Source: Armatimonadetes bacterium Uphvl-Ar2
GTDB taxonomy: Bacteria; Armatimonadota; Fimbriimonadia; Fimbriimonadales; Fimbriimonadaceae
Reading direction: 5' to 3'
Length of the DNA: 64,000 nucleotides
NCBI GenBank assembly: GCA_002162095.1
Contig: CP021424.1
Location: 2,418,001-2,482,000, forward strand
The notes beneath the pieces were generated by a model. That model had not been told where the DNA came from, did no database searches, and saw nothing but the letters and a program-made list of their open reading frames with translations. The position numbers were made by a program, and so were the translations under genes. This document shows positions 1 to 64,000 of this stretch, piece after piece (position 1 is the first letter of the stretch; every line of letters begins with the position of its first letter).

Positions 1-1
1 G

Positions 2-226
2 TGGATGGAGACGGAGTACTCCAACCTGACCTTTAAGCATCTGCTCTTGCCGATCTGGAGCGGCGCGTATCGCTATAACAACCGGATTTGGAACTTCTTG
101 GTGAATGGCCAGACCGGCGAAGTACGCGGCGAAGCGCCCGTGAGCCCTTGGAAGGTGGCGATTGCTGTGATTCTCGGTCTCATCATCATCGGCACGTTCT
201 TGTACTTGATGGACAAGTCTGGCTAG
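2..226 (+). CDS. C-terminal part of a membrane protein (truncated by window edge)
   Basis: The reading frame is open from base 2, so the true start probably lies outside the window, although an ATG at 5 could start a 73-residue protein. The visible part has an aromatic, basic stretch (LLPIWSGAYRYNN), a motif NGQTGEVRGE, and one strong membrane helix (about residues 50-69, AVILGLIIIGTFLYLM) just before the C-terminus. This arrangement resembles the C-terminal end of zinc-ribbon/membrane proteins of unknown role in many bacteria, but nothing catalytic is visible. The family assignment is tentative. Confidence 0.55.
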   Translation, partial: WMETEYSNLTFKHLLLPIWSGAYRYNNRIWNFLVNGQTGEVRGEAPVSPWKVAIAVILGLIIIGTFLYLMDKSG

Positions 227-236
227 GGTGAGCAAA

Positions 237-274
237 GAGAATCCCACGCTGCGCTGAGCAAGCGGGGGATTCTC
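237..274 (+). terminator. Possible terminator after the truncated gene
   Basis: A 9-bp perfect inverted repeat (GAGAATCCC at 237-245 and GGGATTCTC at 266-274) surrounds a 20-base loop, just downstream of the stop at 226. No run of T follows, so it is a weak intrinsic terminator at best. Confidence 0.4.
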
Positions 275-366
275 GTGTTGTGAGCGGTTAAGCGCGGCGG
301 CGGCGAGCCAAGGCCAGCATGCCCGCACCAGCAGCTACCGTGCCGTAGGGCACTTCCAGAAGAGTG

Positions 367-372
367 TACGAT
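367..372 (+). promoter_or_regulatory. -10 element (TACGAT), leaderless start
   Basis: TACGAT lies 7 bases before the aminotransferase ATG at 380. A transcript starting about 7 bases after a -10 would begin at or next to the start codon. No convincing -35 is visible. Confidence 0.55.
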
Positions 373-379
373 AGCACTC

Positions 380-1579
380 ATGCCTTCGATTTCGCCCCGA
401 GGGGCCAGCCTCCCGGCCTCGCCGATCCGCAAGCTCGCCGGTGCTGCCGACCGGGCCCGCGCGGCGGGCCGCACGGTGTTCCAGCTCAACATCGGCCAGC
501 CGGATGTGGCCAGCCCGCAGGAGTTCTGGGATGCGGTACGCGGCTACCAAGGCGACCACCTGGCGTACGCCCACTCCGCCGGGCTGATGGAGCTGCGCGA
601 GAAGGCGGCCGAGGTCTACCAGCGCCGAGGCATTGACGTCGGGCCGCAGCACATCCAGGTCACCACCAGCGGCAGCGAAGCCCTGCAGATGATCATGGTG
701 GGCGCCATGAACCCCGGCGACGAAATCATCGTGCCGGAGCCCATGTACGCCAACTACATCGGCTTCTCGGCGATCACCGATGTGAACGTGGTGCCGCTGA
801 CCACGCGGATTGAAGACAACTTCCGCTTGCCGAGTTCGGAGGCCTTTGCCGAGCGCATCGGCCCGCGCACCAAGGCGATTCTCATCTGCAACCCGGGCAA
901 CCCCACGGGCACCATCTTTGATGACCAGCAACTGGAAGAGCTGCGCGCGCTGGCCCTCAAACACGACCTCTATCTGATCGGCGACGAGGTGTACCGCGAT
1001 TTTAACTACACAGATAAGCCAGTGAAATCGGTGCTGCAACTGGAAGGCATGGAGCAGCACGCCGTGATGGTGGATAGCGCCAGCAAGCGCTATTCGCTGT
1101 GCGGGGCGCGCGTAGGCTTCCTTGTCACCAAGAACGAAGCCCTGCTGGATGCGGCCCTGCGGTATGCGCAGGCGCGGCTCTCTTCGCCCACGCTGGAGCA
1201 GATCGGCTTGATCGGCGCTCTGGGGGCTCCCGACAGCTATACCGAAGCCACCCGCGAAGAATATCGCGCCCGCCGCGATACCTTGGTGCGCCGCCTCCGG
1301 GCGATGCCCGGGGTGCTGTGCCCGGATATCGAGGGTGCGTTCTACGCCACGGTGCGGCTCCCGGTGGAGGATGCGGACGCCTTCTGCCTGTGGATTCTGG
1401 AGGAGTTCAGCCACAACAATGCGACGGTGCAAATGGCCCCGGCCAGCGGGTTCTATCGCACGCCCGGCCTGGGCCGCGATGAGGTGCGCATCGCCTACGT
1501 GCTGAACAATAACGACCTGAACCAAGCCATGGACTGCCTAGAAGCGGCCTTGCTCGCCTACCCGGGCCGTAAGGGCTAA
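380..1579 (+). CDS. Class I/II pyridoxal-phosphate aminotransferase (aspartate aminotransferase-like)
   Basis: This 399-residue fold-type I aminotransferase transfers an amino group between an amino acid and a 2-oxo acid in the cytoplasm. The motifs are in the expected order: an N-terminal substrate segment with NIGQPD, the cofactor-phosphate region TSGSEA, the CNPGNPTG loop (about residues 171-178), GDEVYRDF, and the PLP lysine K236 in SASKRYS followed by GARVGF. Length is normal for the family. It looks monocistronic, with a -10 hexamer 7 bases upstream and convergent to the next gene. The exact substrate (aspartate, or another amino acid) cannot be read from sequence alone. Confidence 0.9.
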   Translation: MPSISPRGASLPASPIRKLAGAADRARAAGRTVFQLNIGQPDVASPQEFWDAVRGYQGDHLAYAHSAGLMELREKAAEVYQRRGIDVGPQHIQVTTSGSEALQMIMVGAMNPGDEIIVPEPMYANYIGFSAITDVNVVPLTTRIEDNFRLPSSEAFAERIGPRTKAILICNPGNPTGTIFDDQQLEELRALALKHDLYLIGDEVYRDFNYTDKPVKSVLQLEGMEQHAVMVDSASKRYSLCGARVGFLVTKNEALLDAALRYAQARLSSPTLEQIGLIGALGAPDSYTEATREEYRARRDTLVRRLRAMPGVLCPDIEGAFYATVRLPVEDADAFCLWILEEFSHNNATVQMAPASGFYRTPGLGRDEVRIAYVLNNNDLNQAMDCLEAALLAYPGRKG

Positions 1580-1603
1580 CCATCGACCCGGAGATGGCGA
1601 TGC

Positions 1604-2556
1604 CTAGCTCATCTTGGCAACTTTGGGGTCATAGATGCCGGTGTCCAGATAGTTTTGCAGTCGCCGCTCGGTGACCTCGGCGTACGCCGGAGCCATTTGG
1701 GAGAGTTCCTGACTCACGGAACCTAGCACCTCGTTGGCCAGCAACACGGCGCGGGCGGCGATCAACAGCTCCAGGGTTTCCCGGTCGATGCCCAAATCTT
1801 CGACCGCCATGCCGAATCCTTGCCAGAAGGCAGTCTCGGCTTGTTGAGCTTGCTTGCCTCGCCGGAAGTAGAACAGGGATTGGGCAGCGTCCACAGCCGG
1901 ATGACTCCACACGGAATCGTCAAAGTCAAAGACCGTGAGCGCGCCTTGATGGAGTTTCACGTTGCTGAGATGCAAGTCAAAGTGAACCAGTTGAGGCTGA
2001 CCCAGCGACTTGATCACTGCATCGGCTCGTTCTCTGACCTTCGTAGCGGCAGGGGTGCTCATCCGCCACGGTTGCCCGTCCAGCACTTCCCGATAGGTGG
2101 GCCGCTGGCGGGTGTTTGCTGTCTGCCAGCCCTCGTCGCTTCCTGCAGGCTCGCCATAAGTGCCCCAACCTTGAACAAAGTGGCCGGTGCGCAGGTATCG
2201 CTGGGAGAGCGGCCTGGCATCCAGGCGTAGGCCACCACGGGCACTTCATGGTCCAGACCCTCAACCCGCGTAGTGGTAATTGGCGAGCCCTCAAAAATGG
2301 GAACAGGGTGGGGCACGCGAACCCCCTGCTTTTGGGCTTGTTGGATGAAGTCCACTTCGCCCCGGACCATCGGCAAGGTGCGCCGCGAGTTAATGTTGAG
2401 ACGGACAGCCAGATCATGGTCGCCGACTTGGACTCGAAACGTTGAGTTGAACCCGTGCAAGACCAAGCGGACGCTCGATGCATCGACAATCCCCTCTAGG
2501 GCTCGTCGAATTGCTGAAGCCTGTTTATGCCGACTGAACTCCGCAAAGGAACTCAT
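1604..2556 (-). pseudogene. Aminoglycoside phosphotransferase-like kinase, frameshifted
   Basis: Two reading frames together make one APH/choline-kinase-type protein. The first (2556 down to a stop at 2059) carries the N-lobe: nucleotide-binding strands, RGEVDFIQ, and WMPGR followed by VGALMASLQEA. The second contains the catalytic loop HFDLHLSN and the metal-binding VFDFDDS. The second frame is open well upstream of its first ATG (2086), reading TRQRPTYREVLDG where a normal protein would continue, so the frame changes between roughly 2100 and 2230. Either the gene is inactivated or there is an indel error in the assembly. A leaderless-type -10 (TAGCCT) precedes the first frame. Substrate is unknown; resistance should not be inferred. 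Confidence 0.7.
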
Positions 2557-2562
2557 GACCCA

Positions 2563-2568
2563 AGGCTA
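2563..2568 (-). promoter_or_regulatory. -10 element (TAGCCT), leaderless start
   Basis: On the minus strand TAGCCT is followed by 6 bases and then the ATG at 2556 of the phosphotransferase-like gene. Confidence 0.5.
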
Positions 2569-2612
2569 CCCGCGAGCCCATTCGAGCTTGTTTGAACGGT
2601 TCGTTTTGCGCG

Positions 2613-3338
2613 CTATTCCTTGGCGCGGCCGCGTAGGCGGGCAATGAGACGACGTAGGCGCCAACTCAGCGGATCTTGCAGGCCCGCATCGGCCAGCACG
2701 GATTCTTGAATGGCGCGCCCGGACTGGATGTCCGCCGCCTTTTGCGCCAGGTAGGTTTCGTCGTCCTCAAAGGCGATCATGGTGATGGGCGGGGATTCCA
2801 CGTAGGCCGCCTTCCAGCCCAGCTTGTGGGCGCGGCGGCCCCGCCAGGCATCTTCAAAAATGTCGTACTTCAGGCCGGTTTCCGGTTGTGGGCCCACCTG
2901 CCGGGCGCAGGATGCACGGAACGCTAGCAAGGCCCCCGGGATGTGACGCATGGGCCGCAGGTAGCGCAGGCGCACCCCGCTGACTTCGGTCCAGGGGTGC
3001 AGGCTGTCCGGCCCCATGTAGGCGGCCATTTCGGGGCTGTCGCCCAGCCAGGGGCACACCACTCCTAGTTGCGGGTCGGCCTGGAAAGCCCGCACCACCG
3101 CATCCTGCCAGCCGGGCTCGGGCCATAGGTCGTCGTCCATCGTCACGTAGATCGCGTCATCTTCAGCCGGGAGAAGTGAATCCAGGGCGCGATTGAGGGT
3201 CGGGACCTTGCCGTCTTTGCCATCCAGCACGTGCAGCTCGGTGGGCAGCGTGAAGCTCGCCTGGATGCGCTCCATGCCCTCGGTGAAGCGGGGCCGCTCC
3301 TGCCGGATGGTGGGGATGACGATGACGAAGCGGCTCAT
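2613..3338 (-). CDS. Glycosyltransferase family 2-like protein
   Basis: A 241-residue soluble GT-A-type glycosyltransferase candidate. It opens with a beta strand (FVIVIPTIRQERP), then KVPTLNRALD and a DxD-like metal/nucleotide-sugar site in VTMDDDLWPEPGW (about residue 70). A later acidic motif FEDAWRG (about 162) is in the position of the catalytic base. No membrane segment is seen. The start overlaps the stop of surE by 4 bases (ATGA), so the two are translated together, but a functional link with the nucleotidase is not obvious. Donor and acceptor sugars are unknown. Confidence 0.75.
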   Translation of the reverse strand: MSRFVIVIPTIRQERPRFTEGMERIQASFTLPTELHVLDGKDGKVPTLNRALDSLLPAEDDAIYVTMDDDLWPEPGWQDAVVRAFQADPQLGVVCPWLGDSPEMAAYMGPDSLHPWTEVSGVRLRYLRPMRHIPGALLAFRASCARQVGPQPETGLKYDIFEDAWRGRRAHKLGWKAAYVESPPITMIAFEDDETYLAQKAADIQSGRAIQESVLADAGLQDPLSWRLRRLIARLRGRAKE

Positions 3339-4117
3339 GGGGTCCGGCCGGCGTGGTGGGGAAGAGAGTGTTCCAGGGCGGGCATCTGGGCGGTGGCGGT
3401 CCAGTTGAGGCTAATGGGCGTGACGCTGACAAACCCCTGGCTGGTGGCGGCCACGTCGGTGCCGGGTTCGCGGGCATCCACAATCACCACGCCGCCTTGC
3501 CAATAGTAGGGGCGGCCCCACGGGTCTTGCCGCATCTCAACACGGTCTTCGTAAACACGCTTGCCCATCTCCACCACCCGGGTGCCCCGGAGTTCCGGCA
3601 GATCAATGGCGGGGACGTTGACGTTGAGGAAAGTAAGCGGCTGCAGCGGGCAAGTGGCCAGCCAATCAAGATGCTCGCGTAGCCAAGCCTGGGCCGTGGC
3701 GTAGTGCAGAGGCGCACCATCGGCGAAGAGGGCCATGCTCATGGCCACGGAGCGGATGCCGTTGATGCAGCCCTCCATCGCCCCGGCCACCGTGCCGGAA
3801 TAAGTGACATCAAAGCCCATGTTGGGGCCGTTGTTGATGCCGCTTAGCACCAGGTCGCAGCCGTCCGGCCAGGCCATGGTCAGGCCGACATTCACGCAGT
3901 CCACGGGCACGCCGTTGACCTCGTAGGCTTCCAGCCCGCCGTGGTAACTGACCGACTTGACCCGGAGGGGATCACGCATGGTCATACTGTGGCCGCAGGC
4001 GCTCCGTTCGCGGTCGGGGGCGACCACCTTGACGGTGCCGAACTCGGCGGCGACTTCGGCGAGGGCGCGCAATCCTTCGGCGTGAATCCCGTCGTCATTG
4101 GTAAGAAGAATGCGCAT
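3335..4117 (-). CDS. surE: 5'/3'-nucleotidase SurE
   Basis: SurE is a metal-dependent phosphatase acting on nucleoside monophosphates in the cytoplasm. The N-terminal signature MRILLTNDDGI contains the paired metal ligands D8-D9; SGINNG, SGTVAGA and the later NVNVP are also typical. The start is taken at the ATG at 4117 because family members begin exactly at MRILLTNDD. An upstream in-frame extension of 30 residues has no similarity to the family. Length (260) is normal. Its start codon overlaps that of the divergent VanZ-like gene. Confidence 0.95.
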   Translation of the reverse strand: MRILLTNDDGIHAEGLRALAEVAAEFGTVKVVAPDRERSACGHSMTMRDPLRVKSVSYHGGLEAYEVNGVPVDCVNVGLTMAWPDGCDLVLSGINNGPNMGFDVTYSGTVAGAMEGCINGIRSVAMSMALFADGAPLHYATAQAWLREHLDWLATCPLQPLTFLNVNVPAIDLPELRGTRVVEMGKRVYEDRVEMRQDPWGRPYYWQGGVVIVDAREPGTDVAATSQGFVSVTPISLNWTATAQMPALEHSLPHHAGRTP

Positions 4118-4814
4118 GGACGACCAGAATCTACCCGCTGCCTCGCCGGGTATCTGCCCCCTTCGCCGGGTCGGGTTGCTGGTGGTGGCAGCGACGATGG
4201 TGGCCACCGGCGTTGCGGGAGGTTCGGGTCAGTGGCCCCTTGCGCTCTACGGCCTGGCGGTGGCACTGCTGGCGTGGCTGGCCCCGGCCCGAACCACAAG
4301 CGAAGCGCAAACCGACCTGATGATGGCGCTCACGGCGGCGGCCCTCTTCTTGTGGCCGGAGGGCTGGATGCTCGGCGTGGCCTTAGCCGTCGTAGCCTGG
4401 CACGCGAGGCGAAGGGAGAACTGGACCCGCCTCTTGGCCTGGCTTGGTCTGCTCATCACGATGATGCTGAGCGGGGAAGCGGGGAGTGCCAGCCGCATGG
4501 CGCAGTGGTTCATCAGCCTGGGGATGAGTGAGGCTACGGCGCAAACCATCATGTTTGGGCTGCGTAAGTCCATCCACGTCTTGGGGTACGCGGCGGTAGC
4601 AGTGACAGCCGCCCGCCTGGTGCCCCGTGAGAGATGGTTCTTTGCCCTGGGGTGGGGGCTGCTTCTGGCCAGCGCAGATGAACTGCGCCAGAGCCGCGAG
4701 ACCACCCGCACCGGCACCTGGACCGACGTGGCGATTGACGCCGTGGGCATGGGGCTCGGCCTCGCCCTGTGGTACGGGTACACCCGTCGGAAGGCATGGA
4801 GCGGCGACTCGTAG
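4116..4814 (+). CDS. VanZ-like family membrane protein
   Basis: About 232 residues with several hydrophobic helices. The C-terminal half has the VanZ pattern: FGLRKSIHVLGYA, then ADELRQS, then a conserved R followed by TWTDVAIDAVGMGLG. VanZ-domain proteins are small integral membrane proteins of unclear biochemical role; only the founding member is tied to teicoplanin resistance, so resistance is not inferred. ATG at 4116 is chosen because AAGAAG lies 6 bases upstream and TAAGAA 8 bases upstream; ATG 4110 or TTG 4098 are alternatives. The 3' end overlaps the next gene by 19 bases. Confidence 0.7.
   Translation: MDDQNLPAASPGICPLRRVGLLVVAATMVATGVAGGSGQWPLALYGLAVALLAWLAPARTTSEAQTDLMMALTAAALFLWPEGWMLGVALAVVAWHARRRENWTRLLAWLGLLITMMLSGEAGSASRMAQWFISLGMSEATAQTIMFGLRKSIHVLGYAAVAVTAARLVPRERWFFALGWGLLLASADELRQSRETTRTGTWTDVAIDAVGMGLGLALWYGYTRRKAWSGDS
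4128..4133 (-). promoter_or_regulatory. -10 element (TAGATT) for surE
   Basis: TAGATT on the minus strand lies 10 bases before the surE ATG, inside the divergent VanZ-like coding sequence. Confidence 0.45.
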
Positions 4815-5866
4815 TTTGGCCCGGCTGGCTGGGTGGCCCCGACGACGCGCCCCGGCCTGAGTGGGATAGCCCGGCGGGCGAGTGGCTGGCGCAGGCGCAG
4901 GTGGAGCGCCTGGTGGCCCCGGAGCAGGCTTCCCGGACGCCCGAGGTGGCCTGGTTTGGCCTGGAGCCGCACCTCTACACCACCGAAGATGGGCCACTGG
5001 CGGTGGGGGCGATGGGGAAGGATTTCCCCGGGCCGGTGGGCGCGCGCGACACGCTCTTTGCCTTGGATTGGATGACCCTGGACGCCGACAACCAGCTTGC
5101 GCTGATGGATGCCCCGACGGGGGAAGCTTGGCAGGCCTTGACGGCGGCGCTGAAGCCCCTCGGCACGCCCCGGCTTACCCTGGCAGCCGTGCGCGGTCAC
5201 TGCGCCCTGGCTTGGCACCATGGTTCACTGGATTTGGGGGTGCTGGCCCCCGCCGAAGCGGCCGGAAAGCCGTGGCAGACCGCTCTTCCGCAGGGAGATG
5301 GCGAGCCGATGCTGCGCCGCTTCATTGACGACGGCATCAATATCCTGATGGAGCACGAAATCAACCGCCGTCGCGTGGATGAAGGGCAGGCGCCGTGGCT
5401 GGTGCTGTGGCCTTGGGGGCCGGGATTCCGCCCGGATTGGCCGAGTTTTGGTTTGCCGTTCGGTTCGCCGCTGGGGGTGGTAACTGAAGAGCGCCGAGTG
5501 AGGGGCATTGCCCACTGGCTGGGGGTGCCAGAACAGGCCTTGGATTGTCGGCTGGAAGTGATGCCCACGCCGCCCGACGAACCCGAGGAGCGTGAATACA
5601 AGTGGCGAGAATGGGCGGAGGCCAACCTGGACCCGCGCGCGGGCAAAGCGGGGCCACGAATATCCGTGGTGCACACCACTCCCGATGGAAAGCCCGGCGA
5701 AGTGGTGGGGTTGATGGCGCAAGGGGGCGGCGATTTGCGGGCGGGGAATGGTCTCCCCTTCGATGCCCGCGCCCTGGACGAGCGGCGTGCCCCCCGCACC
5801 GGACTGGTGCAGGCCGTGCGCCAAGCCCTGCGGGCGCCCCTCGGCAGTACCGACGCGCACGCCTAA
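4796..5866 (+). CDS. Degenerate cofactor-independent phosphoglycerate mutase-like (ApgM family) protein
   Basis: A 356-residue protein whose middle matches archaeal-type 2,3-bisphosphoglycerate-independent phosphoglycerate mutase: a short strand/loop region, then HEINRRRVDEGQAP followed by LWPWGPG (compare the family's NxxRxxxGxxPANxIWLWGxG), then FG, GVV and RGIAHWLGV. The metal-binding parts are missing. The N-terminus reads RLVVWPGWLG where the family has a D-G metal site, and the C-terminus lacks the DExGH-type ligands. Catalysis by the classic mechanism is therefore unlikely; this may be a pseudoenzyme. It overlaps the VanZ-like gene by 19 bases and is probably co-transcribed with it. 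Confidence 0.6.
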   Translation: MERRLVVWPGWLGGPDDAPRPEWDSPAGEWLAQAQVERLVAPEQASRTPEVAWFGLEPHLYTTEDGPLAVGAMGKDFPGPVGARDTLFALDWMTLDADNQLALMDAPTGEAWQALTAALKPLGTPRLTLAAVRGHCALAWHHGSLDLGVLAPAEAAGKPWQTALPQGDGEPMLRRFIDDGINILMEHEINRRRVDEGQAPWLVLWPWGPGFRPDWPSFGLPFGSPLGVVTEERRVRGIAHWLGVPEQALDCRLEVMPTPPDEPEEREYKWREWAEANLDPRAGKAGPRISVVHTTPDGKPGEVVGLMAQGGGDLRAGNGLPFDARALDERRAPRTGLVQAVRQALRAPLGSTDAHA

Positions 5867-5871
5867 GCAGG

Positions 5872-5877
5872 TAGCCT
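5872..5877 (+). promoter_or_regulatory. -10 element (TAGCCT), leaderless start
   Basis: TAGCCT followed by 7 bases and the ATG at 5885 of the secreted repeat protein. Confidence 0.5.
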
Positions 5878-5884
5878 TACGGGC

Positions 5885-8578
5885 ATGCGCGCTTGCGGCG
5901 TCGTCGCCCTCTTGGCTTGCCTTGCCCCCCTGGCTATGGCCCAGTGGACCGCCGAGGAACAGACCCTGATCAGCGACACGCTGAGCCTGGGCAACCTCCG
6001 CCCCGAGGACCTCAACTACGAGAAGCAACTCAGCCGGGCCAGCCGCACGTCTTCGTTCATCACTTTCGCCCTCAATGACCCCCTGGGTGGGGCGGCGGAG
6101 CAGTGGCGTTTGCACGGTTCGGTGAGCGGGGCGACCACCGCCAAGCTACTGGGCGAAGCCGACCAACTTTTGGGCGGCAAAGGCAATGCCGCCGTCCTCA
6201 ACCCGACGACCGTGAGTGGGCTGAATGAGCTGCCGGCCAGTATCCGCCCGATCGTGGCGCGCCTGGTGGGCACAATGCAGGCCGCCGACGCCGAGATTCG
6301 CGAAGCCACCAAGGGCCTGAGCGCCGAGCAACAGCGCACGATCATAGAAGGGCTGCCCGTGACGGCGGTGGAGGAATCGAAGGTGACCTTCGCGTTTGTG
6401 CGCAACCCCGCGCCCTCCCTGGCCAACCTCTGGACCCTGATTGACCAAGTGGACCAAGCCCGCATCCGCGCGGCGTCCATCACCGTAACCGAAGCCGTGG
6501 AGCAGGCGGCCCGCGAACTCCGCGCCGCCAATGCCGATGTACCGGGCAAGGTGCGGGTGAAGATCGGTTCCTACGTTGTCCAGATTGGCGGCAAGGGCAA
6601 CGACATCCACAGCGAAACCGACGCCCGTCTGACGATTGACCTCGGTGGCAACGACACCTACACCGGCCGGGCGGGGGCGGGGGTGGGTTACACCAGCGCC
6701 CTGATTGACCTCGGCGGCGATGACACCTACCGCCCGGTGGACCTCAGCATTGGCGCGGCCATCCTGGGCATCGGGGTGGCTCTTGACGCTGGAGGACACG
6801 ATGATTTCGGTGGCGCATCCTTGGCCTACGGGGCTGGCCTCGCGGGGGTAGGAGTGTTCCGCAAGGAAGGCGGCCACGACCGCTACGCCAGCCGGACGCT
6901 GAGCCAAGGGTTCGGGGTCGCAGGGATCGGCCTGTGCATCGATACCAACGGCAACGATGTTTACGATGTCGGCCTGTTTGGGCAAGGGGCGGCCCGCACC
7001 CAAGGCGTCGGCTGGCTCGTAGACCTGAAAGGGAACGACCTTTACCGCGCAGGGAGCATCTCTCTCAACGCGCCGTTGTTCAGCGGGGTCTATTACAGTT
7101 TTGCCCAGGGGTTCGGTATGGGTTACCGCGAGGACTGGGGCGGCCAGGCCGGGGGCGTTGGGCTGCTGACCGACGTGGAAGGCAACGACACCTATCTCGG
7201 CGAAACGTACTCGCAGGGCGCGGCTTACTGGTTCTCCATCGGTTCGCTGGGTGACCTGGCTGGGCGTGATCTCTACCGCGCCCACCACTATTCTCAGGCG
7301 AGCGCCATGCACATCTGCGCGGCCTACCTGCTTGATGCCAGCGGCGACGACACCTACGCGGTGGCCGTGGGGGCAGCCCACGCCATCGGGCACGACCTAG
7401 GCGTGGCGGTGCTGCTGGATCGCGCGGGAGATGACACCTACACCAGCCGCGACAGCAACCCCGGCCTGGGCAGCGCGAATGGCGTGGGCATCTTCGTAGA
7501 TATGGCGGGAGCAGACCGCTACCACGGCCCGGCGGGGCGTGGGCTTGCCGCTCGGGGTACGGGCTCGGTGGGCGTCTTTGCCGATGCCAACGGCGATGAC
7601 TTGTACCGATTTGGCCTCGCGGATGGCCAAGGACGGGCGCGGGACACTTGGGGTGTGGCCCTCGACCGGCAGATGCCCGGGGCGGTGGTAGAGCCTCCCG
7701 TGGTGCCCGACCCGCCGGCGGTGGGTTCGATTCCGCGCCCCGAAGACGCGCAATTGCAGGCGATCTACCGCCGCGCCACGCAGTGGGGAGTGGGGTCCGC
7801 CGAAGCCGAAGTGCAAGAGAGCGTTCGCCAACTCATCGGCATTGGCCTCCCGGCCTGGGAGTGGATGGTGGACAACCAGTTAGCCTCCGCGCAGCGGCTC
7901 GAAATCCGTACCTTCGTGGCCGTGGCCCGGGGAATCGGAGCCCCGGCGGCGACCAGCCTCGGCCGCAAAGCCCTCACGGGATCGATTGCCGAGAAGAGCA
8001 ACGCGCTGCGCATTGCCGTGGATGCGGACATCAAGGACATGGGCGCGGTGGTCCCGAGCTTCCTGGAAAACCCCGAGTTGCAAATGGCCGCCGCGCGGGC
8101 AGCTGGGCCACTGAAGGCGATCTCCGCAGTGCCGGCGCTGAACCGACTGTGCCTCAGCGAAGACCCTATCTTGGTGCGTACCAGCATGATTTCGCTGGCT
8201 CAAATCGGGGCGGCGGAAACCGTGATAACAGGCATGGCTCTCCTTGGCAGTAGCGACCTTCCCACACGCCGGGCAGCCGCCGCACTCGTAGCCCAGCACC
8301 CAGACCAGGCGGGCACGACTCTGGACCCCCTCCTCAACGGCAACGACGAACTCAAAGCCCGCATGGCGCTGGAGGTTCTGGGCCTCATCGGCTCCGAGGA
8401 TGCCTTGAACCGAATCGCAAGGTTCCTCATGGACCCGCGCCCGGGCATGCGCATCGAAGCCCTGCGCCAACTCAACGGACGGGTGCCGGAGACGGCCCGA
8501 CCCACCGTGCTGGCGCTCCAACGCGACCCGGTAGACCTCGTCAAGTGGGTCGCCCGGGGCGTGGAAATGGGAAGTTAA
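5885..8578 (+). CDS. Secreted GxDxY-repeat protein with C-terminal HEAT-like repeats
   Basis: An 897-residue protein with a clear signal peptide (residues 1-19, ending LAMAQ). Residues about 20-230 are mostly helical. Residues about 235-580 contain twelve imperfect repeats ending in xDxxG[NDH]DxY (for example IDLGGNDTY, LDASGDDTY, VDMAGADRY), each separated by about 20-45 residues rich in G and A. Acidic, glycine-rich turns at regular spacing suggest a calcium-binding beta-solenoid, looser than the nonapeptide RTX type. After a proline-rich linker (about 595-615), residues about 620-897 look like HEAT repeats (MISLAQIGAAE, ALEVLGLIGSEDA). No enzyme signature is visible. Function is unknown; a surface scaffold or adhesion role is a guess. 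Confidence 0.75.
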   Translation: MRACGVVALLACLAPLAMAQWTAEEQTLISDTLSLGNLRPEDLNYEKQLSRASRTSSFITFALNDPLGGAAEQWRLHGSVSGATTAKLLGEADQLLGGKGNAAVLNPTTVSGLNELPASIRPIVARLVGTMQAADAEIREATKGLSAEQQRTIIEGLPVTAVEESKVTFAFVRNPAPSLANLWTLIDQVDQARIRAASITVTEAVEQAARELRAANADVPGKVRVKIGSYVVQIGGKGNDIHSETDARLTIDLGGNDTYTGRAGAGVGYTSALIDLGGDDTYRPVDLSIGAAILGIGVALDAGGHDDFGGASLAYGAGLAGVGVFRKEGGHDRYASRTLSQGFGVAGIGLCIDTNGNDVYDVGLFGQGAARTQGVGWLVDLKGNDLYRAGSISLNAPLFSGVYYSFAQGFGMGYREDWGGQAGGVGLLTDVEGNDTYLGETYSQGAAYWFSIGSLGDLAGRDLYRAHHYSQASAMHICAAYLLDASGDDTYAVAVGAAHAIGHDLGVAVLLDRAGDDTYTSRDSNPGLGSANGVGIFVDMAGADRYHGPAGRGLAARGTGSVGVFADANGDDLYRFGLADGQGRARDTWGVALDRQMPGAVVEPPVVPDPPAVGSIPRPEDAQLQAIYRRATQWGVGSAEAEVQESVRQLIGIGLPAWEWMVDNQLASAQRLEIRTFVAVARGIGAPAATSLGRKALTGSIAEKSNALRIAVDADIKDMGAVVPSFLENPELQMAAARAAGPLKAISAVPALNRLCLSEDPILVRTSMISLAQIGAAETVITGMALLGSSDLPTRRAAAALVAQHPDQAGTTLDPLLNGNDELKARMALEVLGLIGSEDALNRIARFLMDPRPGMRIEALRQLNGRVPETARPTVLALQRDPVDLVKWVARGVEMGS

Positions 8579-8584
8579 CCGAGC

Positions 8585-9580
8585 TTAGATCGGGTTGATT
8601 CGCATCGCCGCCCGCACCTGTCGCATGGTGTCGGCGGCGAAATCGCGCGCCTTTTCGGCCCCGGCCTGCAGGATCTCATCAATCGCACCGTCGTCCAGGG
8701 TGGCCCGGCGTTCGCGCATCGGTCGCAGATACTCGTTCAGCGCTTCAATTAGCTCCTTCTTGCTCTGCATGCACCCTCGCTCGCCACGTCGGTCTTCATC
8801 CCAGGCTTGCTCGTAGCCCGGCACGTAAAGGCGCATGTATTGGCACACCGCGCAGCCCTCGGGCACACCCGGGTCCGTCTTCCGAATCTTTGTAGGCGTG
8901 GTGAAGGCCCCCATGATGCGCTTCGCCGTTTCCTCTTCGGTGTCGTTGATGTAGATGCAGTTGTCGTAAGACTTGCTCATCTTGCGCATGTCCACCCCTG
9001 GCAGGGTAGCGCGAGATTCATCTTCCGAAATGATGTTCTTGAACTCGGGGAAGAGCTCGACACCGAACGTGGCATTAAACGATCGGGCAATTTCTCGACT
9101 GAGTTCAAGGTGCGGGGCTTGGTCCTTGCCCACGGGCACCCCGTGGGGGCGGTAAAGCAGAATGTCCGCCGATTGCAGCACCGGGTACCCCAGCAGGCCG
9201 TAGCTCACCGGGCGGCCTTCGGCCAGGTCGTCCTTCTTCTCCTTGAAAGTCGGCACCCGCTCCAACTTGCCCAGCCCGGTCACCATCGAAAAGATCAGGT
9301 GAAGCTCGGCGTGCTGCGGCACCATGGATTGCACAAAGATGGTGCTGCGCTCGGGATCGAGGCCCCCCGCGATTAAGTCCTTGGCGACCTCGCGGCTATT
9401 GTGGGCGAGGTCGGGCGGGATATCGCCCATGGTGGTCAGGGCGTGATAGTCCGCCACCATGCAGAACATGGTGTGGCCTTCATCCTGCAGCCGCACCCAG
9501 TTGCGCAGGGCCCCTTCAAGGTTGCCGATATGCAAGCGCGGGTTCGTGGCCCGCATTCCGCTCAGGATGCGCTGCGTCAT
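8585..9580 (-). CDS. trpS: Tryptophan--tRNA ligase
   Basis: Class I aminoacyl-tRNA synthetase charging tRNA-Trp. The HIGH-type motif HIGN is at residues 17-20 and KMSKS at about residue 200 (MRKMSKSYDN). Other family marks are MVADYHALTT, SADILLY and VGKDQAPHLELSREIA. Length (331) is standard. Its ATG overlaps the stop of the upstream M50 protease gene by 4 bases, so it is the last gene of a lysA - M50 - trpS operon on the minus strand. Confidence 0.97.
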   Translation of the reverse strand: MTQRILSGMRATNPRLHIGNLEGALRNWVRLQDEGHTMFCMVADYHALTTMGDIPPDLAHNSREVAKDLIAGGLDPERSTIFVQSMVPQHAELHLIFSMVTGLGKLERVPTFKEKKDDLAEGRPVSYGLLGYPVLQSADILLYRPHGVPVGKDQAPHLELSREIARSFNATFGVELFPEFKNIISEDESRATLPGVDMRKMSKSYDNCIYINDTEEETAKRIMGAFTTPTKIRKTDPGVPEGCAVCQYMRLYVPGYEQAWDEDRRGERGCMQSKKELIEALNEYLRPMRERRATLDDGAIDEILQAGAEKARDFAADTMRQVRAAMRINPI

Positions 9581-10212
9581 AGTTCAGTTCCCAGCATGAA
9601 CCGAGTCACCGCGCGACCAGCGGGACCGAGAATCATGCTAAACAAGGGGAAAGCTCCGGTTTGCCCCAGGATGATGAGGCCCAAGAACAGGAAACCCCCG
9701 AACTGAAGGTTGAATTGCGTCCACTTGATTCGGGTGCGATCGGGCAAGAACGTGCCCAGAATCCACATGCCGTCCAGCGGGCCGATGGGGAGTAGGTTGA
9801 ACAGTCCCAAAGAAACATTGATCAACACACCGTAAAGCAAGAACGTACTCAGGAATGGAATCTCTTGACCCGCCGTGAGCCGGAACATCACCGCAAAGAG
9901 CATCGCCTGAATGAAGTTGCTCGCCGGGCCACCGATCACGGCCACAAAGTGGTCCCACTTCGGGTTGCGCATCTTGCGAGGATCCATGGGCACGGGTTTC
10001 CCCCATCCAATCCCAAACCCCGACAGAACCGTGAGGATGATCATGATCGTCCCGATCGGATCAAAGTGCTTGAACAGGTTCAGCGTCACCCGTCCGTAGA
10101 TGCCGGGGGTGGGGTCGCCCGCCATGTCGGCCAGCTTGGCGTGGGCGTATTCGTGAATCCCAATCGCCAGGAAGATCACCAAAAAGATGGCTACGTAATC
10201 GGAAACTTGCAT
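9577..10212 (-). CDS. Site-2 protease family (M50) membrane metalloprotease
   Basis: A 211-residue integral membrane protein with the zinc motif HEYAH at residues 20-24 within the first helix, the transmembrane loop GKPVPMDPRKMRNPKWDH, and the third metal-ligand region FNLLPIGPLDG (about 143-153). This is the compact, PDZ-less class of M50 proteases found in many bacteria. Substrate unknown. It sits between lysA (6-base gap) and trpS (4-base overlap), which suggests co-transcription but not an evident shared function. Confidence 0.88.
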   Translation of the reverse strand: MQVSDYVAIFLVIFLAIGIHEYAHAKLADMAGDPTPGIYGRVTLNLFKHFDPIGTIMIILTVLSGFGIGWGKPVPMDPRKMRNPKWDHFVAVIGGPASNFIQAMLFAVMFRLTAGQEIPFLSTFLLYGVLINVSLGLFNLLPIGPLDGMWILGTFLPDRTRIKWTQFNLQFGGFLFLGLIILGQTGAFPLFSMILGPAGRAVTRFMLGTEL

Positions 10213-10218
10213 AGCGGC

Positions 10219-11493
10219 TTACAGGGAGATCAGGGATTCGCGAGCGAACATCTCGTCGAAGGTGTCGCGGCGCTGCAACAGTTCAAATTGGCCGTTCGCT
10301 CGCCGGATGACCGTGGCGGGGCGAGCATAGCGGTTGTATTGGCTGGCCATGCTACTGTTGTACGCACCGGTGCACTGCACCTGCACAAAGTCCCCGGGCC
10401 GGATATCGTCGGGTAGGTCCACCATGTCAAAGAGCATGTCGGTTTCGCAGTGCTTCCCGCTCACGCGCATGGGGCGGACTTCAGCCATAGTGCGACCGTC
10501 TTGCGGCAAAGCCGAAACCGGATACTTGCTGCCGTAAAGCGCGGGGCGCGGGTTATCGCTCAGGCCCCCATCCACCGCCACGTAAGTGCGCTGGCCTTCG
10601 CCAGCGGGGACGGTCTTCACGACGCCCACCGTGTAGAGTGTGATGCCACTTTCGGCCACCAAGCTGCGGCCGGGTTCTTGAACCAGGGTCGGCTCCCATT
10701 CACCTTGCAGACTTTCGCGGACGGCTTCCACCACCAGGCGGCAGTAGTCAGGGATGGGCATCGGTTGGTCGCCGGGTTGGTAGCGCACGCCCAGGCCTCC
10801 GCCGACATTGATGATCTTGGCGGTGAAGCCGTGCTCCCGCCGCATGCGCAGGGCAAAGTCGGTGATGAGTGCCCCACCCGAGCGCTGCGCCTCGGGGTCC
10901 AAAAGTTGCGAGCCCACGTGGCAGTGGAACCCGACCACGGGCAACCCAAGTTCCAGGGCGCGGAGAAGGGCGCGCTCCCCGCTGCCATCGGCGATATTGA
11001 AGCCAAACTTGGTGTCGGCCTGGCCAGTGGAGATTTTCCCGTGCGTTTTCGGGTCTACCCCGGGGGCAAGCCGAATCAAGAGGTCAGGAACCTGGCCCAT
11101 CGAGCCGAGCCGCTCAATTTCCTCGAAGTTGTCCACCACGATCTGGCCGACGCCTTCCATGGCCGCGCGTTCGAGTTCAGCAAGGGTCTTGTTGTTGCCA
11201 TGCAGGTGGCAACGAGCGGCGGGGACCCCGGCCCGCAGGGCGGCTTCGAGTTCACCTTCGCTGGCGGTATCGATGGTGCATCCTTCGTCCGCCGCAATTT
11301 GCAGTACGGCGAGGGTGGAGTTCGCCTTGCTGGCAAATGAGATTTCGGTGTGCGGATAGACACTGGCGAACCCATCGATGTACGCCCGAATTCTCTCACG
11401 CAGGTGGGATTCATCCACCACGTAGAGCGGGGTGCCAAAGGTTTCGGCTAAGTGTTGAGCTTCGGCAGCAGAAACGGCAAAGGGATCGCGCAT
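10219..11493 (-). CDS. lysA: Diaminopimelate decarboxylase
   Basis: Last step of lysine biosynthesis: meso-diaminopimelate to L-lysine and CO2, PLP-dependent, fold type III. The PLP lysine is K56 in SFASKANST. Further landmarks are GFHCHVGSQ, the phosphate-binding NVGGGLGVRY, EPGRSLVAESG, and the cysteine motif SGKHCETDMLF of the second active-site half. Length 424 is normal. First gene of an operon with the M50 protease and trpS; TAATCG lies 6 bases before its ATG. Confidence 0.96.
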   Translation of the reverse strand: MRDPFAVSAAEAQHLAETFGTPLYVVDESHLRERIRAYIDGFASVYPHTEISFASKANSTLAVLQIAADEGCTIDTASEGELEAALRAGVPAARCHLHGNNKTLAELERAAMEGVGQIVVDNFEEIERLGSMGQVPDLLIRLAPGVDPKTHGKISTGQADTKFGFNIADGSGERALLRALELGLPVVGFHCHVGSQLLDPEAQRSGGALITDFALRMRREHGFTAKIINVGGGLGVRYQPGDQPMPIPDYCRLVVEAVRESLQGEWEPTLVQEPGRSLVAESGITLYTVGVVKTVPAGEGQRTYVAVDGGLSDNPRPALYGSKYPVSALPQDGRTMAEVRPMRVSGKHCETDMLFDMVDLPDDIRPGDFVQVQCTGAYNSSMASQYNRYARPATVIRRANGQFELLQRRDTFDEMFARESLISL

Positions 11494-11499
11494 TAAGGG

Positions 11500-11505
11500 C
11501 GATTA
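11500..11505 (-). promoter_or_regulatory. -10-like element (TAATCG), leaderless lysA operon start
   Basis: TAATCG on the minus strand is followed by 6 bases and the lysA ATG. The last base deviates from TANNNT. Confidence 0.4.
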
Positions 11506-11527
11506 TCCCCGCCGGGGCCGCCCGCTG

Positions 11528-12409
11528 TCAGGACACTGCCCGGTAGGCGAGCATTTGGCCTCGCACGAGGTCCACAATCACCGCTTCATCGCCCTCTTCC
11601 TGCATCGGGATGAGAGCCTTGATCCGCTGGTCCAAATCAGATGTAGACGGGTACGACCAGAAAGTCTCGCCAACATTCTCGACCAAGACATTGGCATAGT
11701 GGACACTGGCCAGGGCCAGGGTTTCTTCCTGGTGTTCCCACGGCGCGGCAAAGCCGGTCAGCACGTAGGGGAACAGGGTGGGGAAGTTCCACGCCTGCAG
11801 CAGGTCCACCGCCACTTCGTTGGGGTGGTGCTCAAATCGATCAATGAAGGCCGTGGTCGGGTCCACTTTGCGGGCCTGGGCCGTCACCATCAAGGCGTCA
11901 TAGGTGTCCGGTTCAACGCTGGCAATCAGGGCCAGGCCGAGGTCGTGCAGCACGCTGGCGGCAAACACCTCATCCGGCACGAGGGCCGAGGGCGCATCGG
12001 AAGTTTTCTTCGCCATCGAGAAGAGATAGCGCGCCAGCAAGTCTACAAACATGGAATGCTGGGCAAATCCCTTGGTATCAAACCGCTTGGCGGAGGCGTT
12101 TTGCACCACGGCTTGCATCCACACGGCCACGGCGAGGCTGCGAACGGCGCGTTCGCCCAGTATCATGATGGCCTGGCGAATGGTGGTGGCTCCGGAAGTC
12201 ATGCCCCCGTAGGCGGCGGCGGAAGACGCTCGCAAAACCCCTGCGGTCAGGCCGGGGTCGCCCAGGATGATTCGTTCCAGGGTGGCGGCGCTGGCCGTGC
12301 CCTTGTCAATCGCCTCGCAGAGTTGGGTGGCATTGTTTGGCAAGTCCCGCAAGACCGAATCCGGTCGAATCGAACTCTTCAAATCATCAAAACTTCGAAC
12401 TTCTGCCAT
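11528..12409 (-). CDS. HDOD domain protein
   Basis: A 293-residue cytoplasmic protein with the HDOD fold, a catalytically silent HD-domain relative used in signalling. Typical features are the start of the domain LPNNATQLCEAIDKGTA, then LERIILGDPGLTAGVLRASSAA, TTIRQAIMILG, FAQHSMFVDLLARYL, and ASVLHDLGLALIA. It has no obvious output domain. It is divergent from dxr. HDOD proteins often act in motility, chemotaxis or second-messenger pathways; nothing nearby narrows this further. Confidence 0.85.
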   Translation of the reverse strand: MAEVRSFDDLKSSIRPDSVLRDLPNNATQLCEAIDKGTASAATLERIILGDPGLTAGVLRASSAAAYGGMTSGATTIRQAIMILGERAVRSLAVAVWMQAVVQNASAKRFDTKGFAQHSMFVDLLARYLFSMAKKTSDAPSALVPDEVFAASVLHDLGLALIASVEPDTYDALMVTAQARKVDPTTAFIDRFEHHPNEVAVDLLQAWNFPTLFPYVLTGFAAPWEHQEETLALASVHYANVLVENVGETFWSYPSTSDLDQRIKALIPMQEEGDEAVIVDLVRGQMLAYRAVS

Positions 12410-12504
12410 AGAATCCCAATGCGGGAGGCGTTGAACTCCCGAGGTTCATTGTTGGCGGGCGGTGCAGGTCTCTTCAGGTGCTAACGACCGGTATTCCTAC
12501 GGGT

Positions 12505-12510
12505 TAGAAT
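12505..12510 (+). promoter_or_regulatory. -10 element (TAGAAT), leaderless dxr start
   Basis: TAGAAT ends 8 bases before the dxr ATG at 12519. Confidence 0.6.
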
Positions 12511-12518
12511 GAGGGCAG

Positions 12519-13649
12519 ATGATCCGCATTGCGCTTCTTGGTTCCACGGGCAGTATCGGGCGACAGACCCTCGATGTGGTGCGAGAGCATCCCGATAAGT
12601 TTGAAGTCGTGGCCATGTCGGCCCGCACCAGCGCTGAATCGCTCCGGAATCAAGCCCGCGAGTTTGGCGTGCAACGACTGGCCCTGATGGACAAGAACGC
12701 GGCGGACAAGGCCGGACTGCCGGGAGGCATGGAGGCCGTGGTGGAACTGGCCACCTTGCCCGAGGCGGACCTGGTGGTGGTGGCCGTGGCCGGGGTGATT
12801 GGTCTGGTGCCCACCCTCGCGGCGGTCCGAGAAGGGAAGCGCATCGCTCTGGCCAGCAAGGAAGTTTTAGTCTCGGCCGGCGAGTTAGTGATGCCCCTGG
12901 TGCGCGAACGGGGCGTAATGCTGACTCCCATTGACAGTGAGCACAGTGCCGTTTTCCAATGCGTGCAGGGGGTCCGCCCGGACCAAATCGCGAAGGTGAT
13001 TCTCACCGCCAGTGGCGGACCGTTCCGTGGCTGGACCCGAGAGCAACTCCAGAACGTGACGCGTGAGCAAGCCCTGAACCACCCGACCTGGAAGATGGGC
13101 GGCAAGATCACGGTGGACAGCGCCACGCTGATGAACAAAGCCCTGGAAATGATTGAAGCGCGGTGGCTCTTCAACGTGCCGATGGAGTCCGTGGAAGTGG
13201 TGGTGCACCCGCAAAGCATCGTCCACTCGTTTGTGGAACTCACCGATGGTAGCGTGTTGGCGCAACTGGGCTGGCCGGATATGCGCCTGCCCATTCAGTA
13301 CGCGCTGAGCTTCCCTGAGCGCCCCGCGAGCGGCCTCAAGCCGTGGCGGCCCCACCTCACCCCGAACCTCACGTTCGAACCGCCTAACGAAGACGTCTTG
13401 CCTTCGTTGCGCCTTGCCCGGCAGGTGATGAAGACGGGTGGCACCGCCCCCTGTGCCCTTAATGCGGCGAACGAAGAGGCGGTGGCGCAGTTCCTGAACG
13501 GCAAGTGTGGATACCTGGCGATGGCCGAGGTGGTGGAGCGGGTGGTGAATCGTCACGCGGCCCTGCCCGTCACCTTAGAGGCGCTGCTCGACGTGGACAA
13601 TTGGGCGCGGGCCGAAGTCCGCCGGATCCTGGATATCCCGCAGGTCTAG
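12519..13649 (+). CDS. dxr: 1-deoxy-D-xylulose-5-phosphate reductoisomerase
   Basis: Second step of the MEP isoprenoid pathway: DXP to 2-C-methyl-D-erythritol 4-phosphate with NADPH and a divalent metal. The N-terminal Rossmann motif LGSTGSIGRQTLDV, ALASKEVLVSAGE, the metal-ligand region PIDSEHSA, LTASGGPFRGW, and MGGKITVDSATLMNKALEMIEA are all present. Length 376 is slightly short but complete. It is followed 53 bases later by an RseP-like protease, the pairing common in bacteria, although uppS, cdsA and frr are not upstream here. Confidence 0.97.
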   Translation: MIRIALLGSTGSIGRQTLDVVREHPDKFEVVAMSARTSAESLRNQAREFGVQRLALMDKNAADKAGLPGGMEAVVELATLPEADLVVVAVAGVIGLVPTLAAVREGKRIALASKEVLVSAGELVMPLVRERGVMLTPIDSEHSAVFQCVQGVRPDQIAKVILTASGGPFRGWTREQLQNVTREQALNHPTWKMGGKITVDSATLMNKALEMIEARWLFNVPMESVEVVVHPQSIVHSFVELTDGSVLAQLGWPDMRLPIQYALSFPERPASGLKPWRPHLTPNLTFEPPNEDVLPSLRLARQVMKTGGTAPCALNAANEEAVAQFLNGKCGYLAMAEVVERVVNRHAALPVTLEALLDVDNWARAEVRRILDIPQV

Positions 13650-13702
13650 TGCATCGAGCTTCAGGTCAACGGCGTAAGGGAGTAAGGTAAGGAACAGTTC
13701 GC

Positions 13703-15331
13703 ATGGAAGCACTCGCCCCGGTATTCAGCGTTGCCAGCACAATTTTCCAGTTCTTGCTGGTCATTACTGTGATCGTGGCGGTGCACGAACTTGGCCACTA
13801 CCTAGCCGCGCGGATGAGTGGCATGCACGTCGAGGCCTTCGCGGTGATGATGGGCGGGGTGCGGCGCACGGACCTGAGCGAACACGAACCGAAGGGGCTC
13901 ATTTCGGCGCGGGTGATCTGGATCATCGCGGGCCTGGGGTTACTCACCATGATCGTGGGCACGGTGGCCAAGAACGCCTTGGTGTTTGAAGCCGGCTTGG
14001 TGGCGAGTGGGGTTTGGGTGCCTCTTATGGCGAGCCTGCGCCTGGAACGGCTTTACCACTTGCCCGGGGGCACGGCGTTCCGGCGCATCATGATCACGCT
14101 GGCCGTCCTGGTGGCCATGCTCTTCATGGGCACGCAGTTCCGCAATCTCGATGCGGGAACTTGGATCGGATTGATCGCGGGCGGCATGGTGATTGCCATG
14201 CTGGTGATGTACTACTCCCCGCTTATGGGTGGCAACCACGCCAACGAGGAGGAACGCCAAGGCGAAGGGAAGATCACGGTGAACGGTGAGACCGTGCCGG
14301 TACGCTTCCGCCCCCTGTGGTGGGTGACGGACAAAAACGGTACCGAATTCAGCCTGCTTTTGCTGCCACTGGGGGGATTTGCCCGCATCCGGGGTATGCA
14401 GTCGTTCGAGGACGGGCGCGAGACAAAGATCGAGGGCGGCTTCTACACCAAGCACCCGATTTTGCGGCTGTTCACCCTGTTTGCCGGGCCGCTCTTTAGT
14501 GTGCTCTTTGGCATCATCGTCTTAACCGGCGTTTGGGCGGCCAACGGGCGTCAGGATGTCTCGGAAAAGCCTGTGGTCGGTAGCTTGAGCGTGGGAGGTG
14601 CGGCGGACAAGGCGGGCATCAAGATTGGCGACCGCATTACCAGCATCGATGGCACCGCCATTACCTCTTTTGATGGTATCCGGCCAGTGATTGACGCCGG
14701 CGGTGAAAAGCCGCGCCAGGTCACCGTGGAGCGTGAAGGCAAGGCCCTGACGTTCACCTTGACCCCCCAAATCCAGGAAGGGATGCCCAAACTGGACCAG
14801 GAGGGTAACCCGATTTTGGGCGAACGGGAAACGCGCCTGATTATTGGGGTCGGTCCAGATTTCGAGACGAAAACGATGTCGGTGGGCGAGGCGTGGAATG
14901 AAGCCTGGAACCAGCCGGTGGTCCTCGTTAAGGGCTTGGCAACATTGGTCAGCCGCCCGCAGGCGGCCAAGGACACTATGGGCGGCCCGGTGAGCGTAGC
15001 GCAGGCGACGCAGGGCGCGACCAGCATGGGCGCCTACGGCATTCTTACGCTGATGGGGATGCTTAGTCTGTCGCTCGGCATCATGAACTTGCTCCCGATT
15101 CCCCCGCTCGATGGCGGACAGATGGTGATCAATTTCATCGAGCTGATCCGGGGAGGCAAGCGCCTGAGCATGAACCTTCAACAGTTGGTGACCAACATGG
15201 GCGTGGTGCTGATGATCCTGCTGATGGTGAGCGCCACCACCATTGACCTCGGCCGCGTGACGGGCAATTCTGCCGACGCAAAACTGCCCGAGTTCAAGAC
15301 CGAAAACGACCCGGCCCCAACGCAGCCGTAA
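13703..15331 (+). CDS. RseP-like site-2 protease with one PDZ domain and an extra membrane region
   Basis: A 542-residue M50B intramembrane protease. HELGH (28-32) is in the first helix; the conserved GGFARIRGM is at about 223; one PDZ-like domain spans about 290-360 (SVGGAADKAGIKIGDRI); and the third zinc-ligand motif NLLPIPPLDGGQM is at about 465. Compared with typical RseP/MMP proteins, about 150 additional residues with several hydrophobic helices lie between HELGH and the GGF loop. It probably cleaves membrane-embedded regulators or signal peptides. TAAGGT and an AAGGAAC lie upstream of the ATG. Confidence 0.88.
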   Translation: MEALAPVFSVASTIFQFLLVITVIVAVHELGHYLAARMSGMHVEAFAVMMGGVRRTDLSEHEPKGLISARVIWIIAGLGLLTMIVGTVAKNALVFEAGLVASGVWVPLMASLRLERLYHLPGGTAFRRIMITLAVLVAMLFMGTQFRNLDAGTWIGLIAGGMVIAMLVMYYSPLMGGNHANEEERQGEGKITVNGETVPVRFRPLWWVTDKNGTEFSLLLLPLGGFARIRGMQSFEDGRETKIEGGFYTKHPILRLFTLFAGPLFSVLFGIIVLTGVWAANGRQDVSEKPVVGSLSVGGAADKAGIKIGDRITSIDGTAITSFDGIRPVIDAGGEKPRQVTVEREGKALTFTLTPQIQEGMPKLDQEGNPILGERETRLIIGVGPDFETKTMSVGEAWNEAWNQPVVLVKGLATLVSRPQAAKDTMGGPVSVAQATQGATSMGAYGILTLMGMLSLSLGIMNLLPIPPLDGGQMVINFIELIRGGKRLSMNLQQLVTNMGVVLMILLMVSATTIDLGRVTGNSADAKLPEFKTENDPAPTQP

Positions 15332-15435
15332 GCGCTCGAGCTGGCCTCGCGGGGAAGCCCCGGCGAAACGTCCGGGTTGGGGGTGCATTGTCGTGCATAA
15401 TGGTTCTTCGCCGACTTCTGCCGCGAGGAACTGTT

Positions 15436-17256
15436 TTGTCAAAAACCGTAACCATCAAGCCCGACGAGCAATTTGCACGACTTTACGCTGACCGTTTGAT
15501 TTTGGAAGCCCTGGTTGATCTCCACGAGGTCATCAAGCCGGGTGAACTTTCCGAGCAACTAAGCAGCAAGGGTCTCGGTCTGGCGGCGATCCGCTCCCTG
15601 TTGGCCAGCAACGCTGACCTTTTTGCTTACAACGAGCGACGCTGGGTGCCCAAGGCTCGCCTGGATACGGAAGGCCGACCGATGCTGGCCGCCGTGGACC
15701 GGCTTCTGCGCGCGTTCGGGGCGCCGGTGGCCGTGGACCTGGTGGCGCGTGAGATTGCCATCCGCTACGGTATTGAGCCGGAAGATGCCGCCGACTGCAT
15801 TCGCCGCTTTGGCCAAACCGATCCGCTCGTCCTGTTGACCCGCGACGACCGCGTGGTTTCCACCGAAGTGCTTTTCCGGGGTTCGGACGAATCCCGCCCC
15901 CGCGCCTACAAGCTGGCGGGCATCACGGAAGAAGAAGTTGCCGATGCGCAGAAGAAGCTGGGCGACTTCGACTGGCTCCACAACGACGCCCTGGTGCTGG
16001 CGCTCGAAAAGGCCGCTCCGGTCTCGCTCAAGGCCCTTGGTGCCGCCGCTTGGGTGGCCCTCAGCCCGGATTCGCCGTTCGGGAATCACCTCTTTGACTG
16101 GCGCACGTTCTACGCCGACCTGCTCAGCATTCCGGGCTACGTGATCTCCGCCAATGGCGTGATTGCCCCCGAAGCCGAAGGTGCCAAGTGGGTGGCCCAG
16201 GCCGCCAAGCTCGCCGACAAGCTGGCCCCGACCGTCGAAATCGAAGACGCGGTGCCCATCGAGCTGAAGCCGGAAGACATCGAGAACATGGTGAAGAAGG
16301 TCACGGGTGCTTCCGAAACCGTGACGGCCAAGCAACTTCTGGAAGAACTTTTCGAAATCACCCCGACCGTGCGCACCTATCCGGACGACATGGCGAACGT
16401 GATGGACGCCCTGCGCGGCGACAAGCGCGTGATGTGGGTGGGCGGCGACCGGTTCCAGAAGCCGGAAGCCCGACCGGACGACGTGGACGAAATCCCGATG
16501 CCGTTCCAGTACGTGGCCAGCGACCATCTGCAAGAAGATGGCGACCCGGTGGACGTGGAACTGGTGGACGAAGGCCTGAGCAGCAGCCTTCGCAAGCTCA
16601 TCCTGCACCCGCTGGCGCAAGACGTGCTGGACGAAGAACTTCAGCCGCGACTGAAGAACATCCCGGACCAGATCCGCTTGGTGCTCAAGCCGATCCACCG
16701 CGAACTGGGCACGTTCCCGATGGCGCAATTCCCGACGGGCTGGTTTGATGACGAACCGGGCCTGCAAGAAGTCATCCTCAATGACACGCACGGCCGCACG
16801 CTGCAGGTGTGGCTGAACACCAAGCTCCGCTTGATGTTTGGTCTCTTTGAGTGGTGGATTGACCAGCCGATCGAATCGGGCGCGGTCTTCCAGCTCACCC
16901 GCACCAACAAGCCGAACGTTTTCGATTTCGAATGGCTGGACCAGACGGACCCGGTGGTGTACGTCAGCAACCAGCGCATGGAAGAACTGCGGGAGATTGC
17001 CACCCGCGCCGACTCCATGTCGACGTTCGAGATCCTCCGCGAAGTGATGAGCCACTGGAGCAAGGGCGCCGACTTCCTCACCATCATGTGGGAAGTCAAT
17101 GTCGTCCGCCGCACCAGCCGCCGGCTTTTGGCTTCGCTTCTCAGCAGTTACGTCTGTTTCTATCAGCGCTCGGGCTCGCCGGTGTGGCACTACGACCACA
17201 AGAAGGTGGAGCAAGGGTTCGATAAGACCAAGAAGAAATTCATCAAGAAGAACTAA
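15436..17256 (+). CDS. Large hypothetical protein, possible repeated winged-helix domains
   Basis: About 606 residues, soluble, acidic in the middle and lysine-rich at the C-terminus (KTKKKFIKKN). I do not recognise the family. Two segments have a helix-helix-strand rhythm ending in an aromatic/basic wing: EALVDLHEVIKPGELSEQL followed by FAYNERRWVPKA (about residues 16-75), and LLEELFEITPT followed by VMWVGGDRFQKPEA (about 300-355). They resemble HARE-HTH/RpoE-delta-type winged helices, which is an inference. The TTG at 15436 is preferred because GAGGA lies 6 bases upstream; an ATG at 15400 is possible. It lies between the RseP-like gene and rpsT. Confidence 0.7.
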   Translation: MSKTVTIKPDEQFARLYADRLILEALVDLHEVIKPGELSEQLSSKGLGLAAIRSLLASNADLFAYNERRWVPKARLDTEGRPMLAAVDRLLRAFGAPVAVDLVAREIAIRYGIEPEDAADCIRRFGQTDPLVLLTRDDRVVSTEVLFRGSDESRPRAYKLAGITEEEVADAQKKLGDFDWLHNDALVLALEKAAPVSLKALGAAAWVALSPDSPFGNHLFDWRTFYADLLSIPGYVISANGVIAPEAEGAKWVAQAAKLADKLAPTVEIEDAVPIELKPEDIENMVKKVTGASETVTAKQLLEELFEITPTVRTYPDDMANVMDALRGDKRVMWVGGDRFQKPEARPDDVDEIPMPFQYVASDHLQEDGDPVDVELVDEGLSSSLRKLILHPLAQDVLDEELQPRLKNIPDQIRLVLKPIHRELGTFPMAQFPTGWFDDEPGLQEVILNDTHGRTLQVWLNTKLRLMFGLFEWWIDQPIESGAVFQLTRTNKPNVFDFEWLDQTDPVVYVSNQRMEELREIATRADSMSTFEILREVMSHWSKGADFLTIMWEVNVVRRTSRRLLASLLSSYVCFYQRSGSPVWHYDHKKVEQGFDKTKKKFIKKN

Positions 17257-17307
17257 GGACCAGGAGACGATTCGGGGTACCTTAGCTGACCGCTTCAGAA
17301 AGAACAT

Positions 17308-17577
17308 ATGGCCAATCTCAAGTCAAGCAAGAAAGACATTCGACGCAGTGGGCGCAAGCGCATCGCCAATCAGAGTGTGCGCACGTCCCTTAAGACCTAC
17401 ATCAAGAAGGTCCGCAAGGCGGTGGAAGCCGCTGATACCGAAGTCACGGCAAGTGCCCTGCAGACTGCTCAATCCAAGATTGACCGCGCTGCGCAGAAGG
17501 GTGTGATTCACAAGAACCAGGCTCGTCGCCGTCTGAGCCGGATCGCCAAGAAGGCCAACAAGGTCGCGCAAGGCTAA
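17308..17577 (+). CDS. rpsT: 30S ribosomal protein S20
   Basis: An 89-residue, highly basic, all-helical protein binding the 5' domain of 16S rRNA. The pattern MANLKSSKKDIRRSGRKRIANQ, then LKTYIKKVRKAV, then DRAAQKGVIHKNQARRRLSRIAKK, is diagnostic. TACCTT and a leader of about 25 bases containing AGAAAGAAC precede the ATG, so unlike many genes here it has a leader. Confidence 0.98.
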   Translation: MANLKSSKKDIRRSGRKRIANQSVRTSLKTYIKKVRKAVEAADTEVTASALQTAQSKIDRAAQKGVIHKNQARRRLSRIAKKANKVAQG

Positions 17578-17629
17578 GCCTTTTCTCTTTTCGAAGCGAA
17601 AACAGGCCGGAGGGCCATGCTGAGAGTCG

Positions 17630-17635
17630 TAGACT
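17630..17635 (+). promoter_or_regulatory. -10 element (TAGACT), leaderless GTG start
   Basis: TAGACT is followed by 6 bases and the GTG at 17642 of the GH20 gene. Confidence 0.55.
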
Positions 17636-17641
17636 AGCAGT

Positions 17642-20191
17642 GTGGGACTCTGGCCTCTCGTATTTGCGACCACCGGTTTTTTGGCACCCTCGCCGGAACT
17701 GGAGATTGATTATCGAGACTTTCAGGGGCTGACCGTCAATTACGATGGCGTGCCACTGGTCACGGGCTCATCGTTCCAACTTTACGAACCGAACTGGACC
17801 CGGGGCATCTATTCCTCGGCCTGGAAGCCGGTGAGCATCGATCGCTCCCGGCCCGATCGCATCCTTGTCACCCTCTCGGCGGATAACGGCCGATTTCGCG
17901 GCACGCAATCGTTCACCAAGACCGGCCAAGGCGTGCGGGGCGAGTTCGAGTTTCGTTGGCTTGGCACGCGCCGGGTGATGCTGGAGCATAGTGCCAGCTT
18001 CTTGTGGGCGCCGGTGCTGGAGCCGGCCCAAGCGGTGGTGGATGGCAAGCAAGCGGGCGTGCTGGGCAGCCAGAACCCCACCGGGTCGCAAATGGAGCCC
18101 CGCACCATCGGGGTGGGCCGCCAAAGCTTCTTCTGGGATGCTCCCCTCGCCCAAGTGCAGGTGGATGTAGACGGTATTCAGCTCACTGCTTTCGACGCCC
18201 GCAACTACAACCAGCCGTGGGCGGAAGGGAAGGAAGTGGTGTGGCTGGGGCATACCAATCAAGCTCTGGACCCCAACACCACTCTGCGTTACAGCATCGA
18301 ATGGCGCTTTGCCCCGCGCTCTCTTTCGGCCCCGGGCACGCAAACCGTGAACCCCGAGTGGACGGCTGCCCCCGTGGTGGAACAAGCCCGCGCCACGGCG
18401 TGGCCTCTCATCCCGCAGCCGAAGGAGTTTCGGGCCGGGTCCGGCACGTGGCCATTGCCGGGTGGGATCGAGTTCACGGGTGCCTTGGGGGATCAAGAAT
18501 TGGCAGCGAGATTCAGTCGGCTGATTCAAGCCCGGTGGGACGGGCCGATCACAGCCAATCTCGCGCAAATCTCGATTGTCCAAGATGCCAGTTTGCCCGC
18601 CGAGGGCTATCGCATCCGGGTGACGGAGCGCGGCCCCGAAATCGCGGCCAAAGACGCCCTGGGTGCCGGCCATGCCGTGACCACGCTCGCGCAAATGGTG
18701 CGGCCCGTGGGCGGGCGGCTGGTTATCCCGGCGGCCGAGGTCAAAGACTGGCCGAGCGTGGCCTGGCGCGGCGTGCATATGTTTGTCGGCCCGCAGGCGC
18801 TGCCCCTCCAAACCGAGCTGATGGATCGGTATCTGGCCCCGCTCCGCATCAACCACGTGGTATTGCAGTGCGAGCGCACCGATTGGACCTCACAACCCGG
18901 CATTCGGTCGGGCTGGACCATGGAGCGCAACGACCTCAAAACCCTCTTTGAGCGCTACCGCGAACGGCAAATTGAGCCCATCCCGCTCATTCAATCCATG
19001 GGGCACATGGGGTGGTTCTTCATGAATGGCCAAAACCTGGATGTGGCGCTCAATCCGCAGGTGCCCTTTACGCTCGACCCGCGCAAAGAGGAAAGCCGGA
19101 AACGACTCCGGGCGATATGGGACGAGGCGATCACCCTGCTCAAGCCCAAGACGATTCACTTTGGGATGGACGAAGTGGACATGCGCGGCGTCCAACCGGA
19201 CCCCTTTATGTCGACGCGCCTGTGGAATCGCCATATCCCCTGGTTGGTGGCCTACGCCAAAGAAAAACGGTTGGACGCGATGGTGTGGGGCGATATGATG
19301 CTGGCCCCCGGCGAAGCCAATGACGCGATGAACGGCCACAGCGTGCCCGTGGCGGCTCAGCGGCGGGCCGCACTGGCTCCGGGCACCTACGTGGCGGATT
19401 GGCACTATGCCGCGAACCCAGATCCTGCCGTTTACAAGAGCCTCGCCCTTTGGAAGAAGGCGGGGATGCGCCCCATCGCCAGCACCTGGGATCGGCCGGA
19501 GAACATCTACGGCTTTACCCATGCGGCGATCCAGCAAGGCGCCGGGGTGCTCACCACCACTTGGGCGGGCTACGAAAGCAATGAGCTCGCCATGGCGCAA
19601 AACTTCCCGCAAATTGCGGCGTACCTGCTGATGGCGGAATACGCCTGGAGCGGCCGCAAGGAACGCCCGTCGGCCTTGCCCTACGATTACATCGCGGTCG
19701 CCCGCCAAATGGTTTACGGTTCACCGACCCCCACGCAATCGCGCCCGGGCCGCATGATGCGGGGGCACGATGACTTGCGAGTGGGCCCGTTTGCATTCCA
19801 GCGGATCGACCCGGTGCGGATGGTGAACACCCTGGTCGCGGGCGGAGATCGCCGCCCCGCTCGGTTGGATTTTGCAGTAGGGCAGGCGGCCAAGAAGGTG
19901 GTGCTTGCCCTGGGCGTGGACACGTTCCTGCGGGAAGGTCAAGAGATTGCCCAAGTTCGCCTCATCCTCGATGGGGGTAAAGAAGTGACGCAGCCCGTGC
20001 GCTACGGCCACCATGTGCGCGCCGTGCGTGATACCCGTCCGACGTTCCTTACCGACTCGGAGCAAGGGGTTGCGGCGCTGTCGCTGAGCGTGCCGACCGA
20101 GCATGCAGGGGCGACGGTACGCAGCATCCGGGTGGAAGCGACTGAGCCCCGCGCGGGGGTAAGTGTGCGGGGGGTCTCCATCCTGCCATGA
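17642..20191 (+). CDS. Glycoside hydrolase family 20 beta-N-acetylhexosaminidase-like protein
   Basis: An 849-residue protein. Residues about 20-250 form a beta-rich N-terminal region; about 255-370 match the GH20 N-terminal alpha/beta domain (LIPQPKEFRAGSG, EGYRIRVTERG, GAGHAVTTLAQM); and about 375-690 form the catalytic barrel with the adjacent acids D510-E511 in HFGMDEVD. GH20 enzymes use substrate-assisted catalysis to remove terminal GlcNAc or GalNAc. A short hydrophobic N-terminus (residues 2-16) without basic residues may be a weak signal peptide. The GTG start follows a -10 by 6 bases. It overlaps the serine hydrolase gene by 4 bases, suggesting joint use in amino-sugar or cell-wall turnover. 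Confidence 0.85.
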   Translation: MGLWPLVFATTGFLAPSPELEIDYRDFQGLTVNYDGVPLVTGSSFQLYEPNWTRGIYSSAWKPVSIDRSRPDRILVTLSADNGRFRGTQSFTKTGQGVRGEFEFRWLGTRRVMLEHSASFLWAPVLEPAQAVVDGKQAGVLGSQNPTGSQMEPRTIGVGRQSFFWDAPLAQVQVDVDGIQLTAFDARNYNQPWAEGKEVVWLGHTNQALDPNTTLRYSIEWRFAPRSLSAPGTQTVNPEWTAAPVVEQARATAWPLIPQPKEFRAGSGTWPLPGGIEFTGALGDQELAARFSRLIQARWDGPITANLAQISIVQDASLPAEGYRIRVTERGPEIAAKDALGAGHAVTTLAQMVRPVGGRLVIPAAEVKDWPSVAWRGVHMFVGPQALPLQTELMDRYLAPLRINHVVLQCERTDWTSQPGIRSGWTMERNDLKTLFERYRERQIEPIPLIQSMGHMGWFFMNGQNLDVALNPQVPFTLDPRKEESRKRLRAIWDEAITLLKPKTIHFGMDEVDMRGVQPDPFMSTRLWNRHIPWLVAYAKEKRLDAMVWGDMMLAPGEANDAMNGHSVPVAAQRRAALAPGTYVADWHYAANPDPAVYKSLALWKKAGMRPIASTWDRPENIYGFTHAAIQQGAGVLTTTWAGYESNELAMAQNFPQIAAYLLMAEYAWSGRKERPSALPYDYIAVARQMVYGSPTPTQSRPGRMMRGHDDLRVGPFAFQRIDPVRMVNTLVAGGDRRPARLDFAVGQAAKKVVLALGVDTFLREGQEIAQVRLILDGGKEVTQPVRYGHHVRAVRDTRPTFLTDSEQGVAALSLSVPTEHAGATVRSIRVEATEPRAGVSVRGVSILP

Positions 20192-21252
20192 ACATAGTCA
20201 GCGCCGAGACGTGGCGACAAATGCTGGAGGAAGCGATTGCCGAGCGATACTTCCCTGGGGCGGCCCTGGCCGTAGTCAGCCCGGCGGGCGTGACATCGGT
20301 CTTCGGCGGTCGCTTTACGTACGATCCGGATTCCCGAGTCGTGGATGCCGAGTCGCTCTGGGATATGGCCAGTGTGACCAAGGTGATGGCCACCACCAGC
20401 GTAGTCATGCGCCTGGTCGATCGCGGAGAACTGGATCTGGCAGAGCCGCTTATGACCGATTTGCCGCAGGTCCAAGCGCCGGACGTGACTTACGAAGACT
20501 GCCTGCGACACGAAGCGGGCTGGGCGCCTTATGTCTCCCTGGAGGATGTGGCCGTGGCGGACGTGGCGGCGAACCGGGCGCGACTGCTTGCGCAAACGCC
20601 CGTGGCTCCCCGGCGATCGGGCACCGTCTATTCGTGCTTGAGTCTGCAGATGGTGACGGCGGGCATCGAAGCCCGCACGGGCAAGTCCTTACCGGAGCTC
20701 TTTGCCCGAGAGGTGGCCGAGCCGATGGGGTTGAAGGCTGCGACTTTCCATCCTCGCGAGCGGGAGAGCTGCGTGCCGACAGAGGAAAACCCACCCTGGA
20801 GAGTGCGAGTGTCCAAAGAGAGGAATGAGCCGCATCCCGATTCGCCTTATACTCAAGGTTCGGTACACGATCCTGCTTGCTATTTATTAGGCGGCGCGGC
20901 GGGGAATGCGGGTTTGTTTGCGACTTTATGGGATGTAGTTCGGTGGGGCAAATACATCTTAGGCACGGAGCCCGGTTGGGTGGCCGAGAGCACTTTAGTA
21001 AAGTTTCAAAATCCTCGGGTCCCCGGCAGTCGCGGCCTCGGTTTTGATCGGCCTTCGCCGGATGGTTTTTTGGCGGGACTGAATCGCGCCTCGGACTCGT
21101 TTGGTCACCTCGGTTTTACCGGGACTTTAGCCTGGTTTAACCCCTCTGATTCCACGGCGCTGATTCTCCTGACAAACCGAGTGCACCCTCAGCGTGATAT
21201 GAGCAATATTATCTGCCTAAGGCGGAAGATAGCGGCCGAACTTTGGAAGTAG
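20188..21252 (+). CDS. Beta-lactamase-family serine hydrolase (class C/EstB-like)
   Basis: A 354-residue protein with the SxxK nucleophile motif S62-V-T-K65 (MASVTKVMAT) and a Tyr motif at Y148 (YSCLS, where YxN would be canonical). FGHLGFTG near the C-terminus fits the HxG motif. There is no signal peptide, so it is probably a cytoplasmic esterase/peptidase-type member rather than a secreted beta-lactamase; resistance is not implied. It is translationally coupled (ATGA overlap) to the GH20 gene. The last third is visibly richer in TTA and TTT codons than the first two thirds. Confidence 0.8.
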   Translation: MNIVSAETWRQMLEEAIAERYFPGAALAVVSPAGVTSVFGGRFTYDPDSRVVDAESLWDMASVTKVMATTSVVMRLVDRGELDLAEPLMTDLPQVQAPDVTYEDCLRHEAGWAPYVSLEDVAVADVAANRARLLAQTPVAPRRSGTVYSCLSLQMVTAGIEARTGKSLPELFAREVAEPMGLKAATFHPRERESCVPTEENPPWRVRVSKERNEPHPDSPYTQGSVHDPACYLLGGAAGNAGLFATLWDVVRWGKYILGTEPGWVAESTLVKFQNPRVPGSRGLGFDRPSPDGFLAGLNRASDSFGHLGFTGTLAWFNPSDSTALILLTNRVHPQRDMSNIICLRRKIAAELWK

Positions 21253-21448
21253 TTGCAGGTGGTTTTACTATTTTTTTAGCCTTTCGTTGTCCACCTATTG
21301 CGCAAAGCCTTTAGCCAGTGCTAATCTCTATGCGGGCTCTGGTTCCGCATTGGCTCTCCCCTTGGCGGTAATTCGGGGCCCTTTCTTTTTTTGCGAGACC
21401 CATTTACGGTGCAGTTCCTCCGCAATGAGAAGCCCATAGCGAGGCTCC
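21253..21448. other. Intergenic region between convergent genes
   Basis: About 200 bases, AT-richer than the flanks, between the serine hydrolase stop and the etfA terminator. It holds two T-runs (near 21270 and 21385). The second follows a weak CCCC/GGGG inverted repeat (about 21357-21380) that might terminate the plus-strand operon. No open frame or RNA gene is recognisable. Confidence 0.4.
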
Positions 21449-21490
21449 AAAATAAAAAGGGTCGTGAACCCCGGAAAGGCATCACGACCC
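21449..21490 (-). terminator. Intrinsic terminator of the etfBA operon
   Basis: Read on the minus strand, a perfect 9-bp stem (GGGTCGTGA / TCACGACCC, 21490-21459) is followed directly by TTTTTATTTT. It lies 19 bases past the etfA stop. Confidence 0.9.
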
Positions 21491-21509
21491 GTGAGTATTC
21501 TTAACAATA

Positions 21510-22397
21510 CTAGTCGAGCGCTACCTGAATGGCGGGCAAAGCTTCGAAAAGGTCCATCACCAGACCATAGTCGGCAACCTGGAAAATCGCGGCGTCTCCA
21601 TCCGTGTTGATCGCCACAATAATCTTGCTGTCCTTCATCCCGGCCATGTGCTGCGTGGACCCGCTGATGCCGGCCGCGATGTAGAGGTCGGGCGCCACGA
21701 TCTTGCCGGTCTGCCCGACCTGCAATTCGTTGGAAGCAATGCCGCTGTCCACGGCCGCTCGGGTCGCCCCGGCCGCCCCACCGAGCTTGTCGGCGAGTCC
21801 TCCAATCAACCGTTCAAAGGTTGCCGCATCCCCCAGGGGTCGGCCACCGCTCACCACCACTTTTGCTTGGGTGAGGTCGGGGCGCCCGCCTTGACTGGCC
21901 GACTTGTGGGTGCGCACGGCCTGGCCGGCACCCGGGGCCGCCAGCGAAGAAGTCGAACCGTTGGCGCGTTCTTCGGGCTTGGCAAAGCCAGCCGGGCGAA
22001 TGGTGAGGAACACCGGGGCACCTTCGACTTCCACTGTAGCCAGCAAACTGCCCGCCACAATGGGACGCTGATACTGACCCGGCGCCGGGATGGCAATCAC
22101 ATCGGTCACCATCGGCGAATCCTCCAAGCCCGCCACGCGGGCGAGCAGGTCCTTGCTCCACATCGCGCTCACGGCGGCAATCGTGGTGTAGTTGCCCAGG
22201 TGGCCCTGGATCATGGCGGCCATGGCATCGGCGGGGGCCAGATCGGCCTGGTCCACCGAGAACACTTGGCGAGCACCGATCGCGGGCACATCGCCGGCGG
22301 TCAACACCAAGACATCAAACTCGGCACCGAAGGATTGGGCAAAGCCCGCTCCGGCTTGTGCGTCGGCGGCGTTGAGAGCAATCAGAAGGAGACTCAC
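21510..22397 (-). CDS. etfA: Electron transfer flavoprotein alpha subunit
   Basis: The alpha subunit of the FAD-containing ETF heterodimer, which passes electrons from acyl-CoA and other dehydrogenases toward the quinone pool. The C-terminal FAD-binding region is clear: [55 protein letters not shown], and [19 protein letters not shown]. Length 295. It overlaps the etfB stop by 4 bases, the usual beta-alpha order. Confidence 0.96.
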
Positions 22398-23131
22398 AGG
22401 GCACCTCGGTCGCGCAGAGCGGCCATCAGTTCGGCGACGGAATTCACGCGGACGCCAGCTTGGCGCGGCGCGGGCTGTTCCACCTTCACGGTGCGCACTT
22501 GGGACTTCACGTCGGTCAGGCGCGGGCGCTTGGTCAGCGGCTTGCTGCGGGCCTTGATGATGCCGGGCAACGCGATGTAGCGCGGCTCGTTCAGGCGTAG
22601 GTCCGTGGTGACCACGGCGGGGAGGGGAAGGCTAAGGGTCTCTTCACCCTCGTCGGTCTCGCGGCGCACCGTGAGGTTGTCACCCGCGAACTCCATGGCA
22701 CAGGCAAAGGTGGCCTGCGGCCAGCCCAGCTTGGCGGCCAATCTTTGGCCAGCCTGGTTGGCGTCGTTATCCGTAGCCTGCTTACCCATAAGGATGAGTT
22801 GCGGCTGAAGCTCTTGGGCAAAGGCGGCCAGCTCGTGGGCCACGGCGCGAGAATCCAGGTCCTCATCGGTCTGGATCAGCACGGCTTCGTCTGCGCCGAT
22901 CGCCAAGGCTTTGCGCAGTTGTTCTTCGGCCGCATCCGGACCCACGCTCACCACCGTGATGGTGATGGCGGGATTCTTTTCCTTTTGACGCACGGCTTCT
23001 TCGACGGCGATTTCATCAAACGGATTGATCTCGAACTTCACGCCCGTCGTATCGATGCCATTTCCTTCGGCATTCGCTTTGACCTTGGCGTAAGGATCAA
23101 TGACCCGCTTGACCGGTACAAGAACCTTCAT
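22394..23131 (-). CDS. etfB: Electron transfer flavoprotein beta subunit
   Basis: A 245-residue AMP-binding partner of EtfA. Family marks are MKVLVPVKRVIDPYAKVK at the N-terminus, INPFDEIAVEEAVR, LAIGADEAVLI, and LILMGKQATDNDANQAGQ. TAGCAT lies 9 bases upstream of the ATG and would give an mRNA with almost no leader. First gene of the etfBA operon. Confidence 0.96.
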   Translation of the reverse strand: MKVLVPVKRVIDPYAKVKANAEGNGIDTTGVKFEINPFDEIAVEEAVRQKEKNPAITITVVSVGPDAAEEQLRKALAIGADEAVLIQTDEDLDSRAVAHELAAFAQELQPQLILMGKQATDNDANQAGQRLAAKLGWPQATFACAMEFAGDNLTVRRETDEGEETLSLPLPAVVTTDLRLNEPRYIALPGIIKARSKPLTKRPRLTDVKSQVRTVKVEQPAPRQAGVRVNSVAELMAALRDRGAL

Positions 23132-23217
23132 TCCGTGACCATGCTACCAAGCCGGAGGAGAAGTCAGAAGGGGAGTCTATGACCTTCGGGCGTACCGGGC
23201 GGGCCCGCCGACCTCCG

Positions 23218-23223
23218 TATACT
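23218..23223 (+). promoter_or_regulatory. -10 element (TATACT)
   Basis: TATACT is followed by 6 bases and ATG 23230, the spacing seen at many operon heads in this window; this supports 23230 as the start of the next gene. Confidence 0.5.
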
Positions 23224-23229
23224 ATGCCC

Positions 23230-24279
23230 ATGCGACCACCGGAGGGCCAAGGCGTCATGTCCGTCTCCGTCTTCTTTGTCGCCAGCCCCTTTCACTTGCT
23301 CATTGCGCATCAGCTGCGGCAAGCCCTGCCGCCGGGGCACCGCAGCGTCTTGGTGACGTACAAACGCTCGGTGGAGGCCGCCGTACGCCCGGAGATGTTC
23401 GACGCTTGGGTGCGCATGCCTTGGCCGCGTTTCGAGCCGCTGCCGGGGCCGCTGGGCGGGCATCGCCGCTTGGTGGCGAACCTCAAGGAAATCGCGGGAG
23501 CCGTCGGGCCGACCCCCGAGGTCATTCTCCATAGTCCGGTTTACGACACGGAGGCCATCAACTACTTTGTTAAGGGCTTGCCCCGACTCATTCCGGGTGC
23601 GCGGGTGCGGGCGTGCCTCATCCCCGATGGCGCTCTGAATCTCTCGTTGCACCCGATGTCGCCCTCTAAGCGAATGTGGGCGCGGTTGCGATCCTTGCGA
23701 GCCCTTCTCTCTCCGGACCTCCGCTATTCCCACCTCAAGAGCGACCGCACGGGTTCGGACGCCGACTTTGTCGAGAAAATTTATGTGATTGAGGGACTGG
23801 ATCACCCCTATCCGGCCGAGCGGGTGGTGCCCCTGCGGCTGCACGTGCCGATTCAGGCGCCACCCCTTTCGCACCGTGCCCTGGTGGTGGGGCAGCACAT
23901 TCACCGAGTCGGCTGGATTGACGAAGCGGGTCGCGACCGCATCACGGCGACCATCCGCCAATGGCTGGCCGAGAACGGAGCCACCCACATCGATTACAAA
24001 GCCCACCCGGACGATCCATTCTCTGAGCTCTGCAAAGATGACTACCACCGGCTCGACCCCGCCACGCCTATGGAGAATCTGCTGGATAATGGTCAGTACG
24101 GCATCGTCATCGGGGTGGCCTCGTCTGCCCAGGTAACGGCCAAGCTCATTCTCGCGGACCAAGCCCGGGTGCTGTCCGTCGGATATGACCTGCTCACCGG
24201 CATGAAACGTCACGAGTTCGTTGCGCTGCAGCGGGCGTTCACTCAGCTGGGCGTCGAGTTTGTAGACGTCGATTCCTGA
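23230..24279 (+). CDS. Polysialyltransferase-family-like glycosyltransferase
   Basis: About 349 residues with the architecture of bacterial sialyl-/polysialyltransferase-like GT-B enzymes (GT52/POLYST group): VFFVASPFHLLIAHQL at the N-terminus, LIPDGALNL in the middle, then ALVVGQHIHRVGW, an IDYKAHPDDP motif (basic K-x-HP) and a late VIGVASSAQVTAKLI. There is no signal peptide or membrane helix. Start choice: ATG 23230 sits 6 bases after TATACT; ATG 23257 (MSVSVFF) has GGAGG 11 bases upstream and matches the family's N-terminus, so it is a real alternative. Donor and acceptor are unknown and no sialic-acid synthesis genes are in view. Confidence 0.65.
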   Translation: MRPPEGQGVMSVSVFFVASPFHLLIAHQLRQALPPGHRSVLVTYKRSVEAAVRPEMFDAWVRMPWPRFEPLPGPLGGHRRLVANLKEIAGAVGPTPEVILHSPVYDTEAINYFVKGLPRLIPGARVRACLIPDGALNLSLHPMSPSKRMWARLRSLRALLSPDLRYSHLKSDRTGSDADFVEKIYVIEGLDHPYPAERVVPLRLHVPIQAPPLSHRALVVGQHIHRVGWIDEAGRDRITATIRQWLAENGATHIDYKAHPDDPFSELCKDDYHRLDPATPMENLLDNGQYGIVIGVASSAQVTAKLILADQARVLSVGYDLLTGMKRHEFVALQRAFTQLGVEFVDVDS

Positions 24280-24299
24280 TTGCCTAGCAACTATGGGGA

Positions 24300-24305
24300 T
24301 AGACT
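24300..24305 (+). promoter_or_regulatory. -10 element (TAGACT), leaderless start
   Basis: TAGACT is followed by 6 bases (GGTTTT) and the ATG at 24312 of the MFS gene; no SD could fit. Confidence 0.6.
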
Positions 24306-24311
24306 GGTTTT

Positions 24312-25577
24312 ATGTCCAGTCCGGCGGAGCCCATCCCTCTGCGTGGATGGAGAAAGATTCCCGCCGTCCAAGCCCTCAGCCACTTCAATTTCCGCATCCT
24401 GTGGCTGGGCTCGTTGCTATCGTTTACCGGCTCTTGGGTTCAGCGCACGGCCCAGGATTGGTTGGCCTATGGGCTAACCAATGACGACCCCTTCATGCTG
24501 GCGGTGGTCTCGTTTTGCGGGATGGCACCGGTGTCGTTCTTGGGTCCGCTGATGGGGGCTTACGTGGACATGCTGGACCGCCGGAAATTGCTGACCCTGA
24601 TGATGATCATCAGTGCCATCGGTCCGCTGTTTTTGGGGTTTGCCACCTACTTCCACTTCGCCGCCTATTGGCATTTGGTGGTGGTGGCGCTAGTGGGCGG
24701 CCTAGTAAGCACCATGGAGATGCCCGCGCGGCAGTCCATTGTGCGGCAGTCGGTGCCGGTGGATGTTCTGCCGGCGGCTATCCCCACTCAGGCGTTGACA
24801 TTCAACTTCGCCCGCGTGGCGGGGCCGGCGATCGGGGGTGTGATCCTTGCCAAGTTTGGCCCGGCCTATGCGTTTTGGGTGAACGGGCTGAGCTTTGCAT
24901 TCCTCATTGCGGCCGTAAACATGATCCGTGCGGACCTCGGCCCGATGATCAAAGAACCCCAGCCCATCCGGGATTTGGTGGCCGAAGGGTTCCGCTATGT
25001 CTTTAAGGAAGATCGACTCCGGGTGATCTTTTTGCTCGAGGCGGCCACCAGTGTCTTCGGGGTGTTCTATCTCGGCTTAATGGCGGCCATCGCGAAGACC
25101 AAGTTGGGATTGGGAGCGAGTGGCCTGGGAAATCTTTTCACGGCGATCGGGGTGGGCGCGGTGATCGGCCTTCTCTTGGTCAGCACCATCAGCGGTCGGC
25201 CGGTCAAGTTCACCATTGTGCGCGTGGCCATGTCCATGGTGGCCATTGCCTTGTGTTTGCTCGCATGGGCGCCGAATCAGGCCATTGCCATGGTGTGCTT
25301 GGCCATGTGCGGCATGGGCACCATCATGCAGTTCAATACATCGAACACGTTGTTCCAGCTCATTGCCCCGGCGCACCTTCGGGGGCGGGCGCTGGCCATG
25401 CACATGTGGGCCGTCTCGGGCGTGGCCCCGGCGGGGATTCTGATCTTTGGTTGGGTGGCCGACCACTTTGGCATCAACGCGGCCCTGGGGGCCGGGGGTG
25501 GCATCCTGCTGGCCTGGAGCGTGTGGGGCTGGATTCGCACGTGGTCTATGCAAGACCCGGCTTACGATACGGCCTGA
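24312..25577 (+). CDS. MFS transporter, EntS-like (MFS_3) exporter
   Basis: A 421-residue polytopic protein with about 12 hydrophobic helices. The N-terminal pattern FRILWLGSLLSFTGSWVQRTAQDWLAY and the cytoplasmic loop DMLDRRKLLTLM (2-3 loop) are typical of the MFS_3/enterobactin-exporter-type group, as are MPARQSIVRQSVPVDVLPAAI and LRGRALAMHMW. It presumably exports a small molecule by proton antiport; substrate not predictable. Monocistronic, facing a tRNA gene. Confidence 0.85.
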   Translation: MSSPAEPIPLRGWRKIPAVQALSHFNFRILWLGSLLSFTGSWVQRTAQDWLAYGLTNDDPFMLAVVSFCGMAPVSFLGPLMGAYVDMLDRRKLLTLMMIISAIGPLFLGFATYFHFAAYWHLVVVALVGGLVSTMEMPARQSIVRQSVPVDVLPAAIPTQALTFNFARVAGPAIGGVILAKFGPAYAFWVNGLSFAFLIAAVNMIRADLGPMIKEPQPIRDLVAEGFRYVFKEDRLRVIFLLEAATSVFGVFYLGLMAAIAKTKLGLGASGLGNLFTAIGVGAVIGLLLVSTISGRPVKFTIVRVAMSMVAIALCLLAWAPNQAIAMVCLAMCGMGTIMQFNTSNTLFQLIAPAHLRGRALAMHMWAVSGVAPAGILIFGWVADHFGINAALGAGGGILLAWSVWGWIRTWSMQDPAYDTA

Positions 25578-25591
25578 GAGGGTTCGAGTTC

Positions 25592-25666
25592 TGGAGCCGC
25601 CAGACGGACTTGAACCGACGACCATCCGCTTACAAGGCGGGCGCTCTACCACTGAGCTATGGCGGC
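25592..25666 (-). tRNA. tRNA-Thr (anticodon TGT)
   Basis: Read on the minus strand, a 75-nt cloverleaf forms: acceptor GCCGCCA/TGGCGGC (7 bp), D-stem GCTC/GAGC, anticodon stem CCCGC/GCGGA with loop CTTGTAA (anticodon TGT), T-arm GTCGG-TTCAAGT-CCGTC, discriminator T, and an encoded CCA. Two stem positions are mismatched (27-43 C/A and 50-64 T/T). TGT decodes ACN threonine codons. Confidence 0.95.
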
Positions 25667-25683
25667 ATCAACTAGACAAACAT

Positions 25684-25719
25684 TATGCCCCCAAGGCCGC
25701 GAGGGCACTTGGGAGCATA
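25684..25719 (-). terminator. Hairpin terminator after the basic 135-residue gene
   Basis: A 12-bp near-perfect inverted repeat (TATGCCCCCAAG at 25684-25695 and CTTGGGAGCATA at 25708-25719), 20 bases beyond the stop of the minus-strand gene and upstream of the tRNA. The following bases on the minus strand are ATGTTTGTC, a poor T-run. Confidence 0.6.
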
Positions 25720-25738
25720 GATTGGGGCCAAATGGGGC

Positions 25739-26146
25739 TTACTTGCGGCGCTTGCGCGTCTTGACGAGGCGCGGGTTGCCGTTGCGGTCCAGACCGAGCT
25801 TGTAGCCGGCCGGGATTTCGGCGAGAGCGGCGGCCAGCTTGGCCGGAACTTCCACCGGAGCACTCTTGGTGCTGGTCGTGGCTTTGCGCTTGCGGCTGCG
25901 GCGAAGGTTCTTCGCCACGGCATCCGCTTCGGTCGCATCGGTGATCATCGTCAGGCCTTCATCGCCAATCTCAAAGATTTCTGCCGAAGGCGGAATGTGG
26001 ACGAAGATGTGGTTGTCGCGCTGGATCAGACGAACTTCGAAGGGAAGCACATACTTTTTGACACCGAGACGAAGCGTGAGTTGCTTGTTCTTGCCTTCAG
26101 CACGGAGCTTGAGGGCAGCTTTGATTTGTTCAAGCGATTTAGCCAT
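25739..26146 (-). CDS. Small basic protein of unknown function
   Basis: 135 residues, no recognised family. The N-terminal half (1-75) alternates strands and charges (LTLRLGVKKYVLPFEVRLI, IFVHIPPSAEIFEI); the middle is very basic (KNLRRSRKRKATTSTKSAP); and the tail ends KLGLDRNGNPRLVKTRKRRK. The charge suggests RNA or DNA binding. It has the strongest-looking leadered promoter in the window (TTGACA, 17 bp, TATAGT) and a leader with GAGG 10 bases before the ATG, so abundant expression is expected. It could be a lineage-specific nucleoid- or ribosome-associated protein; that is inference. Confidence 0.75.
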   Translation of the reverse strand: MAKSLEQIKAALKLRAEGKNKQLTLRLGVKKYVLPFEVRLIQRDNHIFVHIPPSAEIFEIGDEGLTMITDATEADAVAKNLRRSRKRKATTSTKSAPVEVPAKLAAALAEIPAGYKLGLDRNGNPRLVKTRKRRK

Positions 26147-26181
26147 GGAATTTGATCCTCTTCCTAGTTGCGGAGGAAACG

Positions 26182-26216
26182 ACTATAACTATAACACTTA
26201 CATTTTGTTATGTCAA
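26182..26216 (-). promoter_or_regulatory. Sigma-70-type promoter with two tandem -10 hexamers
   Basis: On the minus strand, TTGACA (26216-26211) is followed by a 17-bp spacer and TATAGT (26193-26188), immediately repeated as TATAGT (26187-26182). The TTGACA contains the TGA stop codon of panC. The leader is about 35 bases with an SD. Confidence 0.85.
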
Positions 26217-27064
26217 GGCAATTTTTGATTTATAAGGTCCAAATCCTGAAGTCCCATGTTATCAATTAGCCTGACCCCCGCGAATTTAGCGGCGAGGATC
26301 ACCCGGTATTGAGGGTCAAAGTGAGTCTGCGGGGTGAAGGTGACGGGGTCGATCCAGTCGAGGTATTGGACATCGAATCCCGCTGAGGATAGGTCCTGAA
26401 TGGCCTCAGTCCGGGTCAATTCCACCTCGCGGCCCTGCTGCAATTCGGTGAGAACCTTCATGAGAGCCTGCGGGAGACGAATCGCATCGGCTCGGTCACT
26501 CGGCGAAAGATAACGATTGCGACTGGACAGAGCGAGTCCATCAGGTTCGCGCATCGTGGGTAGCACTTCGATCTGGACACGCATTCCCAGGTCTCGAACC
26601 ATCTGCTGAATCACCGCGCATTGTTGCAAATCCTTTTGTCCAAAGCACGCCACCGCCGGATTGACGAGGTGAAAGAGTTTCAGCACCACCGTCGCGACAC
26701 CGTTAAAGTGACCTGGGCGAAAATGACCCTCATAGGGTTCAGCAACCCCATGGACAATGACCGAAGTCGCATCTCCTACTGGATAAATGTCTACTACTTC
26801 GGGCACATAAACGGCATCTACACCATGTTCGCGGCAGATCTCCAAGTCAGTATCTAATGTACGTGGGTACTTAGAGAAGTCTTCGTTCGGCCCGAACTGC
26901 GTGGGATTTACAAAAATGCTCACGACCGAGAGGTGGCCGGGCCGGCGGGCGGACTTCATGAGGGAGGCGTGGCCCGCATGAAGCGCCCCCATGGTCGGTA
27001 CGAAAACAATAGGCTCGGTGACTTCCCAAGCCCGCAACTCGGCGGCTGTCGTAAAGACTTTCAC
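26213..27064 (-). CDS. panC: Pantothenate synthetase
   Basis: Joins pantoate and beta-alanine with ATP to form pantothenate, the precursor of CoA. The nucleotide-binding HAGH (H29-H32 in VPTMGALHAGHASLM), FVNPTQFGPNEDFSKYPRT, FRPGHFNGVATVVLKLF, FGQKDLQQ, and the KMSKS-like LALSSRNRYLS are present. Length 283. The ATG overlaps the panB stop by 4 bases. The local sequence is somewhat AT-richer than neighbouring genes. Confidence 0.97.
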   Translation of the reverse strand: MKVFTTAAELRAWEVTEPIVFVPTMGALHAGHASLMKSARRPGHLSVVSIFVNPTQFGPNEDFSKYPRTLDTDLEICREHGVDAVYVPEVVDIYPVGDATSVIVHGVAEPYEGHFRPGHFNGVATVVLKLFHLVNPAVACFGQKDLQQCAVIQQMVRDLGMRVQIEVLPTMREPDGLALSSRNRYLSPSDRADAIRLPQALMKVLTELQQGREVELTRTEAIQDLSSAGFDVQYLDWIDPVTFTPQTHFDPQYRVILAAKFAGVRLIDNMGLQDLDLINQKLP

Positions 27065-27846
27065 GACGAGTGCTCGTCGGTGGGGAAGGTCCGGGCGCGG
27101 ACTTCTTGGCTGTAACCTTTCAGGCCATCGGCCAAGAGTTCAAGACCGCTGACGAAGGTTTTGGCGTGCTTGGGTTTGAAGTCCGCCAGGCCCAACGCAT
27201 CGTGAATGACCTGAATTTGCCCATCGCAGCCGACCCCCGCGCCGATGCCAATGGTGGGGATATCGAGCTTCTTCGTGATCTCTCCGGCTACGGTGGCGGG
27301 CATCAGCTCCAGCACCACGGCAAAGACGCCTGCCTCTTGCAAGGCCATGGCTTCGCCAGCAATTCGGTCTCCGTCCTCGCCCCGACCTTGCACCCGGAAC
27401 CCCCCAAAGGCATGCACCGACTGCGGCGTAAACCCGAGATGGCCCATCACCGGGATGCCCGCCGCAACGAGCGACTGAATCAATTCGGTGTAGGGACCTT
27501 CCAGCTTCACGGCCTGGGCGCCCGCTTTCATCAGCGCCACGGCATTCTCGAACGCCACACTCGGGTCGCCCCCATAGCTCCCAAAGGGCAGGTCGGCCAC
27601 CACCAGTGCGCGCTGGGTCAGCCGCGCCACGATCTCCGTGTGATAGACCATCTCGGCCATGGTAACGGGCAAAGTGGTGGGTTTGCCTTGCACCACATTG
27701 CCCAAGGAGTCTCCCACCAAAACCAGATCGACTTCGGCGCGTTCAGCCAACGTCGCCGTGAGTTGGTCATAAGCCGTGACGCAAACGATGGGGGTGCCCG
27801 CCGCCTTAAGCTGACGTAAGTGGCGGATGGTCACTTGGTTCGGCAT
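27061..27846 (-). CDS. panB: 3-methyl-2-oxobutanoate hydroxymethyltransferase
   Basis: First committed step of pantothenate synthesis: hydroxymethyl transfer from 5,10-methylene-THF to 2-oxoisovalerate. Motifs are VTAYDQLTA, VGDSLGNVVQGKPTTLPV, KLEGPYTELIQ, MGHLGFTPQSVHAFGGF, VLELMPATVAGEITKKLDIPTIGIGAG, and HDALGL. Length 261. TACACT lies 11 bases before the ATG. Forms an operon with panC. Confidence 0.97.
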   Translation of the reverse strand: MPNQVTIRHLRQLKAAGTPIVCVTAYDQLTATLAERAEVDLVLVGDSLGNVVQGKPTTLPVTMAEMVYHTEIVARLTQRALVVADLPFGSYGGDPSVAFENAVALMKAGAQAVKLEGPYTELIQSLVAAGIPVMGHLGFTPQSVHAFGGFRVQGRGEDGDRIAGEAMALQEAGVFAVVLELMPATVAGEITKKLDIPTIGIGAGVGCDGQIQVIHDALGLADFKPKHAKTFVSGLELLADGLKGYSQEVRARTFPTDEHSS

Positions 27847-27885
27847 GGAGGTCCCGTAGTGTACCGAGGGGAGTGGCGCTTACCT

Positions 27886-28338
<453 letters not shown>

Positions 28339-28355
28339 GAGGTTTCCTGTGATTC

Positions 28356-28778
28356 TTACGAACTCTCGCGGGCACGATCAGCAAAGGGTTCGGCGGCGTC
28401 CATCAACATGGCCTGCATCAAGTCCACGCGCAGCACCACGCCCGCCAGGCGCCCTTCATCCGTCACGGGCAAGATGGTGAGGCCACGGCTCAGCATTTCG
28501 TGAAGGGCGTCGCTGACCTCACGTTCGGCGGGCATAGTCACCGGGTCTTTGCTGGCGTAAGGCCACGCGAGCTCTGTGCCGAGCTGGGAAAGATGCCCGC
28601 GCTGCACCACGGCCCGGGCGAGGTCGCCCTCGGTGATGACCGCTTTGGGTTGGAGATTCTCATCCACCACCACCAGGGCGGGGAACTGATAGATGTCCAT
28701 CTTGTCCACCGCATCGCGCACGGTGCTCTCCGGCGTCAGGGTGGGGATATGGGCGTGCAGGATCTCCCGCAGGGTCAC
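28356..28778 (-). CDS. CBS-pair domain protein
   Basis: A 140-residue stand-alone tandem CBS module: first repeat LTPESTVRDAVDKMDIYQFPALVVVDENLQPKAVI (split by GDLAR), second VSDALHEMLSRGLTILPVTDEGRLAGVVLRVDLM. Such pairs bind adenine nucleotides and act as energy or ligand sensors for partner proteins; no partner is fused. The GTG start is supported by TAAGTT 6 bases upstream. Located just before bcp. Confidence 0.88.
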   Translation of the reverse strand: MTLREILHAHIPTLTPESTVRDAVDKMDIYQFPALVVVDENLQPKAVITEGDLARAVVQRGHLSQLGTELAWPYASKDPVTMPAEREVSDALHEMLSRGLTILPVTDEGRLAGVVLRVDLMQAMLMDAAEPFADRARESS

Positions 28779-28784
28779 CGCACG

Positions 28785-28790
28785 AACTTA
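28785..28790 (-). promoter_or_regulatory. -10 element (TAAGTT), leaderless GTG start
   Basis: TAAGTT on the minus strand, then 6 bases, then the GTG at 28778 of the CBS gene. Confidence 0.55.
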
Positions 28791-28804
28791 CCCCTCGCGG
28801 GGGC

Positions 28805-29260
28805 CTACCAGTAGGGCGGGAAGGTGGTGTGGTCTTTCTTGCGCTGGTAGCTGGTGACGATGTTGTAGTCGTCGGCCACCCAGGCGTTCTTTTCCTTCAA
28901 TAAGGTGGTCGCCACCACGGTGCGCTCCTTGGTGCCAAATTCGTTGACCTCGTCCGCCGTAAAGACGACGCGGGCCTTGTTGTCCTTCACCCAGAGGACC
29001 TTAAAGTAGTCCACTTTGCCACCGATCTCCGCATCGATAGACGCATCCTCAACGGCACTGGCCATTGCTCGACTATGCTGACGAGTGAAAACCTCGGCCA
29101 CGATGTACGGGAACGCGCCGATCGCGAGGGAAAGCCCAAAGATCCAGTACGGTGCCTTGAAAGAATCCACCTGCCGAATGGGGCGGAAGAGTGAGATGAG
29201 GAATGTCACCAGACATCCCGCAACGATGCAAGCGATTCCGTAGCCGATGGACCCGATCAT
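28805..29260 (-). CDS. Small membrane protein of unknown function
   Basis: 151 residues: two hydrophobic helices (about 4-26, YGIACIVAGCLVTFLISL, and about 38-57, IFGLSLAIGAFPYIVAEVF), then a charged extracytoplasmic or cytoplasmic domain of about 90 residues ending in KKDHTTFPPYW. No family recognised. GGAGGG lies 11 bases before the ATG. Same strand as the following CBS gene but separated by 26 bases holding that gene's own -10. Confidence 0.6.
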   Translation of the reverse strand: MIGSIGYGIACIVAGCLVTFLISLFRPIRQVDSFKAPYWIFGLSLAIGAFPYIVAEVFTRQHSRAMASAVEDASIDAEIGGKVDYFKVLWVKDNKARVVFTADEVNEFGTKERTVVATTLLKEKNAWVADDYNIVTSYQRKKDHTTFPPYW

Positions 29261-29310
29261 CAGGGGCTAAGCCCTCCTACCGGCGTTATTCCACAGTTCC
29301 GGGGCGGATT

Positions 29311-30147
29311 TCACATCATGGCGTGGACCGTGAGGTGGCTGACCGACCACAGAGGCGTGCCTGCGGGCGGGTCAATACCGATTGTCACCCGGCCGTACGG
29401 GACATGGGCCGGCCAGGGAAAGGCGATGAACCCCCACGCCCAGCGGTGGGTCCTGTCCTCGGCGGGCTCGCACCACCACCCCGAGAACTCGCCATTGAGC
29501 AAGACTCTCGCGCGCTGGCGACCGTGGAACTGGTCGAATCGCTTGCGGATGACAAGTCCCAGGGTGCCTTCTGGGATGTCAACGGTCCAGGTGGCCGTGT
29601 TGAGGTGGCTAAGGGTGGGGGCGGTCAGTTCGGTCCCGTCCCCAAACGTGGATGCGAGGTCTGCGACGCGACTGGCATTGCGCACTTGCCAACCGTGGGC
29701 ACGGGCGGTTTCGGGGTCAGTCGGTGACCAATCTTGCAAGCCTTCCAATCTGGCATGGGGGATGGCCACTGCATTTCCTTGACCTTGGGCGCCCAGGTGA
29801 AAAGGAATCGGAGCATGAGGAAACGCCAACTGAACCTGGTGAGGCTGATCGAGGGTGACTACGGAGCCCTCCACCCACCAGCCTGGCCCTTGGATTTCGG
29901 AAACTTGATGGATCTCATCAAGGCTTGGCGGCATTCCTCCGTTCCAACCATAGATTTCGCCCCTCCAACCGAGTGGGGCGGTAACTCGCAGGTAATCGGG
30001 AAACCCTTCAAACTCTAAGTCGGCCAGCGGCGGGCAATAGAGTTCGCCATCGGCGTCAATCAGCACTCGCTGGCCAAAACTGTCACGGAAAAGAAGGTCA
30101 GAAACTCCAAAAACCCCACCAAATCGCCGTGATGGCCGCCAAATCAC
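29311..30147 (-). CDS. Hypothetical beta-rich protein
   Basis: About 278 residues, no signal peptide, rich in W, G and P with alternating strands (for example TWTVDIPEGTLGLVIRKRFD, ARVLLNGEFSGWW, YGRVTIGIDPPAG). The second half resembles a jelly-roll/carbohydrate-binding-like sandwich, as found in proteins that decorate or bind glycans; this is inference from pattern only. A GTG at 30147 is chosen because TAGCCT ends 6 bases upstream; no ATG is available near the N-terminus. Confidence 0.6.
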   Translation of the reverse strand: MIWRPSRRFGGVFGVSDLLFRDSFGQRVLIDADGELYCPPLADLEFEGFPDYLRVTAPLGWRGEIYGWNGGMPPSLDEIHQVSEIQGPGWWVEGSVVTLDQPHQVQLAFPHAPIPFHLGAQGQGNAVAIPHARLEGLQDWSPTDPETARAHGWQVRNASRVADLASTFGDGTELTAPTLSHLNTATWTVDIPEGTLGLVIRKRFDQFHGRQRARVLLNGEFSGWWCEPAEDRTHRWAWGFIAFPWPAHVPYGRVTIGIDPPAGTPLWSVSHLTVHAMM

Positions 30148-30153
30148 GCACAA

Positions 30154-30159
30154 AGGCTA
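30154..30159 (-). promoter_or_regulatory. -10 element (TAGCCT), decides GTG start at 30147
   Basis: TAGCCT on the minus strand, then 6 bases, then GTG. Confidence 0.45.
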
Positions 30160-30237
30160 CCGACTTCGTGCATACTAGCGGTGCCCTTTGCACGGATGCA
30201 AAGAGCAATCCGAATACCAGGAAGGTTACGAATAAGG

Positions 30238-31578
30238 ATGTGGAACGAGGGATCATCATTCCCTGAGCCCGATGGGGTTTCCCCCGCACGGGTCGAGCGA
30301 CAACCCGTGCATCGCATTTTATGCAGCGCCCACGGGGATGTTCTGTTTATGGACGATGTCACCGCGCAGACATTCCGCGAGGAAATGTTGCGGAATGACG
30401 GCGAACCTTGGCGAAGCATGGTGCGCGGCCAAGGGGGTCTGTGGCACGACCAAGCCGGCCGCCTGTGGGATCTGGAGCTGATTGCGAACGCCGGGTCCAA
30501 CCCCACCTACATGATCGCCCTGCGTCCGGCCCTCATGCCCTTGACCCAAGAGAATGAGGGGCACCAAGTGGATGCGCGCCTCTTGGTGGGATTGGGTCAT
30601 GCCGCCGAGCTCTTGGCTGTGGCCAAGGATGAAGCTCAAGTTGGCATTGTGATGAACGATGTCGTGCGCCGCTGGTATCAGCTCTCCGGGGCGGCCATGG
30701 TGGCCTTCCACGATGGCGAATGGCGTGTTTTGGCGGGCCAGGATAGCCTGGTCCCCGATGAACTCCTGGCCGATGCGCTGGAACGACAAGTCACCGTGAT
30801 GTGGGAACACGAGCACGCCGACCTGGTGGCCGTGCCCGTGCGCACCCACGGTCAGCGTCCGGTTATCTTTGCCGCCACCGGGCGGCTGGATGAGAACCGG
30901 GTGGAGGGCCTGCACGCCCTGGCCGCGTTTGCCGCTACGATCCTTGAACGGATTGATCTCATCAACGAGAAGCAAAAGTACGCCGAGAGCCTGCAGCAAG
31001 CCAACCAAGAAATCATCCGCGCCTACGATGAAACGGTGTACGGCTGGACTCGCGCGATTGACCTGCGCGACAAGATCACTGAAGGCCACACCATGCGCGT
31101 GACGGACCTGACCGTGCGGCTTTCCTCGCGATTTGGGTTCTCGGAGCGGCAGATCACGGCCATCCGGCGCGGGGCGTTGCTCCACGATATCGGCAAGGTC
31201 GGCATCCCCGACCGCATCCTGATGAAGGAAGGCGCGCTAGACGACGAAGAGTGGGAGATCATGCGCAGCCACACCACGCTGGCCCACGACATGCTGAAGC
31301 AGATCGGCTTTTTACAAGAGAGCATTGATATCCCGCACTATCACCACGAACGGTGGGATGGCAAGGGCTATCCGGTGGGTTTGGCGGGCGAAGATATCCC
31401 GCTTCCGGCGCGAATGTTCGCCGTGGTGGACGTGTGGGACGCGCTGACTAGCGACCGCCCGTATCGCCCCGCGATGGCCAAAGAGGAAGCCCGCGCCATC
31501 ATCGAGAAAGGGAACGGCAGCCACTTCGACCCGCAAGTGGTGGAGCAGTTCCTGCGCATGATTGACGAAGAAGAGTAA
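30238..31578 (+). CDS. HD-GYP domain protein (putative cyclic-di-GMP phosphodiesterase) with sensory N-terminus
   Basis: About 446 residues. Residues about 20-95 look PAS-like (ILCSAHGDVLFMDDVTAQTF); about 105-245 look like GAF (HAAELLAVAKDEAQVG, VAVPVRTHGQRPVIFAA); a coiled coil (about 245-275) follows; and the C-terminal HD-GYP domain has the HD pair H316-D317 in LLHDIGKVGIPD and the HHERWDGKGYPVGLAGE signature. HD-GYP enzymes hydrolyse c-di-GMP. ATG 30238 has AGGAAGG upstream; GTG 30181 and ATG 30196 are alternatives but would add an arginine-rich, unlikely extension. A distinct sugar-importer operon follows. Confidence 0.9.
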   Translation: MWNEGSSFPEPDGVSPARVERQPVHRILCSAHGDVLFMDDVTAQTFREEMLRNDGEPWRSMVRGQGGLWHDQAGRLWDLELIANAGSNPTYMIALRPALMPLTQENEGHQVDARLLVGLGHAAELLAVAKDEAQVGIVMNDVVRRWYQLSGAAMVAFHDGEWRVLAGQDSLVPDELLADALERQVTVMWEHEHADLVAVPVRTHGQRPVIFAATGRLDENRVEGLHALAAFAATILERIDLINEKQKYAESLQQANQEIIRAYDETVYGWTRAIDLRDKITEGHTMRVTDLTVRLSSRFGFSERQITAIRRGALLHDIGKVGIPDRILMKEGALDDEEWEIMRSHTTLAHDMLKQIGFLQESIDIPHYHHERWDGKGYPVGLAGEDIPLPARMFAVVDVWDALTSDRPYRPAMAKEEARAIIEKGNGSHFDPQVVEQFLRMIDEEE

Positions 31579-31600
31579 GCCCGTGCGGTAAACCTACCGC

Positions 31601-32881
31601 GTGGAGGGGTTGCCAACGTCTTCGGCCCTGAGCCGACGCGCCTTGCTGGCGGCGGGGGCAGCCCTGGCATTGGTTGGCTGTGGCCCCCGCTTGGGCGGGG
31701 CGCGCACGGTCCGCTACGCCAACTGGGGCAGCCCCGGCGACGACAGCGACGCCATGCGCCTGGTGCGTGGCCTCTACGAAGACTTTGAGCTCGCGACCGG
31801 CGTGGATCTGCGCGTCGAGAACATCCCGGGCTCGCAGGAGTACCTCCGCAAGGTGCTGCTGAGCTACGTGGCCAAGTCCGAGCCCGACGTCATCACCCTG
31901 GATGCCAGTAGCGCGGCCATCTTCATTGAGAACGGCGTGTTGCAAGACCTGATGCCGTTTGTGAACGGCGCCAACGGGGTCAATCTGGACGAATTCTTCC
32001 CCAATGTGGTGGAGATCGCCAAGCGGGGCGACGCCCTTTACGCCTTGCCCGTGGATTTCAATCCGGTGCTCGTCTATTACAACCGGGCCATGTTTGCCGC
32101 GGCCGGGGTGCCTGAACCCCAAGACGGCTGGACGTTTGCGGATTTTCGCGCCACCGCCCGGGCGCTCACAAAGGGCGAGCAGTACGGGTTTGAATTTGCC
32201 AACTGGATGCCGGGCTGGATTATGTGGTTGTGGAACCACGGCGGCGACGTGCTGAGCCCCGATGGGCGCCGGGCGCAGGGCTACCTGGACGCCGAACCCT
32301 GCGTGGAGGCCGTGCAGTTCCTCTACGATCTGGTCGAGCGAGATAAGGTCGCTCCCCGGCTCAGCCAGGCCGCGAGCATGGGGGTGGACCTGTTTGCGAA
32401 TGCCCGCTCGGCGATGAAGGTGAGCGGGCACTGGGAATTGGTGGGGCTAGCCTCGGCCCCCAAGGTGAACTTGGACGAAGTGGGTGTGGTGTCTTTCCCC
32501 TCTCGGCTGGAGGCCCCGGTAACAGTGGCGTACGAGGCCGGCCTGGCCATGGGTCGGCACGCCCGCAACCCGGAGGACGCCTGGGAGTTCATCCGGTTCT
32601 TCACCAGCGAGGCCACGCAGAAGGAATACCAACGCACCGGTATTGCCATCTGTGCCCGGCAGGCGGTGGCCGAGAAGATGGCGACCACCGAGGTGAAGCA
32701 AGCTTTCGTGCGGGCCGCCCGCACGGCCCGGGTGCCCTGGGGCGCGCGGGTGCCGAAGTACGACCAGGTGGAACGCATCGGCCAAGACATGATGGACCGG
32801 GTGATGCAGCACGGAACCAAGCCCGCCGAGGCCCTGCGTAGCGCCGCCCAGCAGATTGATGAGGTGTTCCGGGACGCATGA
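31601..32881 (+). CDS. Extracellular solute-binding lipoprotein of a CUT1 sugar ABC importer
   Basis: 426 residues. The N-terminus has a twin-arginine-like pair (R12-R13 in LSRRALLAAGAALALVGC) followed by a lipobox with acceptor C27, so export by Tat or Sec and lipidation are both plausible. The mature part has the family 1 pattern: YANWGSPGDD, EPDVITLDASSAAIFIENGVLQDL, YALPVDFNPVLVYYNRAMFAAAG, WTFADFRATARALT. It captures a sugar or oligosaccharide for the two permeases that follow. GTG start with TAAACC 6 bases upstream. Confidence 0.9.
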   Translation: MEGLPTSSALSRRALLAAGAALALVGCGPRLGGARTVRYANWGSPGDDSDAMRLVRGLYEDFELATGVDLRVENIPGSQEYLRKVLLSYVAKSEPDVITLDASSAAIFIENGVLQDLMPFVNGANGVNLDEFFPNVVEIAKRGDALYALPVDFNPVLVYYNRAMFAAAGVPEPQDGWTFADFRATARALTKGEQYGFEFANWMPGWIMWLWNHGGDVLSPDGRRAQGYLDAEPCVEAVQFLYDLVERDKVAPRLSQAASMGVDLFANARSAMKVSGHWELVGLASAPKVNLDEVGVVSFPSRLEAPVTVAYEAGLAMGRHARNPEDAWEFIRFFTSEATQKEYQRTGIAICARQAVAEKMATTEVKQAFVRAARTARVPWGARVPKYDQVERIGQDMMDRVMQHGTKPAEALRSAAQQIDEVFRDA

Positions 32882-33753
32882 GGAAGTCGCAGACCGGATG
32901 GTGGTTCATCGCCCCGGCCAGCTTGCATCTCCTGGTGTTCGCCTTGGTGCCGGTGGCATACGCAGCATACGTGAGCCTGTTTCGGTGGGACATCCTCCGC
33001 GACGAACGCACGTTTGTGGGGCTGGATCAATACCAACGCCTGATGGCCGACCAGGCGTTCTGGGGCGCGATGGGGCAGACGTTCAAATACGCGCTCATGG
33101 CCGTCCCGGGCGGGCTGGTGGCGGCCTTGTTGGTTGCGCTGGCCGTCAGTCAGCCGCTCAAAGGGATGGCGTGGTTCCGGACTCTCTTCTACATCCCCGC
33201 GGTAAGCAGCGGCGTGGCCATCGCCATGCTGTGGATTTACGTGTATCTGCCCGAACGGGGCCTCATCAACACGATGCTGATGGGGCTGGGGTGGCCAAGC
33301 ATTGACTTCCTGAACGAAAGCGGGTGGGCGCTGCCCGCCTTGGCCTTCATGTCCGTCTGGGTGGGGCTGGGCCCGCGCATGATCATCTACGTGGCGGGGC
33401 TGATGAGCCTGCCCGTGACAGTGTACGAAGCGGCCTCCTTGGATGGGGCCAGCGGCTGGCAGAAGTTTTGGCGGATGACGATGCCGCTCCTCGCCCCCAC
33501 GCACCTCTTTGTGCTGGTCACCAGCACAATTGGCGCGTTCCAGACCTTCACCCCGGTTTACATGATGACGAACGGGCGCCCAATGGGCACCACCAACCTG
33601 GTGGGCTACCACATCTATGTCACCGCTTGGGAGAACTTCAACGTCTCGGCCGCCTCGGCGCAGAGCTTTGTCTTGCTGTTCTTGCTGGGCTTGGTGAGCC
33701 TGGCGCAATTCCGAATGATGCGCCGCCGACTGGAGGGCTACGATGCGAGCTAA
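32878..33753 (+). CDS. Sugar ABC transporter permease (MalF/UgpA type)
   Basis: 291 residues, six or so membrane helices, with the cytoplasmic EAA coupling loop EAASLDGASGWQKFWRMTMPLL (about residues 185-205). Begins with WWFIAPASLHLLVFALVPVAYAAY, typical of CUT1 first permeases. ATG overlaps the SBP stop by 4 bases. No ATP-binding subunit is encoded nearby, as is common for CUT1 systems that share one ATPase. Confidence 0.93.
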   Translation: MRKSQTGWWFIAPASLHLLVFALVPVAYAAYVSLFRWDILRDERTFVGLDQYQRLMADQAFWGAMGQTFKYALMAVPGGLVAALLVALAVSQPLKGMAWFRTLFYIPAVSSGVAIAMLWIYVYLPERGLINTMLMGLGWPSIDFLNESGWALPALAFMSVWVGLGPRMIIYVAGLMSLPVTVYEAASLDGASGWQKFWRMTMPLLAPTHLFVLVTSTIGAFQTFTPVYMMTNGRPMGTTNLVGYHIYVTAWENFNVSAASAQSFVLLFLLGLVSLAQFRMMRRRLEGYDAS

Positions 33754-34564
33754 GGCCCTGTTCACCTACCTTGGCCTGACGCTGCTGGCGCTCTTCTTGG
33801 CCGCGCCCTTCATCTGGATGCTGTTGGTGAGCCTGCACCCCAGCCGCAGCCCGATCCCCGAACTCAGCGCCCTTCTGCCCCAGAACTGGGCGTGGGAGAA
33901 CTACGGCATCGTGCTGTTCCGCACCGAGATCCCGGTCGGTCGGTTTTTTTTCAACTCGTTGTTCGTTTCGGCGGTGGTAGTGGCGGCGCAGGTCTTGGTC
34001 TGCGGGATGGCCGGTTTTGGGTTCGCACGATATGCGTTCCGGGGGCGGGAAGCGGTCTTCGGCCTGTTCCTCGCCAGCATGATGTTCGCGGGGGCGGTGA
34101 CGCAGATTCCGGTGTTCCTGATGATGCGAGAGTGGGGTTGGCTGGACACCTACGCCGCGCTCATCATTCCAGGCATATCGAGTGCCTTCAATGTGTTTTT
34201 GTTGCGGCAGTTCTTCATGGCGATCCCGCAGGAGCTCGAAGAAGCGGCCCGCCTGGATGGGGCCAGCGATTTTCACATCTTTGCCCGGCTGTTTATGCCC
34301 ATGGCGCGCCCGGCGGTAGCCACCTGCGCGGCTTTCTCGTTCATCGCCGTGTGGACCGATTTCTTCTGGCCGCTCATTGCCACCCAAAGCCAGGACATGC
34401 GCACGCTGGAGGTGGGGCTGAGCATCTTCCGCGCCGGCTATGGCACCACCAACTGGCCCCTGCAAATGACGGCGGCGGTCATCACGTTGGTGCCGGTGTT
34501 GTTGGTTTTCTTGGCGTTGCAGCGGCACTTTGTGCGCGGCGTGACGCTCGGCGGTATCAAGTAA
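33743..34564 (+). CDS. Sugar ABC transporter permease (MalG/UgpE type)
   Basis: 273 residues, six membrane helices, first part LALFLAAPFIWMLLVSL, and the EAA loop EAARLDGASDFHIFARLFMP (about 170-190) with the usual C-terminal LQRHFVRGVTLGGIK. Overlaps the first permease gene by 11 bases. Works with the preceding two proteins in sugar uptake. Confidence 0.93.
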   Translation: MRAKALFTYLGLTLLALFLAAPFIWMLLVSLHPSRSPIPELSALLPQNWAWENYGIVLFRTEIPVGRFFFNSLFVSAVVVAAQVLVCGMAGFGFARYAFRGREAVFGLFLASMMFAGAVTQIPVFLMMREWGWLDTYAALIIPGISSAFNVFLLRQFFMAIPQELEEAARLDGASDFHIFARLFMPMARPAVATCAAFSFIAVWTDFFWPLIATQSQDMRTLEVGLSIFRAGYGTTNWPLQMTAAVITLVPVLLVFLALQRHFVRGVTLGGIK

Positions 34565-34616
34565 TCCTTCGCGAGGCGGGAGCGAAGTCCGCGCCAAGAG
34601 GGGTAAACCACTAGAG

Positions 34617-37013
34617 ATGCTTTGGCCGATCCTACTTGCCGCGCCCCCGGCGCTCCCCGAAGTCACGCTGACCCCTGGGATGAAGATCGCGTCGAGCGTG
34701 CGTGTGCGCCCCGGCACTTACATCTTGCCCAATGCCAAAGAGGACGGCACGGGGGCGGCCATCTTTATTGAAGGCGATAACATCACGATTGACCTGAGTG
34801 GCGTGACCATCCGGGGTACTGAACCCACGGTCGAACCCGACCAGCGCACCGGTACTGGACTGCTGATCGAAGGCACGGGCGTCGAGATCCGCAATGCGAA
34901 GGTCCACGGCTACAAGGTCGGCATCATGGCGCGGCACAGCCCCGGCCTCAAGATCACGAATTCCGACCTTTCTTACAACTGGAAGCAGCACCTCAAGAGC
35001 ACGCTTGAGAAAGAAGACACCTCGGACTGGATGAGCTACCACCAGAACGACAAGAACGAGTGGCTACGCTACGGGGCCGCGCTCTACTTGGATAACTGCG
35101 ACCGCTTTGAAGTGCGCGACGTGGTGGCCCGAGGCGGCCAAAACGGGCTGATGATGACCCGCACCGACGGCGGCCTGGTGTGGAACTCTGACTTCTCATT
35201 CCTCAGCAGCATAGGCGTGGGGATGTACCGCAGCAGCGGCAACCGCATCATGCACAACAACATTGACTGGTGCGTGCGCGGCTACAGCCACGGGGTCTAC
35301 AACCGAGGCCAGGACAGCACGGGCATCCTGATTTACGAGCAATCGCACCGCAACGTGTTTGCCTACAACTCGGTGACGCACGGTGGGGACGGCTTCTTCC
35401 TCTGGGCTGGGCAGACCACCATGGATACCGGGGAAGGCGGGTGCAACGACAACCTGCTGTTCGGCAATGACTTCTCGCACGCGCCCACCAACGGCATTGA
35501 GGCCACCTTCAGCCGCAACCAGTTTGTGAACAACAAGGTGATGGAGTGCTGGCACGGCGTGTGGGGCGGATACAGCTACGACACCCTGATTGCGGGCAAC
35601 GTGTTCGGCCTCAACGCCGAAGCCATCGCCATCGAACACGGCCAGGACAACAAGATTCTGGGCAATACGTTCCGGCGCGACCGCAACGTGTTGCGCATTT
35701 GGCAGAACGCCAGCCAAGACCCGCACTGGGGCTACCCCAAGCACCGCGACACTAAGAGCCGCGACCTGACCTTCGAGTGGAACCTGGTGGCGGACGTGGA
35801 CGGCCCCGCGTTCTGGCTGACGGACACGGATAACATCTCCCTGCGCCACAACTTGTTGGCCCGCCTGGCCAAGCCGTTTGAACTGAAGGGCAACTTGCCC
35901 GGGATGCGATTCGAGAACTCCGAGTATCGTGGGGCCAACGAGCCGCAATGGCCAGCGGAGGTGCCCGCGCGCAACGTGAGTTACGTGCCCAGCCCCACGC
36001 CCGCTGCGCCCCCGACCATGCAGGGCAGTGGCAATGTCATTGTCACGGATAAGTTTGACCAGCGCGAGTACCTGAGCCGGTTTAACGTGCCGTGGGATCC
36101 CTACGCCCGCAACTGGCAGTTGCCCGGGGCGATGGACGAGTTGAGGACGGCGGAATCCGCTGCGCTCGAGCAGATGATCTATGAATTGGCGCCCTCACCG
36201 CTCCGGGGAGGCAAGGATCCGTTCCTTACTGCCGGCACTTTGCGAGGGCGACGCTACATCCTGGTGGACGAATGGGGGCCGTACGACTTCCAGAGCCCCA
36301 AACTGTGGCCGCGCCTGCCGGTGACCACCTCGGCGGACGGCAAGACACAGACCCAAGTGTTCGACATCCTCGGCCCGGTGGGCAAGTGGCAAGTGAAGAG
36401 CAGCAAGGGCGTCACACTCAGCGCCACCCGCGGCCAAGTGCCCGGCCAAGTCACTGTGACGACGGACATGGAGAACCCCTCGGCTATCACCGAGATTCAA
36501 CTCGAATTTGTGGGCCAGCAAACCGTGGACTACCGTGGTGTGGTGAGCCCGGCGGGCAGCCGGGTGCCGTTTGGCTTCCGCCGCACCAATGTGCCGATCC
36601 AGTGGGCTGTGAAGCACTACGCCTGGCAGAAGGACGTCAGCGACCCGCGCACCCAGGCCGAGGCCTTTGCCACGATACTCAAGGGGGCGCCGCTGGCCCA
36701 GTTCACCACCAATCGACTGGAAATCACGGCTTACGGATCTCCGCGAGCCGGGGTGCCGGACAACTACTGGGCGACGGTGGCGCGCGGCGTGGTGCAGGCC
36801 GCTCCGGGGCGCTATCGCCTGCGGGTGACGACCGACGACGGCTGCCGGGTGCGCCTGAATGGCGAAGAAGTCATCAGCAACGCCTGGAAGTACCAAGGGC
36901 CAACCGAGTACGCGGCGGAAGTGGTGCTGAAGGGGCAAGACGTGATTGACATCGAGCACTTTGAGATTGATGGCTACGCCACGCTCATGGTCCGATTGGA
37001 GCCCCTGGACTAG
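34617..37013 (+). CDS. Right-handed beta-helix protein with C-terminal PA14-like domain
   Basis: 798 residues. After a short hydrophobic N-terminus (LLAAPPAL) that may be a signal peptide, residues about 55-440 form a parallel beta-helix with recurring IxNxxVxG-type rungs (LIEGTGVEIRNAKVHG, NRIMHNNIDWC, HRNVFAYNSVTHGGDGF, DNKILGNTFRRDRN). Such folds usually belong to polysaccharide lyases, hydrolases or epimerases. The final 130 residues (RYRLRVTTDDGCRVRLNGE, then IEHFEIDGYATLMVRLEPL) look like PA14, a carbohydrate-binding beta-barrel. It follows the CUT1 importer by 52 bases with its own TAAACC 7 bases before the ATG. No catalytic residues can be assigned. Confidence 0.75.
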   Translation: MLWPILLAAPPALPEVTLTPGMKIASSVRVRPGTYILPNAKEDGTGAAIFIEGDNITIDLSGVTIRGTEPTVEPDQRTGTGLLIEGTGVEIRNAKVHGYKVGIMARHSPGLKITNSDLSYNWKQHLKSTLEKEDTSDWMSYHQNDKNEWLRYGAALYLDNCDRFEVRDVVARGGQNGLMMTRTDGGLVWNSDFSFLSSIGVGMYRSSGNRIMHNNIDWCVRGYSHGVYNRGQDSTGILIYEQSHRNVFAYNSVTHGGDGFFLWAGQTTMDTGEGGCNDNLLFGNDFSHAPTNGIEATFSRNQFVNNKVMECWHGVWGGYSYDTLIAGNVFGLNAEAIAIEHGQDNKILGNTFRRDRNVLRIWQNASQDPHWGYPKHRDTKSRDLTFEWNLVADVDGPAFWLTDTDNISLRHNLLARLAKPFELKGNLPGMRFENSEYRGANEPQWPAEVPARNVSYVPSPTPAAPPTMQGSGNVIVTDKFDQREYLSRFNVPWDPYARNWQLPGAMDELRTAESAALEQMIYELAPSPLRGGKDPFLTAGTLRGRRYILVDEWGPYDFQSPKLWPRLPVTTSADGKTQTQVFDILGPVGKWQVKSSKGVTLSATRGQVPGQVTVTTDMENPSAITEIQLEFVGQQTVDYRGVVSPAGSRVPFGFRRTNVPIQWAVKHYAWQKDVSDPRTQAEAFATILKGAPLAQFTTNRLEITAYGSPRAGVPDNYWATVARGVVQAAPGRYRLRVTTDDGCRVRLNGEEVISNAWKYQGPTEYAAEVVLKGQDVIDIEHFEIDGYATLMVRLEPLD

Positions 37014-37047
37014 CCAACCTAGCCTCCGGGCGTTACACTTGAGGGCG

Positions 37048-37665
37048 ATGTCTTCCGTCGCCCTCTCGGAGCAACTTCGATCGGCTTTCGATAGCGCGGG
37101 GGAAGATTTCACCATCGGTGACCTGCTTGACCGGGTGGAAGGCAAGGGCTACGGTCTGCTGCTCACCATCAGCCCGCTACCCACGGCTCTGCCGTTTACG
37201 CCGCCGGGTTTCACGCTGCCGTTTGGGTTGTTGCAGGTCGTGTTGGCCGCGCAGATGCTGGTGGGGCGGCCCACGCCTTGGCTCCCCAAGGGTGTGCTGA
37301 ACCGGAAGGTCACCAGCAAGGGCGGCAACCCCAAGAAGATGTGGGCGGCCATGCCGGGCTTCATGGCGAAGTTCGAGCGGATGCTGCGCCCGCGCATGGG
37401 ATTTTTGTATCAGGGCATCGGCCCGAATCTGCTGGCAATTTCCGTGATGCTGGCGAGCATCGCGATGATGGTGCCGTTCCCGGTGACCAATAGCATCTGC
37501 GCCATCGGCGTGTTCATGGTCGGGCTGGGTTACTTGGAAGAAGACGGCCTCTTCGGCTTGGTGGGGGCGGTGGTGTGCATCCTCTCCTTCCTCATCGTGG
37601 CGGCGCTGATTGTTGGGCCAATCTGGTTTGGCATGAAGGGACTGCGCATGGAAAAGATGTGGTAA
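37048..37665 (+). CDS. ExoD family membrane protein
   Basis: About 205 residues. The ExoD pattern is present: ALSEQLRSAF, FTIGDLLDRVEGKGYGLLLTISPLPTALPF, then LPFGLLQVVLAAQMLVGRPTPWLPKG, and several helices ending in a membrane pair. ExoD was first linked to exopolysaccharide production in rhizobia, but the biochemical role is not settled. ATG 37048 is chosen where the conserved region begins; an in-frame extension upstream would overlap the previous gene. It stands between the beta-helix gene and the CUT2 importer. Confidence 0.85.
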   Translation: MSSVALSEQLRSAFDSAGEDFTIGDLLDRVEGKGYGLLLTISPLPTALPFTPPGFTLPFGLLQVVLAAQMLVGRPTPWLPKGVLNRKVTSKGGNPKKMWAAMPGFMAKFERMLRPRMGFLYQGIGPNLLAISVMLASIAMMVPFPVTNSICAIGVFMVGLGYLEEDGLFGLVGAVVCILSFLIVAALIVGPIWFGMKGLRMEKMW

Positions 37666-37707
37666 CCCACCCCGAGAGGGGAACGGGGAAGGTATAAGAC
37701 CTTTCCG

Positions 37708-39195
37708 ATGGTGGAGGCGCAGGGGATCACGCACCGCTTCGGTTCTTTTGCGGCCCTCACGTCGGTGAACTTGCGGCTGCAGGTCGGAGAGATTCACGGC
37801 CTGATTGGCGAGAACGGGGCGGGGAAGAGCACCCTTTTGCGTATTCTCAGCGGACTCATCATCCCCAGCGAAGGCGAACTGAGCGTGGATGGCGTGGCGC
37901 GCCGGTTTGCTCGCCCCCGGGAGGCTTCGGACGCCGGAATTGCGGTCGTCCACCAAGAGCTGAACCTCATCCCCGATCTGACCGTGATCGAGAACATTTC
38001 TCTGGGGCGTGAACCCCGACGAGCAGGGCTGCTCGACCGGGCGGCTATGCGCGAAATCGCGGTGCGGGCACTGGAACGGGTGGGGAGCCCCTCCGACCCC
38101 GACGCCCTCGTGCGTGACCTCCCCCTGGCCGAGCAGCAACTGGTGGAAATCGCCCGGGCCATGAGCCAGAACGCCCGCATCATCATCTTCGACGAGCCCA
38201 CCGCCGTGCTGCCCCGCCCGGCAACTCTGAAGCTGCTCGACCTGATGCGCCAGCTCAAGAGCGAAGGCGTTGGCATTGCCTTTGTCAGCCACCACTTGGA
38301 TGAGATTGAAGCCGTGTGCGACGTGGTGACCGTGCTGCGCGACGGGCAGGTGGTGAAGGAGTTTCACGCCCCGGACCTCGCCCCCGAAGTGCTGGCCCCG
38401 GCGATGGTAGGCCGTGATCTGGAAGACATGTATCCCGCCCGGACCGAAGTGAACGGTAAACCCGTGGCGATGCAAGTGCAAGGGCTGAGTGCCCCGCCGC
38501 TGGTGCAGGGTGCCCAGTTTGAGCTTCGAGAAGGTGAGATTTTGGGTGTCGCCGGCCTCGTCGGGGCCGGCCGCACGGAGCTTCTGGAAGCCATTGCCGG
38601 CTTGCGCCCTTGTTCAGGTCAGATCTCACTGAAGGGGCAGGCTGTCTCTGGCAACGCGCGCCGGCGCCTCGCCCAAGGGATCGCCTACGTGCCTGAGGAT
38701 CGCAAGGTGACGGGCCTGCATGTCGATCTCAGCATTGAGGAGAACATCGGCATGGCGCAGTTGCCCAAGTTTGCCCGGCCCATGCTCAATGCTGGCGCGC
38801 GCCGCGCTGCCACCGAAGCCTGGAAAGAGCGCCTTGACATCAAAATGCGCAGTGCGGAGGACCCGGTGGGCAGCCTGAGCGGGGGGAACCAGCAAAAAGT
38901 GGCCCTGGCCAAGTGGCTGGAAGGCGACCCGGCAGTGCTGCTGCTGGATGAACCCACGCGCGGTGTGGATATTGGCGCGAAGGCCGAGATTTACAAGGTC
39001 ATCGCCGACCTGGCCGCCGAGGGTCGAGCCTGCGTGGTGGCGAGCAGCGAAATGCCGGAATTGATTGGCCTGTGCCACCGCATCCTGGTGATGCGCCAGG
39101 GCCGCATTGTGGGAGAAGTGACAGGAACCGAAATGACCGAAGAGACGATTTTGAACTATGCCGCCGGGGTTGAGACCGGGGAGGACGTGGCGTGA
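37708..39195 (+). CDS. Sugar ABC transporter ATP-binding protein (CUT2/RbsA type)
   Basis: 495 residues with two fused ABC domains. First domain: Walker A GENGAGKST (about 36-44), signature LPLAEQQLVEIARAM, Walker B IIIFDEPTAVL. Second domain: a degenerate Walker A GLVGAGRTEL, signature LSGGNQQKVALAKW, and Walker B VLLLDEPTRGVDIGAKAE, the usual CUT2 asymmetry. Energises uptake of a monosaccharide with the following permease and binding protein. TAAGAC lies 7 bases before the ATG. Confidence 0.95.
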   Translation: MVEAQGITHRFGSFAALTSVNLRLQVGEIHGLIGENGAGKSTLLRILSGLIIPSEGELSVDGVARRFARPREASDAGIAVVHQELNLIPDLTVIENISLGREPRRAGLLDRAAMREIAVRALERVGSPSDPDALVRDLPLAEQQLVEIARAMSQNARIIIFDEPTAVLPRPATLKLLDLMRQLKSEGVGIAFVSHHLDEIEAVCDVVTVLRDGQVVKEFHAPDLAPEVLAPAMVGRDLEDMYPARTEVNGKPVAMQVQGLSAPPLVQGAQFELREGEILGVAGLVGAGRTELLEAIAGLRPCSGQISLKGQAVSGNARRRLAQGIAYVPEDRKVTGLHVDLSIEENIGMAQLPKFARPMLNAGARRAATEAWKERLDIKMRSAEDPVGSLSGGNQQKVALAKWLEGDPAVLLLDEPTRGVDIGAKAEIYKVIADLAAEGRACVVASSEMPELIGLCHRILVMRQGRIVGEVTGTEMTEETILNYAAGVETGEDVA

Positions 39196-40154
39196 AGTTC
39201 CTGAAGCAATACGGCGTCATCGTCGCCTTCTTCCTGTTGTTCATCGTCAGCGCCATCATGGACCCGGGCAACTTCTTGCGGCCCGAGAACCTTCTGCTTC
39301 TGGTCCGCCAGAACGTGGATATTGGCCTGATCGCAGTGGGCATGACCATCGTGATCGTGGCTGGGGGGATTGACCTCAGTGTTGGTGCCTTAATGACCCT
39401 GGCGGCGGCCGTAGGCTTAACCGCATTGAACCAACAAGGCCCGGCCGGGGGCGCGGCGGCGGTGGCCATTGCGACGGTGGTGACGGTGGGGCTGGGCACC
39501 GTGCTCGGGCTCATCAACGGCTTGCTGGTGACCATGGGGCGGCTCGCGCCCTTTGTGGCGACCCTATGTGGGCTGGTGGCGTTCCGTAGTTTGGCTTTGG
39601 TCATTGGGCAGGCGGGGGAAATCCGCTCCATGAGCCCGGACCTGTTTCCGCGCATTGCGAACGAGGGCATCAACCTGGGCGGCAACCTTAAGCTCACGTG
39701 GGGGATGATGATCTTCATCGGGATGGCGGTGATCGCGCACATCCTGCTGGAGCGCACGGCCCTGGGGCGTGGCTGGGTGGCCGTGGGTAGCAACGAGAAG
39801 GCATCGCACTACGCAGCGTTGCCCGTGGCCAAGCTTAAGACGCTTTCTTATGTCTTTCTCGGCCTCTGTTCAGGCCTGGCGGGGCTCATCTATGCCTCGC
39901 GCCTCAACAGTGTTTCCACCAATAACATGGGGACCCTGTACGAGCTCGACGCCATTGCGGCGGTGGTCATCGGGGGCGCAAGCCTGGCAGGGGGCAAGGG
40001 CAAAGTCATCAACACCGTCTTCGGCGTGCTGATCCTGGCCCTGATTGGCAACATGCTCGTCCTACAAAACGTCGATTCGAATTGGAAAGGCTTTGTAAAA
40101 GGGGCTATCATTCTCTTGGCCGTCATGGTTCAACGCGAACGCAAGGCGAGCTGA
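39192..40154 (+). CDS. Sugar ABC transporter permease (CUT2/RbsC type)
   Basis: 320 residues, about ten hydrophobic helices. The signature GGIDLSVGALMTLAA and LYELDAIAAVVIGGASLAGGKG are characteristic of RbsC-type permeases. GTG start overlaps the ATPase stop by 4 bases, with GGGGAGGA as an upstream SD inside that gene. Pore-forming part of the second sugar importer. Confidence 0.95.
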   Translation: MKFLKQYGVIVAFFLLFIVSAIMDPGNFLRPENLLLLVRQNVDIGLIAVGMTIVIVAGGIDLSVGALMTLAAAVGLTALNQQGPAGGAAAVAIATVVTVGLGTVLGLINGLLVTMGRLAPFVATLCGLVAFRSLALVIGQAGEIRSMSPDLFPRIANEGINLGGNLKLTWGMMIFIGMAVIAHILLERTALGRGWVAVGSNEKASHYAALPVAKLKTLSYVFLGLCSGLAGLIYASRLNSVSTNNMGTLYELDAIAAVVIGGASLAGGKGKVINTVFGVLILALIGNMLVLQNVDSNWKGFVKGAIILLAVMVQRERKAS

Positions 40155-40164
40155 AGGAAGAGAT

Positions 40165-41172
40165 ATGATTCGATGGAGCGCAATTGCAGCGTCTCTCTTA
40201 GCGGCGAGCACGCTATTTGTGGGCTGCACGAGTTCGAGTGCCCCGACAGCTTCGGGCGCAGCCCCGGCTGGCGGCGCGGCCCCGGCGGCGGGTCAGAAGG
40301 TTCGCATTGGGGTTTCGATTCCCTCCGCCACGCACGGCTGGACGGCCGGCGTGAACTGGTGGGCGGAGCAAACCAAGGCCCTGTATCCCGATGCTGAAAT
40401 CACGATTGTGACGAGCGATTCGCCGAGCAAGCAGGTTTCGGATATCGAAGCGATGCTGGCCAAGGGCGTGGACGGGATGGTGATTCTGGCGACGGAAAGT
40501 GCCGCCATCACTCCGGTGGCCAAGACCGCTAAGGAGCGCGGCGTCTATGTGGTGAGCGTGGACCGAGGCTTTACGGAGCCGGTGGCCGACATCTTCTTGG
40601 AAGGCGACAACATCGGCTTCGGCCGGGTGGCTGCTGAGTTCATCAGCAAGAAGCTGAACGGGAACGGCAAGGTGATTGCCCTGCAAGGCCTGCCGAGCAC
40701 CGTGAACACCGACCGCCTGAACGGATTCAAGGAAGCCATTAAGGGCACGCCGGGCATCCAAATCGTGGCCGAGCCGGAAGGCGGCTGGAACCGCGACCAA
40801 GCCTACAAGGCCGTGCAAACCCTGCTACCGAAGCACGCTGACCTCGCCGCCGTGTGGGCGGCTGACGACGACATGGCCCTGGGCGTGGAACAAGCGCTGA
40901 AGGAAGCCAACCGCACCAACGTGTGGATCGTGGGCGGGGGCGGCATGAAGGACGTGGTCAAGAAGGTCATGGACAAGGACGCCATGTTCCCGGCTACGGT
41001 GACCTACTCGCCGAACATGATCGCCAGCGGCATCCATATGGCCGTGAGCGCGCTTCGCGATGGCAATATCGATAAGAAGCGGGGCTACCTACCGCGCCAC
41101 ATGCGCATCAGCGTGGACCTGGTGACGCCGGAAAACGCGCAGCAGTTCTACTTCCCGGATTCGATCTACTAA
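40165..41172 (+). CDS. Sugar-binding lipoprotein (CUT2/RbsB type)
   Basis: 335 residues, lipobox with C21 (LFVGC), then a low-complexity A/G/P/S linker, then the periplasmic-binding-protein fold: VRIGVSIPSATHGWTAGVNWWAEQTK, SKQVSDIEAMLAKGVDGMVILATES, YVVSVDRG, GDNIGFGRVAAEFI, and AAVWAADDDMALGVEQAL. It delivers the sugar to the RbsC/RbsA-type proteins just upstream. GGAAGAG precedes the ATG. Substrate (ribose, xylose, rhamnose or another sugar) cannot be fixed from sequence. Confidence 0.95.
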   Translation: MIRWSAIAASLLAASTLFVGCTSSSAPTASGAAPAGGAAPAAGQKVRIGVSIPSATHGWTAGVNWWAEQTKALYPDAEITIVTSDSPSKQVSDIEAMLAKGVDGMVILATESAAITPVAKTAKERGVYVVSVDRGFTEPVADIFLEGDNIGFGRVAAEFISKKLNGNGKVIALQGLPSTVNTDRLNGFKEAIKGTPGIQIVAEPEGGWNRDQAYKAVQTLLPKHADLAAVWAADDDMALGVEQALKEANRTNVWIVGGGGMKDVVKKVMDKDAMFPATVTYSPNMIASGIHMAVSALRDGNIDKKRGYLPRHMRISVDLVTPENAQQFYFPDSIY

Positions 41173-41180
41173 GCGTCTGC

Positions 41181-41969
41181 TTAGGCTCGAGTCGCCGCCT
41201 TGAGGGCAGCTACCGCATCGTGGATGCGGGCGCTGCCCTCGCCGTTTTTCCAGTCCCGGTGGATGAGGTCCACCAGGAAGGAACCGACGACCGCGCCATC
41301 GGCCACCTGGCATACATCGCGCACATCTTGGGGTTCGCGAATGCCGAAGCCCACGCAGATGGGGAGGTCCGTCATGCGGCGCAGCCGCTCGACGAGGCTC
41401 ACAAACTCGGGGGCCTCTTGGTTACCGGAACCGGTCACGCCGGTGCGGCTGACGGCATAGATGAACCCTTGGGCGTGGTTCACCACTTGGAGCAGGCGCT
41501 CAGAAGTGCTGGTGGGCGCGGCGAGCAGGACATTGTCCAGTCCGGCTTCGCGGCTGTCAGCAAACCAGTCGGCGCCTTCCTCGGGGATCATGTCGCAGAC
41601 AATGGTCGCGCTGGCGCCGGCGTTCTTGGCGGACTGAGCAAAGGTGGGCAGCCCCATGCGCATCATGGGGTTCAGATAACCCATCAGGATCAGCGGCACC
41701 CGGTTGAAGCCCTGGATGGCCTCCAGGACGGCTTGGGTGGTGACGCCACGATCGAGGGCGCGCTGGCTGCTGGCCTGGATAGTTGGGCCATCGGCAATCG
41801 GATCCGAGAAGGGGAGGCCGATCTCGATGGCGTCGGTCCCGGCGTCGGCCAGAGTGTTGAGAATCGGGAGAAGCTGATCAAGCGCCGGGTCCCCGGCGGT
41901 GACGAAAGAAATGAGTGCTTTCTCTTGCTTGTCCCTAAGATTCGCAAACATTTCCTCAAGCCGCTTCAT
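41181..41969 (-). CDS. trpA: Tryptophan synthase alpha chain
   Basis: Cleaves indole-3-glycerol phosphate to indole, which passes to TrpB. Catalytic acids E49 and D60 fall in DAIEIGLPFSDPIADGP at their standard positions; IQASSQRAL, YLNPMM, and the GFGIREP loop complete the TIM barrel. Length 262. trpB and the other trp genes are not adjacent, which is less usual. TATCCT lies 9 bases before the ATG. Confidence 0.96.
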   Translation of the reverse strand: MKRLEEMFANLRDKQEKALISFVTAGDPALDQLLPILNTLADAGTDAIEIGLPFSDPIADGPTIQASSQRALDRGVTTQAVLEAIQGFNRVPLILMGYLNPMMRMGLPTFAQSAKNAGASATIVCDMIPEEGADWFADSREAGLDNVLLAAPTSTSERLLQVVNHAQGFIYAVSRTGVTGSGNQEAPEFVSLVERLRRMTDLPICVGFGIREPQDVRDVCQVADGAVVGSFLVDLIHRDWKNGEGSARIHDAVAALKAATRA

Positions 41970-41978
41970 ACGGCGTCT

Positions 41979-41984
41979 AGGATA
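41979..41984 (-). promoter_or_regulatory. -10 element (TATCCT) for trpA
   Basis: TATCCT on the minus strand, 9 bases before the trpA ATG at 41969. Confidence 0.5.
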
Positions 41985-41999
41985 CTTTGCGAACTGCCG

Positions 42000-42626
42000 T
42001 CACATGGACCCCGAATCCAGCAAACTGTAAAATTTTGCAAAGATTCGTTCGCGGTGGCTGCGAGGCTGATTCATGACACGCCCCGCCGTCCTTTGAATGG
42101 TCTCGGAGAGGTTCCGCAGAGCCACCTCAGCCCCTTGCTTGGAACCTTGTCGGTCCTCCGGTTCAGACTTGGACGATACGTTGTCTCGGAGTTCCCGGAA
42201 CTTAGTCCAAACTTCGCTTTGTGGCTTTTGGGGAAGGGCTGTTCCTTGTATAGTCTGTTGTATAAAGACCTCACTTTCTACGGTATTAGCGGCGGTGATG
42301 AGGGACCAAATGGTCCCACCGCCGGAGAGGTAGGAGCCGACGGTGGTGGTGTTGACAGTGATGGATTCCAGGTCCGTGCGAAGGGCGAACAGGGCGTCCC
42401 CTTGGGCTACGGGCAGCCGTCGAATCGCCTCGTCATTGACCTCTTGCAAGGCGTCGCGGTAGGTGATGCTCGCCTCCACCATGGTCATGGTGTTTTCGTC
42501 GCGAGTCTTCATGTACGACTCGTACCAAGCCGAGTAGCCCATGCCCACAATCTGGGCAGCCGAGAGACCATCTCGGCTATCCCGCCCCTCTTGCGCCAGC
42601 ACCAGCGCGGCCAACCACGTCACCAT
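42000..42626 (-). CDS. Hypothetical secreted or anchored protein
   Basis: 208 residues, no family recognised. The N-terminus MVTWLAALVLAQEGRDSRDG resembles a minimal signal peptide (cleavage possible after LAQ). The rest is helical and polar (VEASITYRDALQEVNDEAIRRL, EVWTKFRELRDN), without cysteines or metal motifs. TAAGAT lies 6 bases before the ATG. It lies 9 bases downstream of the DUF4349 gene but has its own -10. Confidence 0.6.
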   Translation of the reverse strand: MVTWLAALVLAQEGRDSRDGLSAAQIVGMGYSAWYESYMKTRDENTMTMVEASITYRDALQEVNDEAIRRLPVAQGDALFALRTDLESITVNTTTVGSYLSGGGTIWSLITAANTVESEVFIQQTIQGTALPQKPQSEVWTKFRELRDNVSSKSEPEDRQGSKQGAEVALRNLSETIQRTAGRVMNQPRSHRERIFAKFYSLLDSGSM

Positions 42627-42632
42627 GCTGTG

Positions 42633-42638
42633 ATCTTA
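42633..42638 (-). promoter_or_regulatory. -10 element (TAAGAT), leaderless start
   Basis: TAAGAT on the minus strand, then 6 bases, then the ATG at 42626. The hexamer overlaps the stop codon of the upstream DUF4349 gene. Confidence 0.5.
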
Positions 42639-43523
42639 CTGCGCGGCGACATCTGCAGTTCGTTTCGCCCGCCGTACCAGCCACCAGAATCCGCCCACGA
42701 TCGGCCCCCAGATGGGGATGAACACAAGGAAGCGGATCCCGAAGTCGGCTAGCCCTCGCGCGAAGCCGACTAGTCCGGCATAAGCCTCCTGGAAGGCGCG
42801 GCCCGCCCAGTCGCCAGGAGCGGCGGGAGGCAGATTCACCGGAATCTGGTAGTTGATCGTGATGGTGCTGAGCGCACTCATGCGCGCCAAGTTCTTAAGC
42901 TGGGCATCCACCGATTCAATCTCTTGCCGGATGGTCGAAAGTTGGCTGCGGAGTTTGAGGATCTCGTCCACATTGCGGGCCCGGCTGTAAAGGCTGAGAA
43001 GACTTTGCTCTTCGGCCCGCAGGACTATCAATCGCGCTTGGGCATCCACGGCCTGGGTGGTTACGTCGTCCGTGTTGCTCGATTCGGCGAGCACCCGAGT
43101 GCCGGCCTTCAGCTTTTCCATGGTGTCCTCGTACTTCTGCACCGGTACACGCGCTGTCATCGAGCCCATGCGCAAGGGCTCGCCGGACATGCTCTCGTTT
43201 TCGATGTAGCCCCCGGCCGCGCGCAGAATCCGGATGGCTTCTTGTCGAGCCTTGGGGATATCCGGCACTTCGAGCGTCAAGGCACCATTGCGGACCAGCC
43301 ACCGATCCGCGACCTGCGTTTCATTTACGAGGTAGGCCTGCGCTGAACCAGGAGCGGCGGGTTCGGCGGCGAGCTTCATGTCGGCCATCTCGGCGCCCGC
43401 ACTGCGGGTGGGCATGCTGGCCGGGGCACTGGCGGTTTCGCCCATGCCCGAGGGCGAGGAACAACCCACGACGAGCAGGCTGAGGAGAAGAAGGCTAGTC
43501 AGGTTTCGCGAGCGACGTCGCAT
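42636..43523 (-). CDS. DUF4349 domain lipoprotein
   Basis: 295 residues with a signal sequence and lipobox (LLSLLVVGC, C21). The DUF4349 region runs from about residue 75 (WLVRNGALTLEVPDIPKA, AAGGYIENESMSG, MTARVPVQKYEDTMEKLKAG) through a coiled coil (about 165-205, RARNVDEILKLRSQLSTIRQEIESVDAQL). A C-terminal membrane helix (about 255-280, FGIRFLVFIPIWGPIVGGFWWLV) follows. Such proteins are envelope components of unknown function. AGGGG lies 3 bases before the ATG, so this gene has an SD leader. Confidence 0.85.
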   Translation of the reverse strand: MRRRSRNLTSLLLLSLLVVGCSSPSGMGETASAPASMPTRSAGAEMADMKLAAEPAAPGSAQAYLVNETQVADRWLVRNGALTLEVPDIPKARQEAIRILRAAGGYIENESMSGEPLRMGSMTARVPVQKYEDTMEKLKAGTRVLAESSNTDDVTTQAVDAQARLIVLRAEEQSLLSLYSRARNVDEILKLRSQLSTIRQEIESVDAQLKNLARMSALSTITINYQIPVNLPPAAPGDWAGRAFQEAYAGLVGFARGLADFGIRFLVFIPIWGPIVGGFWWLVRRAKRTADVAAQ

Positions 43524-43573
43524 GTCCCCTTTGACGAATGCCCGGAAGGGGATGTAACAGGGCCTACTCAGGG

Positions 43574-44536
43574 CTAGGCGTGGATGCCGATGCGGCGGCG
43601 GTTCATGGTGTCCCGCCGCTCCATCAAGCCTAGTCGCACCATCAGCACCGTCAGCGCCAGTAGAACAACCCCATTCAGGAAGATGACAATGGGCTGCGCC
43701 AAATAGACCGGCCGAGTGATGGGGGTGGTGAACAGCATGGCCAGGTTGAGCCCCGCCAGAGTAAAGCCCACGCGCTCGCCTTGCCGCGCCCCCAGGTGCA
43801 TTCGCGTCATGCTGGGGTGCACGGCCAGCGGCGGGAGGAGGGTGTCACCGATCTCTTCTGGCGTGGCCTGGATCCATTCGCGCACGGCCCGGTGGAACGC
43901 ACCGGCGCGTCGGCGCACATCATGGTCCTCAAAGGGGTCAATCATCTGGATGTGCAAGCGCGCCGTCTCCTCATGCCCGGGGATCGGGATCATCATCGGC
44001 GCGCCGAAGGCCACGTCACGCGGGCGGGCATCCTGCGGCCACAGGGCCACCGGCGGCAGATCGTGCCGGGCGATGTGAAAGGCGGTATGCAGCCCCTTGA
44101 AGTACAGCGTGTCTTGGTCAATCCAGCAAAAGCCTTCGTCCGTACCGGTGATGGTCGGCCCCTGGGCCACGGCAATCCCGCACGGCACCGCCCGCTCGTT
44201 GGGCAGGCGCTTGCGCAGAGCCCCTAGCCCCCCGCCATTCTCGATCACGTTGGTCATGCGGCGGTAGATCACCCACAAAATGGCTTGCGGCACCGCGATA
44301 GCAATGAGCGCCTTGAGGTGGGTGGCGAGCAGCACGTCGCCGGTCTGAGAGAACCGGGCGACCATCAGCAAGTACGCCACGCCCATCACGAGAAAACCGA
44401 ATGTGAGGACTCGCTGCCAGGCGAGGTCAAAGCCGTTGCTCAGGCGGCCCTCCTTGCCCCGGCTGGCCACGCGCCACGTAGCGACGGGTACTTGGCTGTC
44501 ATCTGATGAGAGACCGGGGCCGGGCGTCATCCTCAT
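43574..44536 (-). CDS. Hypothetical membrane protein
   Basis: 320 residues (318 if ATG 44530 is used). Two helix pairs are visible: about 47-95 (LTFGFLVMGVAYLLMVA, LIAIAVPQAILWVIYR) and about 265-305 (LNLAMLFTTPI, PIVIFLNGVVLLALTVLMVRLG). Between them is a cytoplasmic-type domain of about 160 residues with beta-rich content (GIAVAQGPTITGTDEGFCWIDQDTLYFKGL). No family recognised. GAGGAGG lies just upstream, and TACCAT 8 bases before ATG 44536. Confidence 0.6.
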   Translation of the reverse strand: MRMTPGPGLSSDDSQVPVATWRVASRGKEGRLSNGFDLAWQRVLTFGFLVMGVAYLLMVARFSQTGDVLLATHLKALIAIAVPQAILWVIYRRMTNVIENGGGLGALRKRLPNERAVPCGIAVAQGPTITGTDEGFCWIDQDTLYFKGLHTAFHIARHDLPPVALWPQDARPRDVAFGAPMMIPIPGHEETARLHIQMIDPFEDHDVRRRAGAFHRAVREWIQATPEEIGDTLLPPLAVHPSMTRMHLGARQGERVGFTLAGLNLAMLFTTPITRPVYLAQPIVIFLNGVVLLALTVLMVRLGLMERRDTMNRRRIGIHA

Positions 44537-44604
44537 ACCTCCTCATGGTACACCGAACCTTGAGCATTTCCTCGGGGTTCGCCGGAAATCCCGGGGGTTG
44601 AACG

Positions 44605-44610
44605 TAGAAT
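44605..44610 (+). promoter_or_regulatory. -10 element (TAGAAT), leaderless start
   Basis: TAGAAT followed by 8 bases and the ATG at 44619. Confidence 0.6.
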
Positions 44611-44618
44611 TTCGTGTG

Positions 44619-45719
44619 ATGACCGGCACACCCCACGCTTTTCACGGCGGCGCATCGTTCGAGGCCATCGGCACCGACTTTGCCGATCTCGCCCGGCGCA
44701 CCGAGGTGATTGACGCCGATGTGCTGGATGCCTGGTATCCGCCGGCCCCCGAAGTGGTGGCCGAAATCCACGTCCACCTGGAGTGGCTGATGAAGACCAG
44801 CCCGCCCACCCACGGTGATGGGCTGCGCGCCGCCATTGCCGCCATGCCGGGCCTGACCCCCGCCCACATTCTGCTGGGCAGCGGCACCAGCAGCCTGATG
44901 TACCACGCCCTGCCGCAGCTGGTGCAGCACGGCCAGCGGGTGTGCCTGCTGGACCCGATGTACGGGGAATACGACCACTTGTGCGGCCAAGTGATCGGCG
45001 CGGAGATTGTGCGGGCGGAGCTGAGCGAGGCGGATGACTTTGCCCCCGACCCGGACCAAATCGCGAAGGCCGCCCAGGGTTGCCGCCTGCTTATCATGGT
45101 CAACCCGAACAGCCCCACCGGACGGACGATGAGCTCAGAAGGTCTGCAAAGGCTGCTCAGCCAGCTACCCCAAGACATCACGGTGTGGATTGACGAGACC
45201 TACATTGATTTTGCGCCGGGGGTGCCCAGCGCCGAGCCCCTGGTGGCCACCGACCCGCGCCTGATCGTCTGCAAGTCCATGAGCAAGTTCTTCGGGCTGA
45301 GCGGCCTGCGGGTGGGCTACCTCGCCGCCGACCCCGCCCGCATCGCGCCGTGGGAAGCCTACAGCCCGCCCTGGAGCGTGGGATTGCTGGCCCAAGTGGC
45401 GGCCGTGCGCGCCCTGCAGCACTACGATTACTATGCCAAACGCGCCGAGGAAACCCATGCGCTGCGCAACACCCTTGCCCACGAACTGAGCCAAATCCCC
45501 GGCCTGGAACCCCTGCCCAGCGACACCAACTTCCTGCTCATCCGCACCCAGCGCCCCGCCGCCGAACTGGTGGCCCAACTGAGAGAGCGCAACCTCTTTT
45601 GGCGGGATTGCGATTCGCTCAGTCCCCGGTTCCAGGGCCGGTACGTGCGCACCGCAGTGAAGGATGCCGCCACCAACGAGCGCATGGTGCAGATTGTCGG
45701 CGACGTGATGCGGGGATAA
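44619..45719 (+). CDS. Histidinol-phosphate aminotransferase-like PLP enzyme
   Basis: About 366 residues. Fold-type I aminotransferase of the HisC/CobD-like group: LGSGTSSLMYHAL, VNPNSPTGRTM, WIDETYIDFAPG, and the PLP lysine K223 in CKSMSKFFGLSGLRVGY. The final segment SDTNFLLIRT plus R-bearing YVRTAV fits HisC-type substrate binding. The ATG 44619 is chosen because TAGAAT lies 8 bases upstream and the family similarity begins after it. Next to sdaA (24-base gap), so a role in amino-acid turnover rather than histidine synthesis is possible. Confidence 0.85.
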   Translation: MTGTPHAFHGGASFEAIGTDFADLARRTEVIDADVLDAWYPPAPEVVAEIHVHLEWLMKTSPPTHGDGLRAAIAAMPGLTPAHILLGSGTSSLMYHALPQLVQHGQRVCLLDPMYGEYDHLCGQVIGAEIVRAELSEADDFAPDPDQIAKAAQGCRLLIMVNPNSPTGRTMSSEGLQRLLSQLPQDITVWIDETYIDFAPGVPSAEPLVATDPRLIVCKSMSKFFGLSGLRVGYLAADPARIAPWEAYSPPWSVGLLAQVAAVRALQHYDYYAKRAEETHALRNTLAHELSQIPGLEPLPSDTNFLLIRTQRPAAELVAQLRERNLFWRDCDSLSPRFQGRYVRTAVKDAATNERMVQIVGDVMRG

Positions 45720-45743
45720 TGGAGGGAGGAACTTCACCCCGCC

Positions 45744-47186
45744 ATGGAACGAACCCGCGAAAGCATCAGCGTCTTTGACATCTTCAAGATTGGGGTGGGG
45801 CCCAGCAGCAGCCACACCATGGGGCCGTGGCGGGCCGCCCAACGCTTTCTAAACCGCGCCCGTCGGGATGGCTGGTTCGATCGGATTCAGTCCGTCCATG
45901 TGGACCTCTTTGGCAGCCTGGCCAAGACGGGCCGGGGCCACGGCACCGACATCGCCGTGATGCTGGGCTTGATGGATGCCGACGTGGAGGCCATAGACAC
46001 CACCACCATCCCGGGCATCATCAGCGAGATCAAGTCGAAGCAGGTGCTGCGCGTGGGGGGCACCCGCGAAGTGCCGTTCACACCGATGACGCACATCGGG
46101 TTCCACGTCACCAAGACGCACCCTGGCCACCCCAATGCGCTCACGTTCCGGGCGCAGCTGGAGGGCGGGGAAGAGATGCAGGGCACCTTCTTCAGCGTGG
46201 GCGGCGGCTTTGTGGTGAGCGAAGAGCAGGATGAACCCATCGCGCGCCAGCAGGTGCAGTTGCCGTTCCCGATTGAACTCGCCGCCGATGCGCTGCGTTA
46301 CTGCGAGGAGAAGGGCACCAACCTGCCCACCCTGGTGATGCAGAACGAACTGGCCTGGCGCACCATGCCCGAAATCCGCGAGCGCCTGCGCCGTATTGCC
46401 GGCACCATGTTCGAGTGCGTGTGGCGGGGGGCGCACACTGAGGGCATCCTGCCCGGCGGGCTGAACGTCAAGCGACGCGCCGCCGCCATGAACCAAGCCC
46501 TGGTGCCCGGCGGGCCGACGGATTACGACGGCTGGCTGGCCGCCCTGCGCAGCATCGGCACGGGGTTCTCGGAGAACCTGCAGGCCGTCTCCATGTTTGC
46601 GCTGGCGGTGAACGAGGAGAACGCCGCCTTCGGCCGGGTGGTGACGGCCCCCACCAACGGCGCGGCGGGGGTTATCCCGGCGGTGCTGCTGTATATGTTT
46701 GCGGTGATGGAGCCGGAACCCGCCGACCCGTGGCGGGCGTGCGAGGAGTTCCTGCTGGTGGCGGGCGAGGTGGGGTCGCTGTTCAAGAAGGGCGCGACGA
46801 TCTCGGCGGCGATGGGCGGGTGTCAGGCCGAAATTGGCGTGAGCAGCGCCATGGCGGCGGCGGGGCTGGCCCACGTCCGCGGGGCCACGGCGGCGCAGTG
46901 CATGATGGCGGCGGAGATCGCCATGGAACACCACCTGGGCATGACCTGCGACCCCATTGGGGGGCTGGTGCAGGTGCCGTGCATCGAGCGGAACACCATG
47001 GGGGCGATCAAGGCGATCAATGCGGCCGAGATTGCGATCATCAGCGACCCGGCGGCGGCGCGGGTGAGCCTGGACGACGTGATTTCGACCATGTGGCAGA
47101 CCGCGCTGGACATGAGCGAGAAATACAAGGAGACCAGCGAGGGCGGGCTGGCGGTGCGGATTCCGGTGATTGTTCCGGAGTGTTAG
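45744..47186 (+). CDS. sdaA: L-serine ammonia-lyase, iron-sulfur type
   Basis: 480 residues, single-chain bacterial serine dehydratase converting L-serine to pyruvate and ammonia. The N-terminal regulatory half begins [26 protein letters not shown]; the catalytic half has [14 protein letters not shown] and cluster cysteines in MGGCQAEIG and MTCDPIGG followed by [19 protein letters not shown] lies about 12 bases upstream. Co-transcribed with the preceding aminotransferase. Oxygen-sensitive 4Fe-4S chemistry is known for the family. Confidence 0.96.
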
Positions 47187-47227
47187 AAAAATAGTTGCAA
47201 ATGAAACTAAATTTTTTTCGTAAAAGG

Positions 47228-47258
47228 TTGCTTTTTTTTTTTTTTTCCGTGTTACAAT
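47228..47258 (+). promoter_or_regulatory. Promoter with a 15-T homopolymer in the spacer
   Basis: A -35-like TTGCTT (47228-47233) and a -10 TACAAT (47253-47258) are separated by 19 bases, most of them part of a T15 run at 47232-47246. The -10 ends 6 bases before the ATG at 47265. Loss of two Ts would give the optimal 17-bp spacing, so repeat slippage could switch expression. Confidence 0.5.
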
Positions 47259-47264
47259 GCAGTC

Positions 47265-47801
47265 ATGAGGACAGAGACCGAGGCGAGGAGAGTTCGGTTG
47301 TCAGGGGCTCGAACTTACTCAAAAGGGGCATGGCTAACGTGTGCCGTCCTTGCGCTGGCCGGGGTGGGCTTCGCCTACCGACAAGCACCCCATCAGTTCG
47401 CCTTCGCCCCAAACAAGTCCGAAGCGGTTTGTGCAGTACCGAACACGGGGCAGAATCCTCAGGTATCGGCTCACAAAGTACTTGAAGTTGGAGACCAAGC
47501 GTTCACTAGTGAGGTCTCCGGATTGGTCCTGGTGCTTCCCTCGTGTGACACTTGTGGCAAAGCGCCGCTTTACCTGAATGCCATGAAGAATCTGAAGTTG
47601 CATGGGAAGACCAGTGTCTATATTCAAGATTTTGCCATGGCAAAGGATAAGATCGAGGGGTTTAAAGGGCAGATTCAAAGCGAAAACGATGTCGTCTACG
47701 GAGCAGGGCTATTCTTAGTGGATTCCGGTCGCATTACAAAGATTGAACGAAGCCCGGTTTTCTTTTCTGAATTCGCGCTTTCTATTGGTGAGACAGATTG
47801 A
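47265..47801 (+). CDS. Membrane-anchored thioredoxin-like protein (CxxC), accessory cluster
   Basis: 178 residues. One hydrophobic helix (about 22-38, AWLTCAVLALAGVGFAY) is followed by a soluble domain. LVLVLPSCDTCGK places a CxxC pair (C94, C97) at the end of a beta strand, as in TlpA/MauD-like thioredoxin folds; further strands (KTSVYIQDFAM, VVYGAGLFLVD) fit, though the usual cis-proline is not obvious. Probably acts outside the cytoplasmic membrane on disulfides. Sampled lines of this cluster have about half G+C, clearly below the sdaA side. Followed directly by the prepilin gene. Confidence 0.55.
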   Translation: MRTETEARRVRLSGARTYSKGAWLTCAVLALAGVGFAYRQAPHQFAFAPNKSEAVCAVPNTGQNPQVSAHKVLEVGDQAFTSEVSGLVLVLPSCDTCGKAPLYLNAMKNLKLHGKTSVYIQDFAMAKDKIEGFKGQIQSENDVVYGAGLFLVDSGRITKIERSPVFFSEFALSIGETD

Positions 47802-47802
47802 T

Positions 47803-48366
47803 ATGAAACGTCACGCTTTTACACTAGTAGAGGTGCTGGTCGTGCTTGCGATTCTTGCGATTGTGGCTACTTTGCTTTTCCCCGTTTATAGCTCATCTAA
47901 GAATGCAGCCGGGAAAGTTGTTTCGTATTCAAAATTGAAGCAGTCACATCTTGGACTGTTGCTTTATCGTGAGGACAATGGTGGTGACAACGGCCACTAT
48001 GGCAAGCCTAGTCTGATGAACCTTCCTTACGATCATTGGGTTTTTACAGACCAGGGTCAATACGGCGTCGACTGGAAGTTGCGGAGCCCGGGAGGATGCC
48101 CGCCATGGGAAGCAGAGCGAAAGGTGACAGATTTCATTTTCTCGAACCTAACAGATGATAGTGATTGGGCCACGGACGCAATACTGTACGAAGAACTTGT
48201 AGTTGTATTTGGTGACATAAGTTGCAATCCTCGAAAGGACTTCCTGGCAACCGCACCTCGGCGTACAAAAACATCCACCGCAGTACTTCTGTCTGGGCAG
48301 ATTGCCACGCGAACAGGAAGAGGAGACTTTTCGCGTTCAGGATTTTATAGCGGTCCATCCCGCTAG
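47803..48366 (+). CDS. Type IV prepilin-like (pseudopilin) protein
   Basis: 187 residues. The class III signal is short and ideal: MKRHA then FTLVEVLVVLAILAIVATLLF, with glutamate at position 5 of the mature protein, so it is a substrate for the prepilin peptidase. The C-terminal domain is small and polar (DNGGDNGHYGKP, WEAERKVTDFIF, ATAPRRTKTST), with cysteines at CPPWE and CNPRK. ATG 47803 is one base past the preceding stop; an upstream in-frame extension would break the class III signal. Low G+C like its neighbours. Confidence 0.8.
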   Translation: MKRHAFTLVEVLVVLAILAIVATLLFPVYSSSKNAAGKVVSYSKLKQSHLGLLLYREDNGGDNGHYGKPSLMNLPYDHWVFTDQGQYGVDWKLRSPGGCPPWEAERKVTDFIFSNLTDDSDWATDAILYEELVVVFGDISCNPRKDFLATAPRRTKTSTAVLLSGQIATRTGRGDFSRSGFYSGPSR

Positions 48367-48420
48367 TTTTCATAGCTTTGCTTTTCCAATTCCAATGATA
48401 AATGGAGGTTACATAACTAG

Positions 48421-48741
48421 ATGAAACACATACTGAAGTCATCTCTCGTCACTATTGCAGTCGCTGCAACGCTCTCCGCGTCATCACAACCAGGTGGTGG
48501 GTCCACAACGATTTGCTACGACGCATGCACTACTGAAAGCCCCTGCGCAACTGGGAATGCCAGGGAGCGAGGTAGGATCTACTGCAAGTCGCTTGACGTC
48601 GTCACACATTGCATCGAGTACGAGATGGTGACCTATAATTGTAAACGTGGTGGTCCAGGAGATGGCACTATAGGACGCCAGTTGGAGGAAGACGTTCGCC
48701 CTGCTGACAGCTGCGATGGATCGAACTATCGCTGCCATTAA
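48421..48741 (+). CDS. Small cysteine-rich secreted protein
   Basis: 106 residues, signal peptide about 1-22 (LVTIAVAATLSASS). The mature chain has eight cysteines (ICYDAC, SPC, IYCK, HCIEY, NCKRGG, DSCDG, YRCH), suggesting four disulfides. The even cysteine number plus a neighbouring CxxC thioredoxin-like gene fits a disulfide-stabilised exported peptide. No family recognised. TGGAGGT lies 12 bases before the ATG. AT-rich composition as in its neighbours. Overlaps the next gene by 26 bases. Confidence 0.6.
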   Translation: MKHILKSSLVTIAVAATLSASSQPGGGSTTICYDACTTESPCATGNARERGRIYCKSLDVVTHCIEYEMVTYNCKRGGPGDGTIGRQLEEDVRPADSCDGSNYRCH

Positions 48742-49363
48742 CCACTGGCCTATTGCAGCCGTCTGCGCAATGGTTTTTTTGGCCAGCGGCTGCAAAAGTG
48801 CAGAGGACCCGCGGTCCTCTGCACGCCAAAGGCTTATTGGCTGCATGACAAGGCAGGATTTACGATGTATCGTTGAGTTAACGCCGATTGAAGAACGCGA
48901 GGCAGTTGGCCTCAAAGATCCTGCACTTGCAGAGGCGTTCATTAAGTATGCGTTTGGCGAACTTAATCTGGATATGCAGGCAGTACCTGAAACTGAAGGC
49001 GTAGCAGTAAGTGAGTATCTTATCGGATATCCCTATAGTACGACATCAACACCTCGTGGTGTGTTTCGGATATATGTAAGTGGGACGGACGAGGGTGCTT
49101 TAGTTTCTGACTTCTATAGCTTGTTAATCCTCACTCTGGCGACGGATATCGGTATTCGGCGTGGCTTTGGTACTTCAGGGCCGGCCAAGTTCAGAGGCTG
49201 GGCTGATTTCTTCCAAAGGGAAGGGCCAATTCTTGAGTCCAAATTTGGGATGAAGGGCACATATGAATTACGCAACAGAGCATTCCGAAGTTGGGCTGAG
49301 TTGGAAGCTGACATGAAGCGAAGAGCTGACCGAGCCGAAGGATTAGCCACACCAGCGCGGTGA
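48716..49363 (+). CDS. Putative lipoprotein of unknown function, accessory cluster
   Basis: 215 residues with a lipobox (VFLASGC, C26) after a hydrophobic stretch. The mature domain is alpha/beta with IGCMTRQDLRCIVELTPIEE at its start (two cysteines) and no recognised family. ATG 48716 overlaps the end of the Cys-rich gene; a later ATG at 48770 (MVFLASGC) would leave too short a signal. Last gene of the low-G+C cluster, ending just before the convergent glyA. Confidence 0.6.
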   Translation: MDRTIAAINHWPIAAVCAMVFLASGCKSAEDPRSSARQRLIGCMTRQDLRCIVELTPIEEREAVGLKDPALAEAFIKYAFGELNLDMQAVPETEGVAVSEYLIGYPYSTTSTPRGVFRIYVSGTDEGALVSDFYSLLILTLATDIGIRRGFGTSGPAKFRGWADFFQREGPILESKFGMKGTYELRNRAFRSWAELEADMKRRADRAEGLATPAR

Positions 49364-49366
49364 CAG

Positions 49367-49402
49367 AAAAGTTCCTTCCACGATCCGGCCTACGCCAGGT
49401 CG
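49367..49402. terminator. Possible bidirectional terminator between the accessory cluster and glyA
   Basis: An inverted repeat CCACGA/TCGTGG overlaps the last codons of glyA. On the minus strand the hairpin is followed by AAGGAACTTTT, a weak T-run. Confidence 0.4.
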
Positions 49403-50661
49403 TGGAGGGGGAAGCGTTGCGTCACGGCGGCCACTTCGGCGCGCACGGCGGCCTGCACCGCCTCATCCTGCGGCGCGCGTAGCACCCGCGCCATCCAGCC
49501 CGCAATCAGCTTCATCTCGGCTTCGCCCAGGCCCCGGGTGGTCACGGCGGGGGTCCCCAGCCGCAGCCCGCTCGTCACAAACGGCTTTTCGGGGTCGTTC
49601 GGAATCGCGTTCTTGTTCGTCGTCATGTGCGCGGCTTCCAGCACGTCCTGCGCCACCTTGCCCGTCACCCCAAAGGGTCGCAGGTCCACCAGCATCAGGT
49701 GGCTATCGGTGCCGCCGCTCACAATGCGGAATCCCTCGGCCGTCAGCGCCGCCGCCAGGGCCTGCGCGTTCGCCTTCACCATGCGGGCGTAGTCATTAAA
49801 TTCGGGGCGCAGCGCCTCGCCGAAGGCCACCGCCTTCGCCGCAATCACGTGCATCAGCGGGCCGCCCTGCAGGCCGGGGAACACCGTCTTGTTGATCTTG
49901 GTCACGTAGTCCGCATCGCCGATGATCATGCCGCCGCGCGGCCCCCGGATGCTCTTATGCGTGGTGCTGGTGACCACCTGCGCGTGCCCCACCGGCGAGG
50001 GGTACACGCCCCCGGCGATGAGCCCGCTGTAGTGCGACATATCGCACATGTGCAGGGCGTCCACCTCGTCGGCCACCCGGCGGATAAAGGCAAAATCGAA
50101 CTCGCGGCTGTAGGCGGTGGCCCCGCTCACAATCACGCGGGGGCGGCTTTCGTGGGCGATGCGGCGCAGTTCGTCGTAGTCAATCTGCTCGTCGCTGTCG
50201 CGCACGCCGTAGGCCGCCACGTTGTAAAGCTGGCCGCTGAAGTTGACGGTGGCCCCGTGTGTCAGGTGCCCGCCGTGGGCCAGGTTCATGGCCATCAGGG
50301 TGTCGCCGGGCTTCATAAAGGTGAAGTAGGCGGCCATGTTGGCGCTGGCACCGCTGTGGGGCTGCACGTTGGCGGCTTCGGCGCCGTAGAGCTCACACAC
50401 CCGCTGGATGGCCAGGGTTTCCACCTCGTCGGCGTGGGCGCATCCGCCGTAATAGCGCTTGCCGGGGTAGCCCTCGGCGTATTTGTCGGTCAGCACGCTG
50501 CCCATGGCTTCGCGCACGGCGGCGCTGGAGTGGTTCTCGCTGGCGATGAGTTCCAGGTGGTCTTGCTGGCGCTTCACCTCGCGGTTGAGGATCGCGGCGA
50601 CGGTGGGGTCGCTTTCAGCAAGGGTCGTGCGGTGGTGGGCGGGCATCGCCGTCGAGGCCAT
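49390..50661 (-). CDS. glyA: Serine hydroxymethyltransferase
   Basis: Interconverts serine and glycine with transfer of a one-carbon unit to tetrahydrofolate. PLP lysine K236 in [14 protein letters not shown]; the N-terminal [25 protein letters not shown] and [14 protein letters not shown] are diagnostic. Length 423. Monocistronic with TAGAAT 6 bases before the ATG. Functionally adjacent to sdaA for serine/glycine turnover. Confidence 0.97.
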
Positions 50662-50667
50662 GCCGCT

Positions 50668-50673
50668 ATTCTA
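50668..50673 (-). promoter_or_regulatory. -10 element (TAGAAT), leaderless glyA start
   Basis: TAGAAT on the minus strand, then 6 bases (AGCGGC), then the glyA ATG. Confidence 0.65.
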
Positions 50674-50693
50674 TCCGAGAGTCCGGCTTAATC

Positions 50694-51470
50694 TCAGTCT
50701 TTGGTTGATGTTTTGAGAACCTGGTCGACAAGTTCTTCAATGCGATCAACCGTCAACTGTTGTGATACATCAAGACCTTGCTTCCCTCCAAACCACTCCG
50801 GTCTTGCGAGGATCAATTTCTGGAAGCAAGTGGACAAGCGTTGGTGTTCTAAATGCTCTGAGATAATTCTGCTGAGTTCTTCTGCTTCTTTGGTGCCTCG
50901 TTCTTGAACAGCATCAACGTACTTATCTAACTGATTTCTGACATCCTGCCATTGAGATTTCTTCTTTGTGGTCGATTGGTTGTCAGCTACTAAAACCAGA
51001 CAATCAGACGAATATTGAAGAGCAGCGTCGACCAGGAGACGACAGTTGGCCAGCAGATCTTGCCAGAGCTCTTGTTCCTTTGGGATGCGATCGAAGTCAA
51101 GGTGAGCGACCCGTTTGTCTCGCAAAATCTTAAGGTCCTTAAATGCGTCTTCAGTCTTTGAGTTAAAAGTTGGTTCAATATCAATGTGCACTAATCCGAA
51201 GAATGAACTAGTCAAACTTCTGAGCGAAAAGTGTTGCTGCTTATCGAAGAGTGATACGAGGTCAAGTATCTGCAATCTCAGCTCTGCCCGCCATAAAGAT
51301 GTGACGGTATATGAGCCTAGCTTCTCAAGCATGACTTGTCTCTCAAGAGTGGCCAGAACCAAGCCCAGCACACCTAGAACAGTCTCGAACTGCCTTTTGG
51401 ACACTTGATTTTGCTTTGCTTTATCACGTACAAGGCCGGGGAAGAAATCCTTTTCCGGATCGTTCCACAT
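50694..51470 (-). CDS. HEPN/AbiU2-like protein
   Basis: About 258 residues, mostly helical, no signal or membrane segment. A central RDKRVAHLDFDR segment fits the R-x5-H motif of HEPN-fold proteins (RNase or antiphage families such as AbiU2), and the surrounding long helices and ELWQDLLANCRLLVDAAL match that architecture; assignment is by pattern only. ATG 51470 is chosen because TAAATT ends 7 bases upstream; an upstream TTG (51479) lies on the -10 itself. A sampled line has about 52% G+C against higher values in glyA, suggesting later acquisition. A nucleotidyltransferase partner is not present. Confidence 0.55.
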   Translation of the reverse strand: MWNDPEKDFFPGLVRDKAKQNQVSKRQFETVLGVLGLVLATLERQVMLEKLGSYTVTSLWRAELRLQILDLVSLFDKQQHFSLRSLTSSFFGLVHIDIEPTFNSKTEDAFKDLKILRDKRVAHLDFDRIPKEQELWQDLLANCRLLVDAALQYSSDCLVLVADNQSTTKKKSQWQDVRNQLDKYVDAVQERGTKEAEELSRIISEHLEHQRLSTCFQKLILARPEWFGGKQGLDVSQQLTVDRIEELVDQVLKTSTKD

Positions 51471-51477
51471 AACTCTC

Positions 51478-51483
51478 AATTTA
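51478..51483 (-). promoter_or_regulatory. -10 element (TAAATT), leaderless start of HEPN-like gene
   Basis: TAAATT on the minus strand lies in the 20-base gap after the upstream PLP gene, 7 bases before ATG 51470. Confidence 0.5.
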
Positions 51484-51490
51484 CCTACGC

Positions 51491-52774
51491 CTACGCCAAC
51501 GCCCGCTCCAAGTCGGCGATGATGTCGCGCGGGTCTTCCAGCCCGATGCTCAGCCGCAAGCCCCCGGGCAGAATCCCGCCCTGCATCTGCACTTCCGGCG
51601 CAATCGCCGAGTGCGTCATCGAGGCCGGATGCTCAATCAGCGTCTTGATCTGCCCCAGCGACACCGCCAGGGTCACACTCAGCGCGTGGGCGGCAATGTG
51701 GTTGCTCACGCGCATGGCCGCCTCGTAGCTCTCCTGCAGGCTCCCGCGTAGGCTAAAGAACAGCATTGAACCCGGCGCGAAATTGCCATCGTAATCCCGC
51801 ATTTGCCGCTCGGCCAGGGCCCGCTGGGGGAAGTCCGCCCGCCCCGGGTACCACACCTGCGCCACGGCCGGGTGCTCGGCCAAGTAGTCCGCCACCAGGG
51901 CGGCGTTGCGCTGCTGCACTTCCAGCCGGTGGGGGAGGGTCGGCAGGCCGTAGACGCTGACGTGCCAGGCCGTATCAGGCGCGATGCTCCCCCCGAAATC
52001 CTTGCGATAGAGCAAGAGATCCGTCTCTGATCGGCGCGGCCCGATGACCACGCCCCCCATGTTGGTGCCAAAGCCGCCGATGTGCTTGGTGAGGCTGTGC
52101 ACCACAAAATCAATGCCGTGGGTGAGCGGGCGCTGGCCAAACGGCGAGGCGAACGTGTTATCCACAATGCTGACCACGCGCTGGTCGGCGGGGCGGGTGG
52201 CGTTCACCTCGGCCACCACGCGGGCCACCATTTCCAGGTCAATCAGCTCCATGGTGGGGTTGGTGGGGGTCTCGAAGTAGACCACGCGGGTTTCCGGGCG
52301 GATGGCGGCGCGGAGGGCGTCTTCGTTCTGGAAGTTGGCCAGCGTGTGCGTGATGCCAAAGCGGGGTAGCCAATTGACCACGTGGCTATAGGTGCAGCCA
52401 TAAATGGCCGGCGGCATGACGATGTGGTCTCCCTGGCGCACATGGATGCCGATGGCGGCGGCGATGGCGGCCATGCCCGTGGCGAAGACGACAGCGGTTT
52501 CGCCCCGCTCGGCAAAGGCCAGGTTCTCCTCCAGCATGCCGCTGCAGGGCTCATCCAGCCGCTCATAGATGTAGATAGGGGTGGCGGTGTCGCGGTTGAT
52601 GTTGGGGTTGGCGAACTGCTGGAACCCGGCGGCGCCCCGCTCGGCGCTGCGCAGGCGGAACGTGACGGCGGTGGTGATCGGGGGCGTGATGTGGTCTTGG
52701 AAATCCCACTTTTCACTCCGGAACTTGCCGTGGATCAAAACCGAGCGATCACGATAGTGGGGGCCTTCTGCCAT
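51491..52774 (-). CDS. Cys/Met metabolism PLP-dependent enzyme
   Basis: 427 residues of the cystathionine gamma-synthase/methionine gamma-lyase/O-acylhomoserine sulfhydrylase group. PLP lysine K230 in HSLTKHIGGFG; YERLDEPCSGMLEENLAFAERGETAV is split by the usual N-terminal features, and VVYFETPTNPTMELIDL, VDNTFASPF and a late TLAVSLGQIKTLIEHPASMTH are typical. The specific reaction is not resolved. A full consensus promoter (TTGACA-17-TATAGT) directs a transcript starting at or beside the ATG. Confidence 0.93.
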   Translation of the reverse strand: MAEGPHYRDRSVLIHGKFRSEKWDFQDHITPPITTAVTFRLRSAERGAAGFQQFANPNINRDTATPIYIYERLDEPCSGMLEENLAFAERGETAVVFATGMAAIAAAIGIHVRQGDHIVMPPAIYGCTYSHVVNWLPRFGITHTLANFQNEDALRAAIRPETRVVYFETPTNPTMELIDLEMVARVVAEVNATRPADQRVVSIVDNTFASPFGQRPLTHGIDFVVHSLTKHIGGFGTNMGGVVIGPRRSETDLLLYRKDFGGSIAPDTAWHVSVYGLPTLPHRLEVQQRNAALVADYLAEHPAVAQVWYPGRADFPQRALAERQMRDYDGNFAPGSMLFFSLRGSLQESYEAAMRVSNHIAAHALSVTLAVSLGQIKTLIEHPASMTHSAIAPEVQMQGGILPGGLRLSIGLEDPRDIIADLERALA

Positions 52775-52780
52775 TTCTTG

Positions 52781-52809
52781 ACTATAACGACCGGGGTCCG
52801 GTTTGTCAA
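52781..52809 (-). promoter_or_regulatory. Consensus sigma-70 promoter of a leaderless gene
   Basis: TTGACA (52809-52804), 17-bp spacer, TATAGT (52786-52781), then 6 bases and the ATG at 52774. The best anchor that TANNNT next to start codons is a true -10 in this genome. Confidence 0.85.
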
Positions 52810-52878
52810 ATCACGCTAACAAAATTGTGGGCCGATGTTGAGGGGCGAAAGGAAATGATGCAAAAGGGGCGTTTTGGC

Positions 52879-52918
52879 AAAAGAAAAGCCTCCCGGCCCA
52901 TTGCGGGCGAGGAGGCTT
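52879..52918 (-). terminator. Intrinsic terminator of rpmE
   Basis: AAGCCTCC (52886-52893) pairs with GGAGGCTT (52911-52918), and on the minus strand the stem is followed by TTCTTTT. It lies about 30 bases past the rpmE stop. Confidence 0.85.
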
Positions 52919-52946
52919 GGTTTGGATTCCCCAAGTGGGGAAGGGT

Positions 52947-53195
52947 TCACTTCTTGGCGCGATCGCGACCGTAGCGCTGCATGAACTTCTCGACGCGACC
53001 GGCGGAGTCCACAATGCGCTTTTGGCCCGTATAGAACGGGTGGGTGAAGGCGCTGATGTCGAGGCGGATCACGAAGTGGTCCACGCCGTCAATCGTGCGC
53101 GTTTCGTTGCTCTTGGCCGTCGACAGGCCGGGCCACTCATGTTCACCGTCAACCCAAAGGACGGGGTTGTTCACCGGATGCGTATCGGCCTTCAT
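52947..53195 (-). CDS. rpmE: 50S ribosomal protein L31, type B
   Basis: About 82 residues. The C-terminal HPFYTGQKRIVDSAGRVEKF is the L31 signature. Type B (zinc-free, often called rpmE2) is indicated by the absence of CxxC pairs and the longer N-terminal part (MKADTHPVNNPVLWVDGEHE). The ATG 53195 matches the family start and has AGGAAC upstream; an in-frame extension of 24 residues further upstream is not conserved. Confidence 0.93.
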   Translation of the reverse strand: MKADTHPVNNPVLWVDGEHEWPGLSTAKSNETRTIDGVDHFVIRLDISAFTHPFYTGQKRIVDSAGRVEKFMQRYGRDRAKK

Positions 53196-53327
53196 AATTC
53201 TCAGTTCCTGGCCCCCGTCCTTGCACCGTGCAAACACGAATGGGCGCGAAGACAAATAATGGCACACCCGGCGGGGCGCCGCGAGGTCCGTGGCCCATTT
53301 TGGGCCGATTTTCCCCCTGCTTCGCCT

Positions 53328-53975
53328 CTACTTCGCCGGCCGACGCCAGTGGCTGCGCACCAGATCGGTGTCGGTCAGCGCCTCTTCCTTCACAAACTCC
53401 AGACCCATGCTGGCCAGGGCATCCAGTTCTCGGCGTAGCAGCGGCCAGGGCACCGGCCCCCATTCGGCGTCTTCGGGGCGGATGCGCGTGATGATCCAGA
53501 GTTCTCCGCCGGGAGCGAGGAGGGAGGCGATGGCCCGGCTGGCGGCGGCGCGGCTTTCCGGCGGCAAGGCCTGCAGCGTATAGACTTCGACAACCCAATC
53601 AAAGGCGCCCAGGCGCTCAGGCGGCAACGCGAAGAGGTCGGCCTGCTCGTATTGCACGCGGGCGTCGGGCCACCGTTGCTTCGCCCACTCGATGGCGGTA
53701 GCGCTGACATCAAACGCCCATACCGAATCTGCGCGCGCGGCCACCCATTCGGCGTCATCCCCCAGCCCACAGCCCACCACGGCGGCACGCCCGCCAGGGG
53801 CTGGTTCCTGCAAAAGCGGATGCGGCGCGAGGTCGGCCCAGGGCACACACCGGGCGTCGCCATCCGCTGCTTGATACAAAGGCTCGAACCACTGCGAAGG
53901 CTGGCCCTGCTCGCGGGCACGATTGGCCAGGCGGGCTGCCGCCTTGCGCACCTCAATGTCTACCGGCTCGGGCAT
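53328..53975 (-). CDS. Class I SAM-dependent methyltransferase
   Basis: 215 residues. The SAM-binding glycine motif is AVVGCGLGDDAEWVA (about residues 65-79), followed by acidic VWAFDVSATAIEWAKQRW and later QADLFALP, VVEVYTLQALPPE. An N-terminal cap with QWFEPLY suggests a thiopurine-methyltransferase-like small-molecule enzyme. Substrate unknown. TATACT lies 8 bases before the ATG. The preceding gene on this strand is outside the operon. Confidence 0.87.
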   Translation of the reverse strand: MPEPVDIEVRKAAARLANRAREQGQPSQWFEPLYQAADGDARCVPWADLAPHPLLQEPAPGGRAAVVGCGLGDDAEWVAARADSVWAFDVSATAIEWAKQRWPDARVQYEQADLFALPPERLGAFDWVVEVYTLQALPPESRAAASRAIASLLAPGGELWIITRIRPEDAEWGPVPWPLLRRELDALASMGLEFVKEEALTDTDLVRSHWRRPAK

Positions 53976-53983
53976 GCTCGTCT

Positions 53984-53989
53984 AGTATA
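53984..53989 (-). promoter_or_regulatory. -10 element (TATACT), leaderless methyltransferase start
   Basis: TATACT on the minus strand, then 8 bases, then the ATG at 53975. Confidence 0.6.
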
Positions 53990-54125
53990 GCGAGGGGGCC
54001 GATACGTGTAGGTTTTCCCCTTCCTGGGTCCGAGAATGGCGGCGGGTAACCTCCGCTGAAGTGCCGTCCTGCGCCAAAGGTGCCGTGGGCTGGCTAAATC
54101 CCAAACCAGGATTTGTAGCCTCAAC

Positions 54126-56819
54126 ATGAGCGAAAAGCGCGTATATCTGTTCTCGGAAGGCGATGCCTCCATGCGAGATCTTCTCGGCGGTAAAGGTGCG
54201 AACCTTTCGGAAATGTCCAACATCGGACTCCCGGTGCCCCCGGGCTTCACCATCACTACGGCGCAATGTATGGAGTATTACGCCAATGGCCGCCAAATGC
54301 CGGCGGAACTGATGGGCCAAGTGCGGACGGCCGTGGAAGCGGTGGAGAAGGACCTCGGCAAGTCGTTTGGTGGCAGCACCAACCCGCTGCTGGTTTCGGT
54401 CCGCTCCGGGGCCAAATTCAGCATGCCGGGCATGATGGACACGATTCTCAACCTGGGCCTCAATCCGGACACCCTCAAGGGCCTGATCCAAGAAAGCGGC
54501 AGCGAGCGCTTCGCTTACGACGCCTATCGCCGCTTCATCATGATGTTCTCGGCGGTGGTGCTGGACCTGGAGAAGTCGGTCTTCGAGCACGCTTTTGACG
54601 CCAAGAAGAAGAGCCGGGGCATCAAGCTCGACACCGATTTGACCGCGCAAGACCTGAAGGAAGTCGCCAACGAGTTCCTCGCGATTGTGCAGAAGGAAAC
54701 GGGCAATCCGTTCCCGACCGACCCCTGGAAGCAACTGGAACTGGCCATCGAAGCCGTGTTCAAGTCTTGGAACAACGACCGCGCCATCGTTTACCGCCGC
54801 ACCGAGCGGATCCCCGACGAAATCGGCACCGCCGTCAACGTGCAGGCGATGGTCTTCGGCAACCTGGGTGACGACTGTGGCACCGGGGTGGCCTTTACCC
54901 GCGACCCCAGCACCGGCGAGAACTACCTCTACGGCGAATACCTGATGAACGCCCAGGGCGAAGACGTCGTGGCCGGCGTCCGCACCCCCGTGCCGATCAG
55001 CGAACTTGAAAAGCAGAACAAGGCCGTCTACGACGAGTTTGTGGCCATCTGCAACCGCCTGGAAGGTCACTACAAGGACATGCAGGACCTGGAGTTCACG
55101 ATCGAAAAGGGTCGTCTGTTCATGCTCCAGTGCCGCACGGGCAAGCGCACCGGCCCCGCCGCTGTGCGCATTGCCGTGGAAATGGTGACGGAAAAGCTGA
55201 TCGAGAAGGAAGTGGCCGTGCAACGCGTGACGGCCAGCCACCTGGACCAGCTTCTGCACCCGCGCATTGACGATGTTTACGTGACGGATCGCGGCATCAA
55301 GGCCGTGGCCCGAGGCCTGGCGGCCTCCCCGGGTGCTGCCGTGGGCAAGGCGGTCTTTGACGCCGATACCGCTCTGCGACTGGGCGATGCGGGCGAGAAG
55401 GTGATTTTGGTTCGCGACGAAACGAACCCGGATGACGTGCACGGCATGCTGGCCGCGCAGGGCATCCTCACGGCGCGTGGGGGCAAGACCTCGCACGCGG
55501 CGGTGGTGGCCCGCGGCTTCGGCATCCCGTGTGTGGCGGGCTGCGAATCGCTCCATGTGGACCTGCGCACGCGCTCGTTCACGGTGGACGGCCAGACGAT
55601 CCACGAAGGCGACATCATTAGCGTGGACGGCAGCACGGGCGACGTGTTTCTGCAGCAGCTTCCGCTTATTGCTCCGGACGTGAGCGGCCACTTTGGCACG
55701 CTCATGGAATGGTGCGACGAGTACCGCCGACTGGATGTGCGCGCCAACGCGGACAACCCGCGTGACGCCCGCCAGGCGCTGGAATTTGGCGCGCAGGGCA
55801 TTGGCCTTTGCCGCACCGAGCACATGTTCTTTGAAGCGGACCGGCTGCCGATCGTGCGCGACATGATCCTCGCCAAGAGCGATGCCCAGCGCGAAGCCGC
55901 CCTCCTCAAGCTTGAGGTGGTGCAGCAGAGCGACTTCGAAGGCATCTTCGAAGCGATGGACGGCAAGCCGGTCACGATTCGCCTGATCGACCCGCCGCTC
56001 CACGAGTTCCTTCCCAACCTGGTGGAACTGAGCAAGGAGGTGACGGAACTTCAGATCGCGGTGAATTCGCTGGGTGGCGATGCCATCAAGGCCCTGCTCG
56101 AAGAGAAGCGCGCCCTGCTGCAAGCCGTGGAGAGCATGCACGAATCGAACCCGATGATGGGCCTGCGCGGTGTGCGCCTCAGTATCGTGTTCCCGGGCAT
56201 CGTGGCCATGCAGACCCGCGCCATCATGGCGGCGGCCTGCAAGCTGACGAAGCGCGGCGTGAAGGTTCACCCCGAGATCATGATCCCGCTCGTGGGTCAC
56301 GTGAACGAGCTCAAGGTGGTGCAAACGCAGCTGGAAAGCGTCGCGACCGAAGTGCAGGAAGAGTGGGGCGTGAAGGTGCCTTACATGTTCGGCACGATGA
56401 TCGAAATCCCGCGCGCCGCCCTCACGGCCGACGAGATTGCCGAGTTCGCTCAGTTCTTCTCGTTCGGCACCAATGACCTCACGCAGATGACGTTCGGTTA
56501 CTCGCGTGATGACGCCGAAGGCAAGTTCCTCAAGGACTACGTGGAGCAGAAGATCCTGCCCTACAACGTGTTCGAGACGATCGACCGTGGCGGCGTGGGC
56601 CAACTCATGCGCATGGGCGTCGAGAAGGGTCGCGCCCAGCGGGCTGGACTCAAGTGCGGCATCTGCGGAGAGCATGGTGGCGATCCGGAATCCGTGTACT
56701 TCTGCCACGAGATCGGCCTGGACTACGTAAGCTGCAGCCCGTTCCGCGTGCCGATTGCTCGCCTCAGCGCAGCGCAAGCCGCCCTGCAAGAGCGGGTCAA
56801 GGTCACCCTCGACAAGTAA
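54126..56819 (+). CDS. ppdK: Pyruvate, phosphate dikinase
   Basis: Interconverts pyruvate, ATP and Pi with phosphoenolpyruvate, AMP and PPi, supporting gluconeogenesis or PPi-linked glycolysis. 897 residues: nucleotide-binding lobe (GGKGANLSEMSNIGLPVPPGF, SVRSGAKFSMPGMMDTILNLG), swivelling domain with phospho-histidine H457 in ARGGKTSHAAVVARGFG, and the PEP-binding barrel (GIGLCRTEHMF, MIPLVG, FGTNDLTQMTFGYSRDD, and CGICGEHGGDP). A TAGCCT ends 4 bases before the ATG. Ends in a strong terminator. Confidence 0.97.
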   Translation: MSEKRVYLFSEGDASMRDLLGGKGANLSEMSNIGLPVPPGFTITTAQCMEYYANGRQMPAELMGQVRTAVEAVEKDLGKSFGGSTNPLLVSVRSGAKFSMPGMMDTILNLGLNPDTLKGLIQESGSERFAYDAYRRFIMMFSAVVLDLEKSVFEHAFDAKKKSRGIKLDTDLTAQDLKEVANEFLAIVQKETGNPFPTDPWKQLELAIEAVFKSWNNDRAIVYRRTERIPDEIGTAVNVQAMVFGNLGDDCGTGVAFTRDPSTGENYLYGEYLMNAQGEDVVAGVRTPVPISELEKQNKAVYDEFVAICNRLEGHYKDMQDLEFTIEKGRLFMLQCRTGKRTGPAAVRIAVEMVTEKLIEKEVAVQRVTASHLDQLLHPRIDDVYVTDRGIKAVARGLAASPGAAVGKAVFDADTALRLGDAGEKVILVRDETNPDDVHGMLAAQGILTARGGKTSHAAVVARGFGIPCVAGCESLHVDLRTRSFTVDGQTIHEGDIISVDGSTGDVFLQQLPLIAPDVSGHFGTLMEWCDEYRRLDVRANADNPRDARQALEFGAQGIGLCRTEHMFFEADRLPIVRDMILAKSDAQREAALLKLEVVQQSDFEGIFEAMDGKPVTIRLIDPPLHEFLPNLVELSKEVTELQIAVNSLGGDAIKALLEEKRALLQAVESMHESNPMMGLRGVRLSIVFPGIVAMQTRAIMAAACKLTKRGVKVHPEIMIPLVGHVNELKVVQTQLESVATEVQEEWGVKVPYMFGTMIEIPRAALTADEIAEFAQFFSFGTNDLTQMTFGYSRDDAEGKFLKDYVEQKILPYNVFETIDRGGVGQLMRMGVEKGRAQRAGLKCGICGEHGGDPESVYFCHEIGLDYVSCSPFRVPIARLSAAQAALQERVKVTLDK

Positions 56820-56840
56820 CCCTCCGCGGGATCGCAAGAG

Positions 56841-56881
56841 TCAGGCATCGGCACAGAAGGTTCGGTGCCTGATTTTGATTT
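56841..56881 (+). terminator. Intrinsic terminator of ppdK
   Basis: A 10-bp stem (TCAGGCATCG / CGGTGCCTGA, one G-T pair) followed by TTTTGATTT, about 20 bases after the ppdK stop. Confidence 0.88.
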
Positions 56882-56898
56882 AAAGACCCTCGGTTTGG

Positions 56899-56904
56899 TA
56901 CATT
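56899..56904 (+). promoter_or_regulatory. -10 element (TACATT), leaderless start
   Basis: TACATT, then 6 bases, then the ATG at 56911; a TTGATT 18 bases upstream of the hexamer is a plausible -35 and overlaps the ppdK terminator tail. Confidence 0.55.
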
Positions 56905-56910
56905 CTGCCA

Positions 56911-57327
56911 ATGGGACAGGACGACCATGACCGCCGGAATCAGGAGCCCGCGCCGCCGCCCCGCGCGCCGCAGTCTCCACCTCCCAATCTGTACGACGGC
57001 CAGTACGGCAAGCAACCAAGCGTGCCCAACCCCTACGCCAGCGGACAGTACTCACACCAGCGGCCCGCCGAACAGGATCCGGGATTCCTCAAGTACGTGC
57101 TCCCCATCCGCACCTCGCCGTGGGCGATCCTCTCCAGCTATTTGGGTTTGGTTTCGGTGCTGTTGGTGTTCGCACCGTTTGCGCTCATCACGGGCATCCT
57201 GGCCCTCAACCAGATCAATAACTCGGACAAATGGGACGGCAAAGGACGGGCGTGGTTCGGCGTGGTGATGGGGGCGCTGGGCACTATCGGATTGATTGTG
57301 GTGATCGCCATGCGCTCGGGCGGCTGA
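56911..57327 (+). CDS. DUF4190 domain membrane protein
   Basis: 138 residues. The N-terminal 55 residues are polar and proline-rich (EPAPPPRAPQSPPPN), low complexity. Two helices follow (about 70-93, WAILSSYLGLVSVLLVFAPFALI, and about 115-133, WFGVVMGALGTIGLIVVIA) with the conserved GILALNQI and GRAWFGVVMG of DUF4190. Function unknown; often found as a small envelope protein. Separate transcript from ppdK. Confidence 0.8.
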   Translation: MGQDDHDRRNQEPAPPPRAPQSPPPNLYDGQYGKQPSVPNPYASGQYSHQRPAEQDPGFLKYVLPIRTSPWAILSSYLGLVSVLLVFAPFALITGILALNQINNSDKWDGKGRAWFGVVMGALGTIGLIVVIAMRSGG

Positions 57328-57376
57328 ATTCTGGCCCTCGGCCAAGAGAGGGAAGCATCGGGTAAGACTCTGAGGC

Positions 57377-58702
57377 ATGAGTGAAACCGCCCCGGCCGGC
57401 AAGCGAAAGATGCCCCAGCACACCAAGATCTTCGTCGGGTTGCTGCTGGGCGCGATGGCCGGTGCCATTGCCCAGAGCGTGCTGCCGGACGGAACCGCCA
57501 ACCAGGCGCTCAAGGACTTCAACGCCAACTGGGCGACCCCGCTCGGCGACATCTTCCTCTATCTCATCTTTATGGTGGTGGTGCCGCTCCTCTTCAGTGC
57601 CCTGGTCAACGGGGTGGCAGAGATCGGCGAAGCGGCCAAGGTGGGCCGCACCGGCCTGCGTGCGTTACTCCTCACCATCATTCTCAGCGGCATTGCGGTG
57701 GGTATTGGCCTGGGCGGGGTGAACCTGGTCAAGCCCGGCGCCGGCATCAGTGACGCCGAACGCGAGCGCCTCACCGCAGGAATCAACGCCGAAGAGGCCA
57801 AGAAGAAGGCGGAGGTCAAGGCCGAGGCCGACGAGCCTCCGGTGTGGGGGATCATCCCCAAAAACCCGCTGAAGGAAGCCAACCGTGCCCTCACCGGCGG
57901 CATCTTGCCGTTCATGTTCTTTGCGCTTGTGTTTGGTTTGGCGCTTGCAGCGGTGGAGCCTGAACGGGCCGCGCCAGTGAAGAACTTCATCGAAGGGCTC
58001 TTCTTGGTCAGCCAGAAAATGGTGGAGTTCGCGATGAAGTACGCGCCAATAGGCGTGTTCTTCCTCGTGTTCCGGGCGGCCAGTAGCCTGGGGGCCAACG
58101 CAGTGGTGGCGGTGGGGCAGTACGTCATCTTGGTGCTGGCGGCCTTGGCCCTGCACATGTTTGTCACCTATCCGATCTTCCTCAAGTTCGTGGCGAAGCG
58201 GGACCCGGTGCAGTTCTTCCGGCAATGCAAGGAGGTGATTCTCACCGCGTTTAGCACCAGTAGTAGCAACGCCACGTTGCCGGTGGCCCTGCGCGTGGCC
58301 GAGCAAGAAGTGGGCTTGCCACGCAAGACCTCCTCGTTTGTGCTCACCGTGGGGGCCACGGCCAACCAGAACGGCACGGCACTGTTCGAGGGCATCACCA
58401 TTCTCTTCCTCGCTCAGTTCGCGGGGGTCAACCTCGATTTCAGCCAGCAACTCACCATCATGGGGCTCGCCATCCTCGCGGGGATTGGTACAGCTGGGGT
58501 GCCGGGGGGCGCCTGGCCGATGATCGGGGTCATCCTCGCGAAGTTTGGGATTCCGGTGGAGCTGATTGGCGTGGTCATTGGGATTGACCGCATCCTGGAT
58601 ATGAGCCGCACCGTACTCAATGTTGTGGGCGACATCACCATTGCGGCGTGCGTGAGCGAATTGGATGGTCTTGGAATGGAAATCCCCGAAGGAGTGGATT
58701 GA
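57377..58702 (+). CDS. Dicarboxylate/amino acid:cation symporter (DAACS family)
   Basis: 441 residues with about eight helices and two re-entrant loops. Family motifs: TSSSNATLPVALRVAE (first hairpin serine-rich motif), TVGATANQNGTALFEGITILFLAQFAGVNL (the NMDGT position, here NQNGT), and GVPGGAWPMIGVIL. The charged insert at about 115-160 (ERERLTAGINAEEAKKKAE) is longer than usual. Imports glutamate, aspartate or C4-dicarboxylates with cations. TAAGAC lies 8 bases before the ATG. Confidence 0.93.
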   Translation: MSETAPAGKRKMPQHTKIFVGLLLGAMAGAIAQSVLPDGTANQALKDFNANWATPLGDIFLYLIFMVVVPLLFSALVNGVAEIGEAAKVGRTGLRALLLTIILSGIAVGIGLGGVNLVKPGAGISDAERERLTAGINAEEAKKKAEVKAEADEPPVWGIIPKNPLKEANRALTGGILPFMFFALVFGLALAAVEPERAAPVKNFIEGLFLVSQKMVEFAMKYAPIGVFFLVFRAASSLGANAVVAVGQYVILVLAALALHMFVTYPIFLKFVAKRDPVQFFRQCKEVILTAFSTSSSNATLPVALRVAEQEVGLPRKTSSFVLTVGATANQNGTALFEGITILFLAQFAGVNLDFSQQLTIMGLAILAGIGTAGVPGGAWPMIGVILAKFGIPVELIGVVIGIDRILDMSRTVLNVVGDITIAACVSELDGLGMEIPEGVD

Positions 58703-59634
58703 CCTCCCGCGAAGCCGACAATCCTCAGGCCATCCAAGATAGCGCCGTCGCCTGGCGGCTAGCGGTCGATGCGTATCAGCGGGACGATATCCTGTTGGCT
58801 TACGATCTGGCGCGCCCCCACGTGGGGGCGCACGGGGGCCAGATGCTCAACTTTTGGCACTCGATTGAGGCCGAATGGCGCACCCGCATGGCCCTGCGCA
58901 TGGCGAGCGTGGCCGCGGATATCACCGTCGAGTGGCCCGCTGACCTGGAGCCTGACCCCGTGGACCTGGAGCAGGTGCGCGAGGCCCGCGAGGACGTAGC
59001 GGAGCGATTTGGCTGGCAACCCTCGGCGCCGCTGACGATTTGCTTGCTGGACCCGCGCCTGGATGTACGCTGGTTCCCGTACCGAGGCGGCTACTACACC
59101 AACCGGGGCTCGCACCATAAGATCGTGCTGCCGGGCGGGTTGCTGGGCTACGACGAATTCGGGCGGGCTTTGAGCCACGAGATCGCCCACTCGATGGTGG
59201 AAGAGCGAGCCGGTGGCCTGTGCCCGATTTGGATGAACGAGGCCGTGGCCCAGATGGCCGACCGAACTTCAACCCGGGGAGCGTGGCGACGCTTTCAAAG
59301 CCACCTCTGGACCTGGCTGGAGCCCCGCGAACTGGACCAAGCCTTTGGCGCGAATCGCCTGGATGACCCCGGCCAGCGCGTGCTGCGTGCTTACATGCAA
59401 GCCTGCCTTATTGGGCAGTGGCTGGCCCGGCGTGGGCCAAACCCGGGTGAGCGCCAGTTGGGGGCCACGCTGGATGCCTTTACCGACAACGGGCTTTGGA
59501 AGGATCTGTGGCTTCGTATCCGGGGCTATACAGCCGCCGACGAGGCTATCCGGCAAGTGTTTGGCCTGGGCGAGGATGAACTGTTCCGCCTCGCCCAGCC
59601 TGCAGGTGGTACCTCCGCCGAAGACGAGGGCTAA
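58699..59634 (+). CDS. Putative zinc metallopeptidase (gluzincin, peptidase MA-like)
   Basis: About 311 residues. The catalytic motif HEIAHSMVEE is at about residue 158 (HExxH followed by an E further on in WMNEAVAQMA), the gluzincin arrangement of the MA-like family. No signal peptide. TTG 58699 is chosen because it overlaps the symporter stop as TTGA and has AAGGAG 5 bases upstream, pointing to coupled translation; a longer frame would start inside the symporter gene. Substrate unknown. Confidence 0.78.
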   Translation: MTSREADNPQAIQDSAVAWRLAVDAYQRDDILLAYDLARPHVGAHGGQMLNFWHSIEAEWRTRMALRMASVAADITVEWPADLEPDPVDLEQVREAREDVAERFGWQPSAPLTICLLDPRLDVRWFPYRGGYYTNRGSHHKIVLPGGLLGYDEFGRALSHEIAHSMVEERAGGLCPIWMNEAVAQMADRTSTRGAWRRFQSHLWTWLEPRELDQAFGANRLDDPGQRVLRAYMQACLIGQWLARRGPNPGERQLGATLDAFTDNGLWKDLWLRIRGYTAADEAIRQVFGLGEDELFRLAQPAGGTSAEDEG

Positions 59635-59708
59635 AGAGAGGTATAGATAGGTGGGGCGGCGCAACGACGGGCCGCACTTGATACGGTTTTCCGGAAGGTC
59701 TGATCACA

Positions 59709-60725
59709 GTGGCGCAAAAAGCCCAGCAAGAAGCTCAAGTTAGTCCGGCCGATCTAGAACGTTTCTATCGAGAAATGGTCTTGATCCGCCGCTTCGAAGA
59801 CAAGTGCAATATCGCGTACCGCCAGGGTCTGGTGGGTGGCTATATGCACGTTTACATCGGCATGGAAGCCACCGCGGTCGGATGGAACGCGGCGCTCAAG
59901 CCGGGTTGGGACTACGTCATCACGGCGTATCGCGACCACGCCCAGCCGCTCATCATGGGCAGCGACCCCGTTAAGGTGATGGCCGAGATCATGGGTCGCT
60001 CCGGGGGTTACTCCTTTGGGAAGGGTGGTTCGATGCACATCTACGACATCGAAAACTGCTTCTTTGGCGGATGGGGCATCGTGGGTGGTCACACCCCGCT
60101 CGGTGCGGGTCTCGCCTTTGCGGCCAAGTACCGCAAGGAAGATCGCGTCACCATCTGCTACTTGGGTGACGGGGCCTCCAACGCCGGCGTGTTCTTCGAA
60201 TCGCTGAACATGGCCGCCCTCTGGGATCTGCCGGTCATCTTCATCATTGAGAACAACGAGTTCGCGATGGGCACGCGCTTGGAGTACCACGCCGCCGATA
60301 CGCAGCTCTACAAGCGCGGCGAGCCGTTCGGGATCAAGTCTGAGCGCCTGGACGGGATGGATGTCCTCCAAGTCAAGGCGGATGCCGAGCGCATTGTGAA
60401 CTGGGTGCGCGAGAACCAAAAGCCGTACCTGGTGGAAGTGATGAACTACCGCTTTGCGGGCCACGGCGCGGCCGACAACGACCGCCAGCTGTACCGCACC
60501 AAGGAAGAGGAAGACGAAAACACGAAGCGCGACCCGATTGCGCGACTGGAGAAGTACCTCACCGAGAACAACCTGATGACCGCCGAAAAGATGGAGGCCA
60601 TCAATGTGGAGATTGAGGAGCGAGTGGAGGCGATTTACGAAGAAGCCGTGAACTCCCCGCACCCCGAACCGCACGAGGTTTACGCCCACGTGTACAGCGA
60701 CATGGAACCGGAGAAGGGCCACTAA
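59709..60725 (+). CDS. pdhA: Pyruvate dehydrogenase E1 component, alpha subunit
   Basis: Thiamin-diphosphate-dependent decarboxylation of pyruvate as the first step to acetyl-CoA. The TPP motif GDGASNAGVFFESLNMAALW followed by IIENNEFAMGT (about 157-192), GKGGSMHIYD, and YRFAGHGAADNDRQLYR are typical. 338 residues. GTG start with GGAAGG about 9 bases upstream in a short leader. Partner subunit follows 2 bases later; E2 and E3 are not in the window. A branched-chain or acetoin dehydrogenase is an alternative specificity. Confidence 0.93.
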   Translation: MAQKAQQEAQVSPADLERFYREMVLIRRFEDKCNIAYRQGLVGGYMHVYIGMEATAVGWNAALKPGWDYVITAYRDHAQPLIMGSDPVKVMAEIMGRSGGYSFGKGGSMHIYDIENCFFGGWGIVGGHTPLGAGLAFAAKYRKEDRVTICYLGDGASNAGVFFESLNMAALWDLPVIFIIENNEFAMGTRLEYHAADTQLYKRGEPFGIKSERLDGMDVLQVKADAERIVNWVRENQKPYLVEVMNYRFAGHGAADNDRQLYRTKEEEDENTKRDPIARLEKYLTENNLMTAEKMEAINVEIEERVEAIYEEAVNSPHPEPHEVYAHVYSDMEPEKGH

Positions 60726-60727
60726 TC

Positions 60728-61720
60728 ATGCCGACGCAAGAACTATCGTATCGTGACGCCTTGCGCATGGCGCTGGTGGAAGAAATTGACCGCGACCAGA
60801 ACGTCTTCGTCATGGGCGAAGACATTGGCCGCTACCAGGGCACCTTCCGCGTAACGGAAGGCCTGTTCCAGAAGTACAACGTCGAGCAAAACGACTGGCG
60901 CATCATTGATACCCCGATCGTGGAGCCCGGGTTCACCGGCATCGCGATTGGTGCGGCCATGACCGGCCTGCGCCCGGTGGTGGAGATGATGACGATGTCG
61001 TTCAGCATCCTCGCTCTGGACCAGATCATCAACCACGCCGCCAAGATTCACTACATGACCGGGGGCCAGTCCACCGTGCCGATGGTGATCCGTGGCCCGG
61101 GTGGCGCCGCCAAGCAGCTCTCGGCCCAGCACAGCCACTCGTTGGAAGGCTGGTACGCCCACTGCCCCGGCCTCAAGGTCGTGGCTCCGGCGACCCCGCA
61201 GGACGCTTACAGCATGTTCAAGCAAGCGGTGCGCGATGACAACCCTGTCATCTTCACCGAGAACCCCGGCCTCTACACCATCAAGGGTGAAGTGACCACC
61301 GGCCCCGATGTGCTGCAGCCGTTTGGCAAGGCGCAGGTGTTGCGCGAAGGCAAGGACCTGAGCCTGGTGGCGTACAGCCGCATGGTGCACGTGTGCCTTG
61401 AAGTCGCCGACCGCCTGGCCGAAGAAGGCATCAGTGCTGAAGTGGTGGACGTACGAAGCCTGCTCCCGCTGGATACGGAAACGATCTACCAGAGCGTGCG
61501 CAAGACGAATCGCGCGATTGTGGTCTACGAAGACTGGAAGAGCGGTGGCTTTGGCGCGGAAATCGCCAGCCGCATCAGCGAAGACTGCTTCGACGACCTG
61601 GATGCCCCGGTGGGCCGCGTCGGTGGCCTAAACGTGCCGATGCCGTACAGCCGCGTGCTGGAACTCGAATGCATCCCGAACGCGGACGACGTCATGGCGG
61701 CCGTTCGCAAGCTCGGCTAA
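60728..61720 (+). CDS. pdhB: Pyruvate dehydrogenase E1 component, beta subunit
   Basis: 330 residues completing the E1 heterotetramer. Marks: SYRDALRMALVEEIDRDQNVFVMGEDIGRYQG, RIIDTPIVEPGFTGIAIGAAM, GGQSTVPMVIRGPGGA, QHSHSLEGWYAHCPGLKVVAPATPQDAY, and the C-terminal EDWKSGGFGAEIASRI. Co-transcribed with pdhA; strong terminator after it. Confidence 0.94.
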   Translation: MPTQELSYRDALRMALVEEIDRDQNVFVMGEDIGRYQGTFRVTEGLFQKYNVEQNDWRIIDTPIVEPGFTGIAIGAAMTGLRPVVEMMTMSFSILALDQIINHAAKIHYMTGGQSTVPMVIRGPGGAAKQLSAQHSHSLEGWYAHCPGLKVVAPATPQDAYSMFKQAVRDDNPVIFTENPGLYTIKGEVTTGPDVLQPFGKAQVLREGKDLSLVAYSRMVHVCLEVADRLAEEGISAEVVDVRSLLPLDTETIYQSVRKTNRAIVVYEDWKSGGFGAEIASRISEDCFDDLDAPVGRVGGLNVPMPYSRVLELECIPNADDVMAAVRKLG

Positions 61721-61739
61721 CCTTCGGAACGGGAAAAGG

Positions 61740-61783
61740 ATCTCCTCATGGACCATGCGGTCCGTGGGGAGATTTTGTTTTTG
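61740..61783 (+). terminator. Intrinsic terminator of pdhAB
   Basis: A long stem (ATCTCCTCATGGACC pairing with GGTCCGTGGGGAGAT, two wobble/mismatch positions, 4-base loop) followed by TTTGTTTTT, 20 bases after the pdhB stop. Confidence 0.92.
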
Positions 61784-61856
61784 CGGCTTCGCGGCGCTTT
61801 TGCCTAGCCTTGAGTAACCCTCGCGCGGTACCGTTCGTTCAGAAATAGGATTCGCT

Positions 61857-63803
61857 ATGCGAAGGTTCCTTCTGGTTTTTGTGGCCCTGTGGGCGAGTGT
61901 GGTGGCGTGGGGGCAAACCAAGGCGGAATGGACGATGCTCGCCTACATGGATGCGGACAACGATCTGGAGTATCCGCTGATGCTCGACCTGATCGAGATG
62001 ATGGAGGCGGGTTCATCTCGCGATTTCCGCATTATCGCGCTAGTCGATCGCATTGAATTGAATCCCTTGATGGGCGTGGACCACGCTTCCAAGTTGGGTG
62101 GCCTCGACAATTGGACCGGCGCAAAGCTGGTGGAAGTCGAAAAGGGCAAGCTGAAGGAACTCGCCGACTGGGGCGAGGTTGACATGGGCGACCCGGCCAC
62201 GCTGAATCGCTTTATCGATGAGGGGCTCAAGATCGCTCCGGCCAAGCGAGTGAACCTACAGATGAGTGACCACGGCGGCGGCTGGATGCCGGGTTGGGTG
62301 GACATGACCGAAGAAACCCACCTGACTCTGGATGAGATTCAAACCTCGCTCGAAACGGCATCCAAGAAGCACGGAAAGTTTGAACTATTAACCTTCGACG
62401 CCTGCCTGATGGCGACTGTTGAAGTCGCTGCCGCTTTATCCGACAGCGTGAAGTACATGATCGCCAGCGAAGAGCTGGTGCCGGGACTGGGTTTTTACTA
62501 CGGTTCGACATTGGCCGCCCTGCGTGAGAACCCGCGCATGTCAACCGAGATGTTCGCCAAGCAATTCATCCAAGGCTCGTACGATTTCTATGCCAAGAGC
62601 GATGATGAGGATCTCCAAGGTATCGGCACGACCTTTACCTGCGGACTGCTTAAGCTGGACCGGGCGCGCGCCCTTCATTTGGCCACCAGCCATCTGGGGA
62701 TTGGGCTCCAAGCTTCCTTTGACCTCAATGTGAATGCCCGTCAGACGATCCTACGAGCTCAACGGGACGCCTTCACGTTCGGTGAAGACTTCAGCGAAAC
62801 TGCCCCGGCCCTGGTGGACCTGGCCGACATCCCGGACCGGATGGGCCAGAATGCGCCGGTGGTCACCTATGGTCTCGGGGCCAATGACGTCCGAAATCTC
62901 ATGAAGCAGATCGTGCTGTTTGCCGTGAAGGGCGATGCCATTGAGCGAGCAGATGGGATTAGCGTCTTCTGGCCGCGCTATGACACTTATCTTCAAGGCT
63001 TGGAGGATTACGATTATCGCACCCTCCGAGTGAATGCCGGCGAAGTGAAATGGCCTCAGTTCATCACTCGGTTCATTGAAGAACTAGCCAAAGACACCAA
63101 ACCGCCCACGATTAAGGAAGAGGGCAAAGGGAAGAAGCGAAATCTGGCTGCTCAGGCCATGCCGAAAGTGACCTGGTCTTATGATCCCAAGGACACCGCC
63201 GAGATCTGGTCGTTTTTGGGTGTCCCGACGGATAACGAAGATGTCCTTCTGATCGGGATGCTGCCCGCTCCACTAGATGGCTCCGGCAAGCTAGAGCTCA
63301 CGTGGACGGGCACCTGGCCCGCACTGTTTGATAGTGAAGGGAGCCAGCTGGCGCCCATCCTCGGCGCGGAATACGGCGAGAAGGGGATGACCGCCTACCT
63401 ACGCGGACAGCTGGAACTGGCGGGCGGCCAGAAGAGCGAAGCAGTGCTGACCTTCTTCGGAGACTACAAGCAAGAGCCGATGGAACTCGTACGCATTGCC
63501 CTGGTCGAGGGGTCTCAACTCCGGACTATCGTGCCGGAGCCGACCATGATCTTCCGCCCGGAATATCCCGTGATTAACTTCGAAACGGGCGCAACGAGCA
63601 CCTATATCAACGAAGAGTCGGAACCCTTCCGGTTTGGCGAAAAGGGGCTGTGGCTGCAGCAAGTGGTGCTCCCCGCGCAGCCTTATCGCTGGGGGGTTTA
63701 CATCGAGGACTTCGCGGGGAACTCCGCCGGAGCGTATCGAGAGCTGACCTTCCCGGCGGGTAGCGCTCTGCAACAGGATAATAGGTTACGTGCCGTCCGC
63801 TAA
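61857..63803 (+). CDS. Clostripain-family (C11) cysteine peptidase, secreted
   Basis: 648 residues with signal peptide (1-20, [15 protein letters not shown]). The caspase-like fold carries the catalytic pair H139 (MSDHGGGW) and C183 ([15 protein letters not shown]), the clostripain pattern; [13 protein letters not shown] at the start and an internal FTCGLLKL fit. From about residue 405 a linker ([14 protein letters not shown]) leads to a beta-rich C-terminal part. Cleaves after basic residues in the founding member; substrate here unknown. The -10-like TACCGT and an AGGA lie upstream. Overlaps the next gene by 14 bases. Confidence 0.88.
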
Positions 63804-64000
63804 GTCTCGCGCGTTCACACTCATTGAGTTACTAGTGGTCATTGCGATCATCGCGATCCTTGCCGCCATCCTGTTCCCGGTGTTCAGCCGGGCGAAGGCG
63901 GCCGGGAAGGCCACGGCCTGCACCAGCAACCTCAAGAACCTGGGTCTCAGCTTCCACCTCTACAGCGCGGACTACGACGACCGGCTACCCCCAGCCGCTT
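63790..64000 (+). CDS. Type IV prepilin-like protein (cut by window end)
   Basis: Starts at GTG 63790, inside the end of the clostripain gene, and stays open to the last base (70 residues seen). The class III signal is perfect: short basic leader PSAKSRA, then [31 protein letters not shown], and a conserved continuation [23 protein letters not shown]. The tail is the DUF1559-like form abundant in Armatimonadota and Planctomycetota. The overlapping start suggests coupled translation with the protease. Confidence 0.88.

Follow-up and report, generated by a model that had tools for sequence, protein, structure and literature searches.

A dispersed four-gene cassette with a candidate slipped-strand switch and an exported Cys-rich peptide in Fimbriimonadaceae

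Do the four small AT-rich genes packed between sdaA and the convergent glyA of a Fimbriimonadaceae genome form a system, and what could it do? An earlier note on the window, i.e., the whole 64-kb stretch of DNA that was analysed, had described a tight cluster of low G+C and proposed a pilus-like device for the export or display of a Cys-rich cargo that needs disulfide handling. Four same-strand ORFs indeed lie between sdaA (end at 47186) and glyA (49390-50661), and the G+C content of 47265-49363 is 49.5% as compared to 62.4% for the remaining window, a lower value being found in just one of 1237 windows of equal size. The note had placed the cluster at 47195-49363; its end is right, but the first gene, trx, starts with an ATG at 47265. 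Because pil starts 1 nt past the stop of trx and the cys and lip genes overlap by 26 nt, the four genes look likely to be one transcription unit. Directly after glyA lies a second AT-rich ORF (50694-51479, minus strand, 261 aa, about 45% G+C) with a weak Pfam HEPN_AbiU2 match below the cut-off (E 0.0018), and this stretch has no alignment to the corresponding site in the sister genome G001.

The four gene products

The trx gene (47265-47801, plus strand) encodes a thioredoxin-like protein, assigned from profile matches and sequence reading, with an N-terminal transmembrane segment and a CDTC motif, as expected for the membrane-anchored CxxC protein described earlier. The profile of its family matched CcmG, ResA and DsbE in the PDB with E values from 9e-5 (best) to 1e-3, and the CxxC is near-invariant across the family, usually with Ser next to it; the family thus shows both the CxxC and the fold profile match by which the thioredoxin-fold superfamily (TlpA/ResA) is recognised. 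Against Pfam, the trx protein of the window gave no thioredoxin-family match, and Redoxin was matched by 7 of 40 family members (best E 1e-4). A Glyoxalase_5 match (E 0.004) was below the cut-off and was taken as chance. Like the TlpA-like oxidoreductases ResA, CcmG and DsbE, trx is a membrane-tethered thioredoxin fold with CxxC. It differs from them in that the typical motif of its family is CxxCS, in that it stays below the Pfam cut-offs, and in its gene neighbours, which encode a pilin and a Cys-rich peptide and have no part in cytochrome c maturation. Two variant cassettes (L168 and L176) have an extra small CGCxxC thioredoxin-like gene, and a gene for a multi-pass membrane protein separates trx from pil in L175 and L176; no lip was recognised in these variants.

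The pil gene (47803-48366, plus strand) encodes a short type IV prepilin-like protein, in agreement with the predicted prepilin-peptidase substrate, and its N-methylation motif scored 33.2 bits with Pfam N_methyl (PF07963, cut-off 21.2) and exceeded the cut-off of NCBIfam TIGR02532. The N-methylation motif and hydrophobic helix are common to type IV pilins and type II secretion pseudopilins, from which pil differs by its own C-terminal domain and by the lack of the motif in some family members; the motif of the pil family is LYR.D..G..G....M.LP. PHROGs matches of the cassette proteins were weak and fell chiefly at the pilin N-terminus. None of the four cassette genes encodes an ATPase, platform or peptidase such as a type IV pilus or type II secretion operon would contain. 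Pilus and secretion machinery genes are located elsewhere in the genome, which encodes one prepilin peptidase, several PilB/PilT-type ATPases and a VKOR-type disulfide oxidase, so that processing and oxidation could take place although the cassette itself encodes no machinery. In three loci (L165, L167 and L172), the pilin-like protein has kept its membrane helix and an LQVYR-like domain without the N-methylation motif, and the peptide encoded next has at least 12 Cys. Since some pilin-like members have no such motif, pilus assembly is not required.

The product of cys (48421-48741, plus strand) has a signal peptide for Sec export and exactly eight Cys, matching the exported eight-Cys chain of the earlier reading. 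About 50 homologues identified by position have 6-13 Cys, mostly 8, 10 or 12, and the count is even in 44 of 50 peptides, which fits the expectation for disulfides. The peptide sequence and the number of Cys vary widely, and four columns (C36, C64, C98 and C105) are invariant in a 12-row alignment. The structure model of cys was poor (pLDDT 56) and was left out of the fold search. Neither cys nor lip has a convincing match to any curated family. The lip gene (48716-49363, plus strand) encodes a lipoprotein with the lipobox LASGC and two further Cys, as had been noted. Its AlphaFold2 model from a 20-row alignment (pLDDT 86, pTM 0.76) comprises an N-terminal domain and a helical C-terminal extension. 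Residues 31-148 resemble many NTF2-like folds at Z 4.9-5.9 (VIA-align), under the settling level of Z 8, and Foldseek gave no match at E 0.001 or better; an NTF2-like N-terminal domain is the predicted fold. Ketosteroid isomerase/SnoaL folds, the PBP2a N-terminal domain and DUF4783 are among the NTF2-like proteins resembled, from which lip differs by having no sequence match to them, by its helical extension and by a lipid or transmembrane anchor.

A ResA/CcmG-like protein adjoining a Cys-rich exported protein could also mean that a Cys-rich subunit, of either an enzyme or an electron carrier in the periplasm, is matured here, much as MauD acts for the small subunit of methylamine dehydrogenase. 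We consider this very unlikely, because the cassette has no catalytic subunit, cofactor gene or enzyme, the peptides vary so widely in sequence and Cys number, and phase variation, for which the evidence is given below, would be unusual in metabolic genes.

Recurrence and divergence of the cassette

The earlier note recognised no described system with this gene set and proposed to look for the same gene order in other genomes; homologues that were always scattered, or thioredoxin-like and Cys-rich proteins that never co-occurred, were to speak against a system. The order trx-pil-cys-lip recurs across dozens of loci of Fimbriimonadaceae and other Armatimonadota, and the homologues are not scattered singly. 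The window genome has a second, diverged cassette of identical gene order 73 kb upstream (G000:C1:2392500-2394564), the two trx proteins being about 25% identical. Among 291 genomes of the phylum, 78 matched the lip profile, with up to eight matches per genome; matches beyond the order were weaker and mostly partial. The relatives fall in the Fimbriimonadaceae and Fimbriimonadales of the Armatimonadota, and a degenerate DNA pattern of the pilin motif gave 16 matches, of which 15 were in Armatimonadetes, Fimbriimonadaceae/-ales or Chthonomonas. Nearly all of the sequences compared are metagenome-assembled.

Co-occurrence was counted in 69 lip loci that adjoin a family pilin, loci cut by contig ends being excluded. 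Both trx and cys were found in 40 of them, trx only in three, cys only in 13 and neither in 13, so a Cys-rich peptide is present in 40 of 43 cassettes with trx as compared to 13 of 26 without it (Fisher p = 7e-5). When checked, neither of the conditions named in the earlier note spoke against a system. Where cys is missing, the gap between pil and lip is usually about 80 nt or less; since pil and lip close up in this way, cys is a clean optional module that travels with trx, and a version consisting of pil and lip alone also exists. The main loci had been chosen through lip and the profiles were iterated on lip-centred loci, so 20 further loci were picked by the trx profile alone as a partial safeguard. 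In this sample a family pilin adjoins trx in 16 of 20, most loci have a Cys-rich peptide alongside and over half a recognisable lip; two of the other four (L165 and L167) have the pilin-like protein without the N-methylation motif and a 12-Cys peptide. Chance gene packing is ruled out by the order kept in many loci and by this independent sample.

Most loci have different flanking genes, so the cassette occupies dispersed sites. The second copy of the window genome shares its site, next to a gene for a GNAT acetyltransferase, with two species of another genus. In G002, which belongs to the same genus as the window genome, sdaA is present with no cassette adjoining. In one locus (L046, G026:C28:1-5700) three pil-cys-lip units stand in tandem, and G026 has eight lip matches in all.

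Cassettes diverge faster than their flanks. The nearest relative of the window genome, G001, matches it in the flanks at 92-97% DNA identity and 97-99.6% protein identity, whereas the cassette is unalignable apart from part of pil. At the same sdaA-glyA locus, G001 carries two pil genes and lip, with no trx and no cys (L044); the duplicated pil proteins are 71-74% and lip 40% identical to those of the window. In another sister pair, with flanks about 98.5-99.5% identical, identity is 57% for trx, 85% for pil, 81% for lip and 86% for cys. Gene-wide dN/dS in sister pairs is 0.04-0.33, i.e., no gene-wide positive selection was seen, and values in this range argue for preserved function at a locus whose turnover outpaces that of the adjoining DNA.

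These patterns bear on the main rival explanation, an antagonistic peptide system in which a bacteriocin-like toxin would be released to neighbours, with trx as its dedicated oxidase, lip as immunity protein and the pilin aiding export. A small Sec-exported disulfide-rich peptide tightly linked to an envelope-anchored partner would suit such a system, as would the many diverged copies per genome (the eight lip matches of G026) and the lip retained without cys in G001, like an orphan immunity gene. That pil stays alongside the orphan lip is not expected of it, and the peptides and lip of sister species are under purifying selection. There was also no PADLOC or PHROG match of note, which is weak evidence. 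On balance we regard a released toxin as unlikely. Known defence or phage genes were rejected as well: PADLOC models gave no match to the four proteins and four homologues, a library absence that is not proof, and the PHROGs matches were only weak.

Repeat tracts at the 5' end of trx

Two features lay beyond the earlier note: the recurrence of the cassette, including the second copy in the genome, and a phase-variation signature centred on a T15 tract at 47232-47246 (plus strand). This candidate slipped-strand switch is the sole homopolymer of nine or more within the 64 kb, and T/A runs of at least 14 occur just twice in the 2.63-Mb genome, each time directly before a cassette. Both poly-T tracts come after AAGGTTGC, despite the low identity of their trx proteins. 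The tract would form the 19-nt spacer of a promoter-like TTGCTT ... TACAAT (47228-47258, plus strand), which was read from the sequence and is absent from the list of a consensus promoter scan with spacers of 16-18 nt; T13 instead of T15 would make the spacer 17 nt. The TACAAT ends 6 nt ahead of the trx ATG, and a leaderless trx transcript would fit this arrangement.

Repeats were searched in the 600 nt 5' of the CxxC codons of 68 trx genes, with thresholds set once and untuned, and in 5' regions of the same size of 193 neighbouring genes as control. A simple-sequence repeat at the trx promoter or 5' coding end was found in 34 of 68 cassettes (one of them counted by a 12-nt unit alone) as compared to 4 of 193 neighbouring genes (p 2e-19); the other half of the cassettes has no repeat at the thresholds used. 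Repeats with a unit not divisible by three reach 0.93 per kb in the regions 5' of trx, as compared to 0.073 elsewhere within these loci (p 7e-23), and units of three showed no clear enrichment there. The tracts include T15, T14, C15, C12, TGx8.5 and CTx8, the pentamers GCTCTx7.4 and TCAGGx11.8, and the octamers GGAGCCCA and TGGACCAT, with GGAGCCCAx5 and TGGACCATx6.8. They lie between likely promoter elements in some cassettes and inside the coding start in others, the two classic repeat positions in phase-variable genes. One homologous site has C7 in one sister species and C15 in the other; tract length was seen to differ only between species. An unstable non-triplet repeat at the promoter or 5' coding end, by which a phase-variable (contingency) locus is recognised, is present.

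The repeats and the low G+C could merely mark poorly constrained DNA around a constitutive cassette. In 65 of 71 loci the cassette is richer in AT than its flanks, and repeats can accumulate in DNA under relaxed constraint. The repeats, however, also stand in G+C-rich contexts as C, G, pentamer or octamer tracts, they cluster at the 5' end of trx without clear enrichment of units of three, and the control 5' regions are nearly repeat-free, all of which makes a neutral origin improbable. A 16-bp operator-like palindrome, CCAGTATTTATACTGG or close to it, is found just upstream of several tracts, in the 5' regions of L050, L091, L134, L173, L178, L049, L088 and L112. At up to three mismatches it has 12 matches in 40 kb as compared to one in 521 kb, and it suggests a shared regulator of the cassettes, kept here only as a lead because the palindrome had itself been selected by eye in these data.

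Known switches offer close parallels to a phase-variable trx. Bordetella fim genes have poly-C promoters and Neisseria opa genes pentamer repeats, and in both the repeat stands, as here, at the promoter or 5' coding end of an envelope-protein gene. In Helicobacter pylori sabA, a promoter T-tract ranging from T5 to T28 was shown to tune transcription (PMC4081817); this too is a homopolymer at the promoter elements of an envelope-protein gene, of a length similar to T15. The cassettes differ from sabA, fim and opa in their genes and phylum, in that the repeat precedes an oxidoreductase, the first of a four-gene operon, and in that switching is deduced from the tracts.

A possible variable surface module

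We propose that the four genes constitute a single operon, which is one instance of a multi-copy cassette dispersed among Fimbriimonadaceae and their relatives in the Armatimonadota. Slipped-strand changes in the simple-sequence repeat, between promoter elements in the window genome and within the 5' coding sequence elsewhere, would switch or tune the expression of trx. When on, the Cys-rich peptide would be exported by Sec, its disulfides would be set by the membrane-tethered thioredoxin-fold protein, and it would be retained at the envelope with the prepilin-like protein, presumably processed by the general prepilin peptidase of the cell, and the NTF2-like lipoprotein. The most likely role would be a variable surface module for attachment or recognition. 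Gene families, order, co-occurrence, export signals, repeat enrichment, the NTF2-like prediction and a divergence faster than that of the flanks are established, and from these we infer the switching, the action of trx on the peptide, the display and a peptide target. The whole chain, in which a phase-variable, quickly diverging envelope cassette both oxidises a disulfide-rich peptide and displays it, is in our judgement somewhat probable, and our confidence in the conserved cassette and the repeat enrichment alone is far higher. The association of trx with Cys-rich peptides lends weight to the disulfide handling of the earlier proposal; the device itself would be a conjecture, with no secretion or pilus machinery in the cassette.

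As the earlier note had supposed, no such gene set is described in Pfam, NCBIfam, PHROGs, PADLOC or the literature searched, which is not proof that none exists, and a literature search covering both systems of this kind and phase variation among Armatimonadota found nothing relevant. The novelty would lie in the gene set; repeat-driven switching is a known principle. A more specific reading, to which we give tentative credence, is a surface system specific to the phylum and subject to phase variation, in which a dedicated trx would oxidise a hypervariable disulfide-rich peptide displayed on the pilin with the NTF2-fold lipoprotein, many alleles per genome making up a new kind of switchable surface ligand. 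The cassettes are the first candidate contingency loci for a poorly studied phylum, with a defined operon and a testable switch, and they add two families, Cys-rich peptides and NTF2-like anchors, for which the libraries gave no match. If the peptides are released, they would constitute a new class of effector, rich in disulfides and supplied with its own oxidase; if they are displayed, the cassette would be a new means of varying the bacterial surface.
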